DNA of 64,000 bases. Origin: Phycisphaerae bacterium (GTDB lineage: Bacteria; Planctomycetota; Phycisphaerae; UBA1845; Fen-1342). Position 1 is the first letter of the stretch; every line of letters begins with the position of its first letter. The position numbers and the translations under genes were made by a program. The notes beneath the pieces are model-generated. The model was not told the origin of the DNA and made no database searches. It was given only the letters and a program-made list of their open reading frames with translations. This document shows, piece after piece, positions 1 through 64,000 of the stretch. The stretch spans positions 1 to 64,000 of the forward strand of contig JAJVHV010000009.1 of NCBI GenBank assembly GCA_022072445.1. The letters are read 5' to 3'.

Positions 1-8
1 GCGGCGGC

Positions 9-30
9 TATCTAGTTATATAACTAGATA
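9..30. repeat. 22-bp perfect AT-rich palindrome
   Basis: Positions 9-30 read identically on both strands, with arms TATCTAGTTAT and ATAACTAGATA. The site is AT-rich in an otherwise GC-rich window. It could be an operator for a gene left of the window or part of a repeat. No gene is seen from here to 510. Confidence 0.8.
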
Positions 31-101
31 ACCGATCCGCGCAATCTCCACCAGCCGAAGCGAAATCACTTCGCGAAATCTAGAAAGGGCCAAAGTCGAG
101 A

Positions 102-258
102 CACAGGCTAATAGCCTGTGCCACACAAGCTAAAGAACCTGTGCCACACAAGCTAAAGAGCCTGTGCCACACAAGCTAAAGAGCCTGTGCCACACAAGCT
201 AAAGAGCCTGTGCCACACAAGCTAAAGAGCCTGTGCCGCACAAGCTAAAGAGCCTGTG
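102..258. repeat. 23-bp tandem repeat array headed by a 19-bp inverted repeat
   Basis: Six full and one partial copy of a 23-bp unit (core GCCTGTGCCACACAAGC) run head-to-tail from 114 to 258 with one or two changes between copies. The array is preceded by an inverted repeat at 102-120 (CACAGGCTA a TAGCCTGTG) whose right arm is the first half of the unit. There are no unique spacers, so it is a minisatellite and not a CRISPR. The open frames crossing it look like by-products of the repeat. Confidence 0.85.
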
Positions 259-377
259 CGGGCGGGTTGAAAACACGCCCCACCCTGCACGGCCAAAGTC
301 GAGCGGCCGGTCGCCCAACAGCGACCTGCGCTGCCGACTGCCCGATCTGGCCGAATGCGCCTAACCTCGGCCGCGAC

Positions 378-406
378 TTGACACTCCCTACATGAGCGAC
401 TATCGC
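378..406 (+). promoter_or_regulatory. sigma70-type promoter for the liv operon
   Basis: TTGACA at 378-383 is separated by 17 bases from TATCGC at 401-406. It lies about 105 bases before the livK start, and no other promoter-like site is seen before the operon. The -35 is perfect and the -10 only fair. Confidence 0.5.
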
Positions 407-510
407 TATGCGTCTCGACTCCGACCGTCGCCGCGCGAGTGCAAGTGCAGCGAGCGGAATGAGTTGGACGATGACCGTTCGGCCCGCGACCCAATTAAGC
501 GAGGTTTGCC

Positions 511-1662
511 ATGTTCCGTTTCGCCGCCCGCGCTGCCACCCTGGCGCTGTCCGTTTGCTGGTGCGTGAGTTCGTCGGCGTCCGCCGCCGTCATGCTTGCG
601 GAAGACACGATTCTGATCGGCGAATACGGGTCGATGACCGGTTCCGAAGCGACGTTCGGCCAGTCGACGCACAACGGCATCATGCTGGCCGTGGAGGAGC
701 AGAACGCCACGGGCGGGGTGAAGGGGAAGAAGATCGCGGTTCAGACGTATGACACCGCGGGGCAGACGCAGCAGGCCGGCACGGTGGTGACGCGATTGGT
801 GACGGCCGATAAAGTCGTGGCCGTGCTGGGGGAGGTTGCGTCGTCGCTGTCGCTGGCGGGCGGGGCGGTGTGCCAGCAGTATGGCGTGCCGATGATCTCG
901 CCGTCGTCGACCAATCCGCGGGTGACGCTGACGGGCGACATGATCTTCCGCGTCTGCTTCATCGACACGTTTCAGGCGGCGGTGTGCGCCAAGTTTGCCA
1001 AGGAGAATCTGAAGGCGACCAAGGTCGCGATTCTGTTTGACCAGGCGCAGGCGTATTCGAAAGGGCTCAAGGACGACTTCAAGAAGTCGTTCACGAAGCT
1101 GGGTGGTCAGATCACGACGGAGCAGGCGTACACGGGTGGCGACCAGAGCTTCAACGCGCAATTGGGGAACATCCGTGACACGAAGCCCGACGTGGTGTTC
1201 ATCCCCGGGTACTACACGGACGCGGGCAACATCGCGATTCAGGCCCGCAAGCTCGGGCTGACGGTGCCGCTGCTGGGCGGCGACGGGTGGGACTCGGCCA
1301 AGCTGGTCGAGATTGCCGGGAAGGACATCGAAGGCTGCTATTTTTCGAATCACTACGCTCCGGACGAGGATCGGCCGGAGGTGAAGGAATTCGTCAAGAA
1401 GTACCACGAGAAGTATGGCCAGGTGCCCGACGCGCTGGCGGCGCTGGGTTACGAGTCGGCCAAGCTGCTCTTCGACGCCATCGGCCGGGCCGGCACGCTC
1501 AAGGGCAAGGACATCGCCAAGGCGATCGCCGAGACCAAGGGCTTCAAGGGCGTCACGGGGACGATCACGATCGACAAGGACCGCAACGCCAAGAAGCCGG
1601 CGGTCATTGTGCAGGTTCGCAATGGGAAGCCGACGTTCGTGACCGCCCTGCTGCCGGATTGA
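511..1662 (+). CDS. livK: branched-chain amino-acid ABC transporter, periplasmic binding protein
   Basis: This 383-residue protein is the solute receptor that delivers leucine, isoleucine, valine or related substrates to the LivHM permease. Residues 1-26 are a signal peptide ending in an Ala-rich cleavage site. The mature part has the Leu/Ile/Val-binding (Peripla_BP_6) pattern: an early IGEYGSMTG strand, LGEVASS near residue 110, and PGYYTDAGN near residue 230. GAGG lies 8 bases before the ATG. It is the first gene of a five-gene operon and has the usual length. The transporter family is certain; the real substrate could also be amides, urea or another amino acid. Confidence 0.93.
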   Translation: MFRFAARAATLALSVCWCVSSSASAAVMLAEDTILIGEYGSMTGSEATFGQSTHNGIMLAVEEQNATGGVKGKKIAVQTYDTAGQTQQAGTVVTRLVTADKVVAVLGEVASSLSLAGGAVCQQYGVPMISPSSTNPRVTLTGDMIFRVCFIDTFQAAVCAKFAKENLKATKVAILFDQAQAYSKGLKDDFKKSFTKLGGQITTEQAYTGGDQSFNAQLGNIRDTKPDVVFIPGYYTDAGNIAIQARKLGLTVPLLGGDGWDSAKLVEIAGKDIEGCYFSNHYAPDEDRPEVKEFVKKYHEKYGQVPDALAALGYESAKLLFDAIGRAGTLKGKDIAKAIAETKGFKGVTGTITIDKDRNAKKPAVIVQVRNGKPTFVTALLPD

Positions 1663-1669
1663 GCCATCG

Positions 1670-2596
1670 GTGACGAAGCTTCTTCAGACGCTGGTGGACG
1701 GGGTGTCGGTGGGGTGTCTCTACGGGCTGATCGCTCTGGGATACACCATGGTGTACGGCATCCTGAAGTTCATCAACTTCGCCCACAGCGACATTTTCAT
1801 GCTCGGGGCGTGGGTCTCGTTCATCGTGGCCCGCGCGCTGGGCTGGGCCAACCCCGACCAGCCCGGTTCGCTCGGCAAGGCACTCTTTGTACTTGCCGCC
1901 GCCATGCTCTTCTGCGGCGTGCTCGGCTTCATCATCGAGCGTCTGGCCTACCGCCCGCTGCGTCGCGCGCCGCGGCTGAACGTGCTGATCACCGCGATCG
2001 GCGTGTCGCTCTTCATCCAGAACACCGGGCAGCTTCCCTGGCTGCTGGGAACTCAGCCGCAGCGCATGCCGGCGCTGCTGCCGGACAGCACGCTGCTGAC
2101 GGTGGCCGAAGTTCAGATTCGGCAGGTGGATGTCGTGGTGATCATCACCGTGCTGGTGCTGATGGGGGCGCTGGAGTGGCTCGTGCATCGGACCAAGGTC
2201 GGCCGGGCGATGCGCGCGGTTTCGTTCGACACGCGTGTCGCGTCGCTGATGGGAGTTCCGGTCGACCGCGTCATATCGATCACGTTCGTGATCGGCTCGT
2301 CGCTGGCCGCCGCCGCCGGCTTTCTCTACGCCAGCAAGTATCCCGGCCTGAACCAGCCGGCGCACGCAACCTGGATTCTGCTGGGGCTCAAGGCGTTCGT
2401 CGCCGCCGTCGTGGGCGGCATCGGCGACATCCGCGGGGCGATGTTCGGCGGGCTGCTGATCGGCATGATCGAGTTCTTCGGCGCGGCGTATCTGTCGCCG
2501 CATTTGAAAGACGTTTACGTGTTCTCGCTGCTCATTCTCGTGCTGCTTGTCCGGCCGGCGGGTCTGATGGGCAAGCCGGTGCTGGAGAAGGTCTGA
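1670..2596 (+). CDS. livH: branched-chain amino-acid ABC transporter permease LivH
   Basis: A 308-residue integral inner-membrane subunit, one half of the transmembrane channel. The N-terminus (VDGVSVGCLYGLIALGYTMV) and the following INFAHSDIFMLGAW segment are typical of LivH. About eight hydrophobic segments are visible. The GTG start is 7 bases after the livK stop. The C-terminus (VRPAGLMGKP) is the family's usual ending. It is co-transcribed with livM, which begins directly after its stop codon. Confidence 0.93.
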   Translation: MTKLLQTLVDGVSVGCLYGLIALGYTMVYGILKFINFAHSDIFMLGAWVSFIVARALGWANPDQPGSLGKALFVLAAAMLFCGVLGFIIERLAYRPLRRAPRLNVLITAIGVSLFIQNTGQLPWLLGTQPQRMPALLPDSTLLTVAEVQIRQVDVVVIITVLVLMGALEWLVHRTKVGRAMRAVSFDTRVASLMGVPVDRVISITFVIGSSLAAAAGFLYASKYPGLNQPAHATWILLGLKAFVAAVVGGIGDIRGAMFGGLLIGMIEFFGAAYLSPHLKDVYVFSLLILVLLVRPAGLMGKPVLEKV

Positions 2597-3738
<1,142 letters not shown>

Positions 3739-3742
<4 letters not shown>

Positions 3743-4530
3743 GCGCCCTGCTCGACGTGGACAACATCTCGCTGGCGTTCGGCGGACTGAAGGCCGTAGC
3801 GGACTTCCGGCTGGCGCTGCAGACTGGCGACCTGGCGGGCTTGATCGGACCCAACGGCGCCGGCAAAACGACTGTTTTCAACCTGCTGACCGGCGTCTAT
3901 CAGCCGCAGGCCGGCCAGATTCGGCTGGAGAACCGCGTGCTGAACCGCCTGCGTCCGTGCCAGATCGCGGCGGCGGGCGTGGCGCGCACCTTTCAGAACA
4001 TCCGGCTGTTCGGCGATCTGTCGGTGCTGGACAACGTCCGCATCGCGTGTCACCTGCGGTGCCGACACGGCTTGACCTCGGCCGTGCTGCGAACGTGCCG
4101 GCATCATGGCGAGGAGCGTGCGATCACCGAGCGCGCGTTTGAGCTGCTGACGATCTTCAACCTGGCGAACCGGGCGTTTGAGACGGCCCGCAATCTGCCC
4201 TATGGCGACCAGCGCCGGCTCGAGATCGCGCGCGCCCTGGCCACCAGCCCCAAGGTGCTGCTGCTGGACGAGCCGGCGGCGGGGATGAACCCGCAGGAAA
4301 AGCGCGAGCTGCGCGAGCTGATTCGTTCGCTCCGAGATCGATTCGGACTGACACTGCTGCTGATCGAGCACGACATGGGCGTGGTGATGGACATCTGCGA
4401 GCGGATCACCGTGCTTGATCACGGGCTGACGATCGCCATCGGCACGCCCGGCGAGATTCAGAAGAACCCCAAGGTGATCGAGGCATACCTCGGCACGCCC
4501 GGCGAACTCGCCCCCGGCGAGGTGGTGTGA
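3739..4530 (+). CDS. livG: branched-chain amino-acid ABC transporter ATP-binding protein LivG
   Basis: A 263-residue cytoplasmic ATPase. Walker A is GPNGAGKTT near residue 37. The signature region is unusual (YGDQRRLEIARAL in place of LSGGQ), which is normal for LivG. Walker B is VLLLDEPAAGMNP, followed by the switch histidine in LLIEHDMGVVM. It overlaps livM by four bases and is followed at once by livF. Confidence 0.94.
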
Positions 4531-5247
4531 ATGCCGCTGCTCGAGATTAGCGGGCTGGACGTCTACTACGGCGCCATTCACGCGCTGCGCAGCATCGACC
4601 TGGCGGTCGAAGAGCGGCAGATCGTGACGCTCATCGGCGGGAACGGCGCCGGCAAGTCGACCACGCTGCGGACGGTCTCCGGCCTGCTGCGCCCGACGCG
4701 CGGCTCCATCAAGCTCGATGGGAAGTCGATCGTCGGGCTGCCGCCGCACGAGATCGTCCGCCGCGGCGTGGCGCACGCCCCCGAGGGGCGCGGCATTTTC
4801 GCGAACTTGACGGTGGACGAGAATCTGGAGATCGGGGCCTATTCGCGGCGGGACGATCGTGCGGCGATCGACCGCGACCGCGAGCGTTCGCTGGAGCTTT
4901 TTCCGCGGCTGCGCGAGCGCCTGCGGCAGAACGCCGGCACGCTCTCGGGGGGCGAGCAGCAGATGCTGGCGATCGCGCGGGCTCTGGTGGCGCGGCCGCG
5001 GCTGCTGCTGCTCGATGAGCCGTCGCTGGGCCTGGCGCCGCAGGTCGTCAAGACGATCTTTCACATCATCCGCGAAATTAACCAGGCCGGCACGACCATC
5101 CTGCTGGTCGAGCAGAACGCGCACATGGCGCTGCACGTCGCCCACCGCGGATACGTGCTGGAAGTCGGCCGCATCGTCAAGTCCGACGACGCACGCAACC
5201 TCGCCAGCAGCGACGACGTAAGGAAGGCATACCTCGGCGGGGTGTAG
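4531..5247 (+). CDS. livF: branched-chain amino-acid ABC transporter ATP-binding protein LivF
   Basis: A 238-residue second ATPase that pairs with LivG. Walker A is GGNGAGKST, the signature is LSGGEQQMLAIARAL, Walker B is LLLLDEPSLGL, and the switch histidine is replaced by Gln-Asn in LLVEQNAHMAL, as usual for LivF. The ATG directly follows the livG stop codon. It ends the operon, and repetitive DNA begins at its stop codon. No hairpin terminator is seen immediately downstream. Confidence 0.94.
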   Translation: MPLLEISGLDVYYGAIHALRSIDLAVEERQIVTLIGGNGAGKSTTLRTVSGLLRPTRGSIKLDGKSIVGLPPHEIVRRGVAHAPEGRGIFANLTVDENLEIGAYSRRDDRAAIDRDRERSLELFPRLRERLRQNAGTLSGGEQQMLAIARALVARPRLLLLDEPSLGLAPQVVKTIFHIIREINQAGTTILLVEQNAHMALHVAHRGYVLEVGRIVKSDDARNLASSDDVRKAYLGGV

Positions 5248-5397
5248 GGCGGCATGTGGGATGTAGGCGCGGCGTGTAGGGGCGAGGCGATATGTAGGCG
5301 TGGAAGGGCGGCGTGTGGGATGTGGGCGCGGCGTGTAGGGGCGAGGCGATATGTAGGCGTGGAAGGGCGGCGTGTGGGATGTAGGTGCGGCGTGTGC
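5247..5397. repeat. 59-bp tandem repeat, about 2.6 copies
   Basis: A 59-bp unit starting GGGCGGCGTGTGGGATGT is repeated from 5247, 5306 and 5365, the last copy partial. It begins at the last base of the livF stop codon and carries no plausible gene. Open frames crossing it have repetitive, low-complexity translations. Confidence 0.8.
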
Positions 5398-5404
5398 CCC
5401 TGGT

Positions 5405-5498
5405 CAGACCGAAGGTCTGAGAGAGAGTAGCCGGGGGTTGTCGCGAAGCGACACCCCCGGACGATCGCGCACGTCGCGCGGAGCAGCCCGAAGGGCTG
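5405..5498. repeat. REP-like hairpin cluster, left flank of the transposase gene
   Basis: Three short hairpins: 5405-5419 (CAGACC gaa GGTCTG), 5431-5460 (arms CCGGGGGT and ACCCCCGG type around GTCGC/GCGAC), and 5484-5498 (CAGCCC gaa GGGCTG). The last two recur in the same order and inverted orientation on the other side of the transposase gene (6044-6111). This matches the way REP palindromes flank RAYT genes. Confidence 0.75.
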
Positions 5499-5508
5499 GA
5501 CGGGAGCG

Positions 5509-5961
5509 TCAATCCCACGCATATCGCTCGTCAAGCTGAAGCCCGTATTTTCGCAGCACCGCGCGCACTTCGTCCTGAAAGCTGAGCGCGTGATGATGCG
5601 CGGGCTGTCCGGCGATGTAGGCGCGAAGCTTGTCCGCACCGGATTGGCCGATGGAGAATGCGAAATACCCGTCTTGCCAGGCGAAAACCGCGAACTCGCG
5701 GCCTCGCGATTTCATCCACTTGGACGTGTCGCGCTTCAATTCGAGCATCAGTGTCGACAGAGCGACCGTTTTCCCGAGGTTGACGAAGAGGTGGACGTGA
5801 TCGTCGGTGCCGCCCGCGGCCAGAAGCACGGAGTCGTGGTTTCTGCAAATCCCACCCATGTAGGCGTAGAGGTCGTCGCGATAGTGGGTAGGGATGAGCT
5901 TGGCGCGGTGTTTGGTAGAGAACGTAATGTGCAGCAGGATCCGCGTCAGCGTCGTGGCCAT
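5509..5961 (-). CDS. IS200/RAYT-like Y1 transposase
   Basis: A 150-residue single-strand DNA transposase of the HUH/Y1 (PF01797) family. The HUH pair is H55-V-H57 in DDHVHLFV. The catalytic tyrosine is Y115 in KLRAYIAGQPAHHH, and the FAWQDGYFAFSI block before it is a family hallmark. The frame is intact and of normal length. There is no second (TnpB) gene. REP-like hairpins in inverted orientation flank it, so a domesticated REP-associated transposase is more likely than an active IS200, but autonomous mobility cannot be excluded. The downstream stop is at 5509-5511, only 10 bases from a hairpin. Confidence 0.85.
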   Translation of the reverse strand: MATTLTRILLHITFSTKHRAKLIPTHYRDDLYAYMGGICRNHDSVLLAAGGTDDHVHLFVNLGKTVALSTLMLELKRDTSKWMKSRGREFAVFAWQDGYFAFSIGQSGADKLRAYIAGQPAHHHALSFQDEVRAVLRKYGLQLDERYAWD

Positions 5962-6043
5962 GGCGACAGGATACCGCGCGGGTGCCGCGGTGCGGCATCT
6001 ACCGATTCGGCGTGCCCGGGGATGTCCCGGCGCCCCTGGCGTG

Positions 6044-6137
6044 CAGCCCTTCGGGCTGCGGTGCGCGTACGGCGCAGCGGTCCGGGGGTGTCGCTGCGCG
6101 ACGACCCCCGGCTATTGGCGTGCAGCCCTTCGGGCTG
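6044..6137. repeat. REP-like hairpin cluster, right flank of the transposase gene
   Basis: Hairpins at 6044-6058 (CAGCCC ttc GGGCTG), 6082-6111 (CCGGGGGT ... CCCCCGG) and again at 6123-6137. The stretch 6044-6111 is the reverse complement of 5431-5498 apart from the variable stretch between hairpins and a few substitutions. Together the two flanks form a roughly 710-bp unit around the transposase gene. Confidence 0.75.
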
Positions 6138-6171
6138 CGGCGCGCGAACGGGCACCGAATGTGCGTCCGGA

Positions 6172-6298
6172 CCGTGCGCGGATGGGCGGTGCGCGGATGG
6201 GCGGTGCGCGGATGGACCGTGCGCGGATGGGCGATGCGCGTACAGGCGGTGCGCGGATGGACCGTGCGCGGATAGGCGATGCGCGTACAGGCGGTGCG
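6172..6298. repeat. 15-bp tandem repeat with 45-bp higher-order period
   Basis: Eight consecutive 15-bp units (consensus CCGTGCGCGGATGGG) with variants CGATGCGCGTACAGG at units 5 and 8 lie between 6172 and 6291. Later units follow an A-B-C order, giving a 45-bp super-period. Both strands stay open through it, because 15 is divisible by three, but translations are simple-sequence. I see no gene between 5962 and 6423. Confidence 0.8.
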
Positions 6299-6423
6299 GG
6301 TCGGGAGCTGAGCGATGCGCGAGGCGCAAACCCCGCGACGTACATTCGCCTACAATCACGCCAAACTCGTCCAGGCCGGGCGTGTGCCGTCGCCCGAAAC
6401 CCACGTGACGATCAGGTAACCCT

Positions 6424-7185
6424 GTGACGACGACCGCACCAATCCAGCCGCCTTTCGAATTCGAATGCGTCCGCTGCCACGGACGCGTCCGGGCGCCGCG
6501 CGCCTGGGCCGGACGCGAGATGCGCTGCCCACATTGCGATTCCGTGCAGCGCGTGCCCGCCGCCGACGGCGACGAACCGCCGCGCGCCGCAGCCCCGGCG
6601 ATCGGTCCGCGGCGGTATTTCAATTTCGTCTGCCGCCGCTGCAATTCGATCCTGGAAGCGCACACCGGGCTGAGCGGGCAGAACGGCCGCTGCCCGACCT
6701 GCAACGCGTTTTTCGTCGTACCGCACGTCGACCCACAGACCGGAGCCCCGCTGCCAACCGTCGAGCTCCCAGGGCAGGAATCCGAGCCGACGCCGGTGCA
6801 CGCCTATGCGGCGTCGGGCGAGCAGGCGCCGACGATCCACCGTGACGCGTCCGGCCGGGCGTACCTGACCTGCGGCCGGTGCGGCGCGGCGAACGACGTC
6901 GAGGCCGATAGCTGTAGCAGTTGCCAGACGCCTTTCACGCTCGAAGGCGCTGCCGTCGCCGGTTCGTGGGCCAGTGACGGCCGCGCGCTGGCGTCGTGCA
7001 TTCTGGGTGTTATCGCCGTTCCGGGCTGCTTTCTCTTTGTCCCAGCGGTGGTTTCAATCGTGCTCGGCTGGATGACGATCCGCGATCGCTCGCCGCGCGC
7101 CCGGCCCGCCACGGCTCTGGTCGGTCTGGCGCTGAGCGGCCTATCGCTCCCGCTGGGGGTGGCGTTCTGGCTGACCCGGCTGTGA
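6424..7185 (+). CDS. triple zinc-ribbon membrane protein with DUF4190-like C-terminus
   Basis: This 253-residue protein has three Cys4 zinc-ribbon-like modules: C15xxC18 with a later CPHC, a second CRRC/CPTC pair near residues 64-90, and a third CGRC/CSSC pair near residues 155-175. These are followed by two or three hydrophobic helices (residues about 185-253). The last part resembles DUF4190 (GRALASCILGVIAVPGCFLF). GTG is the start, with a weak AGGT before it. The ribbons are probably cytoplasmic. Function is unknown; nucleic-acid or protein contact by the ribbons is only a guess. Confidence 0.75.
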   Translation: MTTTAPIQPPFEFECVRCHGRVRAPRAWAGREMRCPHCDSVQRVPAADGDEPPRAAAPAIGPRRYFNFVCRRCNSILEAHTGLSGQNGRCPTCNAFFVVPHVDPQTGAPLPTVELPGQESEPTPVHAYAASGEQAPTIHRDASGRAYLTCGRCGAANDVEADSCSSCQTPFTLEGAAVAGSWASDGRALASCILGVIAVPGCFLFVPAVVSIVLGWMTIRDRSPRARPATALVGLALSGLSLPLGVAFWLTRL

Positions 7186-7252
7186 ACAGGCACTTGGCCG
7201 CCACCGGCCGGTGAATCGGCGGTATGAGGTGTCAATGAAGGAGGTGTCACGC

Positions 7253-7690
7253 ATGAACCCTCGACGGATTGTTGCGGTCGCCACGCTGCTGCTGGCGGTG
7301 ACGGGGCTGACCGCCGGGGCGCAAGTGCTTCCGGGGCCGGCTTTTGATGAATGTGGTGTGCTGGTCCGCGGCGTCGAGTGCGTGCTGTTCGAAGGCGGCG
7401 GCGGCCGATACGTCCTGTCGGATTACGGCGATTTCAAGGTCGGCGACGCAGTCCGCGTCGTCGGAACGCTGAATGAAAACTGCATCAGCATCTGCTCCGA
7501 CGCCGACGGCTGCATCGCGGAGGCCGTCGTGTACGACCCGGTCGCGCTTCCGTGCGGCACCGAAATACCGTCGATCTCGCTCGACACCTGCGCGACAACG
7601 GCCGCCGGGCTGCTCGGCTCCGCCCTGGGAGGCGTGGCACTGACAAGCAGGCCAAAGCGCCGACGAGTGATCGGCGCAGGCGCGCCCTGA
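7253..7690 (+). CDS. small secreted protein of unknown function
   Basis: A 145-residue exported protein. The ATG at 7253 is preferred over the upstream GTG at 7211 because AAGGAGGTG lies just before it and it begins a good signal peptide (residues 1-22, ending AGA). The mature part is a small cysteine-rich beta-type domain (CGVLVRGVECVLFE, then a GDxVRVVGTL strand and a Cys-containing CISICSDADGCI turn). A short hydrophobic stretch and an Arg/Lys-rich tail follow, like a membrane anchor. Its TGA and the stop of the opposing gene are back to back in TGATCA. Confidence 0.65.
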   Translation: MNPRRIVAVATLLLAVTGLTAGAQVLPGPAFDECGVLVRGVECVLFEGGGGRYVLSDYGDFKVGDAVRVVGTLNENCISICSDADGCIAEAVVYDPVALPCGTEIPSISLDTCATTAAGLLGSALGGVALTSRPKRRRVIGAGAP

Positions 7691-8755
7691 TCAGAGTCCG
7701 ACGCGCACCTTGCCCTTTTGCCAGTCCTTGATCAGCACGCGGAACTCCTCGGTCGTTTCCGCGAGCCGTTTGAACGTCAGCACCATCGACTCGTAGAGGC
7801 GATCGTCGGTGACGAACTTGCCGATCGAGCCTTCGCCCTTGCGAATCTGCGAAGCGACCAGCGCCAGCCCGTCCAGCACGCGCGCCGCCCGGTCGAGATT
7901 CTCCAGCAGCGCACGGCCGACCTGGTCGACGCGCTGGTCCATGTTGTCGATCGACGTGTTCGCCTTCTGCGCCAGCGCCTTCACGTCGGTTCCGATCTGC
8001 CGGGCGTCGTCGGCGAACTGACGAATCTGCGCCACCGCCGCCTTCCCGTCGCTGGAAATCGTGTGGAAATTCGCGATGCCCTCGCGAAGCTGGCTCTTCA
8101 CGGCCGGATCGCCCAGCACGTCATTGACATGTTTCAGCCCCGCGTCGAGCCGCGCGATGGCCGTGCGCAGGTTGCCGGCCCGCGCCGCCCGGTCCATCTC
8201 GGAGATGTCCTGCGGCTGCATCAGGTCGTGCACGTCGACCAGCACGGGTTTGAGCGCCTCGGCCGCCTCGCCGATCTGCGTTGCGGTCTTCTGAAGCGTG
8301 TCCACCACGCTGCTCGGAAAGATGGTCTCCACCGCCGACGACGTGCGCCCCAGAATCACCTCGTCGCTGGCGAGGAATTCCTCGCTGGGGGCGTCGATCA
8401 CGATCTGGATGGGCGGGCGGCCCATTCCCAGAAAGCTCTCGCTGGTGATGGCCCGGCAGCCGCGCGGCAGCCGGTAGTGCTGCTCGATCGCCGCCAGCAC
8501 GCGGACACCGCGGTCGATGTGCACCGTGTCGACGAAATCCACCGCGCGCACCCGACCGATGCTCTTGCCAGCCAGCGTGACGAGCGTGCCCTCGCGGATG
8601 CCGGCGGCCGAATCGAAGTGGATCGTGAGGGGATACGTATTGACCCGCATGATCCAGGTCGGCACCTTTCCGAACAGGACGATCAGCGCGCCAAACGCGG
8701 TGAGTCCGAGTGCGACGAAGATACCCACGAGAAAATTGCGACGAGCCTCGACCAT
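7691..8755 (-). CDS. MCE/MlaD-family protein
   Basis: A 354-residue membrane-anchored protein that by homology would bind and move lipids across the envelope. The start at 8755 has GAGGAG about 10 bases upstream; a longer frame to 8878 lacks one. Residues 5-27 form an N-terminal membrane helix (FLVGIFVALGLTAFGALIVL). The MCE domain follows at about residues 40-120 (GIREGTLVTLAGKSIGRV). A long helical region of residues 170-320 is probably a coiled coil. The usual partners, an MlaE permease and MlaF ATPase, are not adjacent, so they must be elsewhere or the protein acts alone. Confidence 0.85.
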   Translation of the reverse strand: MVEARRNFLVGIFVALGLTAFGALIVLFGKVPTWIMRVNTYPLTIHFDSAAGIREGTLVTLAGKSIGRVRAVDFVDTVHIDRGVRVLAAIEQHYRLPRGCRAITSESFLGMGRPPIQIVIDAPSEEFLASDEVILGRTSSAVETIFPSSVVDTLQKTATQIGEAAEALKPVLVDVHDLMQPQDISEMDRAARAGNLRTAIARLDAGLKHVNDVLGDPAVKSQLREGIANFHTISSDGKAAVAQIRQFADDARQIGTDVKALAQKANTSIDNMDQRVDQVGRALLENLDRAARVLDGLALVASQIRKGEGSIGKFVTDDRLYESMVLTFKRLAETTEEFRVLIKDWQKGKVRVGL

Positions 8756-8877
8756 GTGCAGGTCTCTCCTCTGATGGACGGCGGCGAATTCCGGGCCGGC
8801 GCGAAGCCGCCTCCCGGACGTCGGCAGGCTGGCGCCCGCGCACGCCGTGCCGATCAGGCCCGTCCGGCAGGCCGTCA

Positions 8878-8906
8878 TTGTCCACGCTTCGCGCGTGGAC
8901 TACAAT
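8878..8906 (+). promoter_or_regulatory. promoter with embedded inverted repeat for the response-regulator gene
   Basis: TTGTCC (8878-8883), a 17-base spacer and TACAAT (8901-8906). An inverted repeat TCCACGC ttcgc GCGTGGA at 8881-8899 fills the space between the two boxes and overlaps the -35. This position suits a repressor operator. The regulated gene would be the receiver-domain protein starting at 8936. Confidence 0.6.
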
Positions 8907-8935
8907 CAGGGGGTTGGCCGACAAGGAGTATGCAC

Positions 8936-9319
8936 GTGGCGGGCGAGTTTCAGGACAAGAAGATTCTGGTGGTGGACGACGATCCGGACATCCTGACCGC
9001 GATCACGACCAGCCTGGCCGACACCGGCGCCTCGGTCGAAACGGCCAGCGACGGCGTTCTGGCGGTGAACCTGATCGAGGACAAGTCGCCCGACGTCGTC
9101 ATTCTCGACATCATGCTCCCCAAGAAGAGCGGTTTTCTGGTGCTGGAGAAAATCAAGAAAGGCAAACCGCGCGGCAGCAAGCCGCGCGTCATCATGATCA
9201 CCGGCAACCAGGGCACGCGGCATAAGCAATACGCCGAGGCGCTGGGCGTCGACGTCTACCTCAGCAAGCCGTTCACCATGGAGCGGCTGTTCGACTCGCT
9301 CAAGAAGCTCACCACGTAA
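8936..9319 (+). CDS. single-domain response regulator (CheY-like receiver)
   Basis: A 127-residue stand-alone receiver domain. The acidic pocket is D15/D16 in VVDDDPD, the phospho-acceptor is D58 in VVILDIMLP, the switch threonine is T89 in IMITGN, and the conserved lysine is K111 in YLSKPF. GTG at 8936 is chosen because AAGGAG is 8 bases before it; ATG at 8930 in the same frame is only two bases from that site. There is no output domain and no adjacent kinase, so its partner cannot be read from the window. Confidence 0.9.
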   Translation: MAGEFQDKKILVVDDDPDILTAITTSLADTGASVETASDGVLAVNLIEDKSPDVVILDIMLPKKSGFLVLEKIKKGKPRGSKPRVIMITGNQGTRHKQYAEALGVDVYLSKPFTMERLFDSLKKLTT

Positions 9320-9368
9320 GAGCCTGTCCGAGCCGCGCCGCGCGATCCGAGCCGCGGCAGCGCGATCC

Positions 9369-9519
9369 GAGCCGCGCCCGTAAGGAAGCGGTTTCCTAGC
9401 CCCGCGCGAAGATCCCCCGACCGCCGCTCACCCCGCGCGAAGATCCCTCGACCGCCGCTCACCCTCTCGCTCGGCCAAGAAACCGCTTGCTGACGCGCGC
9501 GGCTCGGTTGCAGCCATCC
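9369..9519. mobile_element. MITE-like 151-bp inverted-repeat element, copy 1
   Basis: This is the first of three 151-bp copies. Its ends are imperfect inverted repeats of about 35 bases built on CCGAGCCGCGC and AAGCGGTTTC, with about five mismatches. Inside are two direct copies of a roughly 29-bp segment beginning CCCGCGCGAAGATCCC. It has no coding capacity and would fold into one long hairpin. Confidence 0.65.
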
Positions 9520-9577
9520 GAGCCACGCCGTGCGATCCGAGCCGCGGCCGCGCGATCCGAGCCGCGCCGCGCGATCC

Positions 9578-9728
9578 GAGCCGCGCCCGTAAGGAAGCGG
9601 TTTCTTGGCCCCGCGCGAAGATCCCCCGACCACCGCTCACCCCGCGCGAAGATCCCTCGACCGCCGCTCACACTCCGGCTCGACTAAGAAACCGCTTGCT
9701 GACGCGCGCGGCTCGGTTGCAGCCATCC
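9578..9728. mobile_element. MITE-like 151-bp inverted-repeat element, copy 2
   Basis: The second copy has the same length and structure as copy 1, in the same orientation, separated by 58 bases of GATCCGAGCCGCG-type filler. It differs by a few substitutions, including CTCGACTAAG in the right arm where copy 1 has CTCGGCCAAG. Confidence 0.65.
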
Positions 9729-9748
9729 GGGCCGCGGCAGCGCGATCC

Positions 9749-9899
9749 GAGCCGCGCCCGTAAGGAAGCGGTTTCCTAGCCCCGCGCGAAGATCCCCCGA
9801 CCGCCGCTCACCCCGCGCGAAGATCGCTCGACCGCCGCTCACACTCCGGCTCGACTAAGAAACCGCTTGCTGACGCGCGCGGCTCGGTTGCGGCCATCC
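9749..9899. mobile_element. MITE-like 151-bp inverted-repeat element, copy 3
   Basis: The third copy is in the same orientation, 20 bases after copy 2, and shares the CTCGACTAAG variant with it. The three copies fill most of the gap 9320-9977, which holds no gene. Frames continuing into this field are not supported by any ribosome binding site. Confidence 0.65.
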
Positions 9900-9977
9900 A
9901 ACGCGCTGGCCACACGGCCGTTCGAACGCTATTCTGACTCGCGCGCAATGCGCGTACGTCGCACGAGGAGTGCTCCC

Positions 9978-10805
9978 ATGGTTTTCATCTGGATCGGTCT
10001 GATTATCGCCATGCAGGAGTCCGGCGGGCAGACCGGCCCGCCTGCGCCGCCGGCCCCGTCGCTGCTGGTTGGGCCCGTGCGAGTTGAGCTGCAGAGCGTG
10101 CAGGAATCGCGCAGCGCCACGCTGCTCGACCCGAAGAGCAGCGAGTCGACGCTGACGTTTCAGTTCCGTGTGGTGGGCGAGAAACTGCCCGCCGTCGCCC
10201 GTTTCGGACCGCCGGTCATCACCGAGATCGTCGACGACACCGGCGCGTCGCTGCTCGATCCGAAGATCGACGGGCCGCGCAACGACGCCGTCACGCGGCG
10301 GTTGAGCATGAGCCCGCAGCAGCTTGAGCGGATCGGCATCTCGCTGACCGCCACGGCGCTGGGGCCGAAGCGCGAAGCGCGGCACATCAAGTCGCTGCGT
10401 GGCACGGTGCGGCTGGTGAACGCCTCGAAGAAGGAGAGCGTCTATTTCGACCATCCCCGCGGCCTCCAGGGCCAACCGCTGGCCCATCCGCGTTTGCGTG
10501 AGCTGGGCGTGGAAGTCCGCGTGCTCGACGCCGGCGACCCGGCCCGCACGGCGAATTCCAAGCGTCACGTCGGCCTGCGCTTCCTGAAAGGCGGCGAGCG
10601 GCTGCACGATGTCGCCTTCTGCGATCCGTGGCTGCGGCCGCTGCGCAGCAAGGGTTGGGACATGAAGACCAACGCCGGCGAAGACTGCCTGGTCTACGTC
10701 ACTGATTCGGACCTGGGCGACGAGCACGTCATGGTGCTGGAGCTCTACACCGACATCGAAGACGTGCGGCTGCCGATCGAGCTCCACGACCTGCCGCTTC
10801 CCTAG
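9978..10805 (+). CDS. exported protein of unknown function
   Basis: A 275-residue protein. ATG 9978 follows GAGGAG at an ideal distance; an in-frame start at 9867 lies inside repeat copy 3 and is rejected. A short hydrophobic N-terminus (MVFIWIGLIIAM) then a Pro/Gly-rich linker suggest export or a membrane anchor. The rest is polar and beta-rich with no motif I recognise; paired KxxGWDMK and LVYVTDSD segments near residues 225-250 may mark an interaction domain. The next gene, a flippase, is 69 bases downstream on the same strand and may be co-transcribed. Confidence 0.6.
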   Translation: MVFIWIGLIIAMQESGGQTGPPAPPAPSLLVGPVRVELQSVQESRSATLLDPKSSESTLTFQFRVVGEKLPAVARFGPPVITEIVDDTGASLLDPKIDGPRNDAVTRRLSMSPQQLERIGISLTATALGPKREARHIKSLRGTVRLVNASKKESVYFDHPRGLQGQPLAHPRLRELGVEVRVLDAGDPARTANSKRHVGLRFLKGGERLHDVAFCDPWLRPLRSKGWDMKTNAGEDCLVYVTDSDLGDEHVMVLELYTDIEDVRLPIELHDLPLP

Positions 10806-10874
10806 CGAACCGCGCCGCCGCTCTCGCGTACGCACTATCGTGATCGCCATCGACGAACGGGTCTGAGGCAAGGT

Positions 10875-12236
10875 GTGCCATCCGAAGCCGCCCAACCTGT
10901 CGCGGTGCCCGCCAAGTCTGAACCCGCCGGCCGCTCGCTCTCGCTGCGGCTGAACATGGCCTATGCCGTCGGCGGCACGGCCGTGCAGAACCTGTGCCGC
11001 TTCGGCGCGGTCGTGATCATCACCAAGTTCGCCTCGCCCGAGCTGCTCGGCCAGTACAACGCCGGTCTGGCGCTGACCACGCCGCTGATCGTCTTCGCCA
11101 TGCTGAATTTGCGGGCGGTGTTGATCGCCGACGTGCGGAACCGCGTCCCGTTCGGCAACTATCTGCGGCTGCGGATGGCGGGGCTGACCCTGGCGGCGGT
11201 GATTCTGGCTCCGATCATCGGCTGGAAGATCTGGCTGCGGCCGGAGGGCGCCTTCGCCCTGATTCTCATCGCCACGTTCGCCGGCAAGCTCGTCGATTCC
11301 GAAGCCGAGATTTACTGGGGGCTTTACCAGAAGGACGAGCGCATGGACCTGGTGGCGTATTCCAACGTCCTGCGCGGTCTGGCGATGCTGTTGCCGTTCG
11401 CGGTCGCGCTGCCGGCCGCGTGGTATTTCGTTCGCAGCGGCGTCGTGTCCCCCGCCGCTCAGGGATACGCCACCGGCATCGCGATCGGCGGCTCCGCGCT
11501 GATCTGGGCGCTGATCACCACGCTGTTCGACCGGCGCCGCGCCCGGCGGGCCCGCGCCTATGACGCGCGCTGGACGTGGACGGAGACGCGTGCCCTGGCG
11601 ATCCGGGCCCTGCCGCTGGGGATCGTCACGCTGCTCATCGCGCTGACCAGCAGCATTCCGCGACTGTTTATCGAGAGCGTTCCGGGTGGCGATCGCGCGC
11701 TGGGCTTCTTCTCGGCTCTGTCCTGGATCGTTCAGGCGGCCAACCTGGTGGTCATCCAGTTGGGATTCGCCGCGTCCAACCGTCTGGCGAACTATTTCCG
11801 AAGCGACATCCGTGCGTTCGTCGCGCTGGTGCTGAAGCTCGAGGGTCTGGCGCTGCTGGTCTGCGCAGTCGTGCTGGGCGTCACGCTGCTGCTGGGGCGC
11901 TGGCTGCTGGCGACGCTTTATCTGCCCGAGTACGCCGAGCAATTCCCGGCTTTTCTGATCCTGGTGACCGGGCAGTGCATTCTGTTCGTCAGCAGTCTGC
12001 TCGGTTTCGCCGTCACGCAGATGCAGCTCTTCTGGGTGCAGGTTTTCATCAGCCTGTCGATGTGCGTCGCGGTGACGATCACTTCGGCGCTGCTGATCCC
12101 GCGCGACCCGATCGCCGGCGGCGCGTGGGCCACGCTCGCGATGGCGATCGTGCAACTCGTCTGCTTTCTGGCCTGCCTGATCGCCGGTATCCGCATGCGT
12201 CCGGCCCTGCTGGCCCGCGCGTCAGCCAACACGTGA
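10875..12236 (+). CDS. oligosaccharide flippase / Wzx-like MOP-family membrane protein
   Basis: A 453-residue protein with about 12-14 hydrophobic segments from residue 24 to the C-terminus. It resembles polysaccharide biosynthesis (Wzx/RfbX) exporters: an amphipathic N-terminal helix, then GTAVQNLCRFGAVVIITKFASPELLGQYNAGLAL. It would flip lipid-linked glycans across the inner membrane. The GTG start has GAGGCAAGG just upstream. No glycosyltransferase or polymerase genes flank it, so the substrate is unknown. Its end converges with the H-X9-DG gene, 38 bases away. Confidence 0.75.
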   Translation: MPSEAAQPVAVPAKSEPAGRSLSLRLNMAYAVGGTAVQNLCRFGAVVIITKFASPELLGQYNAGLALTTPLIVFAMLNLRAVLIADVRNRVPFGNYLRLRMAGLTLAAVILAPIIGWKIWLRPEGAFALILIATFAGKLVDSEAEIYWGLYQKDERMDLVAYSNVLRGLAMLLPFAVALPAAWYFVRSGVVSPAAQGYATGIAIGGSALIWALITTLFDRRRARRARAYDARWTWTETRALAIRALPLGIVTLLIALTSSIPRLFIESVPGGDRALGFFSALSWIVQAANLVVIQLGFAASNRLANYFRSDIRAFVALVLKLEGLALLVCAVVLGVTLLLGRWLLATLYLPEYAEQFPAFLILVTGQCILFVSSLLGFAVTQMQLFWVQVFISLSMCVAVTITSALLIPRDPIAGGAWATLAMAIVQLVCFLACLIAGIRMRPALLARASANT

Positions 12237-12274
12237 CGACCCGCATCCGAACCGCGGCGCCCGTAGCTGCGCGG

Positions 12275-13105
12275 CTAGTCAAACCCCTCGGGCATGACCG
12301 TCATGTAGCGCAGCCGATGCCCTAATGTGTTCGGCCAACCGCTGTCGAACTTCCGCATGCCAATGGTCTCGGAGTGGCCGTCGTAGAAGAGCCCATTGAT
12401 GCCGCCCGGGTGCCGCTGATCGTTGGCGATCCGCGGATAGGCCCCGAACGGCAGTTGCGACGTAAAGAACATGTGGTGAAAACGAATGTCGTTCGTCTCG
12501 AGCGAGCTGTGCCCCTCGGTCACCATCACCAGCCGCGCCGAGCTGACCTTCGCCGTGGCAAGCTGCTCCAGCTTGAAAAAGCTCACATACTGGATACGCT
12601 CGTCGATGTACTCGCCGCGATATTCGTCGCCGTCCGCTCCGCCGCCGCCCGCGTCCTGCGACATGCTCTTCTCGGGATAGGGCATCGGAAAGGCGCTGGC
12701 GACGTAGTCCAGCGGCTGCGTCGGCACGGGATGATCGGGGCATTGCAGCGGCTTGATGTTCTTGATGATGTCGATCAGAGCCGCCTGCCGGTTGGGGCGC
12801 CACAGCCGCGCGTCCATCCACCCGTCGTACGCCAGGCCGCGAAGCAGCGAGATGACGTACGTCATGCGATACCGGTCGTTGATGCCGCGGATCTGCCAGT
12901 CCTTGTTATCCTGGCCGTACAGCATCGACGCCTGGCCCTGTGAGCGCAGATTCGTGTTGCACACGATCTGCCGGGCCTGCTTGCGGGCCTGGCCCAGCGC
13001 CGGAAGCAGAATGCTGATCAGCAAAGCGATAATCGCCACCACGACCAGCAGCTCAATGAGCGTAAACGCCGGCCGGGGGCCGGAAACGGCACTCGTCTGA
13101 TTCAC
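12275..13105 (-). CDS. prepilin-type protein with H-X9-DG motif (DUF1559-like)
   Basis: A 276-residue pseudopilin-like protein. Residues 12-37 are a type IV prepilin signal ([20 protein letters not shown]), to be cut and N-methylated by a prepilin peptidase. The C-terminal H-X9-DG signature is [15 protein letters not shown] near residue 228. This class is greatly expanded in Planctomycetes and lies outside the classical pilin operons, as here. The start is GTG with GGAG seven bases upstream. A good promoter lies at 13188-13215. Confidence 0.9.
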
Positions 13106-13187
13106 AATTCAGCTCCGCTGTCGTTCGACCGGTAATCGGATGTGCCACGCAACGCGCCGGCGGCGAGACGACCGCCGGCCACGCCCT

Positions 13188-13215
13188 AGAATATCATGCA
13201 TTGCCCCGAAGTCAA
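13188..13215 (-). promoter_or_regulatory. promoter for the H-X9-DG gene
   Basis: Reading the minus strand, TTGACT (13215-13210), a 16-base spacer and TATTCT (13193-13188). The -35 overlaps the ridA stop codon, so this gene can be transcribed independently of ridA. Confidence 0.6.
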
Positions 13216-13634
13216 GACATCGCCGCGATAACCTTCAGCTCGATCGCGATCTCCGTCGGCAGCGCGCTCACCTCCACGGTCGTCCGTGAGGGATGAGGCC
13301 CGCCAGGGCCGGCAAAATACTCGGCGTACACTTTGTTATAGGTCGCAAAGTCCGCCATGCTCGTCAGAAACGTCGTCACGTCCACGATCTGATCCCAGCG
13401 CGCCCCGGCATCTTCGAGCACCAGCCGCACGTTCTCGAAGCACGCGCGGCACTGGGCGGCGATGTCGTACCCCGCCACACGGCCCGCCGCGTCGCGCGTC
13501 ACGCCGGGAATCTCGCGCCCGCCGCGCTGCCGCGGTCCGATGCCGGAGAGGAAGAGCAGGTTTCCGACTCGGCGGGCGTGCGGATAGGGGCCGACGGGCT
13601 CGGCGGCGCGCGGGCTGATAATCTGACCGGACAT
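13212..13634 (-). CDS. ridA: RidA/YjgF family enamine/imine deaminase
   Basis: A 140-residue protein of the RidA family, which hydrolyses reactive enamine/imine intermediates made by PLP enzymes and so protects metabolism. The N-terminus [25 protein letters not shown] and the C-terminal [21 protein letters not shown] with its conserved Arg match active RidA proteins. The central region is slightly longer than in the shortest members. It is divergent from purD, with 75 bases between starts. Confidence 0.85.
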
Positions 13635-13709
13635 GCGTTTGACCTCGTGCTGCGGACGGCGGGATCATACACTGCCGCCCATGACCCGGGCGATCGGAGC
13701 ACGCGCACC

Positions 13710-15047
13710 ATGAACGTTCTCGTCGTTGGTTCCGGCGGCCGCGAGCACGCCATCTGCCACGCGCTCGCGCGCTCCCGACGGCGGCCGAGGATCTTCGCGC
13801 TACCGGGCAACGCGGGCACCGAAGCGCTCGGCACCAACGTTCCCGGCGATCCGTGCGACATCGACCTGGCGCTGAGTGTCGCCCGCCGCGAGAGGATCGA
13901 CCTGACGATCGTCGGGCCGGAGGATCCGCTCGCCGCAGGCATGGTCGACGCGTTCGAGGGCCAGAAACGCCGCATCTTCGGTCCATCGGCGGCCGCGGCG
14001 CAGCTTGAAGCCGACAAGGCGTGGGCCAAGCAGTTGATGAAGAAGTACGACGTTCCGACGGCCGAGGCGCGCGTGTTCGGGCCGACCGAGCAGGAGCGGC
14101 TGAGGGCTGCGCAGCTTGATACGGACGAGCGTTGGCCGTCAAAACTGGCGACCGGCTACGACCAGGCGTGCGAGTTTGTGCGCAGTCGCGACGAGGCGCT
14201 GGTGGTGAAAGCCACCGGCCTGGCCAAGGGAAAGGGCGTCTTCGTTTGCGACGAGCCGGCGCAGGCGCTGCTGGTGCTGGAACGCCTCATGCGGCACAAG
14301 GAGTTCGGCCCGGTGGGCGAAACCGTGCTGGTGGAGGAGCGGCTGAATGGGCGCGAAGTGTCGCTGCTGGCGCTGGTGGACGGGCATACGATCTACCTGC
14401 TTGAACCCGCCCAGGACTACAAGCGCGTCTTCGACGGCGACCAGGGACCCAACACCGGCGGCATGGGCGCATACTGTCCGTCGACGGCGATCGACGATGC
14501 GACCCTGGCCCAGATTCAGCGCCAGATTCTGGTGCCGATCGTCGACGCGATGGTTCGCGAAGGCGTGCGCTACCGGGGCGTGCTCTACGCCGGGCTGATG
14601 CTGACGCTGGGTGGGCCGCGGGTGCTGGAGTTCAACTGCCGCTTCGGCGATCCCGAGGCGCAGGTCATCCTGCCGCGGCTGCGGAGCGACCTGATCGACG
14701 CGCTGGAGGCGGTCATCGACGGGCGGCTCGATCAGCTCGCGCTCGACTGGGATCCGCGGCACGCCGTCGGCGTCGTGCTGGCATCCGCCGGCTATCCTGC
14801 TTCATCGCGCAGCGGCGACGAGATTCGGGGCTTGCCGCGCGAAGCGCTCGACGACGCGACCGTCTTCCACAGCGGCACCAAGCGCCGCGGCGACGCGGTG
14901 CTGACGGCTGGAGGGCGCGTGCTGTGCGTCAGCGCGCTGGGTCCGTCGCGCGACTCGGCGCGCCGGCGTGCGTATGAAATCGTCGACGGCATCGCGTTTG
15001 GCGGGATGCAGTACCGGCACGACATCGCCGCCGACGAGCCCGCCTAG
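13710..15047 (+). CDS. purD: phosphoribosylamine--glycine ligase
   Basis: A 445-residue ATP-grasp enzyme that joins glycine to phosphoribosylamine, step two of purine synthesis. The start [19 protein letters not shown] is diagnostic. Later hallmarks are [26 protein letters not shown] and [16 protein letters not shown] 13710 is preceded by GGAG; an in-frame extension back to 13293 overlaps ridA and is rejected. It is about 20 residues longer than many PurD proteins owing to an insert near residues 130-150 ([16 protein letters not shown]). No other purine gene is adjacent. Confidence 0.95.
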
Positions 15048-15065
15048 GCTGGCGTCGTCAGGAAG

Positions 15066-15659
15066 GTCGCCAGGGCGCAGGGGTGTCCTCGCCGATACGG
15101 CCCCCGACTTGCGTCGGGGGTTCGGATCGGGCCGCCCGTCGAACGGCGACCCATCCGACAGTCAGCGACCCATCCGACAATCAGCGACCCATCCTACCAG
15201 CAGCGACGCATCCGACCAGCAGCGACGCATCCGACCAGCAGCGACCCATCCGACGAGCGGCGACGCATCCGACGAGCGGCGACCCATCCGACGAGCGGCG
15301 ACCGATCCGACGAGCGGCGACCCATCCGAACCCCTCACGCCAGTGAGGGGTCGGAGGCGCGGCAGGTGTCCCGCGCCAGAGACAGTCGCCAGGGCGCAGG
15401 GGTGTCCTCGCCGATACGGCCCCCGACTTGCGTCGGGGGTTCGGATCGGGCCGCCCGTCGAACGGCGACCCATCCGACAGTCAGCGACGCATCCGACCAG
15501 CAGCGACCCATCCGACCAGCAGCGACCCATCCGACGAGCGGCGACGCATCCGACGAGCGGCGACCGATCCGAACCCCTCACGCCAGTGAGGGGTCGGGGG
15601 CGCGGCAGGTGTCCCGCGCCAGAGACAGTCGCCAGGGCGCAGGGGTGTCCTCGCCCAGG
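15066..15659. repeat. composite repeat field built on 19-bp units and two hairpin modules
   Basis: A head module starting at 15066 recurs at 15384 and, as a remnant, at 15628. Each block has a hairpin (CCCCCGAC ttgc GTCGGGGG), then tandem 19-bp units (GCGACCCATCCGACAGTCA and variants; nine in block 1, five in block 2), then a second hairpin (CCCCTCAC gcca GTGAGGGG). The same two hairpin modules return near 43.7-44.0 kb. The whole 15048-15662 gap is repeat; frames running through it are low-complexity and not genes. Confidence 0.85.
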
Positions 15660-15662
15660 GGC

Positions 15663-16754
15663 TCATGCGGCTGGAAGGGGGGCCGGCTGCTCCGCCGAGC
15701 TGATCAGTTCAACCCGCTGACCGGTCTGGCCCGACTCGAGAAACGCGTGCATCGCGTCGAGGACGTGAAATGCCAGCGTGCCGCTGGCGCGATGCCCGTG
15801 CCCGGCACTCGTCGCATCAATCATGTCGGCCAGACCCAGCCCGCGGCTCTCCTCGGCGTGCGGGAACGCCAGCGGAACCTCGCGCCAGGCCGTCTCCGTT
15901 GAGCCGCGCAGGAGCAGCGGCCCTCCAAACGTGTTCGGATCGGGGACGGCCAGCGACCCTTCGCGGCCGTAGATTTCGATGATCGGCAGCCGTGCATGCC
16001 AGACGTCGAAGCTCGTCACGACGGTCGCCAGCGCGCCGCGGTGAAACTCAAGCACGCCGGTGACGTGCGTGGGCGTCTCGACGCGGATTCTCTGGCCGTG
16101 TTTCGGCTGGCTGGTGATGACTCGTTCGGCGTCGCACGCGCGGGCGGCGGCGGAGACTCGCCGCATCGGCCCCAGCAGATGCACCAGGGCAGTGAGGTAA
16201 TAGGGGCCCATGTCGAACATCGGTCCGCCCCCGGGCTGATAGTAGAACGCCGGATCGGGGTGCCAGTTTTCGTGCCCGTGACAGGTCATGAAAGCGGTGG
16301 CGGCGACGGGTTCGCCGATCGCTCCCTGGTCGATCAGTCGGCGGCAGGTCTGGAGCCCGGCGCCGAGGAACGTGTCCGGCGCGCAGCCCACGCGCAGTCC
16401 GCGGCGCTGCGCCTCGTCGAGCAGCCGGCACCCGTCGGCACGGGTCAGCGCCAGCGGTTTCTCGTTGTAGACCGACTTACCGGCTTCGAGCGCGGCGAGT
16501 GCGACCGAGGCGTGGGCGCGCGGGATCGTCAGATTCAGCACGACGTCGATCGCCGGATCAGCGAGCAGCGCGTCGACGGAGGCCGCCGCCCGCGTCGAGT
16601 ACTCCGCGGCGCGCCCGGCGGCGCGCTCGGCGATCAGGTCGGCACAAGCGACGATCTCGAATCGTCCCAGGCGGCGTGCGTTGCGCAGGTACGCGCTGCT
16701 GATGTTCCCGCACCCGACCAGCCCGACGCGACGTCCCAGCTTCGTGTCATTCAT
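15663..16754 (-). CDS. Gfo/Idh/MocA family oxidoreductase
   Basis: A 363-residue NAD(P)-dependent oxidoreductase. The Rossmann fold begins [19 protein letters not shown] (residues 12-30), and the family signature is [11 protein letters not shown] near residue 100. The C-terminal substrate domain contains [21 protein letters not shown] near residue 185, a segment usual in sugar dehydrogenases of this group. Substrate is unknown; sugars or inositols are likely. Its C-terminal 15 residues run up to the repeat field. Confidence 0.88.
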
Positions 16755-16949
16755 CGTTACATCCGTCCTGGTTCAGAAGGTCTTGACTACTCTACCCCGC
16801 GCCGTCGCCCGGTCCACCGACGGCCTTGAACCCGTTGCGGCGCGGCCGCCGAACCGCGCCCCTTCTCTCCGCGGTTACGCTACAATGCCGGGCTTCGATG
16901 GACCGCCGTCGCGCGACCGGTCGCGCCCGTGGCGCTGGAGAACCGATTG

Positions 16950-18014
16950 ATGCACCGTATCCTCGCACCCGCTTTGCTGTTGGTGGGCTTGGTGGCCGCC
17001 GACATCGCCCGTGCCCAGCCGGCGACCGATCCGCTGGCCGAGCTCCGCACGCACCCGACGATCAGCGACGATGACCGCAAGGTCCTCCAGCAGTGGATCG
17101 AGACCCGCGTCGCCGCTGTTCAACCTTCCGACGCCGCCGGCGCCAGTCAGGCGGTTCAGGCCCTGCGTGATGCCGTGCAGGGTGCCACGCCGGCCTTTCG
17201 CGAAGCCTATGTCGCCCTGACCATCAAGGCGGTCGGAGCCGCGTACCGCAAGGCCGAGCTGCGCGAGGCGACGCGCCTCATCGCCCTGGTCAACGCGCTG
17301 GCCGAGCCGGTCGCGGTCGAGCTGCTGGCCGAGGCGCTGAAGGACGAGCGCATCGGCGTACGCTGCGCCGCCGCCGTCGGCCTGACGAATCTGCGCGCCA
17401 AGATTGCGATCACCGGCGGCAAGGTCTTCACCGAGAGCATGGAAGCGCTGCGGCAGGCTGGCAAGGGCGAGACGTCGGGGCTGGTGCTGAGCTACATCCT
17501 GCACGCGATCAACTACCCCGAGGTCGTGCCCAACCCGCCGGAGCCGAAGCTGAACGTCGACGTGCTGCTTGACATTCTGGACACACGGCTGAAGGCGTTC
17601 GACGCCGGTACGGCGCGGATTTTCGGCGCCGACGTAACCGCTCTGAAAGTGGCCTCGGCTTTGCGCAGCTTCATGACCGACGCGGACCGCCGGCGGACGA
17701 TCATCGCCGCGGGGAAGATGCTGCGCGGCGCGGTGAAGGCGTATGCCTCGGCGGAGAAGGGGCCGACGGGCGTCGTTCTGCCGGAGCGCGAGCGGCGCGA
17801 CACCGAGCTGCTGATCCGCGAAGCGGAAAAGCTGCTGGCCGAGCTGCTGGCGCTGGGCGGCGGCGCACCCAGCATCACGCGCGAGATGGAAAAGGTCGAT
17901 CAGACGGCCATGAAGATCAAGTACACCGAGTGGGCCGACAAGCTCAAGGCCGCGGTCGATCTGGAGCTCTATCTCGACGCCGACGCGGCCAGCAAACCGG
18001 CGGGAGGCGGCTGA
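16950..18014 (+). CDS. secreted alpha-helical protein of unknown function
   Basis: A 354-residue protein. ATG 16950 starts a signal peptide (residues 1-21, ending ARA) with GGAG upstream; an in-frame GTG lies seven codons earlier. The mature part is almost wholly helical, with a HEAT-like pair near residues 95-140 (LLAEALKDERIGVRCAAAVGL). A TACAAT box at 16881-16886 may be its -10, without a clear -35. It is divergent from the Gfo/Idh gene. Function is unknown. Confidence 0.65.
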   Translation: MHRILAPALLLVGLVAADIARAQPATDPLAELRTHPTISDDDRKVLQQWIETRVAAVQPSDAAGASQAVQALRDAVQGATPAFREAYVALTIKAVGAAYRKAELREATRLIALVNALAEPVAVELLAEALKDERIGVRCAAAVGLTNLRAKIAITGGKVFTESMEALRQAGKGETSGLVLSYILHAINYPEVVPNPPEPKLNVDVLLDILDTRLKAFDAGTARIFGADVTALKVASALRSFMTDADRRRTIIAAGKMLRGAVKAYASAEKGPTGVVLPERERRDTELLIREAEKLLAELLALGGGAPSITREMEKVDQTAMKIKYTEWADKLKAAVDLELYLDADAASKPAGGG

Positions 18015-18294
18015 GAACAGGTCGCTGCGCAGCCCGTGCCGCGCCGTGACGGCCACACATCCCATTCGGCCGCCGATTGCCACTCTTGCAAACTCGCTCT
18101 TTGCCGGACGCGGCCCGAGTCGTTTCCTGACTCGGATTACTGCCTGGCTCGCATCGCGAAACGCCCCGGACTGCCGGAGGCCGCGGCGCCGACGCGCCGA
18201 CGCCGACGCCGTGATAATTGTGTCCCGCGCCGTTACCATTCCACGCTGACGTTCAAGACGCTTTCGACACCGAATCGCCGGATGAGTGCAACCG

Positions 18295-19089
18295 ATGAAG
18301 ATACTCGTCATAGTCAAACAGGTTCCGGACTCGACCACGGTGATCAAGTTCGCCGCTTCCGGCCGAGACATTGAGCGCGGCGGCGTGAAGCTGGTCGTCA
18401 ACCCGTTCGATGAATTCGCGATCGAGCTGGCGGTGCGGCTGCGCGAGGCGCGCAGCGACGTCGAGACCATCACCGTGCTGACGGTCGGGCCCGCCAGCGC
18501 CGCCGAAGCGCTGCGGACGTGCCTGGCGATCGGGGCCGACAACGCGATCCACCTTCAGGACGCGGCGTTTGACTCGCTCGACGAGCTTCAGACCGCGGCC
18601 TTGATCGCGGCGGTGGTGCGCGAGCGCGGCTACGACCTGATCGTGCGCGGCAAGCAGGAGATCGACCTGGACAGCGGGCAGCTCGGGCCGGCGCTGGCGG
18701 AGCTGCTGAACCTGCCGCACGTCGGGGCGGTGACGAAATTCGAGCTGGCCGCGGACGGGAAGTCGGCGGTCGCGAATCGCCGTGTCGAAGGCGCCGAGGA
18801 GATTGTGCCGCTGCAATTGCCGGCGCTGGTGACCGTGGACAAGGGGCTGTGCGAGGCGCGCTATCCGTCGCTGCCGAACCTGATGAAGGCCAAGAAGAAG
18901 CCGATGACGGCGCTGGCCGCGGCCGACCTGCCGGGCTTCGCGGATGCGGTGGGGGGGCTGGGAGGCTCGACGCTCGAGCGCCTCGAGCCGCCGCCGCAGC
19001 GCCCCCCGGGAAAGATTCTGAAAGGCGAACCAGAGCAAGTGGCGGCGGAGCTGGTCGCGCTGCTGCGTTCGGAGGCAAAGGCCATCTAG
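18295..19089 (+). CDS. etfB: electron transfer flavoprotein beta subunit
   Basis: A 264-residue subunit that with EtfA carries electrons from acyl-CoA and related dehydrogenases to the quinone pool. The start MKILVIVKQVPDSTTV is typical. NPFDEFAIELAVRLRE near residue 40, GKQEIDLDSGQLGPALAE near residue 120 and RYPSLPNLMKAKKKP near residue 190 are family motifs. ATG 18295 is chosen over the GTG at 18286; GGATGAG lies upstream. etfA follows 17 bases later with its own ribosome binding site. Confidence 0.94.
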   Translation: MKILVIVKQVPDSTTVIKFAASGRDIERGGVKLVVNPFDEFAIELAVRLREARSDVETITVLTVGPASAAEALRTCLAIGADNAIHLQDAAFDSLDELQTAALIAAVVRERGYDLIVRGKQEIDLDSGQLGPALAELLNLPHVGAVTKFELAADGKSAVANRRVEGAEEIVPLQLPALVTVDKGLCEARYPSLPNLMKAKKKPMTALAAADLPGFADAVGGLGGSTLERLEPPPQRPPGKILKGEPEQVAAELVALLRSEAKAI

Positions 19090-19106
19090 AGGGCAGGAGC
19101 AGGAAC

Positions 19107-20093
19107 GTGGGCGACGACATCCTCGTATTTGCGGAACAGCGCGAGAATCGGCTGCACGCCGGAGCGCTTCAATGTGTTACCGCGGCACGCTCGCTGGCCG
19201 GCAAGACCGGCGGTCAGGTGGTCGCGTGCGTCATCGGCGACGCCACCGATCAGGCCGTGGCGGCCGTTCAGAACGCCGGTGTCGACCGCGTGATCGTGGT
19301 GCGCGACGCAAGCCTGCGGCTCTATTCGCCCCTACGCTACCGCACGGCGCTGGCGGCGGCGATCACAAAGGTCGGTCCGCGCGCCGTGCTGATGCCCGCG
19401 ACCTTCATGGGCCGCGACCTGGCACCGCGCGTCGCGGTCTGCATCCGCGGCGCGTGCGCGACGGACGTCGTGGACGTAAGCTGCGGGCAGAACGGCGCGA
19501 TCGACGCGCGGCGGCCGGTTTACAACGGCAAGGCCTCGTGCCATGTGACGCTGCCGGCCAACCGCGTCGCGGTCATCTCCATCCGGCCGAACGTCTACGC
19601 GCCTTCGTCGGGCGCCGCCCCCGGCGCCGTCGAGCCGCTGGCGTTTGCGGCGGCTCCCGGCGATGACCGCGTCGGGGCACGCGAGCTGATGCGGGCGGGC
19701 GGCGAGATCAAGGACGTGGCCGAGGCCGACGTGATCGTCGCGGGCGGGCGCTCGCTGAAAAGCGAGGAGAATTTCAAAATTATCTACGACCTGGCCCGCG
19801 AGTTGGACGCCGCGGTCGGGGCGTCGCGGGCCGCCTGCGACGCCGGTTATCAGCCGCACAGCCGCCAGGTGGGCCTGACCGGCAAGACGGTCACGCCGAA
19901 GCTCTACATAGCCTGCGGGATCAGCGGCGCGATTCAGCATCTGGCCGGGATGCGCGGCAGCAAGGTGATCGTGGCGATCAACACCGACGCCGAGGCGCCG
20001 ATCTTCAAGGCGGCGGATTACGGCATCGTCGGCGACCTCTTCAAGATCGTCCCGCTGCTGACGCAGGAGGTGCACAAATTGCGGCACGCATAG
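19107..20093 (+). CDS. etfA: electron transfer flavoprotein alpha subunit
   Basis: A 328-residue FAD-binding partner of EtfB. The N-terminal ILVFAEQRENRLH and the C-terminal FAD site are clear: VAGGRSLKSEENFKIIYDLA, GASRAACDAGYQPHSRQVGLTG, then the near-invariant YIACGISGAIQHLAGM and AINTDAEAPIFKAADYGIVGD. GTG 19107 follows AGGAGCAGGA. A frame extends upstream into etfB, but only this start gives a normal EtfA. No electron-transfer quinone oxidoreductase gene is next to it. Confidence 0.94.
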   Translation: MGDDILVFAEQRENRLHAGALQCVTAARSLAGKTGGQVVACVIGDATDQAVAAVQNAGVDRVIVVRDASLRLYSPLRYRTALAAAITKVGPRAVLMPATFMGRDLAPRVAVCIRGACATDVVDVSCGQNGAIDARRPVYNGKASCHVTLPANRVAVISIRPNVYAPSSGAAPGAVEPLAFAAAPGDDRVGARELMRAGGEIKDVAEADVIVAGGRSLKSEENFKIIYDLARELDAAVGASRAACDAGYQPHSRQVGLTGKTVTPKLYIACGISGAIQHLAGMRGSKVIVAINTDAEAPIFKAADYGIVGDLFKIVPLLTQEVHKLRHA

Positions 20094-20369
20094 CGGTCGC
20101 CCAACGCCCGCTCCGGCCTGCGAAAGTCCGCGCGACTGAAAATTTCTGCGAAATTCTTGAGATTTTGAGTAAGCACACGGTCCGTACATCGCGTTATCAG
20201 AGTAGAGGCGCTGACCCCACCCTTCCCGGGGTGCAGCGCTCGGACCCCCGATCGGACGTTGGCTCACTCCCGGCCCGTGGACGTTCGAATGCCGCAACCG
20301 CTCGCGTGACGCAGCGCACGCGAACGGGCGGCGGGTCGGGGGCATTGACGGTTCGGCGTCGCCGGCACT

Positions 20370-20398
20370 TTGAGCAACCGCAACGCCGCTCCTATACT
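20370..20398 (+). promoter_or_regulatory. promoter for the FmdB-like gene
   Basis: TTGAGC (20370-20375), 17 bases, then TATACT (20393-20398), 60 bases before the ATG. It lies in the 365-base gap after etfA. I see no gene or strong hairpin in the rest of that gap. Confidence 0.65.
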
Positions 20399-20458
20399 CT
20401 GTGGCCTCGACGGCGGTCGTGGTCGGTCCGGCCGTCGCCCAAAGGAGCAGAGTCGCCC

Positions 20459-20686
20459 ATGCCACTATTCGAGTACGTGTGCGGCAAGTGCGGCCACACG
20501 TTCGAGCAGCTTATCCGCGCCGCTGAGGCGGAAAAGCACGTGCGCTGTCCAGATTGCGGGGACACGCGCGTCGAGAAGCAGTTCAGCGTCTTCTCCGCGC
20601 GCAGCGCTGCTGGACCCACGCCGCTTCCGACCGGCGGCTGCGGGCGGTGTGGCGATCCGCATGGGCCGTGCGGGCTGGGCGGCTGA
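20459..20686 (+). CDS. FmdB-family zinc-ribbon protein
   Basis: A 75-residue protein with the FmdB/CxxC regulatory-family ribbon: MPLFEYVCGKCGHTFEQL, then CPDCG near residue 37, so one Cys4 zinc site. The C-terminus is rich in Gly, Pro and Cys (GGCGRCGDPHGPCGLGG), as often in this family. AAAGGAGCAG precedes the ATG. The name derives from a formamidase regulator, but members have no proven general function. Two small membrane-protein genes follow closely on the same strand. Confidence 0.85.
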   Translation: MPLFEYVCGKCGHTFEQLIRAAEAEKHVRCPDCGDTRVEKQFSVFSARSAAGPTPLPTGGCGRCGDPHGPCGLGG

Positions 20687-20697
20687 AAGGAGCGCGC

Positions 20698-21168
20698 GTG
20701 GCGTCGGATGTCGATCAGACGGTTCGGACGGTGCAGGCCGGCATCCTCTCGTGGGTGCTGCCCGGTGCCGGACACTTCCTGCTCGGCCAGCGCGCGCTGG
20801 CCTGGGTGCTGTTCTTGGCCGTCAGCCTGCCCTACTGGACCGGCGTGGCCATCGGTGGGGTGATGAACTCGGTCAATCCGCGCGTCAACAAGTGGCTGTT
20901 CGCGGCCGAGATGCTCGCCGGCGGCTACACGTCCACCTGCTTCGTCGCCAGCAGCACGTTGCAGCGGCAGACGGCATCGATGCCCATCGAGGAGCGCTTC
21001 CGCCGCTATATCGCGATCTACCCCGGCTCAGACGTCGCGCAGATTTATCTGGCGACGGCGGGGCTGCTCAACCTGCTGGTCATTCTGGATGCGATGTCGC
21101 GCTCACAATACGGGGCGCCGACCTTTCACCGCCCGCCGGAAAGCAGCGCGGGAGCGGCGGCGACATGA
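20698..21168 (+). CDS. small multi-pass membrane protein (DUF6677-like)
   Basis: A 156-residue protein. GTG 20698 follows AAAGGAGCG. The opening VQAGILSWVLPGAGHFLLGQR resembles DUF6677/TM2-type proteins, in which a Gly-rich turn links two helices. Three or four hydrophobic segments are present (residues 12-50, 66-82 and 120-138). Function is unknown. The stop overlaps the next start (ATGA), so the two are translationally coupled. Confidence 0.7.
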   Translation: MASDVDQTVRTVQAGILSWVLPGAGHFLLGQRALAWVLFLAVSLPYWTGVAIGGVMNSVNPRVNKWLFAAEMLAGGYTSTCFVASSTLQRQTASMPIEERFRRYIAIYPGSDVAQIYLATAGLLNLLVILDAMSRSQYGAPTFHRPPESSAGAAAT

Positions 21169-21428
21169 CGTCCGCGATGCACTGGTTGCTGGCCGAGGTG
21201 TGGATTCCGTTCGTCAACCCGATTCCGGTGCGGCCGGGCGTGCGGCTGCTGATGCTTCTGCCGCTGGCGCTGTGCGTGGCGGTCGTGTACCGGGCGATCC
21301 GTGCTCGAACGCTGCGCGGCCTGCCGTGGTACGCGCTGCTGACGTTTCTCAACATTGTCGGAGGGATGGCGCTGCTGGCGATCGGCTTCTACGTGCTGCA
21401 CGAGTTCGTGCTGCATTTCTGGACGTAA
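21165..21428 (+). CDS. small membrane protein, coupled to the upstream gene
   Basis: An 87-residue protein with two strongly hydrophobic helices (about residues 26-45 and 57-83). It overlaps the preceding gene by four bases and ends three bases before the opposing gene's stop codon. No family is recognised. Coupling to the DUF6677-like gene suggests the two work in one membrane complex. Confidence 0.6.
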   Translation: MTSAMHWLLAEVWIPFVNPIPVRPGVRLLMLLPLALCVAVVYRAIRARTLRGLPWYALLTFLNIVGGMALLAIGFYVLHEFVLHFWT

Positions 21429-21431
21429 CCG

Positions 21432-22286
21432 TCAGCCGCGACGCCGCCGCGCCGCGACACACAGCACCACGGTCATCAAGCCACTGGCCGGCTCGGGTAT
21501 CTTCGAATCGACGTAGTCGAGTACGACGTCGAGCGTGATCTCCGTCGCGGCGATCGCCTTGTCGAGCGGCATCAACGAGCCGACGTGAATGTGCCCGCCG
21601 GCGATGCACCAGGCCGGGTCGCTCGGGTCGGCGTGAATGTCGCGGTACCACGTGCCGTGATAGGCGATGAACTCCGACAGGAATCCGCCGCCATAATTCT
21701 CGCTGATGTTCGCGTTCAGACCGAGGCCCGCGTTGTCGATCGCAGTCTCGATATCGGACATCGGCAGCGACGACGTGCGGACGAAACCGGCGGGAACGCT
21801 GCCGTCGGGAGGCGCGGGCGTCGGCTGGAACGGCTCGAGGAAGTCGTCTTCCCAGACGTCGAGATTCCGCTGATACGCCTCGATCTCCCAGCGCGTGCTG
21901 CTGCGGGTGCCGCGGCTGAAGGTGATGATCGCGATCGGCTTCAGCTCGCCGACGATCCGCCAGAAGTCCGACGACGTGTCCTGATAGTCGACCTCAAAAT
22001 CCCCTTCACCCTTGGTGATGTCGCCGCCGGGGAATTCCGGAAAAAACGAGTAGATGTCGTAGCCTCGGCCGCGCCAGTTTCCGCCCTGCCAGCCGCCGGG
22101 GTTCTGCTCGGCGTGGGTGCTGAAGTGCCGCACCATCTCGTTAGTGGGCGGCCAATAGCCGGTGATCATGACGTTGCGCGTGAAGTCGCCGAACGACGCG
22201 GGCGCGGCCGCGGCGATCAGCAGCAGGCAACCCAGCGTCGTGAACGACTTGGCGTGCGGGGCGGTGGGCGGCAGTGTCGTTCTCAT
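21432..22286 (-). CDS. PEP-CTERM secreted protein with peptidase C15-like core
   Basis: A 284-residue protein. Residues 1-33 are a signal peptide. Residues 264-284 are a PEP-CTERM sorting tail (IPEPASG, hydrophobic stretch, RRRRG), which would be processed by an exosortase. The middle resembles pyrrolidone-carboxylate peptidase (C15): VMITGYWPP at the start, a Glu-containing RWEIEAYQRN near residue 135 and AGGHIHVG with the histidine near residue 232. Where C15 enzymes have the nucleophilic Cys, GGFLSEFIAYH has Ser204. Activity is therefore uncertain. The C15 assignment is by eye and could be wrong. A TATACT box at 22300-22295 on the minus strand may be the -10. Confidence 0.6.
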   Translation of the reverse strand: MRTTLPPTAPHAKSFTTLGCLLLIAAAAPASFGDFTRNVMITGYWPPTNEMVRHFSTHAEQNPGGWQGGNWRGRGYDIYSFFPEFPGGDITKGEGDFEVDYQDTSSDFWRIVGELKPIAIITFSRGTRSSTRWEIEAYQRNLDVWEDDFLEPFQPTPAPPDGSVPAGFVRTSSLPMSDIETAIDNAGLGLNANISENYGGGFLSEFIAYHGTWYRDIHADPSDPAWCIAGGHIHVGSLMPLDKAIAATEITLDVVLDYVDSKIPEPASGLMTVVLCVAARRRRG

Positions 22287-22415
22287 GACCGTCCAGTATA
22301 GCCGGCTGACTCAACGGCCCGGTGTGCCGCCTCAGAAACAAAGTGCCCGCGAAACCGCGGGGTGTCCGGGTCCCGCAGGCCCGCGCGCGCGGGCGAGACG
22401 CTCGCGCTCCCCACG

Positions 22416-23693
22416 CTAGACCCGCTCCGCTGCGACCAGGTCCGAATATGTCTCACGCCGCCGGATCAGCCGCGCGTCGGCACGATCGACGAGCACCTCG
22501 GCGGCGCGCGGCCGGGAGTTGTACTGGCTGGCCATCGACATGGCGTATGCGCCGGCCGTGAAGACCGCCAGCAGATCGCCGCGCCGCACTTCGGGCAGCA
22601 GCCGCGCCCGCGCCAGGAAATCGCCGCTCTCGCACACCGGCCCGACGACGTCGGCCGGCTGCAGCCCGTCGAACGGTTGCTCGGGTCGGCGGTGCGGCGG
22701 CGTCAGCACGCCGGCCTCGACCGGCCAGACAAAGTGATACGCGTCGTAGAGCGCCGGTCGGATCAGCTCGTTCATCGAAGCATCGACGATCACGAATCGT
22801 TTCGTCCCCGACTGCTTCACGTGCACGACGCGCGTCAGAATGATGCCCGCGTTGCCCGCGATCGCACGGCCCGGCTCCAGGATGACGCGCAGCCCGCGGC
22901 TCCGCAGCGCGGGAAGCACCGCGGCGGCGTATTCCGCCGCGGGCGGCGACTCGGCGCCGCGGTAGTGCGCTCCAAACCCGCCGCCGATGTCGATCGTGTC
23001 GAGCTCGAAACCGCGGCGGCGCAAATCGTCGATCAGCGCGACGCCGCGCTCGATCCCGCGGGCGTATGCCGCCACGTCGAAGACTGGCGAGCCGATGTGC
23101 AGATGGATTCCGCACAGACGCAGCCGGCGGGCACCACGGTGTTGCTCGAACACCTCGACCGCCTGGTCGATGTCGACGCCGAACTTGGTCTCTTTCCGCC
23201 CAGTCGTCGTGTAATGGTGAGTCCCGGCGTCGACGTCGGGATTGACGCGGAGCGCGCCTTCGGCGCGGCGGTCGAGCTGCGCCAGAAGCTCCTCCATCAC
23301 GCCAAGCTCGGAGCGCGATTCGATGTTGAAGAGACCGATGCCGGCACGCAGCGCCTCGACAACTTCGGCGTCGGTCTTACCCACGCCGGCGAAGACGATC
23401 TTGCGCGGGTCGGCCCCGGCCTGAAGCGCGCGGTACAGCTCGCCGCCGCTGACGACGTCGAAGCCGCTGCCACGCTCGGCGAGCAGGCGGCAGAGATGGA
23501 CGTTCGGGCAGGACTTGATCGAGTAGCAGATCAGTGGCTCGACCGGAGCGAACGCGGCAACGATCCGCTCGTAGTGGGCCACGAAGGTGGCCTGGGAATA
23601 GACATAGAGCGGCGTGCCGAAACGCGCCGCGAGGTCGGCGGCGGGGATTTGCTCGCAGAACAGCCGCCCTTCGTGGAACTGAAACTCGTCCAA
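22416..23693 (-). CDS. lysA: diaminopimelate decarboxylase
   Basis: A 425-residue PLP enzyme that makes lysine from meso-diaminopimelate. The cofactor lysine is K60 in LICYSIKSCPN. HLHIGSP near residue 200 and the IDIGGGFGAHY glycine loop near residue 240 bind the phosphate. EPGRAIAGNAG and GPVCESGDFLA complete the LysA pattern, the latter providing the active-site Cys from the partner subunit. The start is TTG with GGGAG upstream. It follows a small membrane-protein gene by 18 bases. Confidence 0.95.
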   Translation of the reverse strand: MDEFQFHEGRLFCEQIPAADLAARFGTPLYVYSQATFVAHYERIVAAFAPVEPLICYSIKSCPNVHLCRLLAERGSGFDVVSGGELYRALQAGADPRKIVFAGVGKTDAEVVEALRAGIGLFNIESRSELGVMEELLAQLDRRAEGALRVNPDVDAGTHHYTTTGRKETKFGVDIDQAVEVFEQHRGARRLRLCGIHLHIGSPVFDVAAYARGIERGVALIDDLRRRGFELDTIDIGGGFGAHYRGAESPPAAEYAAAVLPALRSRGLRVILEPGRAIAGNAGIILTRVVHVKQSGTKRFVIVDASMNELIRPALYDAYHFVWPVEAGVLTPPHRRPEQPFDGLQPADVVGPVCESGDFLARARLLPEVRRGDLLAVFTAGAYAMSMASQYNSRPRAAEVLVDRADARLIRRRETYSDLVAAERV

Positions 23694-23711
23694 GCGTGTG
23701 CTCCCGCGCGC

Positions 23712-24218
23712 TCAGCGCCGCTGGCGCAGATGCAGCCCAAGCCGCTCGGCGCGGCCCTGAAGCTCGCTCTCGGTGACCCACTCGGCGGAGTAGCGCTGCC
23801 CGTCGAAGAGAATCAGATGCCGTCCCTGGGCGCGCAGAAACAGCGGGTGCGGTTGCGCGCACACACAGACCGCAACCGGCCGGATCTTCTCGATCAGAGC
23901 GGCGTTCGTAGGCGTATAGGCGAAATGATCGCGGACAGAAGCCGGTCCTGCCGCTGACTTCGGCAGGAGCAGCGGCAGATCGCCCGAACCCAGGCGGTTG
24001 AAGGCGTCGACCGCGAAATCGACCTGCACGCGGCACAGGCTGACGTTCTGGGCGTCGCGCGTCGCCATGGTGATCAGCACCATGACGACCAGGATGCCCA
24101 GCAGCGTCAGCACGGTCCGCAACACGCGCCGGCGGCGGAGCGACATGACGTGTAGCATGGCGCGCTCCGCCGCCTGCGGGTCGATCTGCACGTCGTCGAG
24201 CGTCGGGCTGGCGGGCAT
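23712..24218 (-). CDS. single-pass membrane protein of unknown function
   Basis: A 168-residue protein. One membrane helix at residues 34-52 (VLRTVLTLLGILVVMVLITMA) follows a basic RRRR stretch, so the N-terminus should be inside. The outer part has an alpha/beta look with a small CVCAQPHPLFL segment. Its stop is 18 bases from the lysA start, so the two are probably one transcript. I recognise no family. Confidence 0.55.
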   Translation of the reverse strand: MPASPTLDDVQIDPQAAERAMLHVMSLRRRRVLRTVLTLLGILVVMVLITMATRDAQNVSLCRVQVDFAVDAFNRLGSGDLPLLLPKSAAGPASVRDHFAYTPTNAALIEKIRPVAVCVCAQPHPLFLRAQGRHLILFDGQRYSAEWVTESELQGRAERLGLHLRQRR

Positions 24219-24336
24219 CGGGCGGACCGGGGACCAATTTCCATGTGCGGCTTTTACGCGGGCGCCATTCTATCCCCGTGCACCTGCGGGTAAAGTGAGC
24301 CGGCCATTCGGCGTCGTGCGAGGTTTCGCGTTGGAT

Positions 24337-24519
24337 ATGCTCTGGGTCATCCTCGGGTGTGCCGTCACCATTCTGATCGCGGCGGCCGTGATCTACTGGA
24401 TCGTACAGGAAGAGCTCGAACTCGAACGTCGCCTGCACGCGTCGCGCCGGCCGCCGCACGCGATCGAGGGCATTTCACGGTCATTGGAGCCGCCTCGTGA
24501 ACCGAACGAATTTCGATAG
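24337..24519 (+). CDS. possible small membrane protein
   Basis: A 60-residue frame: a membrane helix at residues 2-25 (LWVILGCAVTILIAAAVIYWIV), then an acidic/basic helix and a Pro-rich tail. It overlaps the start of the transporter gene by 23 bases. No strong ribosome binding site is seen; AGGT lies 15 bases upstream. The clean hydrophobic-then-charged layout argues for a real gene, but it remains unproven. Confidence 0.4.
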   Translation: MLWVILGCAVTILIAAAVIYWIVQEELELERRLHASRRPPHAIEGISRSLEPPREPNEFR

Positions 24520-26023
24520 CAGCCCCGTGCTGACCGTTGACCAGCGCGATCACAGCAGCGCCCTGGCAACGCGATTGTCGCTGATGATGTTTCTGCAATA
24601 CGCCGTCTGGGGGGCGTGGCTGCCGCTTCTGGGCCGCTATCTGTCGGCGCAGCTTGGCTTCAGCAGCGGCGAGATCGGGATGATCATCGGGACGGCCGGC
24701 GCCATCGGCGCCGTGTTCGCACCCTTCGTCGCCGGACAGATCGCCGATCGCTACTTCTCGGCCGAGCGCTTCATGTGCGTCTCGATGATGCTGGGCGGCG
24801 TCGTGCAGTTCCTTCTCGCCATGCAATCGTCCTACTCGAACTGGCTGGCGTTGTCCGTGGTCTATTCGATCATCTACATGCCCACCATCGCGATTTCCAA
24901 CTCGCTGGCTTTCGCGCATCTGCGCGACCCGGACCGGCAGTTTCCGCCGATCCGGCTCTGGGGGACGATCGGCTGGATCACGGTGAGCTGGGTGTTTCCG
25001 ATGGTCTGGCTTCAGACCGGGCTGAAGCCGCAGCTCATGCCGCCGTTTCTGGTCGGAACAGAGCGGGCAGATGTCATCTCGCGCCTGGCCGACGCGATGC
25101 GGCTCTCGGGAATCATGAGCTTTCTGTATGGCTTGTACTGCATGACGCTGCCGCACACGCCGCCGAAGAAATCCGTCGAGCGGCTTGCATTTGCCAAGGC
25201 CTTCCGACTGCTCGGTCACCGGGGGATGGCGGTGCTGACGCTCGCGGCGCTGCCAATCGCGATCATTCACACGATCTACTTCATCCAGACGTCGCAATTC
25301 CTGCCCACGCTGGAGGGCGTGCGCGACTCGGACATTCAGCCTGCGATGACCATCGGGCAGTTCAGCGAGATTTTCATCCTCGCCCTGCTCGGGCTGTTCT
25401 TGAAGCGCGCCGGCTTCCGCACGGTGCTGTCGATCGGCTGCCTGGCCTACGTGGTGCGATACCTGGTGTTCTCCCTGGGAACGCCGACCGCGCTGGTCGT
25501 GACCAGCCAGGCGCTGCACGGCGTGTGCTTCTCGTGCTTCTACGCGGCGGCGTTTATTTACGTCGAGCGCATCGCCCCGGCGGACGTTCGACATTCGGCG
25601 CAGACGGTCTTCGGCATCATCCTGCTGGGACTGGGGCCGTTGCTGGCGGGCCCGCTGCTGGGAAAACTCACCGCAATGTGCACCCGTGAAACGACCATCG
25701 GCGCCTGCGCGCAGTCGGTGAATCTGATTCCGCAGAAGCCGGCTGACGCCGCGACCGAAGCCCCAGGCGATCCGAAGGGCTGGGACAACCTGTATGTCGG
25801 TGCACAGGCCGACATGACTCGCTACGGGGACGAGCACCCCAATGACCGCTCGCGCGCCTGGCGGGCGCTGCGGGCCGACGCAAAGGTCGCGGCGCTCGAT
25901 TACAAGACCTTTTGGCGGATCATCGCCGGATTCGCCGCCGTCAGCACCATCTTGCTCGCCGTAGGCTTCCGGCACGACGCCGCCGCGGGCGATCCGCGCG
26001 CCGCACCGGAGCCGGCGAGCTAG
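24497..26023 (+). CDS. MFS transporter, nucleoside:H+ symporter-like
   Basis: A 508-residue 12-helix carrier resembling the NupG/XapB nucleoside symporters: LSLMMFLQYAVWGAWLPLLGRYL at the start, then GFSSGEIGMIIGTAGAIGAVFAPFVAGQIADR and RLWGTIGWI near residue 152. A hydrophilic stretch of about 75 residues (400-475) separates the last two helices and is longer than in NupG. GTG start with TTGGAG upstream. It presumably sits in the inner membrane; nucleosides are the likely but unproved substrate. Confidence 0.8.
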   Translation: MNRTNFDSSPVLTVDQRDHSSALATRLSLMMFLQYAVWGAWLPLLGRYLSAQLGFSSGEIGMIIGTAGAIGAVFAPFVAGQIADRYFSAERFMCVSMMLGGVVQFLLAMQSSYSNWLALSVVYSIIYMPTIAISNSLAFAHLRDPDRQFPPIRLWGTIGWITVSWVFPMVWLQTGLKPQLMPPFLVGTERADVISRLADAMRLSGIMSFLYGLYCMTLPHTPPKKSVERLAFAKAFRLLGHRGMAVLTLAALPIAIIHTIYFIQTSQFLPTLEGVRDSDIQPAMTIGQFSEIFILALLGLFLKRAGFRTVLSIGCLAYVVRYLVFSLGTPTALVVTSQALHGVCFSCFYAAAFIYVERIAPADVRHSAQTVFGIILLGLGPLLAGPLLGKLTAMCTRETTIGACAQSVNLIPQKPADAATEAPGDPKGWDNLYVGAQADMTRYGDEHPNDRSRAWRALRADAKVAALDYKTFWRIIAGFAAVSTILLAVGFRHDAAAGDPRAAPEPAS

Positions 26024-26343
26024 TGTACTGCCTCAGAAATATTGCGTCCGATTCGGTTCGGGGAGCATCGGCCTCTGGCCGGTGCGAAACGCCGTCCGCC
26101 CTGGCCGGAGGCCGATGCGGACCGCCCGGAGGCCAATGCTCCCCTTCGGAATACCGCACGGCATTTCTGTGGCACTACACCAGTGTCTCGAGTCGGAGTG
26201 TCGCCAGCCGGAGACCCCGACGCACCGGGGCATCCGAACCCGCGACGCCCGTCAGGAGCCGCACGGCGGTTGCCCCCACACAGATTCCTCAGCCGCTACA
26301 CTATTCCCCGAGCGCGACGAGGTACCGAGACCGCTCGACACAC
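26024..26343. other. gene-free gap with short inverted GC motifs
   Basis: Several GGCCTCTGGCCGG / CCGGAGGCCGATGC-like elements occur at 26065-26150 in both orientations. TACACT at 26297-26302 could be a -10 for the next gene, but no -35 fits. The open frame through this stretch joins the next gene but has no ribosome binding site. Confidence 0.5.
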
Positions 26344-27135
26344 ATGTCCAAGATTGCTCTGATCCACTGGAACCAGCAGGAAGCCCAGCAGCGGCTGCGC
26401 GCCCTGCGTGGATTCGGCCACGAGGCGCGCTGGCTCGATCTCTCGAAGTCGGCGGCCATCGCGCCGCTCGCGGCTCACCCGCCCGATGCGTTCGTCATCG
26501 ATCTCGGCCGCTTGCCGAGCCACGGCCGGGCGATCGCGCTCGCGCTGCGCCAGACGAAAGGAACGCGGCAAGTTCCGCTGGTTTTCGTCGGCGGTGCGGC
26601 GGACAAGCTCGAACGCATCCGCGCGGAGTATCCCGACGCCGGCTTCGTCGCCAATTGGGAGGACATGCGCGTCGGCCTGGACGAAGCACTGCGGTCGCCA
26701 CCGGCCGATCCTGTCGTGCCGCGCAGCACATCCGGCAATTCGGGCACGCCGCTGGCACGAAAACTGGGTATTCGTTCCGGTTCGGGCGTGACGCTGCTGG
26801 GCGCGCCGCGTGGCTTTGAAGACACGCTCGCCCCGCTCCCGGCGGACCTGTCGATTCGCCGGCGGCGCACCGCGCGCGGAGCACACGTGGTGGTGCTCTT
26901 CGTGAAATCGCGGGCTGAGCTGGAGCGGCGGCTGCCCGACGCGCAAGCGGCGATGGACACCCAGGGGTCGATCTGGGTAGCGTGGCCGAAGCGGGCGTCC
27001 GGCGTGCGGACCGATCTGTCGGAGGGGCATGTTCGCGAATACTGCCTGAAGCGCGGCTTGGTCGACTTCAAGGTGTGTGCTATCGACGCTACCTGGTCGG
27101 GGTTGCGATTCGCACCGCGCCGCGGCAAACGCTGA
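26344..27135 (+). CDS. pseudo-receiver/DUF3052 fusion protein
   Basis: A 263-residue cytoplasmic protein. Residues 1-115 look like a degenerate response-regulator fold: IALIHWNQQEAQQRL, DAFVIDLGRLPSHG in place of the phospho-Asp strand, and LVFVGG. Residues 135-263 match DUF3052: ARKLGIRSGSGVTLLGAP, VVVLFVKSRAELERRLP, IWVAWPKRASGVRTDLSEGHVRE and KVCAIDATWSGLRF. The frame is open far upstream, but this ATG is where recognisable sequence begins. It converges with the next gene, only three bases apart. Biochemical role unknown. Confidence 0.75.
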   Translation: MSKIALIHWNQQEAQQRLRALRGFGHEARWLDLSKSAAIAPLAAHPPDAFVIDLGRLPSHGRAIALALRQTKGTRQVPLVFVGGAADKLERIRAEYPDAGFVANWEDMRVGLDEALRSPPADPVVPRSTSGNSGTPLARKLGIRSGSGVTLLGAPRGFEDTLAPLPADLSIRRRRTARGAHVVVLFVKSRAELERRLPDAQAAMDTQGSIWVAWPKRASGVRTDLSEGHVREYCLKRGLVDFKVCAIDATWSGLRFAPRRGKR

Positions 27136-27138
27136 TCG

Positions 27139-29133
27139 TCAAGGCGCCGACGTTGACTGCGTCGAGGTCTCCGGCGCCGGCGGGAAGGACTGGCGCAGGG
27201 CGTCGACCGCCGGCCCAAGCTTCGCGTTGATCTGCAGCGCTTCCTGCATGTCGCGCTCGGCTCCTTGCCGGTCGCCCGCGAAGCCGCGCGCCCGGGCCCG
27301 CACCAGCAGAGCCTCCCACGAGCGCGGATTCAGCTTGAGCAGCGCGTCACAGGCGCGGACGGCGGCGTCGTGGCGTCCCAGCTTCCACTCCGCGGTCGCA
27401 ATGATCAGATACGCCTTCTGTCCCCACTTCGCATCCGCGCAGTTCCGCCGCGCGATCTCGATCGCCCGTTCCGAGTTCCCGAGCTGGCTCAGCACGCGCG
27501 CCCACGTGTCGATCACCTGCGGCTCCTGCTGAAACCGCGGCGAGGCGGACTCGATCCGCGCCAATGCGTCGTCGAACCGGCTCTGTCCGATCAGGCCACG
27601 CAGCAATTGCAGCCGCGCCTCCACCACCACCGGCGCCAGCCGCACGGCCTCTTCCAGATGTGGCAGCGCCTCGGCGGCGGCGCCGCGGTCAATCAGCATC
27701 CGCCCCAGTTGTGTCCGCGCTTCCACGTACTTCGGGCTCAGCTCCACCGCCCGCCGCATGCGCTGTAACGCCTCGTCCGGCCGATCCTGCTCCAGCCAGG
27801 CGGCGAGCACGGCGTGTGCCTCCGGCGCCTGCGGGTAGCGCCGCAGCACCCCGTTCATCAGCGTGGTTGTGTCGCGCCACTCCAGCGCCCGCGCCAGCGA
27901 GAAGCCCGTCAGCGCGAGGAGCAGCGCCGCCCAGGCCGCGTTGGCGACGGCTCCCTTCGATCGGGCCAGCAATGACTCGAAGCGGCGCAGCCGCACTCGC
28001 GCCTGGTTTCCCAGCCAGCCGACGGCCGCCGGAGCGACCGCCGCCGGCGCCAACAGTGCCAGATATGCAAGGTGGTTGGCAACAAAACTGCGATCCATGA
28101 GCGGCCACGGAATGATCCCCAGGGCCAGGCCGATCATCGCCGCGTAATGCACGAGTGCGACCATGCACATCGCCTGCCGGCGCTGCTGCCACGGCCGCTC
28201 GCGGAACGCGGCCCACAGCCACACTGCCGCGACTGCGACGAGCATCCCCAGCGGAATGAATCCCGCGATCGACAACGCGACGCTCCAGCGCGGATAGATT
28301 GCTGACAGCCCGAACGGCCAGACGAAGCGCAGCAGGTAGAACCAGAACGCCTGACCAGCGATCATCAGCCGCGCCGGAAGCGCCGGCGGGTCAATCGCCG
28401 GGTGTTCGCTGTCGAGCGTCAGCAAGCCGAAGATCACCGAGAGCAGCAGAAACGGGCCGACGCGACCCAGCGCGGCCAGCGTGAGCCGCCGTCCACGGAG
28501 CCACTCCGTGAACAGCAGCACCACCGGCCAGCCGACGCCGGCCGTCTTGCTCAGCAGCGCCGCCGCAAAGAGCCCGATGCTCGTGGCGTACCACGCGCTC
28601 CGCCAGCGCTGTTCCGCCCGCAGGAAACACCAGGCTGACGCGAGATACAGGCAGCCGGACAAGACGTTCTTGCGCTCCGTCGCCCAGACGACGGATTCGA
28701 CCTGGAGCGGGTGCACCAGCCACAGCGCCGCCGCCAGCCACGCCAGCCGCGGCCCGGCGCCCAGCCGCAACAGGCACCGCCAGAAGAAAACGCCTGCGCC
28801 GGCGTGCAGAACCAGGTTGATGAAGTGCGTTCCGCCGGCGTGTTCCGGCCCGCCGATGCCCAGTTGCGTCTCCAGCCAGAACGATGTGAACGTGAGCGGA
28901 TAGTAGATCGGGGCGTCGCCGGTGAACCAGATCCGCCGTAGCCCGTCGAACGATCGCAGGAGCGGGTTGACAACGATATAAGGCCCGTCGTCCCAACCCA
29001 CGTAGTCATTGAAGACCGCCGGACCAAACGCCACCAGCGTCGCCAGCACGAGGACCGCCGCGGCTACGCCCCCGGCCAGCAGGCGCCCTACGAATGCGTG
29101 CGTCCTCTCGACTTGCTCGCCGGCGCGAATCAC
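27139..29133 (-). CDS. TPR-containing PMT-like glycosyltransferase (TMTC-type)
   Basis: A 664-residue inner-membrane protein. About ten hydrophobic segments lie between residues 17 and 410. The first loop has NDYVGWDDGPYIVVNP with the acidic pair expected of a GT-C catalytic site, and VVWATERKNVLSG near residue 150 is typical of TMTC/PMT-like proteins. Residues 430-650 form about six tetratricopeptide repeats (for example PKYVEARTQLGRMLIDRGAAAEALPHLEEA). It probably transfers a sugar from a lipid donor to proteins outside the membrane; this is family inference. The GTG start faces the DUF3553 gene. Confidence 0.8.
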   Translation of the reverse strand: MIRAGEQVERTHAFVGRLLAGGVAAAVLVLATLVAFGPAVFNDYVGWDDGPYIVVNPLLRSFDGLRRIWFTGDAPIYYPLTFTSFWLETQLGIGGPEHAGGTHFINLVLHAGAGVFFWRCLLRLGAGPRLAWLAAALWLVHPLQVESVVWATERKNVLSGCLYLASAWCFLRAEQRWRSAWYATSIGLFAAALLSKTAGVGWPVVLLFTEWLRGRRLTLAALGRVGPFLLLSVIFGLLTLDSEHPAIDPPALPARLMIAGQAFWFYLLRFVWPFGLSAIYPRWSVALSIAGFIPLGMLVAVAAVWLWAAFRERPWQQRRQAMCMVALVHYAAMIGLALGIIPWPLMDRSFVANHLAYLALLAPAAVAPAAVGWLGNQARVRLRRFESLLARSKGAVANAAWAALLLALTGFSLARALEWRDTTTLMNGVLRRYPQAPEAHAVLAAWLEQDRPDEALQRMRRAVELSPKYVEARTQLGRMLIDRGAAAEALPHLEEAVRLAPVVVEARLQLLRGLIGQSRFDDALARIESASPRFQQEPQVIDTWARVLSQLGNSERAIEIARRNCADAKWGQKAYLIIATAEWKLGRHDAAVRACDALLKLNPRSWEALLVRARARGFAGDRQGAERDMQEALQINAKLGPAVDALRQSFPPAPETSTQSTSAP

Positions 29134-29277
29134 GCGCGTACTCTACCGGCGGCTTCGGCGTCGAACCACCGGACGGTCTCGCCGCCCGCGTACTCCGCTG
29201 ATCGAACGTCCGCGCAAATCGCGCGTTGCGCCGCCGCAACGGCGCGCCGGGCCGGCAGCGCTCCGCACGCATCGGGT

Positions 29278-29916
29278 ATGATCAGATACGTGAACGAAAT
29301 CTCGGATATCGGCCCAACGCTCGTCGGCCGGATCGTGCAGGTCGCCACGAAGCCCGAATGGGGTCGAGGCACCGTGCTGCGCGTCCAGACCACGCACGCC
29401 GGCGGCCACCCGCAGCATCGCGTCTCCATCCAGTTTGCCGTCGGACACAGGCAACTGCTGATTCCGCCGGGCAGCATCTGCGAGCCCGCCGACGAGCCCG
29501 AACGTGCCCCGGGTTGGATCGACGCCGTCGCCTGTGCAACCGTCGATGACCGCCTCCGCCGTTTGCCGCTCGACGCCACGCAAGTGCTCGGCACGCTGGC
29601 GCAGCGCCTGGCGGCCCTGGCCCCCCATTTCTGCGTGAGCGACGATGAGCGGAGCCTGTTGCGCTGGGCCCGAGCGCAGACCGGCGTCGGCGACCCGCTC
29701 TCGCGCTGGACGCGCGACGAGCTGCAGGCAGCGTTGGCCCAGTTTGAACGGCACCGCGACGGCTACGTCCGCGAGCTGATCGCCAACGCCCGCGCTGCGA
29801 GCGGTCCCGCCGCGGTAGACGACGCGCTGGCGACTTTGGATCCCGCGGTCCGCGAAAAAGTCCGCGCCGCATTCGAGTGGCGCGTCCGCGACACAAGATC
29901 GGACGACAATCGGTAG
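29278..29916 (+). CDS. DUF3553-like protein
   Basis: A 212-residue soluble protein. The N-terminal 70 residues (LVGRIVQVATKPEWGRGTVLRVQ, then VSIQFAVGHRQLLIPPGSI) resemble DUF3553, a small beta-barrel module found fused to helicases and related proteins. The C-terminal 140 residues are helical and unrecognised. No clear ribosome binding site; a GTG at 29290 is the alternative start. The next gene starts 7 bases after the stop, so the two are likely one operon. Confidence 0.65.
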   Translation: MIRYVNEISDIGPTLVGRIVQVATKPEWGRGTVLRVQTTHAGGHPQHRVSIQFAVGHRQLLIPPGSICEPADEPERAPGWIDAVACATVDDRLRRLPLDATQVLGTLAQRLAALAPHFCVSDDERSLLRWARAQTGVGDPLSRWTRDELQAALAQFERHRDGYVRELIANARAASGPAAVDDALATLDPAVREKVRAAFEWRVRDTRSDDNR

Positions 29917-29923
29917 GGCAGGC

Positions 29924-30337
29924 ATGAAACGCATATTCTCAGCCGTCAACCCGCTCGACGCCGAGCAGTGCACCGCCGCGCTCCAGGCGGCCGGCGTTCG
30001 CGCCGTCACCGTCGGAGAAGTGCTCACCTCCGCCGTCGGCGGCCTGCCGGCGCTGACACCGATGATCGAAGTCTGGGTGCCCGACGAAGCCTGGGAGCAG
30101 GCGCGCGAAATCGTCGAGCAGTTACCGCCAATGTCCACGGGCCGAAAGTGTCCACACTGCGGATACGACCTGCGCGGCCTGCCCGCTTCACGCTGCCCGG
30201 AATGCGGCGAGCCGTTTGGATGGACTCCGCCGCCTGCCGAGTCGAAAAGCTGGGTCTGCGCCATGTGCGGCGAAACGGTCGAAGAGCAGTTCACCGCTTG
30301 CTGGAACTGCGGGTCCGAGCGCCCAGCGCCGCCCTAA
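29924..30337 (+). CDS. DUF2007-like domain with two zinc ribbons
   Basis: A 137-residue protein. Residues 1-72 match the DUF2007 fold (MKRIFSAVNPLDAEQCTAALQAAGV; VWVPDEAWEQAREIVEQL). This is followed by CPHCGYDLRGLPASRCPECG (residues 80-99), a ribbon very common in Planctomycetes, and a second CAMCGETVEEQFTACWNCG ribbon. AGGGCAGG precedes the ATG. Probably a small adaptor protein; no activity can be assigned. Confidence 0.75.
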   Translation: MKRIFSAVNPLDAEQCTAALQAAGVRAVTVGEVLTSAVGGLPALTPMIEVWVPDEAWEQAREIVEQLPPMSTGRKCPHCGYDLRGLPASRCPECGEPFGWTPPPAESKSWVCAMCGETVEEQFTACWNCGSERPAPP

Positions 30338-30365
30338 ACCGCGGATTAGTCTGCCGGCGGGCACG

Positions 30366-31511
<1,146 letters not shown>

Positions 31512-31585
31512 GGGTGTCGATCCTCGACAAGTGCGTCGCGGGCCGCGGCCCGCACAGGAGTCCGAACTATCACCTAACTTGCAGA

Positions 31586-31639
31586 AGAATACAAACGGAT
31601 ACCTAACGCGTCAAGTGGTGGCGAAAAAAATATTTTCGC
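31586..31639 (-). promoter_or_regulatory. recA promoter with upstream A/T tract and inverted repeat
   Basis: On the minus strand, TTGACG (31614-31609), a 17-base spacer and TATTCT (31591-31586), about 75 bases before the ATG. Just upstream of the -35, 31621-31639 is an inverted repeat GCGAAAA n5 TTTTCGC that is also an A/T tract placed like an UP element. I found no classical E. coli or Bacillus SOS box, so LexA control cannot be claimed. Confidence 0.65.
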
Positions 31640-31737
31640 GCCGCCGTGAATCGCGGTCCACAGGCAGGCGGCGCGGATATTCCAGCGGCTGACGGGAAGG
31701 AACCGTCTCGGGTTGCGGGGCGACGGATGCGGCGGTG

Positions 31738-32445
31738 TCAGGGCGGACCCGACCGGCCCGGAACGAGCTTGAGCGGCAGGCCGATGTCGCAGACCAGCAC
31801 ACGGCCGAGCACTTGGCGGGCAGCGACGCTCGCGAATCCAATCTTGGGCGCCACCAACGTCAGTGTCGCGTCGGCCTGAAAACACGGGTCGAAGCACACG
31901 CCACGGTCTGCGTCCAGTCCGCTGGGAATGTCGACCGCCACGCGGCGGGCGCGAGCGGCGGCGTTGGCCATGCGGACCAGCTCGGCGACAGCCCCGCGCG
32001 GCGGACCGCTCGCGCCGGTGCCAAGCAGGGCATCGACGATCAGATCGGCGGTGGCGAAGGCGGATTCGATCCTGGGTGCGGCGGCTGTCGCCGACGCATC
32101 GAGCATGGGGAAGTCGATACGCTCGAGGATGCCGAGGTTGGTGCGAGCGTCGCCGAAGTAGCGATCGCGGGGGGCGGCCAGGGTGACGAGGACTTCGACG
32201 CCGGCGTTGGAGAGGTGTCGAGCCGCGACGAAGCCGTCGCCGCCATTGTTTCCCGGACCGCACAGAATCAGGACGCGGCTGCGAGCGGGGTCGACGAGCG
32301 TCTGGTAGCAGAAATCGGCCACGGCGCGGCCGGCGTTCTCCATGAGCAGCAGGCCAGGCATGCCAACGTGCTCAATCGCGAGGATGTCCAGCTCGCGTAT
32401 TTGACTGGTGGTGAGGGCTTCACCGGAGACGTATGGAAGCGGCAT
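31738..32445 (-). CDS. nnrE: NAD(P)H-hydrate epimerase
   Basis: A 235-residue YjeF_N protein that interconverts R- and S-NAD(P)H hydrates for repair. Motifs: TTSQIRELDILAIEHVGMPGLLLMENAGRAVADF at the start, the LCGPGNNGGDGFVAARHL glycine loop near residue 65, VDALLGTGASGPPRG near residue 140 and VAVDIPSGLDADRG near residue 170. It lacks the C-terminal dehydratase (CARKD) domain that is often fused. ATG 32445 is chosen; a longer frame overlaps the divergent gene. Confidence 0.92.
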   Translation of the reverse strand: MPLPYVSGEALTTSQIRELDILAIEHVGMPGLLLMENAGRAVADFCYQTLVDPARSRVLILCGPGNNGGDGFVAARHLSNAGVEVLVTLAAPRDRYFGDARTNLGILERIDFPMLDASATAAAPRIESAFATADLIVDALLGTGASGPPRGAVAELVRMANAAARARRVAVDIPSGLDADRGVCFDPCFQADATLTLVAPKIGFASVAARQVLGRVLVCDIGLPLKLVPGRSGPP

Positions 32446-32570
32446 GGCTGGACCCGCAGGCGACGTTGACGGCGACGGTGCCGCAAGGGGAGTATACGCG
32501 TACGTTCGGGCGGATTCACGCGGTGGCGGCTGACGCCGCCGGACGCCCGGCACACGGAAAGGCGGCAGGC

Positions 32571-33755
32571 ATGGCAGGAAGCGCGGGAACGGCGGCAGCG
32601 TCCGGTGTGGCGGGCGGGAGCGGGGCGGGTGTGGGCGTGCCGGCGCTGAATCTGGTGGCGGGCATGCACGCCTATCGGGACGCGTTGCTGCGCGAGCTCA
32701 CGGCGATCTGCGACTCGGGGCAGTACATCCTGGGCGAGCGGGTGGCGCGGTTCGAGGCGGCCCTGGCCGACTACTGCGGCGCGCGTCACGCGCTGGGCGT
32801 GTCGAGCGGAACGGACGCGTTGCTCCTGGCAATGATGACACTGGGCATCGGTCCGGGCGACGAGGTGATCGTGCCGACGTTCACTTTCTTCGCGTCGGGC
32901 GGTTGCGTCGCGCGGCTGGGCGCCAAGCCCGTGTTCTGCGACATCGACGAATCGACGTTCAACATCGACGTGGCGCGGATCGAGCCGCTCATCACGCCAC
33001 GCACGCGGGCCATCATGCCGGTGCACCTCTACGGGCAACTGGCGGACATGCCGGGCGTGCGGGCGGTGGCCAAGCGGCACAGCCTGCGGATCATCGAAGA
33101 CGCGGCGCAGGCGATCGGGGCGAGACTGGCGGCCTCGGACCGCCGGGGGGCGGGGGCGTTCGGCGACCTGAACTGCCTGAGCTTCTATCCGACCAAGAAC
33201 CTCGGGGCGATCGGCGATGCGGGCATGCTGCTGACCGACGACGACGCGCTGTTCGAGCGCGCCCGGCTGCTGCGAACGCATGGCGAATCGCCGAAGTATT
33301 ACCATCACATGATCGGGGGGAATTTCCGGATCGACGCGCTGCAGGCGGCCATCCTGCACGTGAAGCTGCCGCACCTGGAGGACTGGACGGCGCGGCGGCG
33401 CGAAGTCGCGGCGCGCTACCGCACGCTGTTTGCGCAGGCCGAGCTGCCCGCGGGAGCGGTGCGACTGCCGGTCGAGCGCTGCGGGTCGCACGTGTATCAC
33501 CAGTTCGTGCTGCGCGTCGAGCGGCGGGACGCGCTGCTGCGGCACCTGGCGGAGCGCAAGATCGGCTGCGGCGTGTACTACCCGGTGCCGCTGCACGTGC
33601 AGAAGTGCTTCGCGTACCTGGGCGGAAAGCTGGGCGACTGCCCGGTTGCGGAGCGGATCGCGTCGGAGGTGCTGGCGCTGCCGATGTATCCGGAGCTGAC
33701 CGAGGTTCAGCAGCAAGCTGTCGTCGCGGCGATTGCGGAGTTTTTCCGCGAGTAA
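32571..33755 (+). CDS. DegT/DnrJ/EryC1/StrS family aminotransferase
   Basis: A 394-residue PLP enzyme of the nucleotide-sugar aminotransferase type. The cofactor lysine is K208 in LSFYPTKNLGAIGDAGML. Other motifs are ALGVSSGTDALLLAMM, VIVPTFTFFASG and IEDAAQAIGAR. It normally installs an amino group on a 4- or 3-keto sugar. The first 20 residues are Ala/Gly-rich and poorly conserved, so a start further downstream (GTG at about 32634) is possible. No sugar-nucleotide genes flank it. Confidence 0.85.
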   Translation: MAGSAGTAAASGVAGGSGAGVGVPALNLVAGMHAYRDALLRELTAICDSGQYILGERVARFEAALADYCGARHALGVSSGTDALLLAMMTLGIGPGDEVIVPTFTFFASGGCVARLGAKPVFCDIDESTFNIDVARIEPLITPRTRAIMPVHLYGQLADMPGVRAVAKRHSLRIIEDAAQAIGARLAASDRRGAGAFGDLNCLSFYPTKNLGAIGDAGMLLTDDDALFERARLLRTHGESPKYYHHMIGGNFRIDALQAAILHVKLPHLEDWTARRREVAARYRTLFAQAELPAGAVRLPVERCGSHVYHQFVLRVERRDALLRHLAERKIGCGVYYPVPLHVQKCFAYLGGKLGDCPVAERIASEVLALPMYPELTEVQQQAVVAAIAEFFRE

Positions 33756-33781
33756 GCGAGAGGGCGACGAAGCGACGGAGC

Positions 33782-33870
33782 GATCCGAGCCCGAAGCGCC
33801 AGCGAGTGCGGAGGTGTGCCAGCGCACCTACGCGGGAGTGCAGCCGGGGCGGCTGCTCTCCACAATGTCC
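33782..33870. repeat. dispersed repeat, left copy flanking the methyltransferase gene
   Basis: Segments GAAGCGCCAGCGAGTGCG and CGGGAGTGCAGCCGGGGC GGCTGCTCTCC here recur at 34935-34992, in the same orientation but with an internal deletion there. Further CGAAGCGCCAGCGAGTG remnants lie at about 33910. The gap 33756-34007 holds no gene. Confidence 0.7.
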
Positions 33871-34007
33871 GACCACAACGTCTGACCACGATGTCCGACC
33901 ACAACCTCCGAAGCGCCAGCGAGTGTCCCCTTCGTGGCTTCGTCGCTCCGTCGCTTCTGGGCCTTTCGTGCTCGTGTGACCGGTTCGGATGAAGGGGAGA
34001 GCTGCTC

Positions 34008-34919
34008 ATGCTCGACAAGCTGGCCGCGGGCGGGCCGCTGGTGCTGGACGGGGCGGTCGGAACCGAGCTGACCCGCCGAGGCGTCGCGACGACGTTACCG
34101 CTCTGGTCGGCGGCAGCGCTGTTCGAGCGCCCGGACGTGATTCAGCAGATTCACCGCGACTACGTCCACGCCGGGGCGGACATTGTCGTCGCCAACACGT
34201 TTCGCACCAATCCGCGAACATTGCGGCGGGCGCAGCTCGAGGCGCGCGGCGTGGAGCTCAACGCGCTGGCGCTGGACCTGGCGCGGCGCGCGGCGCTCGG
34301 AGTGGCGGCGCGCAAGATCAGCATAGCAGCGAGCGTGGCGCCGGTGGAGGACTGCTACAGTCCGCGGCTCGCGCCCGATGAAGCGACGTTGCGCGTCGAA
34401 CACGCGCAGATGCGCGAGTGGCTGACGGCCGCCGGCGTCGAGCTGGCCTGGTGCGAGACGATCGGCACACTGCGCGAGGCACGCGCGGCGGCTGACGTCT
34501 GGGCCGGCAGCGGCGTGCCGTTCGTCATGAGCTTCGTGACACGCGAAAGCGGCGACCTGCTCGGCGGCGAGCCGCTGGAGGAGGCAGTGCGGGCGATCGA
34601 GCCGTTCGGGCCGGCGGCCATCGGCGTGAACTGCGTTCCGCCCGCAGGCATCGTTCACATCCTGCGGCAGCTTCGCGACCTGACACGGCTGCCACTGGCC
34701 GCGTATGGGCACATTGGCAATCCCGAGCCGATCTGCGGGTGGTCGTTTTCGTCCGCGATGACGCCGGAGGAGTACGCACGGCACGCGGTCGAGTGGCTCG
34801 AAGCGGGTGCGAGAATCGTCGGCGGGTGCTGCGGGACGACGCCGGCGCACATTGCGGCGGTGCGGCGGGTCTGTAACCACAAGGCAGAATGCAGAATGCA
34901 GAATGCAGAAGGCCAGTGA
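34008..34919 (+). CDS. homocysteine S-methyltransferase family protein
   Basis: A 303-residue Pfam PF02574-type methyltransferase. The start LVLDGAVGTELTRRG, IVVANTFRTNP near residue 60, GVNC near residue 208 and the final GGCCGTTPAHIAAV (residues 269-282) give the zinc-binding Cys plus Cys-Cys pair. It would methylate homocysteine from S-methylmethionine, betaine or a folate donor; which is unknown. The last 14 residues come from an AATGCAG microsatellite at 34881-34912, suggesting a stop codon shift after repeat insertion. Confidence 0.88.
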   Translation: MLDKLAAGGPLVLDGAVGTELTRRGVATTLPLWSAAALFERPDVIQQIHRDYVHAGADIVVANTFRTNPRTLRRAQLEARGVELNALALDLARRAALGVAARKISIAASVAPVEDCYSPRLAPDEATLRVEHAQMREWLTAAGVELAWCETIGTLREARAAADVWAGSGVPFVMSFVTRESGDLLGGEPLEEAVRAIEPFGPAAIGVNCVPPAGIVHILRQLRDLTRLPLAAYGHIGNPEPICGWSFSSAMTPEEYARHAVEWLEAGARIVGGCCGTTPAHIAAVRRVCNHKAECRMQNAEGQ

Positions 34920-34934
34920 GCGAATGGGAGTCAC

Positions 34935-34992
34935 ATCCGAGCACGAAGCGCCAGCGAGTGCGCGGGAGTGCAGCCGGGGCGGCTGCTCTCCA
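34935..34992. repeat. dispersed repeat, right copy
   Basis: The right-hand copy of the element at 33782-33870, shorter by an internal deletion. It ends eight bases before the stop codon of the opposing phosphoesterase gene. Confidence 0.7.
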
Positions 34993-34999
34993 TGTCGCT

Positions 35000-36001
35000 T
35001 CATGTTGAACGCGGCGCGGCGCGCAACAGTTGCTCAAGGCGCGCGACGACCTGCGCGACAACCGTCTCGAAGTCGCCGGTCGCGCGGGCGCCGGCGGCGC
35101 GGGCGTGGCCGCCCCCGCCAAGTTCGGCGGCGACGGCCGCGACGTCGAGCCAATTTCGACTGCGGAGGTTGATGCGAATCCGGCCATCCGGGTCTTCGCT
35201 GAAGAGAGCCGTGGCTTCGACGCCGCCGAGCCGGGCGGCCTCGTTCACCAGGTCCTCGGTCATGGTGCGGTCGGCACCCGCGGCGGCGAAATCGGACTGG
35301 CGAAGCTTCATGACGGCGAGCAGCCCGCTGGCGCGCAGGTCGAGGGCGGTCAGAAGCCGTCCGGCGAGCCGGGCGCGCGGCAGCGGATCGCACTGATAGA
35401 GCTGCTGGTACAGGGCGTCGGGGCGGACGCCGGCCGAGACGAGGCGTGACACGGCCTGAAAGGTGCGCGCGTCGGTATTCGAAAAGCGGAACCAGCCGCA
35501 GTCCGTCGCGATGCCCACGAACAACGCGGCGGCGATCGCCGGCGTCAGCGGAAGGGCGGCCCCATCGGCCCACTCGGCGACGAGCAGCGCGCAGGCAGAC
35601 GCCGACACGTCGATGAAGCGCAGATCGCCGGCGCGCGTGCCGATCTCGTCGCGCGTGGCGTGATGGTCGATGACGAGCGTGGGCGGGGCGGCCGCAAGGC
35701 GGGTAACCAGCGGCTCAAGCTGCGACGCGGAGCACGTGTCGAGAATGAGCAGGGCGTCGAACGCGTCGAAACGCGCTGAGACGGGCTCCCACGATGACCA
35801 CTCCGTGCCGGCCAGCAACCGATAGCGCGGCGGGAGAGCGTCGAACAGCGCGATCGTCGGCGACATGCCGAGCGCGCGAAGCAGGCCGCCCATGCCCGCC
35901 AGCGAACCGAGCGCGTCGCCGTCGGGTCGCTGGTGCGAGACGAGCAGGGGGGCGCGGCGCTTGCGGAGCCAGGGCAGAATGTCGGTCGGGCCGGTCGTCA
36001 T
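35000..36001 (-). CDS. DHH/DHHA1 phosphoesterase, NrnA-like
   Basis: A 333-residue phosphodiesterase resembling NrnA oligoribonuclease/pAp phosphatase. Motif I is VSHQRPDGDALGSLAG (residues 20-35); DCGWF-type Asp residues and the VIDHHATRDE DHH motif near residue 100 hold the two metals. The DHHA1 module ends with AELGGGGHARAAGA. It may degrade short RNAs or nucleotide second messengers. The ATG at 36001 begins recognisable sequence. It is divergent from ndk with 115 bases between starts. Confidence 0.88.
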   Translation of the reverse strand: MTTGPTDILPWLRKRRAPLLVSHQRPDGDALGSLAGMGGLLRALGMSPTIALFDALPPRYRLLAGTEWSSWEPVSARFDAFDALLILDTCSASQLEPLVTRLAAAPPTLVIDHHATRDEIGTRAGDLRFIDVSASACALLVAEWADGAALPLTPAIAAALFVGIATDCGWFRFSNTDARTFQAVSRLVSAGVRPDALYQQLYQCDPLPRARLAGRLLTALDLRASGLLAVMKLRQSDFAAAGADRTMTEDLVNEAARLGGVEATALFSEDPDGRIRINLRSRNWLDVAAVAAELGGGGHARAAGARATGDFETVVAQVVARLEQLLRAAPRST

Positions 36002-36116
36002 GGGCAGGGATTCTATCGGCACAACGGCGTGGCTGCTCGCAGGGTGCGAATGGGTCGCGGCCTGCCGCCGTACGCCGTACAATCCGCCGACCAATTTTTC
36101 GGAGAACGGACGAGCC

Positions 36117-36566
36117 ATGGAACGAACGCTGATCATCTTCAAGCCGGATTGCATGCATCGCCAACTGGTGGGGGCGATTCTGAGCCGCTTTGAGAGCAAG
36201 GGGCTGCGAATCGCGGCCCTGAAGCTCCAGCAGACGCCGCTGGCGCAGGTCGAAAAGCACTACGCGGTGCATCGCGAGCGGCCGTTTTACAAGGCGTTGA
36301 TCGAGTTCATGACGGCCAGCCCTGTGATCGCAGGCGTGCTGGAAGGTCCGCAGGCGATCGCGGTGGTGCGGAAGATGCTGGGCGCGACCAACGGGATGGA
36401 GGCCGAACCGGGGACGATCCGCGGAGACTATGGGCTGTCCAAGCAGCTCAACCTCGTCCACGCCAGCGACAGCGCCGAGACGGCGAAAGCCGAAATCGCG
36501 CTGTTCTTCAAGCCCGAAGAGGTGCTGAGCTACACGCGCGCCGCCGACCGCTGGATCAGCGAGTAA
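36117..36566 (+). CDS. ndk: nucleoside diphosphate kinase
   Basis: A 149-residue enzyme that equalises NDP/NTP pools through a phosphohistidine. The active-site histidine is H115 in NLVHASDSAETAKAEI. MERTLIIFKPDCMHRQLVGAIL is the expected start, and RPFYKALIEFMTASPV and IRGDYG are conserved. TCGGAGAACGG precedes the ATG. TACAAT at 36078-36083 may be the -10, without a convincing -35. Confidence 0.95.
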   Translation: MERTLIIFKPDCMHRQLVGAILSRFESKGLRIAALKLQQTPLAQVEKHYAVHRERPFYKALIEFMTASPVIAGVLEGPQAIAVVRKMLGATNGMEAEPGTIRGDYGLSKQLNLVHASDSAETAKAEIALFFKPEEVLSYTRAADRWISE

Positions 36567-36701
36567 GCAAGCAGCAGCGGCAGTCCGTCGTGGTCACGCG
36601 CGAATGGAGATCGCGCGCGGACAGGACCCGTCGCTGCCGCTCCGGGTTCGGATTGGGTGCACGCTGAATCTCGTAACCGCGTCTCAACTCTCGCTCGGCC
36701 G

Positions 36702-37475
36702 TTACCAGCCGATGATGTTGTAGCCCGCGTCGACGTAGTGCACCTCGCCGGTCACGCCGCTCGACAGATCGCTGAGCAGATAGAGGCCGCTCTTGCCGAC
36801 CTCCTCGGACTCGATGTTGCGTTCGAGCGGGGCCTTGGTCGGATAGTGCTGAAGCATCTTGTCGAAGCCGGAGATGCCGGCGCTGGAAAGCGTGCGGCAG
36901 GGGCCGGCGGAAAGGGCGTTGACGCGAGCGCGCTTCTCGCGGCCCAGCTCGGCGGCGAGGTAGCGCATCGAGGATTCCAGCGCCGCCTTGCAGACGCCCA
37001 TGACGTTGTAGCCGGGGATCATCTTGACCGAGCCCATGTAGGTCAGCGTCAGGATCGCCGCCTTGTCGGCCAGATGCGGAACGGCGGCCTGGCAGACGGC
37101 GACGAAGGAATAGACGCTGATTTCCATGGCCTGGGCGAAGTCGGCGCGGCTGGTCTTGTAGAACGGGTTGTAGAGCGCCTGCTGGCTGGCGTAGGCGACG
37201 GAATGCACGACGAAATCGAGCGGGCCGAGCGTTTCGCGGGCCTGGTGCAGCGCGGCGCCGATCTGCTCGTCGCTGGTCACGTCGCACGGCACGATCACCT
37301 TGGCGCCGATCGGCTCGGCCAGTTGCCGCACGCGCCGCTCCATCTTGGGGTTGGGCAGATAGTTGAAACCAAGCTGCGCGCCCTCCGCGTGCAGGCGTTC
37401 GGCGATGTACCACGCCAGCGAGCGGTCGTTCGCCACGCCGAATACGAAACCCTTCTTGCCGGACATCAGGCCCAT
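36702..37475 (-). CDS. fabI: enoyl-[acyl-carrier-protein] reductase (NADH)
   Basis: A 257-residue short-chain dehydrogenase that reduces enoyl-ACP in fatty-acid synthesis. GKKGFVFGVANDRSLAWYIAERL at the start is the FabI nucleotide site with its atypical glycine spacing. The catalytic Tyr-x6-Lys is YNVMGVCK near residue 148, preceded by LTYMGSVKMIPGYN. The ATG at 37475 has AAGGAGATCG before it and is preferred over one seven codons upstream. This is the enzyme class inhibited by triclosan. Confidence 0.94.
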   Translation of the reverse strand: MGLMSGKKGFVFGVANDRSLAWYIAERLHAEGAQLGFNYLPNPKMERRVRQLAEPIGAKVIVPCDVTSDEQIGAALHQARETLGPLDFVVHSVAYASQQALYNPFYKTSRADFAQAMEISVYSFVAVCQAAVPHLADKAAILTLTYMGSVKMIPGYNVMGVCKAALESSMRYLAAELGREKRARVNALSAGPCRTLSSAGISGFDKMLQHYPTKAPLERNIESEEVGKSGLYLLSDLSSGVTGEVHYVDAGYNIIGW

Positions 37476-37569
37476 GTCGATCTCCTTGAAACCCATGGGA
37501 GAGTGTAGTGCATGCTGGGCCGGCGTGCAGCAATCGGTGCGCCGCAGCGCGAGGATTGCGGCGCGCCGC

Positions 37570-37597
37570 TTGCGTCCACCGGTAGGGGGCCTACACT
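37570..37597 (+). promoter_or_regulatory. promoter for yidC
   Basis: TTGCGT (37570-37575), 16 bases, TACACT (37592-37597), about 60 bases before the yidC ATG. No other promoter-like site is closer. Confidence 0.5.
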
Positions 37598-37657
37598 TGT
37601 GAGGTTCGGCGCGACGCGGTTGGCCGCGCCGCCGGCGCCTGCCTCAAGTGAGAACGG

Positions 37658-39754
37658 ATGGAAACTCGCCGATTAGTCGTCTTCATGATCGCCGCCGTGG
37701 CGGTCTTCATCGCCTACAACTACGTCATCAACCGCTGGCTGCCGGCGCCGCGCCAGGCCGCGCAGCCCGTGTCGGAATTTCAGCAGTTTCCGACGGAGCC
37801 GAGCCCGGCCGACCCGACGCCGCTCACGTCCGCCAGCGCGCCAGCCACCGACATGACGTTCACCGCCGGCGTGCCGCAGGCGGACGTGACCATCGGCGGT
37901 GAGGCGCACAAGCTGCGGCTGGAGCTTTCGCAGCGCGGGGCGGCGGTGGCGCGGCTCACCCTGACACAGCGGAAGAAAAACGGGCAGTACGTGCACCGCG
38001 CGCACGCGACCGGGAACGAGCCGTTGACCCTGCTGACGCCGGTGGCCGACGGCGACCGGCTTTTGAATTCGTTTGCGACCAGCAAGGTGCGGCTCGAGCA
38101 TTTGGGCCGGGAGTTTCCGCTGGGCGACCTGGTCTGGCAGCTCGTTTCCTCCGACCCGGCCGCGGGCGTGGCAACGTACTCGGCGACGCTGCGCCGCGAC
38201 GACGGGCAGGCGCTGCTCGAGCTGCGAAAGACGTACGCGCTCAGCGCCGCGGCGCCGCTGGTCAACGTGACCATCGAGCTGATCAACCCGGGCGACGCAC
38301 CGGCGACCGTCTCGCTGCTTCAGGACGGTGCGGTCGGCATTCCGTCGGACAACCTGCGCATGAACATGCGGCGCGTCTTCGGCGCCGAGCGCACGGCCGA
38401 CGGGGCCGTCGCGCTGAAGAACGTCTCGCGTGACGAGCTGCACCGCAAGCTGCCGAACCCGTCGCCGCTGGGCAGCGCCGACCCCAAAGCGCGATTCCTG
38501 TGGACGGCGCTGGTCGACAAGTACTACGGCATCTTCATGCGCGGCGTGGGTCCCGGCGGCGAGGACGCCGACATCGTCCGCGGCGCGCAGGCGACCGTTG
38601 GGGCGGTGGGCGTGGCGACCGATCAGGGCGACGCACTGGCACGGCTGGTGACGCGGCCGGTCGTGGTTCCCCCGGGCGGGAGCGTCGCGCAGCGATTCGA
38701 AATCTGCGCGTCGCCGAAGGATCACGAACTGCTGCGGGCGATCAACGCGGCGTACGTCGACCCGCTGAAGCTGAATTACGTGGCGGTCAAGAACGCCGAC
38801 ATCGCGTGCGCCTGCACCTTCCAGCCGCTGCCGCAGCTCATGACGTGGCTGATGGACCGCATTTACCTGGTCGTGCGGAATTACGGCGTGGCGATCATCT
38901 TCCTGGTGGTGATCATCCGCACGCTGCTGCACCCGCTGGCGGTGTTCCAGCAGAAGTCGATGTATCGCATGCAGGAGGCGATGAGCCGCATCCAGCCGAA
39001 GATTGCGGCGCTCAAGGAGCGTTACGCGAACGACCGCATGCGGCTGAACCAGGAGATGATGAAGCTGTGGGGCGAGGAGAACGTCAACCCGGCCGCCAGC
39101 ATGGTGTCGTTCATCCCCTTGTTCCTCCAGATGCCTATCCTGGTGGCGCTCTGGACCGCGCTGAACACCGACATTCACCTGCGCAACGCCCCGTTCGACG
39201 GCTGGTGGATCAAGGACCTCTCGTCGCCCGACGCGCTCATCTCGTTCGGCGGTGCGGGACTGACGATCCCGTTGCTGGGCATCCTGCCGATGTTCCGCAA
39301 CATCCCGGCGCTGAACGTCCTGCCGATCCTGATGGGTGTCAGCATGTGGCTGCAGCAGAAGTACATGCCCAAGCCCGGCATGCAGGCCCGCGCCGCCGCC
39401 GCCGCCCAGCAGCCTCCGCGGCAGCGCAAGCCCGGCGAGGGGCCGTCGCCGGAAGACATGATGAAGCAGCAGCAGATGATGGCGAACATGATGTCGATCA
39501 TGCTGCCGCTGATGTTCTACTACATGCCGTCGGGGCTGAATCTGTACTGGATGGCGACGAACGTCTTCGGCATCTTCGAGTCGATCCGGATTCGCCGGCA
39601 GCTCGAACGCGACAAGCTCGCCGCCAAGGAGCGCGGCACGCCGCCGCCGCGGCCCAAGTCGTCGTTCATGTCGCGCTGGTTCCGCCAGCTCGCCGAGCAG
39701 GCCGAACAGTTGCAGAAGCGGGCCGACCGGCTTTCCGAGCAGTCCAAGAAGTGA
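37658..39754 (+). CDS. yidC: membrane protein insertase YidC
   Basis: A 698-residue Oxa1/YidC insertase. Residues 6-22 form the N-terminal anchor; residues about 60-385 are the periplasmic beta-sandwich domain. The insertase core follows (VVRNYGVAIIFLVVIIRTLLHPL, VSFIPLFLQMPILVALWTAL, MLPLMFYYMPSGLNLYWMATN). A Gln/Pro/Met-rich loop of about 60 residues (575-630) lies before the last helices and is longer than in E. coli. The C-terminal tail is basic, as in forms that bind ribosomes. The rpmH/rnpA neighbours usual for yidC are not adjacent. A monophosphatase gene follows after one base. Confidence 0.95.
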   Translation: METRRLVVFMIAAVAVFIAYNYVINRWLPAPRQAAQPVSEFQQFPTEPSPADPTPLTSASAPATDMTFTAGVPQADVTIGGEAHKLRLELSQRGAAVARLTLTQRKKNGQYVHRAHATGNEPLTLLTPVADGDRLLNSFATSKVRLEHLGREFPLGDLVWQLVSSDPAAGVATYSATLRRDDGQALLELRKTYALSAAAPLVNVTIELINPGDAPATVSLLQDGAVGIPSDNLRMNMRRVFGAERTADGAVALKNVSRDELHRKLPNPSPLGSADPKARFLWTALVDKYYGIFMRGVGPGGEDADIVRGAQATVGAVGVATDQGDALARLVTRPVVVPPGGSVAQRFEICASPKDHELLRAINAAYVDPLKLNYVAVKNADIACACTFQPLPQLMTWLMDRIYLVVRNYGVAIIFLVVIIRTLLHPLAVFQQKSMYRMQEAMSRIQPKIAALKERYANDRMRLNQEMMKLWGEENVNPAASMVSFIPLFLQMPILVALWTALNTDIHLRNAPFDGWWIKDLSSPDALISFGGAGLTIPLLGILPMFRNIPALNVLPILMGVSMWLQQKYMPKPGMQARAAAAAQQPPRQRKPGEGPSPEDMMKQQQMMANMMSIMLPLMFYYMPSGLNLYWMATNVFGIFESIRIRRQLERDKLAAKERGTPPPRPKSSFMSRWFRQLAEQAEQLQKRADRLSEQSKK

Positions 39755-39755
39755 C

Positions 39756-40604
39756 ATGAACCGCCGCGGCGAGTCCATTTCGAGCGACGTGCGGCAGCTT
39801 CACCGCGAACTGCTCGCGGTCGCCTGCCAGGCAGCGCGGGCCGGCGCGGCTATCGCGGCCGAGTTCTTCGGGCGCGGCGTCGAAGTCGAGTTCAAGCGCG
39901 ACGGCAGCGAAGTTTCCGCCGCCGATCGCGCCGCCGAAGCCGCGTGCGTCGCCGCGATCCGCGCCGCCCGGCCGCACGACCCGCTCATCGCCGAAGAGGC
40001 GGTCTCGGCCGGCACGGGCGCCGCAGCGGGCGATTCGGACGCGGGCACGGCAGCCGTGGTCTGGGCGATCGACCCGATCGACGGAACGCGCAACTTCGTC
40101 CGCGGCATCCCGCTCTACGCCTGCTCGGTCGGGGCGCTGTTCGAGGGCGTGCCCGTGGCGGGTGCCATCATGGACCCGTCGCGCGACGTGCTTTACTCGG
40201 CGTCGCTGGGAGAGGGCGCGTTCCTGAACGGCGCCCCGTTGCGCGTGGTTGACGGCGATGAACGCACGCTGCTCGCCGCGATCCCGAGCAAGAGCCGCGA
40301 CCGGGCCCGCGTCATCGTGCATCACTGGGTCGATCGGCTGGTGATTCGCAATTTCGGCTCGTCCGCGCTGCACCTGGCGATGGTCGCGGCGGGGCAGCTC
40401 GACGCGGTGCTGGCCACCGACGCGCGGCTGTGGGACATCGCCGCCGGCGCTGTGCTGATCGAGGCCGCCGGTGGGCGCGTCAGCGCACCCGATGGCTCGG
40501 CGATATTCCCGTTTGACGTTCGCAGCTACAACGGCGGCGAAATCCCCACACTCGCCGCTGGCCCGCTGACACACGCCCGGCTCGTCAGGCCGGGCATGCC
40601 CTGA
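39756..40604 (+). CDS. inositol monophosphatase family protein
   Basis: A 282-residue Mg-dependent phosphatase. Motifs: EVSAADRAAEAACVAAI with a downstream LIAEEAV, the metal site WAIDPIDGTRNFVRGIPLY (residues about 104-122) and LWDIAAGAVLIEAAGG near residue 228. It could act on inositol phosphate, histidinol phosphate or pAp; the DGTRNF variant (rather than DGTxNF with Thr-Val) does not decide. The start overlaps nothing but is one base after the yidC stop, so it is in the same transcript. Confidence 0.88.
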   Translation: MNRRGESISSDVRQLHRELLAVACQAARAGAAIAAEFFGRGVEVEFKRDGSEVSAADRAAEAACVAAIRAARPHDPLIAEEAVSAGTGAAAGDSDAGTAAVVWAIDPIDGTRNFVRGIPLYACSVGALFEGVPVAGAIMDPSRDVLYSASLGEGAFLNGAPLRVVDGDERTLLAAIPSKSRDRARVIVHHWVDRLVIRNFGSSALHLAMVAAGQLDAVLATDARLWDIAAGAVLIEAAGGRVSAPDGSAIFPFDVRSYNGGEIPTLAAGPLTHARLVRPGMP

Positions 40605-40769
40605 TCGCGCCATTCGTGTGGCCAACCGCGCAGCCCATGGTAGACCGCCTCTGGTAGCCCGGCCTCTGGGGGGATCCACCTGGGAAAAGACCGGACGGAG
40701 TCGGGCGGGCTTCCAGCCCACCCGGACCCGTCGGAGACCGGTCCGCCATGGTCAACCCGTCTCGACGCC

Positions 40770-40797
40770 TTGGATCACGCCGCCGGTTCGCTATACT
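40770..40797 (+). promoter_or_regulatory. promoter for the secreted EEP-dockerin gene
   Basis: TTGGAT (40770-40775), 16 bases, TATACT (40792-40797), about 80 bases before the ATG at 40875. The rest of the 270-base gap shows no gene. Confidence 0.55.
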
Positions 40798-40874
40798 GTC
40801 CGCTTCAGCCGCCGGTCGCGTTGGACTGGCGACTGATTCCCGTGAATTCAACCTGACGATGGAGCGTAGCAGGA

Positions 40875-42416
40875 ATGAAGCCATTTTTCGGCACACTGGC
40901 CCGATGGATCCGCTGGATTGCACTCGCCACGATTTGCACCCCCGCCGCCGCGCAGCTTCGCGTCGCCACGTGGAATGTTTCGAACTACGATGGTGGCCGC
41001 GCGAGCGATATTCAGGCGGCCGTCTACGGCGTGTTCGAGACGCGGTCGCTCGATCCCGACATCATCATCGCCCAGGAGTTCATCTCCTCCTCGGCGGTGA
41101 CAGAGTTCAAGAGTTATCTGAACGGGGCCTGCGGCTGCTCGAACGACTGGGACGCCGCGACGTTCGTGAACGGCCCGGACACCGACAGCGCCTTTTTCTT
41201 CCGCAAGAGCCGCGTGACGCTGCTGGCGACCGTGCTGGTGGCGACGGGCGGCGGAAGCCCGCTTCAACCGCGAAACGTCATGCGCTACGACGTGCGCCTC
41301 AAGAACTACACCGCCGCGGGCGCCACGCTCTCCTGTTACAGCTCGCACATGAAGGCCGTCGAAGCCGGCTCCGACGACGATGATCGCCGGTTGTACGAGG
41401 CCCAGATCGTCCGCGGCGACGCCGAGGCGCTTCCGGCCGGCTGGAACTTCCTGATCGGCGCCGACTTCAACATCCAGACTTCAAACGAGGCGGCCTATCA
41501 GGAACTGGTCGGCTCGCAGGTGAACAACGCCGGCCGCTTCTTCGACCCGATCAAATCGCCGGGAAGCTGGAACAACTCGGCGGCGTACAAGATTCTGCAT
41601 ACGCAGGACCCGGCCGGAGCCGGCGGGATGGACGATCGCTTCGACCAGATTCTGCTGTCGTCTGGTTTGGTGGACGGCGGCGGCTTTGACTACGTCGGCA
41701 ACCCGAACCTGACCTACAGCACCAGCACCTGGAACGACCCGAATCACTCCTACCGCGCCTGGGGCAACGACGGTACGAGCCTCAACGACACGCTGACCGT
41801 GACGGGCAATCAGATGGTTGGGGCGGCGATCGCGCAGGCGATCATCAACTGTGCCGACGGCGCCGGACACATTCCCGTGTTCCTCGATCTGCGCGTCCCG
41901 CCCGAGATCGACGCGGATGCGAGCGTGAGTTTCGGCGTCGTGACGCAGGGCTCGGTCGCGCAGCAGCCGGTGCACGTGTTCAACGCCGGCGACACCGCGC
42001 TGTGGGGGCCCAACGGAATTGCCAACCTGAGCTACTCGCTGGCGGCCAGCGCCGGCTTCAGCGCCCCGGGCGGTTCATTCTCCGATGCCGCGGGTGGCTC
42101 GCAGAACACGCACACGCTGACGATGGACACGTCGACGCCCGGCATCAAGAGCGGGACGCTGACCATCTCGTCGAACTCGCCCGACGAGCCGACGCTCGTC
42201 GTGGCGCTTTCCGGGGAAGTCGTCGCCGACTGCGTCCCCTGCGACACCAACTGCGACGGCTCGATCAACGGCTTCGACGTCGACACATTCGTCGCGCTGC
42301 TGGCCGGCAGCGGCACGCCCTGTCAGCCTTGTGCCGGAGACGTCAACGGCGACGGCTCGGTCAACGGATTCGACATTGACGAGTTCGTCGCCGCCCTGAC
42401 CGGCGGACCCTGCTAA
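40875..42416 (+). CDS. secreted endonuclease/exonuclease/phosphatase-fold protein with dockerin-type repeats
   Basis: A 513-residue exported protein. Residues 1-26 are a signal peptide. Residues 28-340 have the EEP fold: RVATWNVSNYDG, DIIIAQEF with the metal Glu, SSHMKA, and LIGADFNIQ. The last His motif reads GAGHIPVFLDL rather than the usual SDH, so activity is uncertain. Residues about 350-450 are a choice-of-anchor-D/HYDIN-like beta domain. The C-terminus carries two dockerin-type calcium loops, DTNCDGSINGFDVDTFV and DVNGDGSVNGFDIDEFV. No cohesin is visible nearby, so the partner is unknown. Confidence 0.82.
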   Translation: MKPFFGTLARWIRWIALATICTPAAAQLRVATWNVSNYDGGRASDIQAAVYGVFETRSLDPDIIIAQEFISSSAVTEFKSYLNGACGCSNDWDAATFVNGPDTDSAFFFRKSRVTLLATVLVATGGGSPLQPRNVMRYDVRLKNYTAAGATLSCYSSHMKAVEAGSDDDDRRLYEAQIVRGDAEALPAGWNFLIGADFNIQTSNEAAYQELVGSQVNNAGRFFDPIKSPGSWNNSAAYKILHTQDPAGAGGMDDRFDQILLSSGLVDGGGFDYVGNPNLTYSTSTWNDPNHSYRAWGNDGTSLNDTLTVTGNQMVGAAIAQAIINCADGAGHIPVFLDLRVPPEIDADASVSFGVVTQGSVAQQPVHVFNAGDTALWGPNGIANLSYSLAASAGFSAPGGSFSDAAGGSQNTHTLTMDTSTPGIKSGTLTISSNSPDEPTLVVALSGEVVADCVPCDTNCDGSINGFDVDTFVALLAGSGTPCQPCAGDVNGDGSVNGFDIDEFVAALTGGPC

Positions 42417-42644
42417 TTCGGTTGACGTGAATCACACCCGTGGCATGCGTTCGCAACGCGTGGCGTGCGTGGCGAGCGGTGCGCTGGGTAGCCTGGGTCG
42501 CATGCTTTCGCCCACCGCCGGACTCGGCGCCGATCGTCGCCGAGTTCGTCGGCAATCGCTTAGAATGCCCAGCTCTGCGCGGCCCAGGCGGCAACCGAGA
42601 CGCCGCGGACGGCGCGGCAGCCAGACGCGCGTTGGCGGCACAGC

Positions 42645-43655
42645 ATGATTCAGGCATTCGAACTCTCCGCATTCGGCATCGACAACCTCCGTACGGTGAC
42701 GCGCCCCAGCGCCGCACCGGGCCCCGGCCAGGTCCGATTTCGTGTCCGAGCCCTCAGCCTGAACTATCGCGATCTCCTGGTCGTCAAGGGCGTCTACAAC
42801 CCCAAACTCGCGCTGCCCGCCACGCCAATCAGCGATGCGGCGGGCGTCGTTGCAGACGTCGGTGCCGGTGTGACACGCTGGAAGTCGGGTGACCACGCCG
42901 TCACGCACTTCGTCAGCGGCTGGATCGACGGGCCGTTCCGCGCCGAGTACCCCAAGACCTCGCTGGGCACGCCCGGTCCGGGCCTGGCCGCCGAAGAGGT
43001 CATCCTGCCCGCCGAGGCGCTGGTCCGCGCGCCGCGCGGCTACAGCTTCGTCGAGGCCGCGACGCTGCCGATCGCGGCGCTGACGGCCTGGAGCTGCTTG
43101 GCGACCGAGGGAAACATCCAGCCGGGGCAGCGCGTGCTGACGCTGGGGACCGGCGGCGTGTCAGTCTTCGCGATCCAGTTCGCGCGGACCATGGGCGCAG
43201 AGGTGCTCGTCACCAGCAGCAGCGACGAAAAGCTGACGCGCGCCGCACGGCTGGGCGCCACTCACGGCGTGAACTACCGCACGCAGCCCGAGTGGGACCG
43301 CGCCGTGTTGGAACGCACCGGCGGCGAGGGCGTCGACCTGGTGGTCGAGACCGGCGGCGCCGGCACGCTCGATCGCTCGCTGCGCGCCACCCGCGCCGGC
43401 GGCCTGATCGCCCTGCCGGGTGCCCTCACCGGCACGCGCGCCGAGGTCACCACCGCCCTGATCCTGATGAAGCGCCTGCGCGTGCAGGGCATCTACGTCG
43501 ATTCGCGGGCCGCATTCGAGCGCATGATCGCGTTCATTGACGAGCGCTCCATCCGGCCGGTGATCGACCGCTCATTCCGCTTCGAAGCGCTGCCCGAGGC
43601 GCTCGGCTATCTCGAGTCCGGGCGACATTTCGGCAAAGTCGTGCTGGAAATGTGA
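42645..43655 (+). CDS. zinc-independent NAD(P)-dependent alcohol dehydrogenase / quinone reductase
   Basis: A 336-residue medium-chain dehydrogenase. The Rossmann site is VLTLGTGGVSVFAIQFARTMGAEVLVTSSSDEK near residue 165. The N-terminal catalytic domain has SLNYRDLLVVKG where zinc enzymes carry Cys, so it belongs to the quinone-oxidoreductase-like zinc-free branch. The substrate is unknown. TAGAAT at 42561-42566 is a possible -10. Repeats start 20 bases after its stop. Confidence 0.85.
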   Translation: MIQAFELSAFGIDNLRTVTRPSAAPGPGQVRFRVRALSLNYRDLLVVKGVYNPKLALPATPISDAAGVVADVGAGVTRWKSGDHAVTHFVSGWIDGPFRAEYPKTSLGTPGPGLAAEEVILPAEALVRAPRGYSFVEAATLPIAALTAWSCLATEGNIQPGQRVLTLGTGGVSVFAIQFARTMGAEVLVTSSSDEKLTRAARLGATHGVNYRTQPEWDRAVLERTGGEGVDLVVETGGAGTLDRSLRATRAGGLIALPGALTGTRAEVTTALILMKRLRVQGIYVDSRAAFERMIAFIDERSIRPVIDRSFRFEALPEALGYLESGRHFGKVVLEM

Positions 43656-43720
43656 GGGCTCGGGCGCACGCCACGCACCGAGCGGTGTCGCGCGTGGCGC
43701 AGCGGCGTCCGAGGCTCGCC

Positions 43721-43984
43721 GCGATCCGAACCCCTCACGCGAGTGAGGGGTCGGAGGCCGATGGGCGCGCTGCGTGAGGAGAGTCGCCAGGGCGGACACG
43801 CGTCGCGAGAGGGAACGCGCGTCGCCCGAGCTCGCCGCGATCCGAACCCCTCACGCGAGTGAGGGGTTGCAGGCCGATGGGCGCGCTGCGTGAGGAAAGT
43901 CGCCAGGGCGGACACGCGTCGCCACGGCGGACACACGTCCTCGCCGGGGCGGCCCCGACTGGCGTCGGGGGTTCGGATGAGGCC
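43721..43984. repeat. composite repeat related to the 15-kb field
   Basis: Two units of about 117 bases, each with GATCCGAACCCCTCACGC and a CCCCTCAC gcga GTGAGGGG hairpin, then GTCGCCAGGGCGGACACGC. These are followed by the GTCGGGGGTTCGGAT module seen also at 15.1 and 15.4 kb. No gene is seen in 43656-44067. Confidence 0.75.
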
Positions 43985-44067
43985 ATCCTTTCGGCCGAGC
44001 GCGTCTGAATGGAGGGGGCTCGACGGCGCGAGGTATTTGGCTGCGCGCGAGCAACCATCCGCTCGAC

Positions 44068-45342
44068 TCACGACAAGTCAATCGCCATGATCGCCTTCCG
44101 GTCGCGGACGTAGAGCGTCTTGCCCACCAGCGTCGGCGTGGTCCACGCCCGGCCGTCGCAGAGCTGGAACTTGCTGTGCACGGTCAGCGCCTCCGGCGTC
44201 GCGGTCGCCAGCGCCAGCACGCCGTCTTCATCCAGGATGATCAGCTTGCCATCCGCCGCCAGCACGTTCGCCTTTTTGAAGCCTCGCTCGCGCCAGACCG
44301 GCTTGCCGGTTGCGATGTCGAGCCCGATCAGAAATGCCGGTCCGAAATCGCCGCTCGAGCCGATCAGCAGCTTGTCCGCGTGCACCAGGCTCGCGTGATG
44401 CGAACGCATCTTGCCCTGATACCACTGCTCACGTGCAACGGTCTTGCCACCCTCGCGCTCGAGCTTCACCAGCCGCGCACCGCCGGGCTGGTACGCACAC
44501 GAGCAGAAGATCATGTCGTCGCCCGCCCACACCGGCGTGCTGATGTTCGCACCGAACTTCGTCGTGTGCGGGTGCGACCAGAGCGGCTCGCCGTTCGTCG
44601 GATCGACGCCGGCCAGACCGGCTGTATTGAAGATGACGAGCTGATCCTGGCCGCCGAACTTGATCAGGATCGGCGAAGAGTGCGAGTTCTCGAACGTCTG
44701 CTTGCTCCAGGCGACGCTGCCGTCGGATTGCTTGAACGCCATCACGCCGTGCTCCTCGCCGCCGACGGTCAGGATGACGTTTTCCTGGTACGCGATCGGA
44801 CTGCACGAGAAACCGCGCCCCAGCGGCGTATCGTTGTATTCCTTGAACAGGTCGTGCGACCAGATCGGCTTGCCCGTCTGCGCGTCCAGACAATGAAAGA
44901 TCGCCGTCGCGCCGACGGTGAAGAGCCGGCCGCCAGCGATGAGCGGCGTCGCATGCGGACCCGGACCGAACTGCATGTCGAGCCCGCGCCCCTCGAACGG
45001 TGCGTCGTAGGCGAATTCCCACAGCGTGCTTCCGTCCTTGGCGCTGAGAGCCACGACGGCGTCCTGGTTATCACCCTTGCGGTACATCGTGAACAGTCGG
45101 TCGCCGTCGACGATGATCGTGGAGTAGCCGTCGCCGAGTTCGCGCTTCCAGAGCGACTTCGGACCTGCGTCCGGCCACTTCGCCGCCAGCCCGGTGCTGC
45201 TACAGCGAAAATCTCGGTTGGGTCCGCCCCATTGCGGCCACTCGCCGGATGCCAGGCTGATGGGCGCGGCGCCGGCGACGAGAAGGGCGCTTGCGAGCAG
45301 TGGGCGCAGCGCGAAACGCCCGCGAGAAAGCAATTGCGTCAT
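44068..45342 (-). CDS. secreted PQQ-type beta-propeller protein
   Basis: A 424-residue protein. ATG 45342 starts a signal peptide (residues 1-31). The mature part opens with WPQWGGPNRDFRC, the usual start of this family, and then holds about seven propeller blades with WDLK-type repeats such as VALSAKDGSTLWEFAY, IFHCLDAQTGKPIWSHDL and IGLDIATGKPVWRER. The PQQ-coordinating residues cannot be confirmed and many relatives bind no cofactor. A minus-strand promoter may lie at 45393-45421. Confidence 0.85.
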   Translation of the reverse strand: MTQLLSRGRFALRPLLASALLVAGAAPISLASGEWPQWGGPNRDFRCSSTGLAAKWPDAGPKSLWKRELGDGYSTIIVDGDRLFTMYRKGDNQDAVVALSAKDGSTLWEFAYDAPFEGRGLDMQFGPGPHATPLIAGGRLFTVGATAIFHCLDAQTGKPIWSHDLFKEYNDTPLGRGFSCSPIAYQENVILTVGGEEHGVMAFKQSDGSVAWSKQTFENSHSSPILIKFGGQDQLVIFNTAGLAGVDPTNGEPLWSHPHTTKFGANISTPVWAGDDMIFCSCAYQPGGARLVKLEREGGKTVAREQWYQGKMRSHHASLVHADKLLIGSSGDFGPAFLIGLDIATGKPVWRERGFKKANVLAADGKLIILDEDGVLALATATPEALTVHSKFQLCDGRAWTTPTLVGKTLYVRDRKAIMAIDLS

Positions 45343-45392
45343 GGCTGGGGAGCCTCCGTCTGGAATGAAACCACATGCAGCCGCCATCAGGA

Positions 45393-45421
45393 TTGAAACC
45401 GCTTCGCCGGGCGTCTGTCAA
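45393..45421 (-). promoter_or_regulatory. possible promoter for the propeller gene
   Basis: On the minus strand TTGACA (45421-45416), 17 bases, TTTCAA (45398-45393), about 50 bases before the ATG. It is divergent from the rRNA promoter, 91 bases away. Confidence 0.4.
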
Positions 45422-45511
45422 CGGCGGTTGCTCCGATAAATCCGCAAGCGCGCGAATCCGGCGCCGGTTTGCGGCCGATTCAGGTCTGAAAAAGAATTTT
45501 CCGCGGCTCGC

Positions 45512-45539
45512 TTGACACGACCGGCCGAAAAGCTAAACT
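45512..45539 (+). promoter_or_regulatory. promoter of the tRNA-23S-5S operon
   Basis: TTGACA (45512-45517), 16 bases, TAAACT (45534-45539), with TGCTCTCGTGAC (boxA-like) at 45543-45554. It is the only strong promoter between the propeller gene and tRNA-Ile, about 145 bases before the tRNA. It shows that the 23S unit does not depend on a 16S promoter. Confidence 0.7.
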
Positions 45540-45683
45540 TCTGTGCTCTCGTGACGGAGCTGAAACACCGCTTCGGTGTGGCAGCAGCGGCCCGGGCGCG
45601 GCAGTTCTGCGGCGTTTTTCGCCGCGGGAATGTGCGAGAGCAACCGAGCTGGCAAGCCCGGCCGAGGAGAGAATCGACTCGGC

Positions 45684-45757
45684 GGGCTCGTAGCTCAGTT
45701 GGTTAGAGCGCGTCCCTGATAAGGACGAGGTCATAGGTTCGAATCCTATCGGGCCCA
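45684..45757 (+). tRNA. tRNA-Ile (GAT)
   Basis: A 74-nt cloverleaf: acceptor GGGCTCG pairs with CGGGCCC, D-arm AGCTCAGTTGGTTAGAGC, anticodon loop CTGATAA with GAT at 45718-45720, and TTCGAATC in the T-arm. The CCA end is not encoded and would be added by a nucleotidyltransferase. Confidence 0.97.
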
Positions 45758-45933
45758 ATCAGTTGTGGCTGCCGCTGGTTCCCGCCACGACCTGGAGTGC
45801 TTGAATGTCGGTTGTGGGTTTGATCGCGATTGCGGTCTTTCTTGCGGCCGTCGTGTGGTCGACGACCCGAGGCGGCGGAAGCTGAGGGTCGGGCAGGTGC
45901 GGCTAGGCGTGTCCTGGCCTTGAGTAACGAACC

Positions 45934-46006
45934 GGGGCCGTAGCTCAACTGGGAGAGCGCTGCCTTTGCAAGGCAGAGGTTGCCGGTTCGATCCCGGTCG
46001 GCTCCA
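45934..46006 (+). tRNA. tRNA-Ala (TGC)
   Basis: A 73-nt cloverleaf: acceptor GGGGCCG pairs with CGGCTCC, anticodon TGC at 45967-45969 in CTTTGCAAG, T-loop TTCGATC. No CCA is encoded. It is 176 bases after tRNA-Ile, and this Ile-Ala order is the one normally found in the 16S-23S spacer. Confidence 0.97.
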
Positions 46007-46094
46007 TGCCGGGATCGTGAGGCGTGCGCCGCGCGGCACGGTAAATGTGCCATGCGGCCTGCGTCTTGCGGGCGGCGGGCGAAAGCCTGTCGAC

Positions 46095-46110
46095 GGGTCT
46101 TTGACAATTC
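46095..46110 (+). promoter_or_regulatory. boxA-like antitermination site before 23S
   Basis: GGGTCTTTGACAATTC matches the boxA core (TGCTCTTTAACAA) in most positions and is in the usual place ahead of 23S. The contained TTGACA could also act as a -35, but no good -10 follows at 17 bases. Confidence 0.45.
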
Positions 46111-46255
46111 AATCGTGAACGCATGGTAATCTGATCTGTGAGTTCAGTTTCCCTGCCGGCGGCCCGTGCGGCGTCGGCTGGTCGGAAATTGTTCTCTCAT
46201 GAAAAACCTCGGCAGTAATGAGGTAAGGTGCGCGATCACAGCGATTCATAAATGT

Positions 46256-49097
<2,842 letters not shown>

Positions 49098-49226
49098 GCA
49101 TTTATGATCCGCTGTCAACGCCCCTTATCTCTTGCATGCCGAGATGTCGCGTCAGACCAACATGCGTTCACTAACCGAATTGTCACCGCCGGCCGGAGCT
49201 TTCACCCCCGCCGACGACGCAGAATC

Positions 49227-49334
49227 GCCGGTGACCATACGCGCGGGGAAACACCTGATCCCATCCCGAACTCAGTAGTTAAGGCCGCGCGGCCGATGGT
49301 AGTCCTGATCGGGCGAGAGTAGGTTATCGCCGGC
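49227..49334 (+). rRNA. rrf: 5S ribosomal RNA
   Basis: About 108 nt. The terminal stem GCCGGTGA pairs with TCGCCGGC, and CCCATCCCGAACTCAG is the universal 5S loop B-C sequence. It lies 129 bases after 23S and is followed at once by a strong terminator. Confidence 0.93.
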
Positions 49335-49339
49335 TTATT

Positions 49340-49379
49340 GGCCCGGCGCTGGTCCCCCAGCGCCGGGCCGCCTTTTTTT
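49340..49379 (+). terminator. intrinsic terminator of the rRNA operon
   Basis: A 13-bp perfect stem (GGCCCGGCGCTGG tccc CCAGCGCCGGGCC) at 49340-49369, then GCC and seven T residues to 49379. This is the best intrinsic terminator in the window. Confidence 0.95.
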
Positions 49380-49435
49380 CTCCCGCCCCATCCGCGGCCT
49401 TGCACCGAAGCTCCGGCCGCGACATCCTGCTCATT

Positions 49436-50434
49436 GTGAATCACACCGCGCCACGCGCCTGCAACCGCCACCGGCCACCGAGCAGCATCGTACGGCTTCT
49501 TGCCCCGTTGCTCGTCGCGGCGCTGCCTGTGGCCGGCTGCGCGCGCCCCCGCGTGGCGGCGAGCGAGCGCTGGGAGCAGCTCGATCGCCCGCTCGTCGCC
49601 CAGCTCGCCCGTCCCGACGCGGACGGATTCGCCGGCATTCAGCGGGCCTTTGCCGCCCGAAACGCCGGATACGAGATCTTCTATCACCCGCGGGTCTCCA
49701 GCCTCCCGGCCGCCGATCGCACCCAGATCGTCTGCGTCCAGTCGGGCTCCGCCCTCGCCCGCGTCGGCGCTTGGGCCAGCGACGTGGGCGTCGGCGACTG
49801 TATCGTGTTGCGTCCGGGTCAATCGCTCACGCTCGGCGGCTCGATCGCCGCTTTGAGCTTTCGCGTCCCGGCCGACCCGCCCGCCGAAGTGCCCGCGTTC
49901 ATCCGCCCCGATTGGGACCCGCGCATTACCGACACGCCCGGCGGCTGCGCTACGGAGACGGGTGCGTATCGTCGTATCCTGCTGACCTGGCTGGGCAAGA
50001 GCGGCCCATATCTTTTTCATGCGCTCAACATCCACCGCGTCCGCATCGCCGATTCCTTCACGCATTATCACCCGATCGACGGCGGTTTCGACGAGTTCTA
50101 TCTCGTTCAGATGGCTGGGCCCGACGCCCGCGTCATCACCAGCCGGCATGTCGACAAGATCACACAGCCCGATTCGGTCGAGCGATCCGACCTGACCGAC
50201 CTGCTCGAATCCCGCCCGCTGCACGTGGGCGACCTGGTCTACTTGCCACGCGGCGTCGCGCACCGCGGCGTGGGTGGGGCGCTGGTGCAGGTGATCACCG
50301 TGCCGGGCTTCATCCCCGGCGCCGAGATCGGCCTGGATCATCATCTCGCCGCGATCAACCGTCGGCTCGGCCTGAGCGGGAGCGCGGCCTTGCCGCTCAA
50401 CGTCGAGGCGTCGCAGAAGGCGGTCGTGCGATGA
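49436..50434 (+). CDS. cupin-domain lipoprotein
   Basis: A 332-residue protein. The GTG at 49436 is preferred, though a TTG at 49400 is in frame. The lipobox is PVAGC with Cys35, after a hydrophobic stretch. The cupin has THYHPIDGGFDEFYLVQ near residue 200 (HxH and Glu) and GDLVYLPRGVAHRGVG (PxGxxxH), so it should hold one metal. An additional N-terminal half at residues 50-150 looks like a second, degenerate barrel. It overlaps the PmoA-type gene by four bases, so they are coupled. Confidence 0.75.
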   Translation: MNHTAPRACNRHRPPSSIVRLLAPLLVAALPVAGCARPRVAASERWEQLDRPLVAQLARPDADGFAGIQRAFAARNAGYEIFYHPRVSSLPAADRTQIVCVQSGSALARVGAWASDVGVGDCIVLRPGQSLTLGGSIAALSFRVPADPPAEVPAFIRPDWDPRITDTPGGCATETGAYRRILLTWLGKSGPYLFHALNIHRVRIADSFTHYHPIDGGFDEFYLVQMAGPDARVITSRHVDKITQPDSVERSDLTDLLESRPLHVGDLVYLPRGVAHRGVGGALVQVITVPGFIPGAEIGLDHHLAAINRRLGLSGSAALPLNVEASQKAVVR

Positions 50435-51732
50435 TCGCCGATCTCCGTCTCGATCGGCGCCGCGCATCTCATGCCGGCATTCGCCGCGCCGCCGCGGCGC
50501 CTGCGTTGGCGGCGATTCTTGGTAGCGTCGCGATGGGAACGGCCGCCGCGCAGTCTCCAGAAGTGTCCACCACGTCGCCGACTCCGCCGGCCATCACAAT
50601 CGTGCAGCTCGTCGAGATCGCCGTTCCGCCCGGCCACGTGCTCGCCGCGCTGAAGGACGAGCACACCGGCGCGTTGCTGGCGGCACAGCCGATCAAGCCC
50701 GGCTCCTTCGCCTGCCTGCGCCGCACGCGGCCGGACGAGTCGCCCGCGCCGCTCACGCCGGTCTTCGCCGCGGACGGCCCCACGACCGACTTCTCGTTCC
50801 TGCTGCCACCGCAAGCCCGCGGCGGCGTGAAGATCAGCGAGATCGACGGCGGCCTGCGCGTTAGCGTCTGCGGCCAGGCATTCACCGAGTATCGCCACGT
50901 CGACGTGCCCAAGCCGTTTTTCTACCCGCTGCTCGCCCCCGGCGGCGTCCACATGACGCGGCATTTCCCCATGCGCGCCGACCGCCCCGACGAGGAGCGC
51001 GATCATCCGCACCAGCGCTCGCTCTGGTTCGCTTTCGGCAGCGTGAATGGCGTCGACTTCTGGACCGAGAGCGACAAATCCGGCCGCATCTGCCACACGC
51101 GTCTCAGCGACGTTGTCAGCGGTCCGGTTTTCGGCTCGTTCACCGCGGCGAACGAATGGCGCGACGCCGGCGGCCGGCCGCTGCTGCGCGACGAGCGCGT
51201 GTTCCACTTCTACGCCACGCCCGATCAGCGCCTGATCGACTACGAGGTCACGTTGATCGCCTCCGAAGGCCCGGTGACGCTCGGCGACACGAAAGAGGGG
51301 ATGATGGCGATTCGCGTCGCGCCGTGGCTCTGCCTCACCGGCAAGAAACCCACCGGCCACATCGTCAACAGCGCCGGCCAGCGCGACGCCGTCGCGTGGG
51401 GCAAGCGCGCCGCCTGGGTCGATTATTTCGGCGCCTTCGACGATGCGTCGCCTGCGCGCACGCTCGGCGTGGCGATCTTCGACCACCCGTCGAATCTGCG
51501 TCATCCGACGTGGTGGCACGCTCGCGACTATGGGCTCTTTGCCGCGAACCCGTTTGGCCAGCACGATTTCGAGGGCAAGCCTCCCGGCACGGGCGACTAT
51601 CGCATGGAATCGGGTGAGACGCTCACGTTTCGCTATCGCATCGTGATCCACGCCGCCGATGCCGACACCGCCGCCATCGGTGCGATGTTCGACGCCTGGA
51701 CGCGTGAGCCGGCGCTGGCCGCCGGGCGTTAG
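50431..51732 (+). CDS. secreted PmoA/DUF6807 family protein
   Basis: A 433-residue protein. Residues 1-41 form a long signal peptide ending AAA. The mature sequence matches the PmoA (DUF6807) family of Planctomycetes: FFYPLLAPGGVHMTRHFPM, DHPHQRSLWFAFGSVNGVDFW, TGHIVNSAGQRD, RAAWVDYFG and IFDHPSNLRHPTWWHARDYGLFAANPFG. Despite the name, no methane oxidation role follows; many are linked to carbohydrate or heme-type enzymes. Coupling to the cupin lipoprotein suggests a shared envelope function. Confidence 0.85.
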   Translation: MIADLRLDRRRASHAGIRRAAAAPALAAILGSVAMGTAAAQSPEVSTTSPTPPAITIVQLVEIAVPPGHVLAALKDEHTGALLAAQPIKPGSFACLRRTRPDESPAPLTPVFAADGPTTDFSFLLPPQARGGVKISEIDGGLRVSVCGQAFTEYRHVDVPKPFFYPLLAPGGVHMTRHFPMRADRPDEERDHPHQRSLWFAFGSVNGVDFWTESDKSGRICHTRLSDVVSGPVFGSFTAANEWRDAGGRPLLRDERVFHFYATPDQRLIDYEVTLIASEGPVTLGDTKEGMMAIRVAPWLCLTGKKPTGHIVNSAGQRDAVAWGKRAAWVDYFGAFDDASPARTLGVAIFDHPSNLRHPTWWHARDYGLFAANPFGQHDFEGKPPGTGDYRMESGETLTFRYRIVIHAADADTAAIGAMFDAWTREPALAAGR

Positions 51733-51838
51733 AAAACCAGCCTAAGTCGAGTGGACTTCCGGGCGTCCTGCGCACCCGGACGGGCAGGCTTTGGTACGAT
51801 ACGCCGTTCGGGGTTGGACGACTCGGTCGTAGCTAGGT

Positions 51839-52702
51839 GTGCGTGTGCCCTTGTGGTTCTTCGCATCGGATTTGCATGGTGAAGCGACACGGTATCGAAG
51901 CTTGTTCGAACGAATCGCCGTGGAGCGGCCCGCCGCCGTTCTCTTGGGAGGCGACCTGCTCGCGGCAAGCTTGCCAGGATCATTCGATCCCGCTCGCGAG
52001 GATTTCATTGACGACTTTCTTGTCGCGCGGCTACGACGGTTGCGGGAGCAGCTTGGTGGCGCGTACCCGCGTGTCCTGGTCATCCTTGGAAACGATGACC
52101 CGCGCGCGTACGAAGCAGCCATGCTGGCGGCGTCCGCCCAGGGAGTGTGGGAGTACATCCATGAGCGCCGCTGCCAGTTGCAAGCATACGATGTCTACGG
52201 GTACGCCCACGTGCCGCCGACGCCGTTCCTCCTGAAGGACTGGGAACGTTACGATGTATCCAGGTATGTTGATCCCGGCTGTGTAGCGCCGGAAGACGGC
52301 ATGCGAACCATCCCAGTTCAAGCCAACGAAATTCGCTACGGAACGATGGCCCAGGACCTCGAGACGTTGACCACCGGGAACCCGATGGAACATGCTGTCC
52401 TGTTGTGCCACGCCCCGCCGCACAACACGCGGCTCGACCGTGCCGCCCTGGACGGACGATCCTTTGAGCACGTTCCGCTGAACGTGCATGTCGGCAGCAT
52501 CGCGATTCGGAAGTTTATCGAACAGCGACAGCCGCTGGTTACTCTGCACGGCCACATCCACGAATCGGCGCGACTCACCGGCTCCTGGCGGGAGCAGATA
52601 GGGCGGACCTGGTGCTTCTCGGCGGCGCATGATGGCCCGGAGCTGGCCCTCGTGCGCTTCGACCCGCATACGCCGCAGGATGCAATCCGCGAGCTACTGT
52701 GA
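51839..52702 (+). CDS. calcineurin-like metallophosphoesterase
   Basis: A 287-residue phosphoesterase. All five motifs are present: FASDLHG (D, H), LLGGDLL, LGNDDP (Asn-Asp-Asp), LLCHAPPHN and LHGHIHES. Codons are less GC-biased at the third position than in the adjoining genes (many ttg, gat, tgt and cga), hinting at recent arrival. GTG 51839 is the start; GTG 51845 is an alternative. It converges with and overlaps the next gene by nine bases. Substrate unknown. Confidence 0.87.
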   Translation: MRVPLWFFASDLHGEATRYRSLFERIAVERPAAVLLGGDLLAASLPGSFDPAREDFIDDFLVARLRRLREQLGGAYPRVLVILGNDDPRAYEAAMLAASAQGVWEYIHERRCQLQAYDVYGYAHVPPTPFLLKDWERYDVSRYVDPGCVAPEDGMRTIPVQANEIRYGTMAQDLETLTTGNPMEHAVLLCHAPPHNTRLDRAALDGRSFEHVPLNVHVGSIAIRKFIEQRQPLVTLHGHIHESARLTGSWREQIGRTWCFSAAHDGPELALVRFDPHTPQDAIRELL

Positions 52703-55700
52703 TTGCTCCGTGTCCGAACCGAGGCGCAGGGGCCGCGCCGGGTCGGTCACCGCCCCGATCTTGGCCGCGAAGCTCGTCTTGCAGGCAATGTCGTCATCCG
52801 TCACGAAATGCACATCGAGCAATGTCGGGGTTCGATACCCGGTTCGAAGGTAATTCATCTCCGCCAGCGCCCGGCCCCAACCGTCCAGCCAGTTCTCCAG
52901 GCCCACACGCTGCACGGCGTCCCCTCGAAAGTGCACAAGCAAGTCAATATCACTGCCAGGGCCCGCCGCGCCGCTCTCGGTACTCCCGAAGACATACAGC
53001 CCGGCCACCCCGAACCGCGCCGCGTCGAGTTGCGCCGCCAGCCGCTTGGCCATCCGTAGCCGCCAGCGCCAGAACTGCTCATGCGGCGGCTCGATCATCG
53101 TCTCAGTCGCCTCAGGAACTTCGGCGCTCTCGTCAGGCGGCGTGAGAAACGCGATCGCTTCATCGAGCTCGCCGTTCATCAGTACGCGCAGGACCTGGCC
53201 CTCGGTCGAGTGTGGCACGTCGATGACGCGCAGAACATCAGACAGATGGGCGAATTCAGGCGCGACTTCCGCGAGCACGTTGGGCGAGCGCGTCAGGAAT
53301 GGCTCGTTGAACACCACGCCGTCGTCGTCGGGGTAGAGCGGCAGGTAGCGGATCGCCGCCTCGACCAGATCCTGGAAGAAGTGCGTGCCGAACGACACGT
53401 CTGGCGTGTACTGGCCTGCGCGGCGGGCGATCTCAATCAGCAGTGCAGTGTTGCTGATATCGGAGTAGGTCACGCGGACACCCAGCTTGATGTCTCCGCG
53501 GCTGCCCCAGCGCCCTGGACCCAGGAGGATGAACTGCCGCTTCGGCAGCAGCTTGTTGAGCTTACCGACGGCCCGCCCGACGGCAGTCAGCATCTCGAAA
53601 CTGTCCAGGTCCACGTAACGCTCGGGATCGACGTAGACGACGTGGGTCGCGTTTGGCACTGCGCCATTCGACACAAACCGGCGAGCAGTGAACACGATGC
53701 GCTGATGCGAAATGTCGCGCGGAATCGGAGCCGGCGCCGCACCGCGACCGGCCGACTGAGCGCGGCATTGCAACAGGTACAGATCTTCACCGTCGTGTGC
53801 GAACTCGACGTCCACGGGTGTGCGCAGCTCGCGCTGGAGCAGCGCTAGTATCTCGCCCAATTGTCGCACAAAGGTAGTCTGAGTCAGCAACCCGTCGCAC
53901 GTCGCAACCAGTGCGTCACGTTCGCAATCGATCTGCCCGCGTAATGGGGAGCGGAGCATGCCTCCTTCGAGAATCGACACCAACTGCTCGACACCTGGAA
54001 GCTTGTCGCCGGCGGCGCCCAAAAAATCCGCAATGGGAATGGTCTCGAATCGATTCGACCGCAGGTTGATCAGGTCGATGTACCGTGGCGAATAGCGGAC
54101 GACTTCGTCCGGCGCCGCGTTGGCACGCAAGCCTGGCTGCCCCGGTGAGACCAGGATCGGAAAGTCGTCACCCAGGCGATCCACCGCCCGCGTGCCAAGA
54201 CCTGGCACAATCCGCAGCAGCCCGTCCTCGCGACGGATGCGCGGCGACCAGCGGAAATCGTTGTGGCTGAAACCGACTCCGGAGACCAACGGCAAGTAGT
54301 AATCGCCCACGCGACGGCCGACCACTTCCTGAATGAGGATCGCCATGCCTTCGTGATAGTCGAGCAGGTTGCGCGACGCGCGATATTCGATCGGATCGGG
54401 TCCCAGCACCGAGGCGTAGACCTCCGCCACGGCATCGAGCAGCGCCGCAAGGCGTTGGGCCTTGTCCCCCTGGTTGGCCAGAAAAAGGCTCTTGTATTTG
54501 CCGGAGAACGCCGCTCCGAAGCGGTCCTCCAGCAGGCTCGAGCTGCGGACGATCAGCGGGCGATCGCCCAGCTCGTCCAATGCCAGCGACAAGCCTCGGA
54601 TCATATTCGGCGAAAAATGCGACTGCTTGAACACCTGGATGATGTCCGGGTACTCCTGCCGAATGTCCTCGATGTCCTTGTACTTCTGCGCCGACACGTC
54701 TTCCAGGCGATTGTCATGAATGAACTGGTGCAGCGCGTCCGAGGTGACATACCAGGTGCGCGGCGACTTGACGCGCGCCAATAAGTCACTCCCAGACGCA
54801 TGACGTTCGATGATCCGGCGCGCCAGCAGCAGCCCGGCCGCCTTCCCGCCCACCTTGCCCTTCCCCTCCGGCGGCGAGGCCGTCCGTCGCAGCACTTCCC
54901 GGAAATCCGCGATCTCGAGGTAGTCCTTCGCAACGTTGAGATACTCGATCTGTTCGTTCAGCACACGGCGGATCAGCGATGCGCGCAGGCCTTTCATGAC
55001 CGGCGCTGACAGTTCGGCCTCGCCGTGCGTCGAGTGCAGGTAACGCTCGATCGCGTCCGCGACTTCGGCGAGCGGCGTTCGCTCGTTCTCGACCGCGTCA
55101 ACCAGAAAACTGGCACGATCGTGACGGATCCACTGGTGAATACGACTGACGATCTCGTGATCACTCAAGTGCGCGGCCGCCAGATCAAACGCGCGCTCGA
55201 CAAGCTGCGCGGGATTGGGCGCTTCCGCGCGCTCCAGTGGCAGGTTGCGGTCCAGACGAGGATCGCGGTCCGGCTCGGCGGGACCTGCGAAGTGTGGGAA
55301 CAGCGCGTCGGCGTCCTTAACCCCCCCCCAACGCAGGTGATTGATCATTTTGCGCGCAATCCGCAACAGCAGGCTCTGGTCGGTCCGCCACAGCAGATCG
55401 AGAATGACTTTCCATTCGGGAACCGCGTGCTCCCTCAGCTCTTTCTGTGCGGTGTGCCATCGGGCCATCGCGCCCAGCAACTGGCGATGCGTCAGGCAGC
55501 TGCCCACTCGGTCGGCGATCGTCTCGATCAGTTTCCGTTCCTCTTTCAGGAACGGACCTTCGTCGGCGTGCGGAAGGGGCTTTGTGTACGAAACTTCGAT
55601 GCTCCCCATCACCTCGCCTTGAACGCGAATCGCCGCCTGCTGGATCCACGGCGTCTCCTGGTAGTTCGGAGACCCGATGACCGTGTCGTTCACTCGAACG

Positions 55701-55912
55701 CGGGCCTGACACACGTCGTGGTATTGCCAGCCCGGCGGGATGACCGCGATCAACCTGCTCAGCATCTGCTCGAGCGAAAGCTCCGACTTGCTCGTTATTT
55801 CTTCCACCGCGTACAGGCAGCTCAGCTCCTTTGCCCGTTCGCGCAAGTCGCGCAGAATGTTCTCAGCCGCACCGGTCGGATCTCTTGGCGGAACGGTGGT
55901 CCCCTTGTTCAT
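52694..55912 (-). CDS. GAF-like/PPDK_N/nucleotidyltransferase fusion protein
   Basis: A 1,072-residue protein. ATG 55912 has GAGGA eight bases upstream. Residues about 15-165 look like a GAF/helical sensor module (KELSCLYAVEEITSK; VMGSIEVSYTKPLPHADEGPFLKEE). Residues about 345-712 are the pyruvate-phosphate-dikinase ATP-grasp domain (KVGGKAAGLLLARRI; VRSSSLLEDRFGAAFSGKYKS; VDVEFAHDGEDLYLLQCR). The swivelling phosphohistidine and PEP-binding domains of PPDK and PEP synthase are absent. Residues about 955-1050 are a nucleotidyltransferase fold with LYVFGSTESGAAGPGSDIDLLV (GS and DxD). Reaction unknown; it may transfer phosphate or nucleotide to a partner. Confidence 0.78.
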   Translation of the reverse strand: MNKGTTVPPRDPTGAAENILRDLRERAKELSCLYAVEEITSKSELSLEQMLSRLIAVIPPGWQYHDVCQARVRVNDTVIGSPNYQETPWIQQAAIRVQGEVMGSIEVSYTKPLPHADEGPFLKEERKLIETIADRVGSCLTHRQLLGAMARWHTAQKELREHAVPEWKVILDLLWRTDQSLLLRIARKMINHLRWGGVKDADALFPHFAGPAEPDRDPRLDRNLPLERAEAPNPAQLVERAFDLAAAHLSDHEIVSRIHQWIRHDRASFLVDAVENERTPLAEVADAIERYLHSTHGEAELSAPVMKGLRASLIRRVLNEQIEYLNVAKDYLEIADFREVLRRTASPPEGKGKVGGKAAGLLLARRIIERHASGSDLLARVKSPRTWYVTSDALHQFIHDNRLEDVSAQKYKDIEDIRQEYPDIIQVFKQSHFSPNMIRGLSLALDELGDRPLIVRSSSLLEDRFGAAFSGKYKSLFLANQGDKAQRLAALLDAVAEVYASVLGPDPIEYRASRNLLDYHEGMAILIQEVVGRRVGDYYLPLVSGVGFSHNDFRWSPRIRREDGLLRIVPGLGTRAVDRLGDDFPILVSPGQPGLRANAAPDEVVRYSPRYIDLINLRSNRFETIPIADFLGAAGDKLPGVEQLVSILEGGMLRSPLRGQIDCERDALVATCDGLLTQTTFVRQLGEILALLQRELRTPVDVEFAHDGEDLYLLQCRAQSAGRGAAPAPIPRDISHQRIVFTARRFVSNGAVPNATHVVYVDPERYVDLDSFEMLTAVGRAVGKLNKLLPKRQFILLGPGRWGSRGDIKLGVRVTYSDISNTALLIEIARRAGQYTPDVSFGTHFFQDLVEAAIRYLPLYPDDDGVVFNEPFLTRSPNVLAEVAPEFAHLSDVLRVIDVPHSTEGQVLRVLMNGELDEAIAFLTPPDESAEVPEATETMIEPPHEQFWRWRLRMAKRLAAQLDAARFGVAGLYVFGSTESGAAGPGSDIDLLVHFRGDAVQRVGLENWLDGWGRALAEMNYLRTGYRTPTLLDVHFVTDDDIACKTSFAAKIGAVTDPARPLRLGSDTEQSQ

Positions 55913-56032
55913 CGCCAAATCCTCAGACCGCGCGCTCAGACTCCGGCGCTCCAGCGGCGGCCTTTCGCTGCCGACTCGAGACGTGGCTCGGCGCAGCTTG
56001 CGAGATCACGGTCGCCGCACCCTCCAGCACCA

Positions 56033-56060
56033 ATTATAATCCGCCCGTGTCGCGGGCCAA
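56033..56060 (-). promoter_or_regulatory. promoter of the GAF/PPDK fusion gene, overlapping a possible opposite -10
   Basis: On the minus strand TTGGCC (56060-56055), 16 bases, TATAAT (56038-56033). The same bases give a plus-strand TATAAT at 56035-56040 that could serve glutamate dehydrogenase, but its -35 is poor. Divergent transcription would then compete here. Confidence 0.55.
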
Positions 56061-56197
56061 GTTGCAGGAGTCCGGCACGGTATTTGCTCGGCAAATCTTC
56101 GGACCTGCGACGCCGGCCCACCGTGTACGGCGACGACCAGGTCGCCCGTAAGCTGTCCGCCTGAACACACGGGACAACGCACGAAGGAAGACCGAGT

Positions 56198-57484
56198 GTG
56201 ACCACGAAACCATTCAATGCGTTCCTGATGGCTCAGCAGCAATTCGACCGCGTGGGCGAGTTGCTCGGACTTGATTCGCCCACCCGCGAGCTCCTGCGCT
56301 GGCCGATGCGCGAGTATCATTTTAACCTGCCCGTTCGTTTGGACGACGGAAGCGTACGCATCTTCCGCGGCTTCCGCGTCCAGCACAACGACGCGCGCGG
56401 GCCCGGCAAGGGCGGAATCCGATTTCACCCGCAGGAGACGATCGACACCGTGCGGGCGCTGGCCATGTGGATGACCTGGAAATGCGCGGTGGCGAACCTG
56501 CCCCTGGGTGGCAGCAAGGGCGGCGTCGTTTGCGACCCGCATAACCTTAGCGCACGCGAGCAGGAGCGGCTGTGCCGCGCATGGGTCCGTCAGGTGGCGC
56601 GCGACGTCGGTCCATGGCAGGATGTACCTGCCCCGGACGTCATGACCAACGCGCAGCACATGCTCTGGATGCTCGACGAGTTCGAGACAATTCATGGCGG
56701 ACGCTACCCCGGCTTCATCACGGGTAAGCCCGTGGGTATGGGCGGTTCGCTCGGTCGCACTGAGGCCACCGGTTACGGAGTCGTTTTTACCCTGCGCGAG
56801 GCCTTCAAAGAGCTGGGCCTGCGACCGCAGGACACCACCGCGAGCGTGCAGGGCTTCGGAAACGTCGCCCAGTTTGCGATCGAGCTCTTCCACCAGCTCG
56901 GCGGCCGCGTCCTCGCGGTGTCCTGCTGGGACCAGCCCGACCAGACCGCCTATTGTTATCGCCGCAAGAACGGGATCGATCTGGCCGCCCTGCGCGGAAT
57001 CGCCGACCGGTTCGGCGGCATCGACCGCAAGAAGGCGCTGGAGCTGGGATATGAAGTTCTGCCCGGCGAAGCCTGGATCGAGCAGGATGTCGACGTGCTG
57101 ATCCCCGCTGCGCTGGAGCACGCCGTCACCGACGACAATGCCGCACGCATCGCAAAACGCGTTCGCATCTTGGCCGAGGGTGCCAATGGCCCCACCACGC
57201 CGGACGCCGATCAGATCCTGCGCGAGCGCGGCATCTTCGTCATTCCGGACTTCCTGGCGAACGCCGGGGGCGTGACTTGCAGCTACCTTGAACAGGTCCA
57301 GAGCAACATGAATTTCTTCTGGAAAAAGGACGAGGTGCTGGGCCGACTCGACGCCACGATGACCACCGCATTCCTCGCGGTGCTCGAAGTCTCGCGTCGA
57401 CAGAACCTTCCGATGCGCGACGCGGCCTACGTCGTCGCCATCTCGCGCGTGGCCGAGGCTTGCAGAGACCGCGGCTGGGTCTGA
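56198..57484 (+). CDS. gdhA: glutamate dehydrogenase (Glu/Leu/Phe/Val type)
   Basis: A 428-residue hexameric-type glutamate dehydrogenase. The conserved substrate region is KGGIRFHPQE (K71), K95 in WKCAVANLPLGGSKGG and catalytic K107, followed by PAPDVMTNAQHM and GFITGKPVGMGGSLGRTEATGYG. The nucleotide fold is VQGFGNVAQFAIELF. GTG start with GAAGGAAG. It would link ammonia to 2-oxoglutarate; the cofactor is not decided by eye. It ends a gene cluster and precedes a hairpin at 57640-57675. Confidence 0.93.
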   Translation: MTTKPFNAFLMAQQQFDRVGELLGLDSPTRELLRWPMREYHFNLPVRLDDGSVRIFRGFRVQHNDARGPGKGGIRFHPQETIDTVRALAMWMTWKCAVANLPLGGSKGGVVCDPHNLSAREQERLCRAWVRQVARDVGPWQDVPAPDVMTNAQHMLWMLDEFETIHGGRYPGFITGKPVGMGGSLGRTEATGYGVVFTLREAFKELGLRPQDTTASVQGFGNVAQFAIELFHQLGGRVLAVSCWDQPDQTAYCYRRKNGIDLAALRGIADRFGGIDRKKALELGYEVLPGEAWIEQDVDVLIPAALEHAVTDDNAARIAKRVRILAEGANGPTTPDADQILRERGIFVIPDFLANAGGVTCSYLEQVQSNMNFFWKKDEVLGRLDATMTTAFLAVLEVSRRQNLPMRDAAYVVAISRVAEACRDRGWV

Positions 57485-57639
57485 ACGCCCACGCGTCGGG
57501 AGTGGGGCGGGCATGTTGCCCGCCAGGCGCTGGCGGAATTCACCCTGTGTGCCTCAGCGCTGGGGCAGGGCGGGCATGTTGCCCCCCCGAAACGCACAGG
57601 TGCGGCCGCCCCCGTTTGTGAGCCCTGGACCCCAAGGCA

Positions 57640-57675
57640 AAGCAGCAGGCCGCCAATTCTTGCGACCTGCTGCTT
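57640..57675. terminator. bidirectional hairpin between converging genes
   Basis: A perfect 10-bp stem AAGCAGCAGG / CCTGCTGCTT with a 16-base loop sits between the gdhA stop (57484) and the stop of the opposing lipoprotein gene (57731). There is no T-tract, so it may need Rho or act only as a transcript stabiliser. Confidence 0.5.
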
Positions 57676-57730
57676 GTCGTCGCCCCGCGCGCAACGCGGG
57701 GGCGCATCTCGCTTGACGATTGACCCGCCG

Positions 57731-59344
57731 CTACTTTTGCAACCGGATCATCAGCGCCGCATTATTGCCGTTCGACTGTGCCGCGATGTCCACCTTGTAG
57801 CTCGTCACCCCCACCGCGCCGCTGCCCGTCTGCACCGTATCCGGGAATATCTCCTTGGGCAGTTGCACGCTGAACGAATTCTGCGGCGACAGCGTCGTCA
57901 GCGTGCTGCCCGCCACCTCGAAAACGCGGCGGCTGCTGTCGAAGCCGGTCGGAGCGGTTGGCCACGTCGCCGAGCCGTCGATGTCGTTGATCTGCGCGTT
58001 GCCGCTGTCGTAGTAGAACACCTCGAAGAAGTACGTCAGACCGACCAGCAGCCGGCCGGTTTCGTCCACAGGCGGGTTCCACTCCAGCACCAGGTCCTGC
58101 GTGCCGTCGTACGTGATGACGCCCGGACCGGTGTAGTCCGTCAGTGTGCCGGGCGGACCATGCTTGATCAGCTTCGGAATGCTGTGGAACACGAAGTTGA
58201 TCATGCGCGTGTAGACGCCCGTCGACGCGTCGTCGTAGGTCACTTCGGCCGTGAACGTATCGCCCGCGTTCATGATCGCGGTCGGCACGGCCCATTCCTG
58301 GAAGTGGTTCACCCCGACGTCCGGCCGCAGTGCGTAACCCAGCGTGCTCCACAACACGCCCTGCGCCGTCATGTTCGGCAGGTAGGCCGGCGCCGGGTTC
58401 GGCGGAGCGAGAATGCGCGCCGCGCTGATGTTCTTGCTCAACATGTTGGTGCCGCGGATTTCGAACGTGATCACGGTCTGGTCGCGCAGGATCTTCTGAA
58501 TGCCCGCGTTATCGCCGGGGAAGAACGCCTCCGCCGTCGCGTCGTCGATCTTGAGGTTCATGAAAAAGTTAAGCTGTATGCCGTCGGCCGCCCCGTCGCC
58601 GGAAGTCGTCGTCGTGTCAAAGTCGTCGATCGTCCCGTCGCCGTCGTCGTCGGCGTCAAACGGGTCGATCAGGCCGTCCTGATCCTTGTCGATCGCCTGA
58701 TTCGGGTTGTTGGTCGGCGCGTCGGTCAGCGAGTCGTCGCCCTTGCCGATGTTCGGCACGCCCACCGGCACGCCGTTATCGTCGAGCCGCACGGTAACGT
58801 CGTCGGCGATCACGTCGCTGCCGACGTCCGAATCGGCGCCCGGAGCAAGCACGTCGGCCGACAGATCGTCCGGTATCACCATCTGCCCCAGGTCGACGCT
58901 GCGCGTCATGTCCATGCCGGTGACGCCGGCGGGACCGTCGGCGTCCATCATGACCGGACCCAACGAGCGCCCGTCGGGTCCGAGCACCGTGACGATCATC
59001 GTGCCGTCCTTCTCATCCTCCGGCAGCTCGAGCACAAAGTTGCCTTCGGCGTCTGGCGTGGCGCGATAAATCTCGCCCGTCTCCGCGCTCTGCGCGACGA
59101 CCACGCCGAAATCGCCGGACGCGTTCTCGCCACGCGGCCGGGCCTTGGCGGCGTTAGAGAGCGTCAGTTGGCCCGATATCGTCAGAGCGGTGCTGGTATC
59201 GCCGGTGCCGCCTGTGTTGTTTCCGTCGGTCGTACCGCCGGTGTTATTGCCGTCGGTCGTCCCGCCGGTCTGATCGGACGTGTTCTGCGGGCAGCCGCCG
59301 ACGATGACGGCGGTAAACAATACGAGCATGCCAAATCGACGCAT
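57731..59344 (-). CDS. lipoprotein with calcium-binding type-3-like repeats
   Basis: A 537-residue secreted lipoprotein. ATG 59344 has ACGGAG at the right distance; upstream starts are closer or lie in noncoding DNA. The lipobox is VIVGGC with Cys18, then PQNTSDQTGG. A Thr/Asn/Gly-rich linker follows, then a beta domain (residues 50-120), then Asp-rich loops DKDQDGLIDPFDADDDGDGT near residue 220 that look like thrombospondin type 3 calcium sites. The C-terminal half is beta-rich and unrecognised. It is probably exposed on the cell surface. Confidence 0.75.
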   Translation of the reverse strand: MRRFGMLVLFTAVIVGGCPQNTSDQTGGTTDGNNTGGTTDGNNTGGTGDTSTALTISGQLTLSNAAKARPRGENASGDFGVVVAQSAETGEIYRATPDAEGNFVLELPEDEKDGTMIVTVLGPDGRSLGPVMMDADGPAGVTGMDMTRSVDLGQMVIPDDLSADVLAPGADSDVGSDVIADDVTVRLDDNGVPVGVPNIGKGDDSLTDAPTNNPNQAIDKDQDGLIDPFDADDDGDGTIDDFDTTTTSGDGAADGIQLNFFMNLKIDDATAEAFFPGDNAGIQKILRDQTVITFEIRGTNMLSKNISAARILAPPNPAPAYLPNMTAQGVLWSTLGYALRPDVGVNHFQEWAVPTAIMNAGDTFTAEVTYDDASTGVYTRMINFVFHSIPKLIKHGPPGTLTDYTGPGVITYDGTQDLVLEWNPPVDETGRLLVGLTYFFEVFYYDSGNAQINDIDGSATWPTAPTGFDSSRRVFEVAGSTLTTLSPQNSFSVQLPKEIFPDTVQTGSGAVGVTSYKVDIAAQSNGNNAALMIRLQK

Positions 59345-59560
59345 TAACATTCTCCGTGGATTCTGGGTTGCGGCGAGAACGCCGAACAGTCCGGCGCGGC
59401 CCGATCCCCCCGTCGTGTATCGGCCCGCGGCGGCGGTGGCTTCAAACATGCCGCGGTCTGGACGCGGGACGGCCAAGTTCCGGTATAATCGGCCGCGGTG
59501 CGACGGACCGCGCCGGAGCACCCTGGACGCCGCCAGACCGCGACCGAGCGAGGTGGAACC

Positions 59561-60310
59561 ATGCTCTTCGCCGCCCTGACCCTGTGGTTATTCGTCATCA
59601 TCTTCGCCGCCTCGGGCGTGCACGCGCTGTGGAGCGCGCTGCTCAAGCCGCGCGTCGTGAACGCGCTGCTGCTGCCGGGAACGCTCGTCGCGCAGCTCGG
59701 ACACGTTTTCGGACTGCTGATCACGGGCAACGAGATCAGCAACACGCGGCTGATGAGCGACGATCCGAAAGGCGAGCCGACCGCGGAGACGCCGGAGCCG
59801 CAGAAGCTGCCGATCATCGGTCCGGTCTTGGTCGGGCTGCTGCCGATCGTGTTCTGTGGGGCGTGCCTGTACGCGGCGGCGAACACGTGGGGCGCCGCGA
59901 TCGTCCGCGGGTCGGGGGTGGCGGGGCTGCCGCAGGAGTTGCCGCAGAGCCTGTCCAGCTTCTGGGACCTGCTGCGGCGTCTGATATCGATGAGCGAGGA
60001 GCTGCTGGGTGCGATCATTCACAGCGATCTGCCGAACTGGCCGACGGCGCTGTTCTTCTATCTGGCGGTGTGCTTGACGGTGCGGATGGCGCCCTTCGAG
60101 GGCAATAAACGCGGCGCGATCGGCGCGATCGTGCTGGCCGGGCTGATCGTCGCAATCGTCGGGTCGTGGGCGGGCAGCGTCCGGGAATTCGTGCTTCAGA
60201 GCTGGGCGGTGCTGAGCTTCGCGGTGGCGACGCTGGTGTTTCTCCTGCTGGCGTCGCTGCTGGTTTACGGGACGGTGGAGCTCGTTCGCATTCTGGCGCG
60301 GAACGGCTGA
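59561..60310 (+). CDS. multi-pass membrane protein, degenerate M50-like motif
   Basis: A 249-residue protein. ATG 59561 is preceded by GCGAGGTGGAA. Six or so hydrophobic segments span the protein. The stretch LLLPGTLVAQLGHVFGLLITG near residues 36-56 resembles the PGT-HELGH opening of membrane metalloproteases, with AQLGH in place of HELGH, so no zinc site is left. TATAAT at 59484-59489 is a likely -10, with a poor -35. No family is assigned with confidence. Confidence 0.5.
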   Translation: MLFAALTLWLFVIIFAASGVHALWSALLKPRVVNALLLPGTLVAQLGHVFGLLITGNEISNTRLMSDDPKGEPTAETPEPQKLPIIGPVLVGLLPIVFCGACLYAAANTWGAAIVRGSGVAGLPQELPQSLSSFWDLLRRLISMSEELLGAIIHSDLPNWPTALFFYLAVCLTVRMAPFEGNKRGAIGAIVLAGLIVAIVGSWAGSVREFVLQSWAVLSFAVATLVFLLLASLLVYGTVELVRILARNG

Positions 60311-60406
60311 GTCCGATTTGCGGTTCGCCGCGCGGTTGCCGCCCCATCCGCGACCGGGATAAAATCACTATCCGCCGCAGTTCGTCGGCGGACAGGGAGC
60401 GGGTGG

Positions 60407-62773
60407 ATGTCTGATATTCCGCGGCGCCGCGCGTGGCGCGGCTGGAGTGGTCGATCGGCCGGGGCGGTTGCAGCTTCGTTACTCGCGCTGCTGGGCGGGT
60501 GCCCGCAGAACGTCCAGTCGCTGCTGTCCATCGATCCACTGACCGCGCAGAAGCTGGCGACGTCTTCGGAGCCGAGCGATTTCGCGGGGCTGTTGCCGCC
60601 GGACGCGCTGCAGGTGTTTTCGGTCGACGTTCCGGCCGGTTCGGAGCTCGCGGTGGCGATTCGCAGCGCGGTGGGAGACGCGCTGCACATTGCGTACGTC
60701 GAGGCGCCCGACGGCGCGCGATTCGACGGTCTGGACGGCCTGATCTCCGACGATACGCACACGTTTGCGGATGTTGAGCAGAGCGCAGACGGGACCGTGC
60801 TGCGGTTCCGCGCTTCGGCGAAAACGGGCGGGACGTGGCGGATCGCGCTGCGCGGCCAGCCGCGCGACGAGATCGAGACGCTGATGCGGCAGTCGCGCCG
60901 CCGCAGCGTCGTCGAGAACGCATTCCTGCTGGGATACCTGCTGAGCAGCCTGAGCGACCCGGAGAGCATCGATCAGCCGGTGACGGATCTGCTGTACCAG
61001 GTGTTTCCGAACTACGGCTCGGCGCGGCGGTCGCTGGATTTTGTGATCCGCGTGGCGGTAACCGAGCCGGGCGAAGAGCAGGAGCTGGAAGTGCCGGCGC
61101 TTCCACCCGCGCCGCCGCAGCCGGGCGACACCAGCGGCGACGCTGGCAATGACAACGCGTCGGATAACGCGAACGACAATGCCGGCGGTGCGTCGAACGA
61201 GAACGGCAACGACAACGCCGACGACGGGTCGAACGACAATTCAGCCGACAACGGCAATGACAGCACGGACGGCAACGACAACGGCAGCGACGATTCGCCC
61301 CCGCCGAGCTCCGTAGCGCTGACGCGCGTGGTTCGCAGCGGCGACGCGGTTCCGGATCAGCCGGGCGGCACGACGTTCACTTACTTCAGTGCGCCGACGA
61401 TGAGTGCCGATGGGCGGGTCGCGTTTTGGGGCGGCTACGCGGGCGGTCACGGGCACGGCGGACTGTACGCCTGGGACGGAGCGGCGCTGCGGCGAGTCGT
61501 GGATGACGATCCGGCGCGGGCCGGCAGCGTGCCAGGCGGCAACCCGGGCGAGTTTTTCGGCGACTTTGTCATTCCGGTGGGCGGTGATGCGGCAACGGTC
61601 TTGTGGGAGGCGGGAGGCAACCTGCTGTTCGTCGGGCGCAGCCGGGGCGATGGCGCGTTTCGCGGAATCTACCGCTGGCGGGCGAGCGACGGCGGCGTAA
61701 GCCGCGTGCTCGACATGCGGCAGCTCGCGGGACAATACCCCGACGTGCTGTCGGGCGACACCGGGCCGGTCTTCGTGGCCGAATTCTTCACGCCGGGCGT
61801 GTCGGACGCCGGGGTCATCACGGCGATGGCGAAGTACAGCTACGTGACGACGGACCGCGGCTTCGCGCTGGGGACGGCGGTCTTCACCAGCGACGGGACG
61901 ACCATCACGCGCATCGTCGATGAGATCATCGGCGCCCCGGGCAACGTGCCTGACCAGGGGAGCGGAGCGTTCTTCGACGACATCGGCGGTGTGCTGACGA
62001 CCAATGCGCAGGGGCACACGCTCTTTCAGGGATCGTACACCGGCGGGCAGGGACGGCGCGGCGTGTATCTGAACATCGGCGCCGCCGCCACGCGCGTCAT
62101 CGACACGGCGACGGGGCGGACGTATCCGGGTTTACCGAGCGACGCCAAGCTCGGACTCGGCAGCACGGCGTTCACGGCGATGTCGATCAGCGATCCGGGG
62201 CACATCGCGATCGACACGGTGCTGACGACAGGCGGCGTGCCGCACGACACGGTGGTGTACTGGAACGGATCGACGTGGCAGGAGCTGAAGCGTGGCGACG
62301 GCGTCGTGGCCGACGTGCTGCTCACCGGGCTGGATCAGAGCGGCCGGTGCGTGTTGCTGGCCGGTGGAAGGCCGATCCTGGCGGGGCCGACGGGCGATAC
62401 GAAAGAGCTGGCGGCAACGTCGCCGGCGGAGCTGGGCGGCCGCGCGCCGACGTGGCTGTCGGGCGGCGCGATCAACAATCACGGCCGCGTGCTTCTGCGA
62501 TTCACTACGCCCGGCGCGGATCAGTCGGCGCTGGGCGGGCTGGCGCTGTGGACCGGCGAGAAGCTGCTGATCGCGGCGGACCTGGTTGCGTCGGTGCCGT
62601 CGGCGGGCGGGAGCATTCTGACGCTGGCGCTTCCGGAAACGGATCGGCCGGGTCGCAGCGGGGCACTGAATGATGACGACGAGTTTGCATTCCGCGTGCA
62701 GGAGCCGGGGGCGGATGCGAAGTCCGGCACCGCGGACGACGTGCAGGCGGTGTATGTGGGCAGGGGGGAGTGA
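60407..62773 (+). CDS. lipoprotein with Asn/Asp-rich linker and propeller-like domain
   Basis: A 788-residue protein. The lipobox is LALLGGC with Cys32, then PQN, as in the lipoprotein at 57.7-59.3 kb. Residues 40-235 are a beta-rich domain. Residues about 240-305 are a low-complexity linker of GND, NDN and SDN repeats. Residues 310-788 repeat a motif of the kind GDAVPDQPGGTTFTYF, VAFWGGY and GLYAWDGAALRRVVDD about six times, as in secreted Planctomycete propellers (possibly DUF7453). No enzyme motif is seen, so a surface structural role is likely. Confidence 0.72.
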   Translation: MSDIPRRRAWRGWSGRSAGAVAASLLALLGGCPQNVQSLLSIDPLTAQKLATSSEPSDFAGLLPPDALQVFSVDVPAGSELAVAIRSAVGDALHIAYVEAPDGARFDGLDGLISDDTHTFADVEQSADGTVLRFRASAKTGGTWRIALRGQPRDEIETLMRQSRRRSVVENAFLLGYLLSSLSDPESIDQPVTDLLYQVFPNYGSARRSLDFVIRVAVTEPGEEQELEVPALPPAPPQPGDTSGDAGNDNASDNANDNAGGASNENGNDNADDGSNDNSADNGNDSTDGNDNGSDDSPPPSSVALTRVVRSGDAVPDQPGGTTFTYFSAPTMSADGRVAFWGGYAGGHGHGGLYAWDGAALRRVVDDDPARAGSVPGGNPGEFFGDFVIPVGGDAATVLWEAGGNLLFVGRSRGDGAFRGIYRWRASDGGVSRVLDMRQLAGQYPDVLSGDTGPVFVAEFFTPGVSDAGVITAMAKYSYVTTDRGFALGTAVFTSDGTTITRIVDEIIGAPGNVPDQGSGAFFDDIGGVLTTNAQGHTLFQGSYTGGQGRRGVYLNIGAAATRVIDTATGRTYPGLPSDAKLGLGSTAFTAMSISDPGHIAIDTVLTTGGVPHDTVVYWNGSTWQELKRGDGVVADVLLTGLDQSGRCVLLAGGRPILAGPTGDTKELAATSPAELGGRAPTWLSGGAINNHGRVLLRFTTPGADQSALGGLALWTGEKLLIAADLVASVPSAGGSILTLALPETDRPGRSGALNDDDEFAFRVQEPGADAKSGTADDVQAVYVGRGE

Positions 62774-62790
62774 CGGAGGAGAAGGGGCCG

Positions 62791-63118
62791 ATGGCCATGC
62801 GCCGGGTTTGGAGGCACACTCAGGTCGAACCCCTCCCTGACGGTCGGGGCTCAGATGGCCATGCGCCGGGATTGGAGGCACACTCAGGTCGAACCCCTCC
62901 CTGACGGTCGGGGCTCGGATGGCGATGCGCCGGGATTGGAGGCACACTCAGGTCGAACCCCTCCCTGACGGTCGGGGCTCGGATGGGGGTGCTTGCGCCG
63001 AGTTCGCAGGCACACTCAGGTCGAACCCCTCCCTGACGGTCGGGGCTCGGATGGGGGTGCGTGCGCCGAGTTCGCAGGCACACTCAGGTCGAACCCCTCC
63101 CTGACGGTCGGGGCTCGG
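62791..63118. repeat. 64/68-bp tandem repeat, five copies
   Basis: Units start at 62791, 62855, 62919, 62983 and 63051; the first three are 64 bp apart and the last is 68 bp long. Each contains GCACACTCAGGTCGAACC and CCTCCCTGACGGTCGGGG. Frames through this gap (62774-63212) are repetitive and not believed. Confidence 0.85.
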
Positions 63119-63212
63119 CTGGGGGTGCCTCGCGCGACCGGCTGCCGGCGCCGCTCGGGACTCGGGCGGGGGGCGCGCGGGGGAAGTCGCGCGCGGCGTA
63201 ACGCTTGCCTGG

Positions 63213-63482
63213 TTACTTGCCCTTGACCGCGTTGGCCATGCGGGCGGCGCGGGACTTGCGGCGGGCGGCGGTGTTGGGGTGCAGCGTGCCCTGCGAAGCC
63301 GCGCGATCGATGACCTTGTACAGCGATGGCAGGGCGTCGGCGATCTTACGGGCGTCCGCGCCAGCGACCACCTCGCCGAATCGTCGCAGGTTGGATTTCA
63401 GGGCCGTCTTGCGGGTCTGATTTCGCGCACGGCGGCGGGCGTTCTGGCGGATTCTCTTCTTGGCTGAAAGCGAGTGAGCCAT
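63213..63482 (-). CDS. rpsT: 30S ribosomal protein S20
   Basis: An 89-residue primary 16S-binding protein. MAHSLSAKKRIRQNARRRARNQTRKTALKSNLRRF is the diagnostic start, and DRAASQGTLHPNTAARRKSRAARMANAVKGK the end. ATG 63482 gives normal length; a frame extension to 63641 lacks similarity. In many bacteria S20 represses its own translation, but no leader structure could be confirmed here. Confidence 0.96.
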   Translation of the reverse strand: MAHSLSAKKRIRQNARRRARNQTRKTALKSNLRRFGEVVAGADARKIADALPSLYKVIDRAASQGTLHPNTAARRKSRAARMANAVKGK

Positions 63483-63550
63483 GTCGATTCCTATCAAGGG
63501 CGGCGGATGGCCGCGTCGGCCGAGCCACGTGGCATTCGGTCGAGCCACGT

Positions 63551-63578
63551 AGTATAGCGATTGAGCAAGTGGCTGCAA
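63551..63578 (-). promoter_or_regulatory. rpsT promoter
   Basis: On the minus strand TTGCAG (63578-63573), 16 bases, TATACT (63556-63551), about 70 bases before the rpsT ATG. The rest of 63579-63821 holds no gene; it is the purA upstream region and shows no convincing promoter. Confidence 0.6.
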
Positions 63579-63821
63579 TGGGCTGGGTCGAAGCCGAAGG
63601 CAGCGCGTCATCAACCGTGGTTCCGGCGCTGCCCACCGCACACCTGTTCCCCCGCGGGCCCGTCCGTTGGTTGCGGTCCGGGCGCCGGCACGCTACAAGG
63701 TCCGCTTTGATCTTCGCTACCCCGGTTTCGCCGCCGAGTCCGGGTCGGTGCGAAGCCGTGATCCGCACGCGGGTTCGGCACGATCTGCGCGGCGTCGGAA
63801 TTACCACGACCGAGTCCAGGC

Positions 63822-64000
63822 ATGAGCGGTTTTGGATCCTTGGGACACACGTGCGTCGTCGGCCTGCAATGGGGCGACGAGGGGAAGGGCAAGATCGTCG
63901 ACGTCATGCTGGAGGATTTCGACGTCGTGGTGCGTTACGGCGGCGGGGCAAACGCGGGCCACACGGTCGTGATCGGCGGCGAGCGCTTCGCGCTGCATCA
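63822..64000 (+). CDS. purA: adenylosuccinate synthetase, 5' part
   Basis: The first 59 codons of purA before the window ends. [17 protein letters not shown] (residues 11-27) is the GTP P-loop with the catalytic Asp and Lys. [17 protein letters not shown] (residues 34-50) holds the active-site His region. The enzyme joins IMP and aspartate in AMP synthesis. It is truncated by the window edge, not by a mutation. Confidence 0.9.

Follow-up and report, generated by a model that had tools for sequence, protein, structure and literature searches.

An IS200-like Y1 transposase gene between inverted hairpin modules in a planctomycete, and a likely mobile-DNA identity for the Acido-Lenti-1 family

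Introduction

In a stretch of 64,000 nucleotides from a Phycisphaerae bacterium (assembly GCA_022072445.1, contig JAJVHV010000009.1; hereafter the window), a Y1 (HUH) transposase gene lies between two oppositely oriented clusters of hairpins. What is such a locus: a unit that disperses REP-like repeats, an ordinary insertion sequence between its own ends, or a transposase gene beside sequences that act as RNA? A sequence-only reading had taken it for a REPtron-like unit, of the kind described for REP-associated tyrosine transposases (RAYTs) in gammaproteobacteria. Two published descriptions bear on the question. TnpA_Y1 subclass 1.2 has been described as near IS200, low in copy number, devoid of IS properties and of typical IS200 ends, found mainly in Cyanobacteria and Bacteroidetes, and scored "no" for REP (PMC6006769). 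Acido-Lenti-1 (Rfam RF01687) was proposed in 2010 and judged probably RNA by its authors (PMC2864571).

Results

Two inverted three-hairpin modules enclose the transposase gene

The gene, an ORF of 150 aa on the minus strand (5509..5961), matches Pfam PF01797 (Y1_Tnp) with 84.6 bits. It is enclosed by two inverted modules of 98 nt, both facing the gene, one downstream on the plus strand (5405-5502; model R2, 76.5 bits) and one upstream on the minus strand (6040-6137; 82.1 bits), which are identical at 76 of 98 positions. Read towards the gene, each starts with a small hairpin with a GAA loop (H1). A linker of 11 nt, whose last letters are GTAG or ATAG, leads to a large hairpin with a one-base bulge (H2), and after a spacer of about 20 nt comes another small hairpin (H1'). 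From sequence and folding, the downstream module comprises H1 (CAGACC-GAA-GGTCTG) at 5405..5419, the GTAG foot on the 5' side of H2 at 5427..5430, H2 at 5431..5460 and, on the gene side, H1' (CAGCCC-GAA-GGGCTG, placed by folding) at 5484..5498. In the upstream module, on the minus strand, folding placed H1 at 6123..6137 and H1' at 6044..6058, sequence placed the ATAG foot at 6112-6115 (6115-6112 as read on that strand), and both placed H2 at 6082..6111.

Between the two modules, the outermost 56 nt (H1-linker-H2) were identical at 46 of 56 positions and the foot plus H2 at 31 of 33, with differing linkers. Folding of both clusters was much stronger than that of shuffled versions (DNA z -6.0 and -3.9), and in a whole-genome search the upstream module matched the downstream one at E 9e-17. 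These data bear out the bracketing of the gene by oppositely oriented clusters of alike hairpins that had been read from the letters. The accompanying estimate of clusters of about 68 bp with few differences was roughly right, but the full module spans 98 nt and its linkers diverge; what that reading had overlooked were the GTAG/ATAG foot 5' of H2, the small, gene-proximal third hairpin and the exact distance of 11 nt between H1 and H2.

Directly outside the modules lie tandem arrays (5246-5395 and 6169-6298; a 59-nt unit in 2.5 copies and a 15/45-nt unit). Arrays next to modules recur in relatives, as repeated small hairpins at locus L036 and short degenerate repeats at L142, and at loci L112, L130 and L131 whole units are repeated beside the modules. 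A match to the Guanidine-III riboswitch at 5434-5482 (17.7 bits, E 0.7) was discarded as a chance match.

The transposase motifs fit TnpA_Y1 subclass 1.2

The window protein passed the NCBIfam IS200 model (65.5 bits, cut-off 55) and failed the RAYT model NF047646 (25.1 bits against a cut-off of 80). It carries DHVH, WQ and YIAGQPAHH, and so all three motifs that characterize subclass 1.2, DH[IV]H, WQ and Y---Q--HH (PMC6006769). Among 80 relatives, DH[VIL]H was present in 72, [WF]Q-x-GY in 79 and Y---[QH]--HH in 73; the class-2 RAYT motif Y-[IV]-x-x-N-P was found in none of the 80. Beyond the Y motif the proteins have a conserved C-terminal stretch, which may correspond to the specific C-terminal domain of about 30 aa given for subclass 1.2. 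Judged by its motifs, the enzyme fits the TnpA_Y1 subclass 1.2 type; it is not a canonical RAYT. Its key motifs, length and low copy number agree with the published subclass; unlike that subclass as published, it comes with REP-like modules and is widespread in planctomycetes and their relatives. As judged from the titles of their records, the relatives belong to Planctomycetota, Verrucomicrobiota, Kiritimatiellota, Lentisphaerae, Acidobacteria, Bacteroidota, Armatimonadota and others.

Further units lie elsewhere in the source genome

The 5.25-Mb source genome holds six matching units of the window's type (E 5e-4 to 2e-52): the two that flank the gene and four solo composite units. All of them keep the 11-nt spacing between H1 and H2, and four of the six have a GTAG foot. 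The solo units include at least two intergenic ones, each lying between convergent genes (argS and a bacA-like gene; a DNA methylase and an ABC transporter gene). The sequence-only reading had proposed to look for further hairpin copies, to see whether most were intergenic, and to look for a clean IS200 end pair at other sites. Copies were found, comprising the four solo units and those of other types described below, and the placement of at least two solo units is as that reading anticipated; a search of the source genome turned up no other complete element bearing an IS-like pair of ends.

The gene itself is single copy, with two paralogs 43% and 34% identical to it. The 43% paralog, on contig C1, is flanked by a separate inverted module, which has GTAG feet and is of a different sequence type. 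An apparent gene-less inverted pair of this C1 type lies on contig C42, where the matches are weak (E 0.1-0.9) and the pair was recognised by the common GGAATGTAG linker. A third unit type, with a CCGTGGGC stem, occurs on contigs C20, C8 and C4 (loci L185, L224 and L225); no cognate transposase gene was identified for it in the source genome. Given these distinct types at the paralog and elsewhere, repeat types tend to be specific to one gene, a feature known from REPtrons.

We also considered H1 alone as the dispersed REP and rejected it: allowing up to two mismatches, GCAGCCCGAAGGGCTGC gave 20 matches and its reversed control 23. The five matches that had no more than one mismatch all lay inside composite units. 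Beside the solo unit on contig C5, a direct repeat of about 75 nt with GC-rich inverted tracts (L004:1601-1810) is unrelated to the unit.

YAG-footed hairpins face related genes across phyla

The flanks of related genes were usable at 77 loci, where we scored GC-rich, YAG-footed hairpins of 7 bp or longer. Such hairpins were present upstream on the gene strand at 58 of the 77 loci and downstream on the opposite strand at 57; inward-facing ones stood on both sides at 46 and on at least one side at 69. A comparison of 64 feet in 400-nt flanks singled out TAG (28 + 28 loci in the expected orientation versus 8 + 7 in the reverse) and CAG (30 + 30 versus 8 + 8). The AGC foot scored too, because it captures identical hairpins with a one-base shift. 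Among 901 control stretches, TAG hairpins were found in 6 on the plus strand and 9 on the minus strand. The geometry was also conserved: in 87 of 115 units the distance from the H1 loop to H2 was fixed at 17-18 nt, and the relatives' units had a further small hairpin after H2, with a peak at 28-29 nt. The YAG hairpins at 69 of 77 genes contradict the published description of the subclass as REP "no", rather than the membership of these genes in it. Cross-locus inverted-repeat scoring proved uninformative as a control, because palindromic hairpins look alike across species, and the foot and orientation test was used in its place.

The unit is the reverse complement of Acido-Lenti-1

Our unit is, in reverse complement, the consensus of RF01687: H2, then CUA, a 12-nt linker and an H1 whose loop is UUC. 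The two descriptions thus concern one unit read on opposite strands, which in the case of RF01687 has been described as a candidate ncRNA. The window's own unit (6082-6137) matched the family weakly, with 24 bits (E 0.007) where the gathering score is 37. In the source genome, a unit of another type scored 51 bits, and on contig C8 a match of the third type exceeds the cut-off. In relatives, units scored well above the cut-off, at the coordinates of independent matches to R1, our covariance model of the unit, and on the opposite strand. Matches above the cut-off were present in 14 of 27 family genomes versus 0 of 14 control genomes. Around 72 Y1 loci, 38 of the 40 RF01687 matches within 150 nt of the gene lay on the predicted side and strand, and 23 of the 72 loci had an adjacent match. 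A literature search of incomplete coverage found no paper linking Acido-Lenti-1 or RF01687 to a transposase.

Units are dispersed in relatives, many of them as inverted dimers

R1 found at least 91 copies in genome G021, at least 46 in G014 and at least 25 in G002, and RF01687 matched 121 times in G021 and 58 times in G014. Many of the copies in G021 form inverted dimers of about 200 nt, bounded by an outer H1 at each end, in which the hairpins are kept and the spacer varies in sequence at similar length. Among the RF01687 matches listed, 48 of 52 pairs at most 400 nt apart converge, in 12 genomes, mostly with a start-to-start distance of 135-170 nt. Six of the G021 dimers (L200, L202, L203, L205, L206 and L210) are part of a longer repeat that measures about 440 nt and occurs in both orientations, with common flanks of about 85 nt on the left and 120-160 nt on the right; other dimers have unique flanks. 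Base-pair counts on the unit alignment were set aside as covariation evidence, because the units had been picked for perfect stems.

One orthologous convergent gene pair was found between G021 and G020, a genome of the same genus with neither gene nor units. In G021 a dimer lies between these genes and their distance is 384 nt; in G020, which has no dimer there, it is 22 nt. This difference is compatible with insertion, and would fit either gain or loss of the dimer. No base-exact empty site was found in G020, and exact borders were not seen because this genome is too diverged and the G021 spacer holds some 180 nt besides the dimer.

The dimers raise the possibility of an ordinary IS200/IS605-type insertion sequence with MITEs, the modules being element ends and the dimers internal deletion derivatives mobilised together with the parent that carries the gene. 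The likeness is real: the transposase is related and passes the IS200 model, DNA hairpins are in use in both cases, and gene-less dimers look like MITEs with inverted ends. Yet the ends of IS200/IS605 elements are not inverted repeats, and such elements come in many near-identical copies, often with tnpB, whereas the element here is one copy whose paralogs are as distant as 43% and 34% identity, the nearer one with its own module type. With a subclass that is of low copy number and lacks typical IS200 ends (PMC6006769), we consider an ordinary insertion sequence unlikely.

Presence of the unit tracks the transposase gene

In the family genomes, R1 matches numbered from 2 to at least 91 in the 17 genomes with the gene and 0-3 in the 10 without (Mann-Whitney p 2e-5), so that relatives lacking the gene have few or no units, a comparison the sequence-only reading had proposed. 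Across 294 genomes from the phylum, 66 had both RF01687 and the subclass-1.2 gene, 9 the motif only, 18 the gene only and 201 neither. Collapsed to genera, a crude way of handling kinship, the numbers were 46, 6, 12 and 142, respectively (p = 5e-28). In one genome, G035, RF01687 matched at least 16 times, with several inverted dimers among the matches, and there is no subclass-1.2 gene at E 1e-10; gene loss or another enzyme are both possible.

The association bears on whether the hairpin units act as RNA, as small RNAs, terminators or mRNA stabilisers, their place beside a transposase being secondary. Such a role would agree with the sRNA class of RF01687 in Rfam and the judgement of its authors (PMC2864571), with stems that are kept as spacers drift, and with copies that in some cases directly follow genes. 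But the units on the two sides of the Y1 gene lie on opposite strands, and dimers likewise pair inverted units, so that a sense RNA from one side would have an antisense counterpart on the other; moreover, the presence of units follows that of the gene. We therefore regard a primary RNA role as distinctly unlikely. Taken together, anatomy and co-occurrence suggest that Acido-Lenti-1 is mainly a mobile DNA unit and not an RNA gene; transcribed copies may also act as RNA hairpins. That the clusters are mere chance or low-complexity GC-rich sequence beside a transposase, an idea to which the GC-rich flanks with tandem arrays lend some colour, is refuted by the folding, the six genome matches and the like geometry across phyla.

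Discussion

With good confidence, we interpret the locus as a REPtron-like unit of TnpA_Y1 subclass 1.2, in which the DNA substrate of the enzyme would be the 46-56 nt made up of H1, the 11-nt linker with its YAG end, and H2, and in which Acido-Lenti-1 would be mainly mobile DNA. The inverted, gene-facing layout across phyla, the fixed geometry, the gene-less solo units and dimers, the co-occurrence and the RF01687 identity of the relatives' units are observed. Against this interpretation stand the low copy number in the source genome, the sub-threshold RF01687 score of the window's units, the failure to find a base-exact empty site in G020, and the 18 genomes with the gene and no RF01687 match together with the 9 showing the reverse.

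Models for the enzyme's action are offered by the TnpA of IS608 and ISDra2 and by E. coli TnpA_REP. By analogy, the enzyme may bind the hairpins when their DNA is single-stranded, for instance on the lagging strand. The YAG foot preceding H2 may serve as its guide, in the way that GTAG does in E. coli REPs, and the enzyme would cut and join at the unit borders. The inverted dimer would then be the mobile form, REPIN- or MITE-like, and the gene-carrying copy, low in number, would look like a dimer that holds the transposase gene in its middle.

How close is this to the known REPtrons? A low-copy Y1 gene, inverted REP-like hairpins and further copies in the genome are all present. As in the RAYT systems (TnpA_REP, class 2, with GTAG REPs and REPINs), the Y1 gene is single copy, the hairpins have a GTAG-like 5' foot, dispersed copies are often inverted dimers, and each gene has its own repeat type. 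Unlike a RAYT, the enzyme is IS200-like, with Y---Q--HH instead of Y--NP; unlike RAYT REPs, the unit combines two hairpins, set at a constant distance, with a third one, and its foot often lacks the leading G and reads TAG or CAG. Compared with a canonical REP family, GTAG is found in four of six units and solo units number four here, with tens to more than 100 copies in relatives. TIRtrons and their TIRYT genes, as presented in the text of PMC3733652, share a Y1 gene, inverted and partly self-complementary repeats, repeat families in some cases and an occurrence that includes Acidobacteria; in that text, TIRYTs are said to keep RAYT-type motifs, and no three-hairpin YAG module is described.

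The earlier REPtron reading is thus right in kind, with an enzyme of a different subclass and a repeat already in Rfam under another identity. Its RAYT-like arrangement stands and its RAYT does not, in view of the model scores and the subclass 1.2 motifs. The proposed dispersal finds support in the copies elsewhere, but the repeat is rare in this genome. Nor is a REP system in a planctomycete new by itself, as GTAG REPs with tyrosine transposases had already been reported in Rhodopirellula baltica (PMC3733652).

What the locus adds is a set of REP-like repeats for a transposase subclass published without them, and a likely identity for an orphan Rfam family that annotators still call ncRNA, reported as late as 2026 as one of little-known function (PMC13298647). 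Acido-Lenti-1 is probably the single-stranded DNA substrate of a widespread, supposedly REP-less transposase subclass, spreading as fixed-length inverted dimers in planctomycete and related genomes; it would represent a separate REP/REPIN-type lineage with a two-hairpin recognition unit. The locus thereby provides a defined candidate enzyme-substrate pair for the study of REP-type spread outside gammaproteobacteria.
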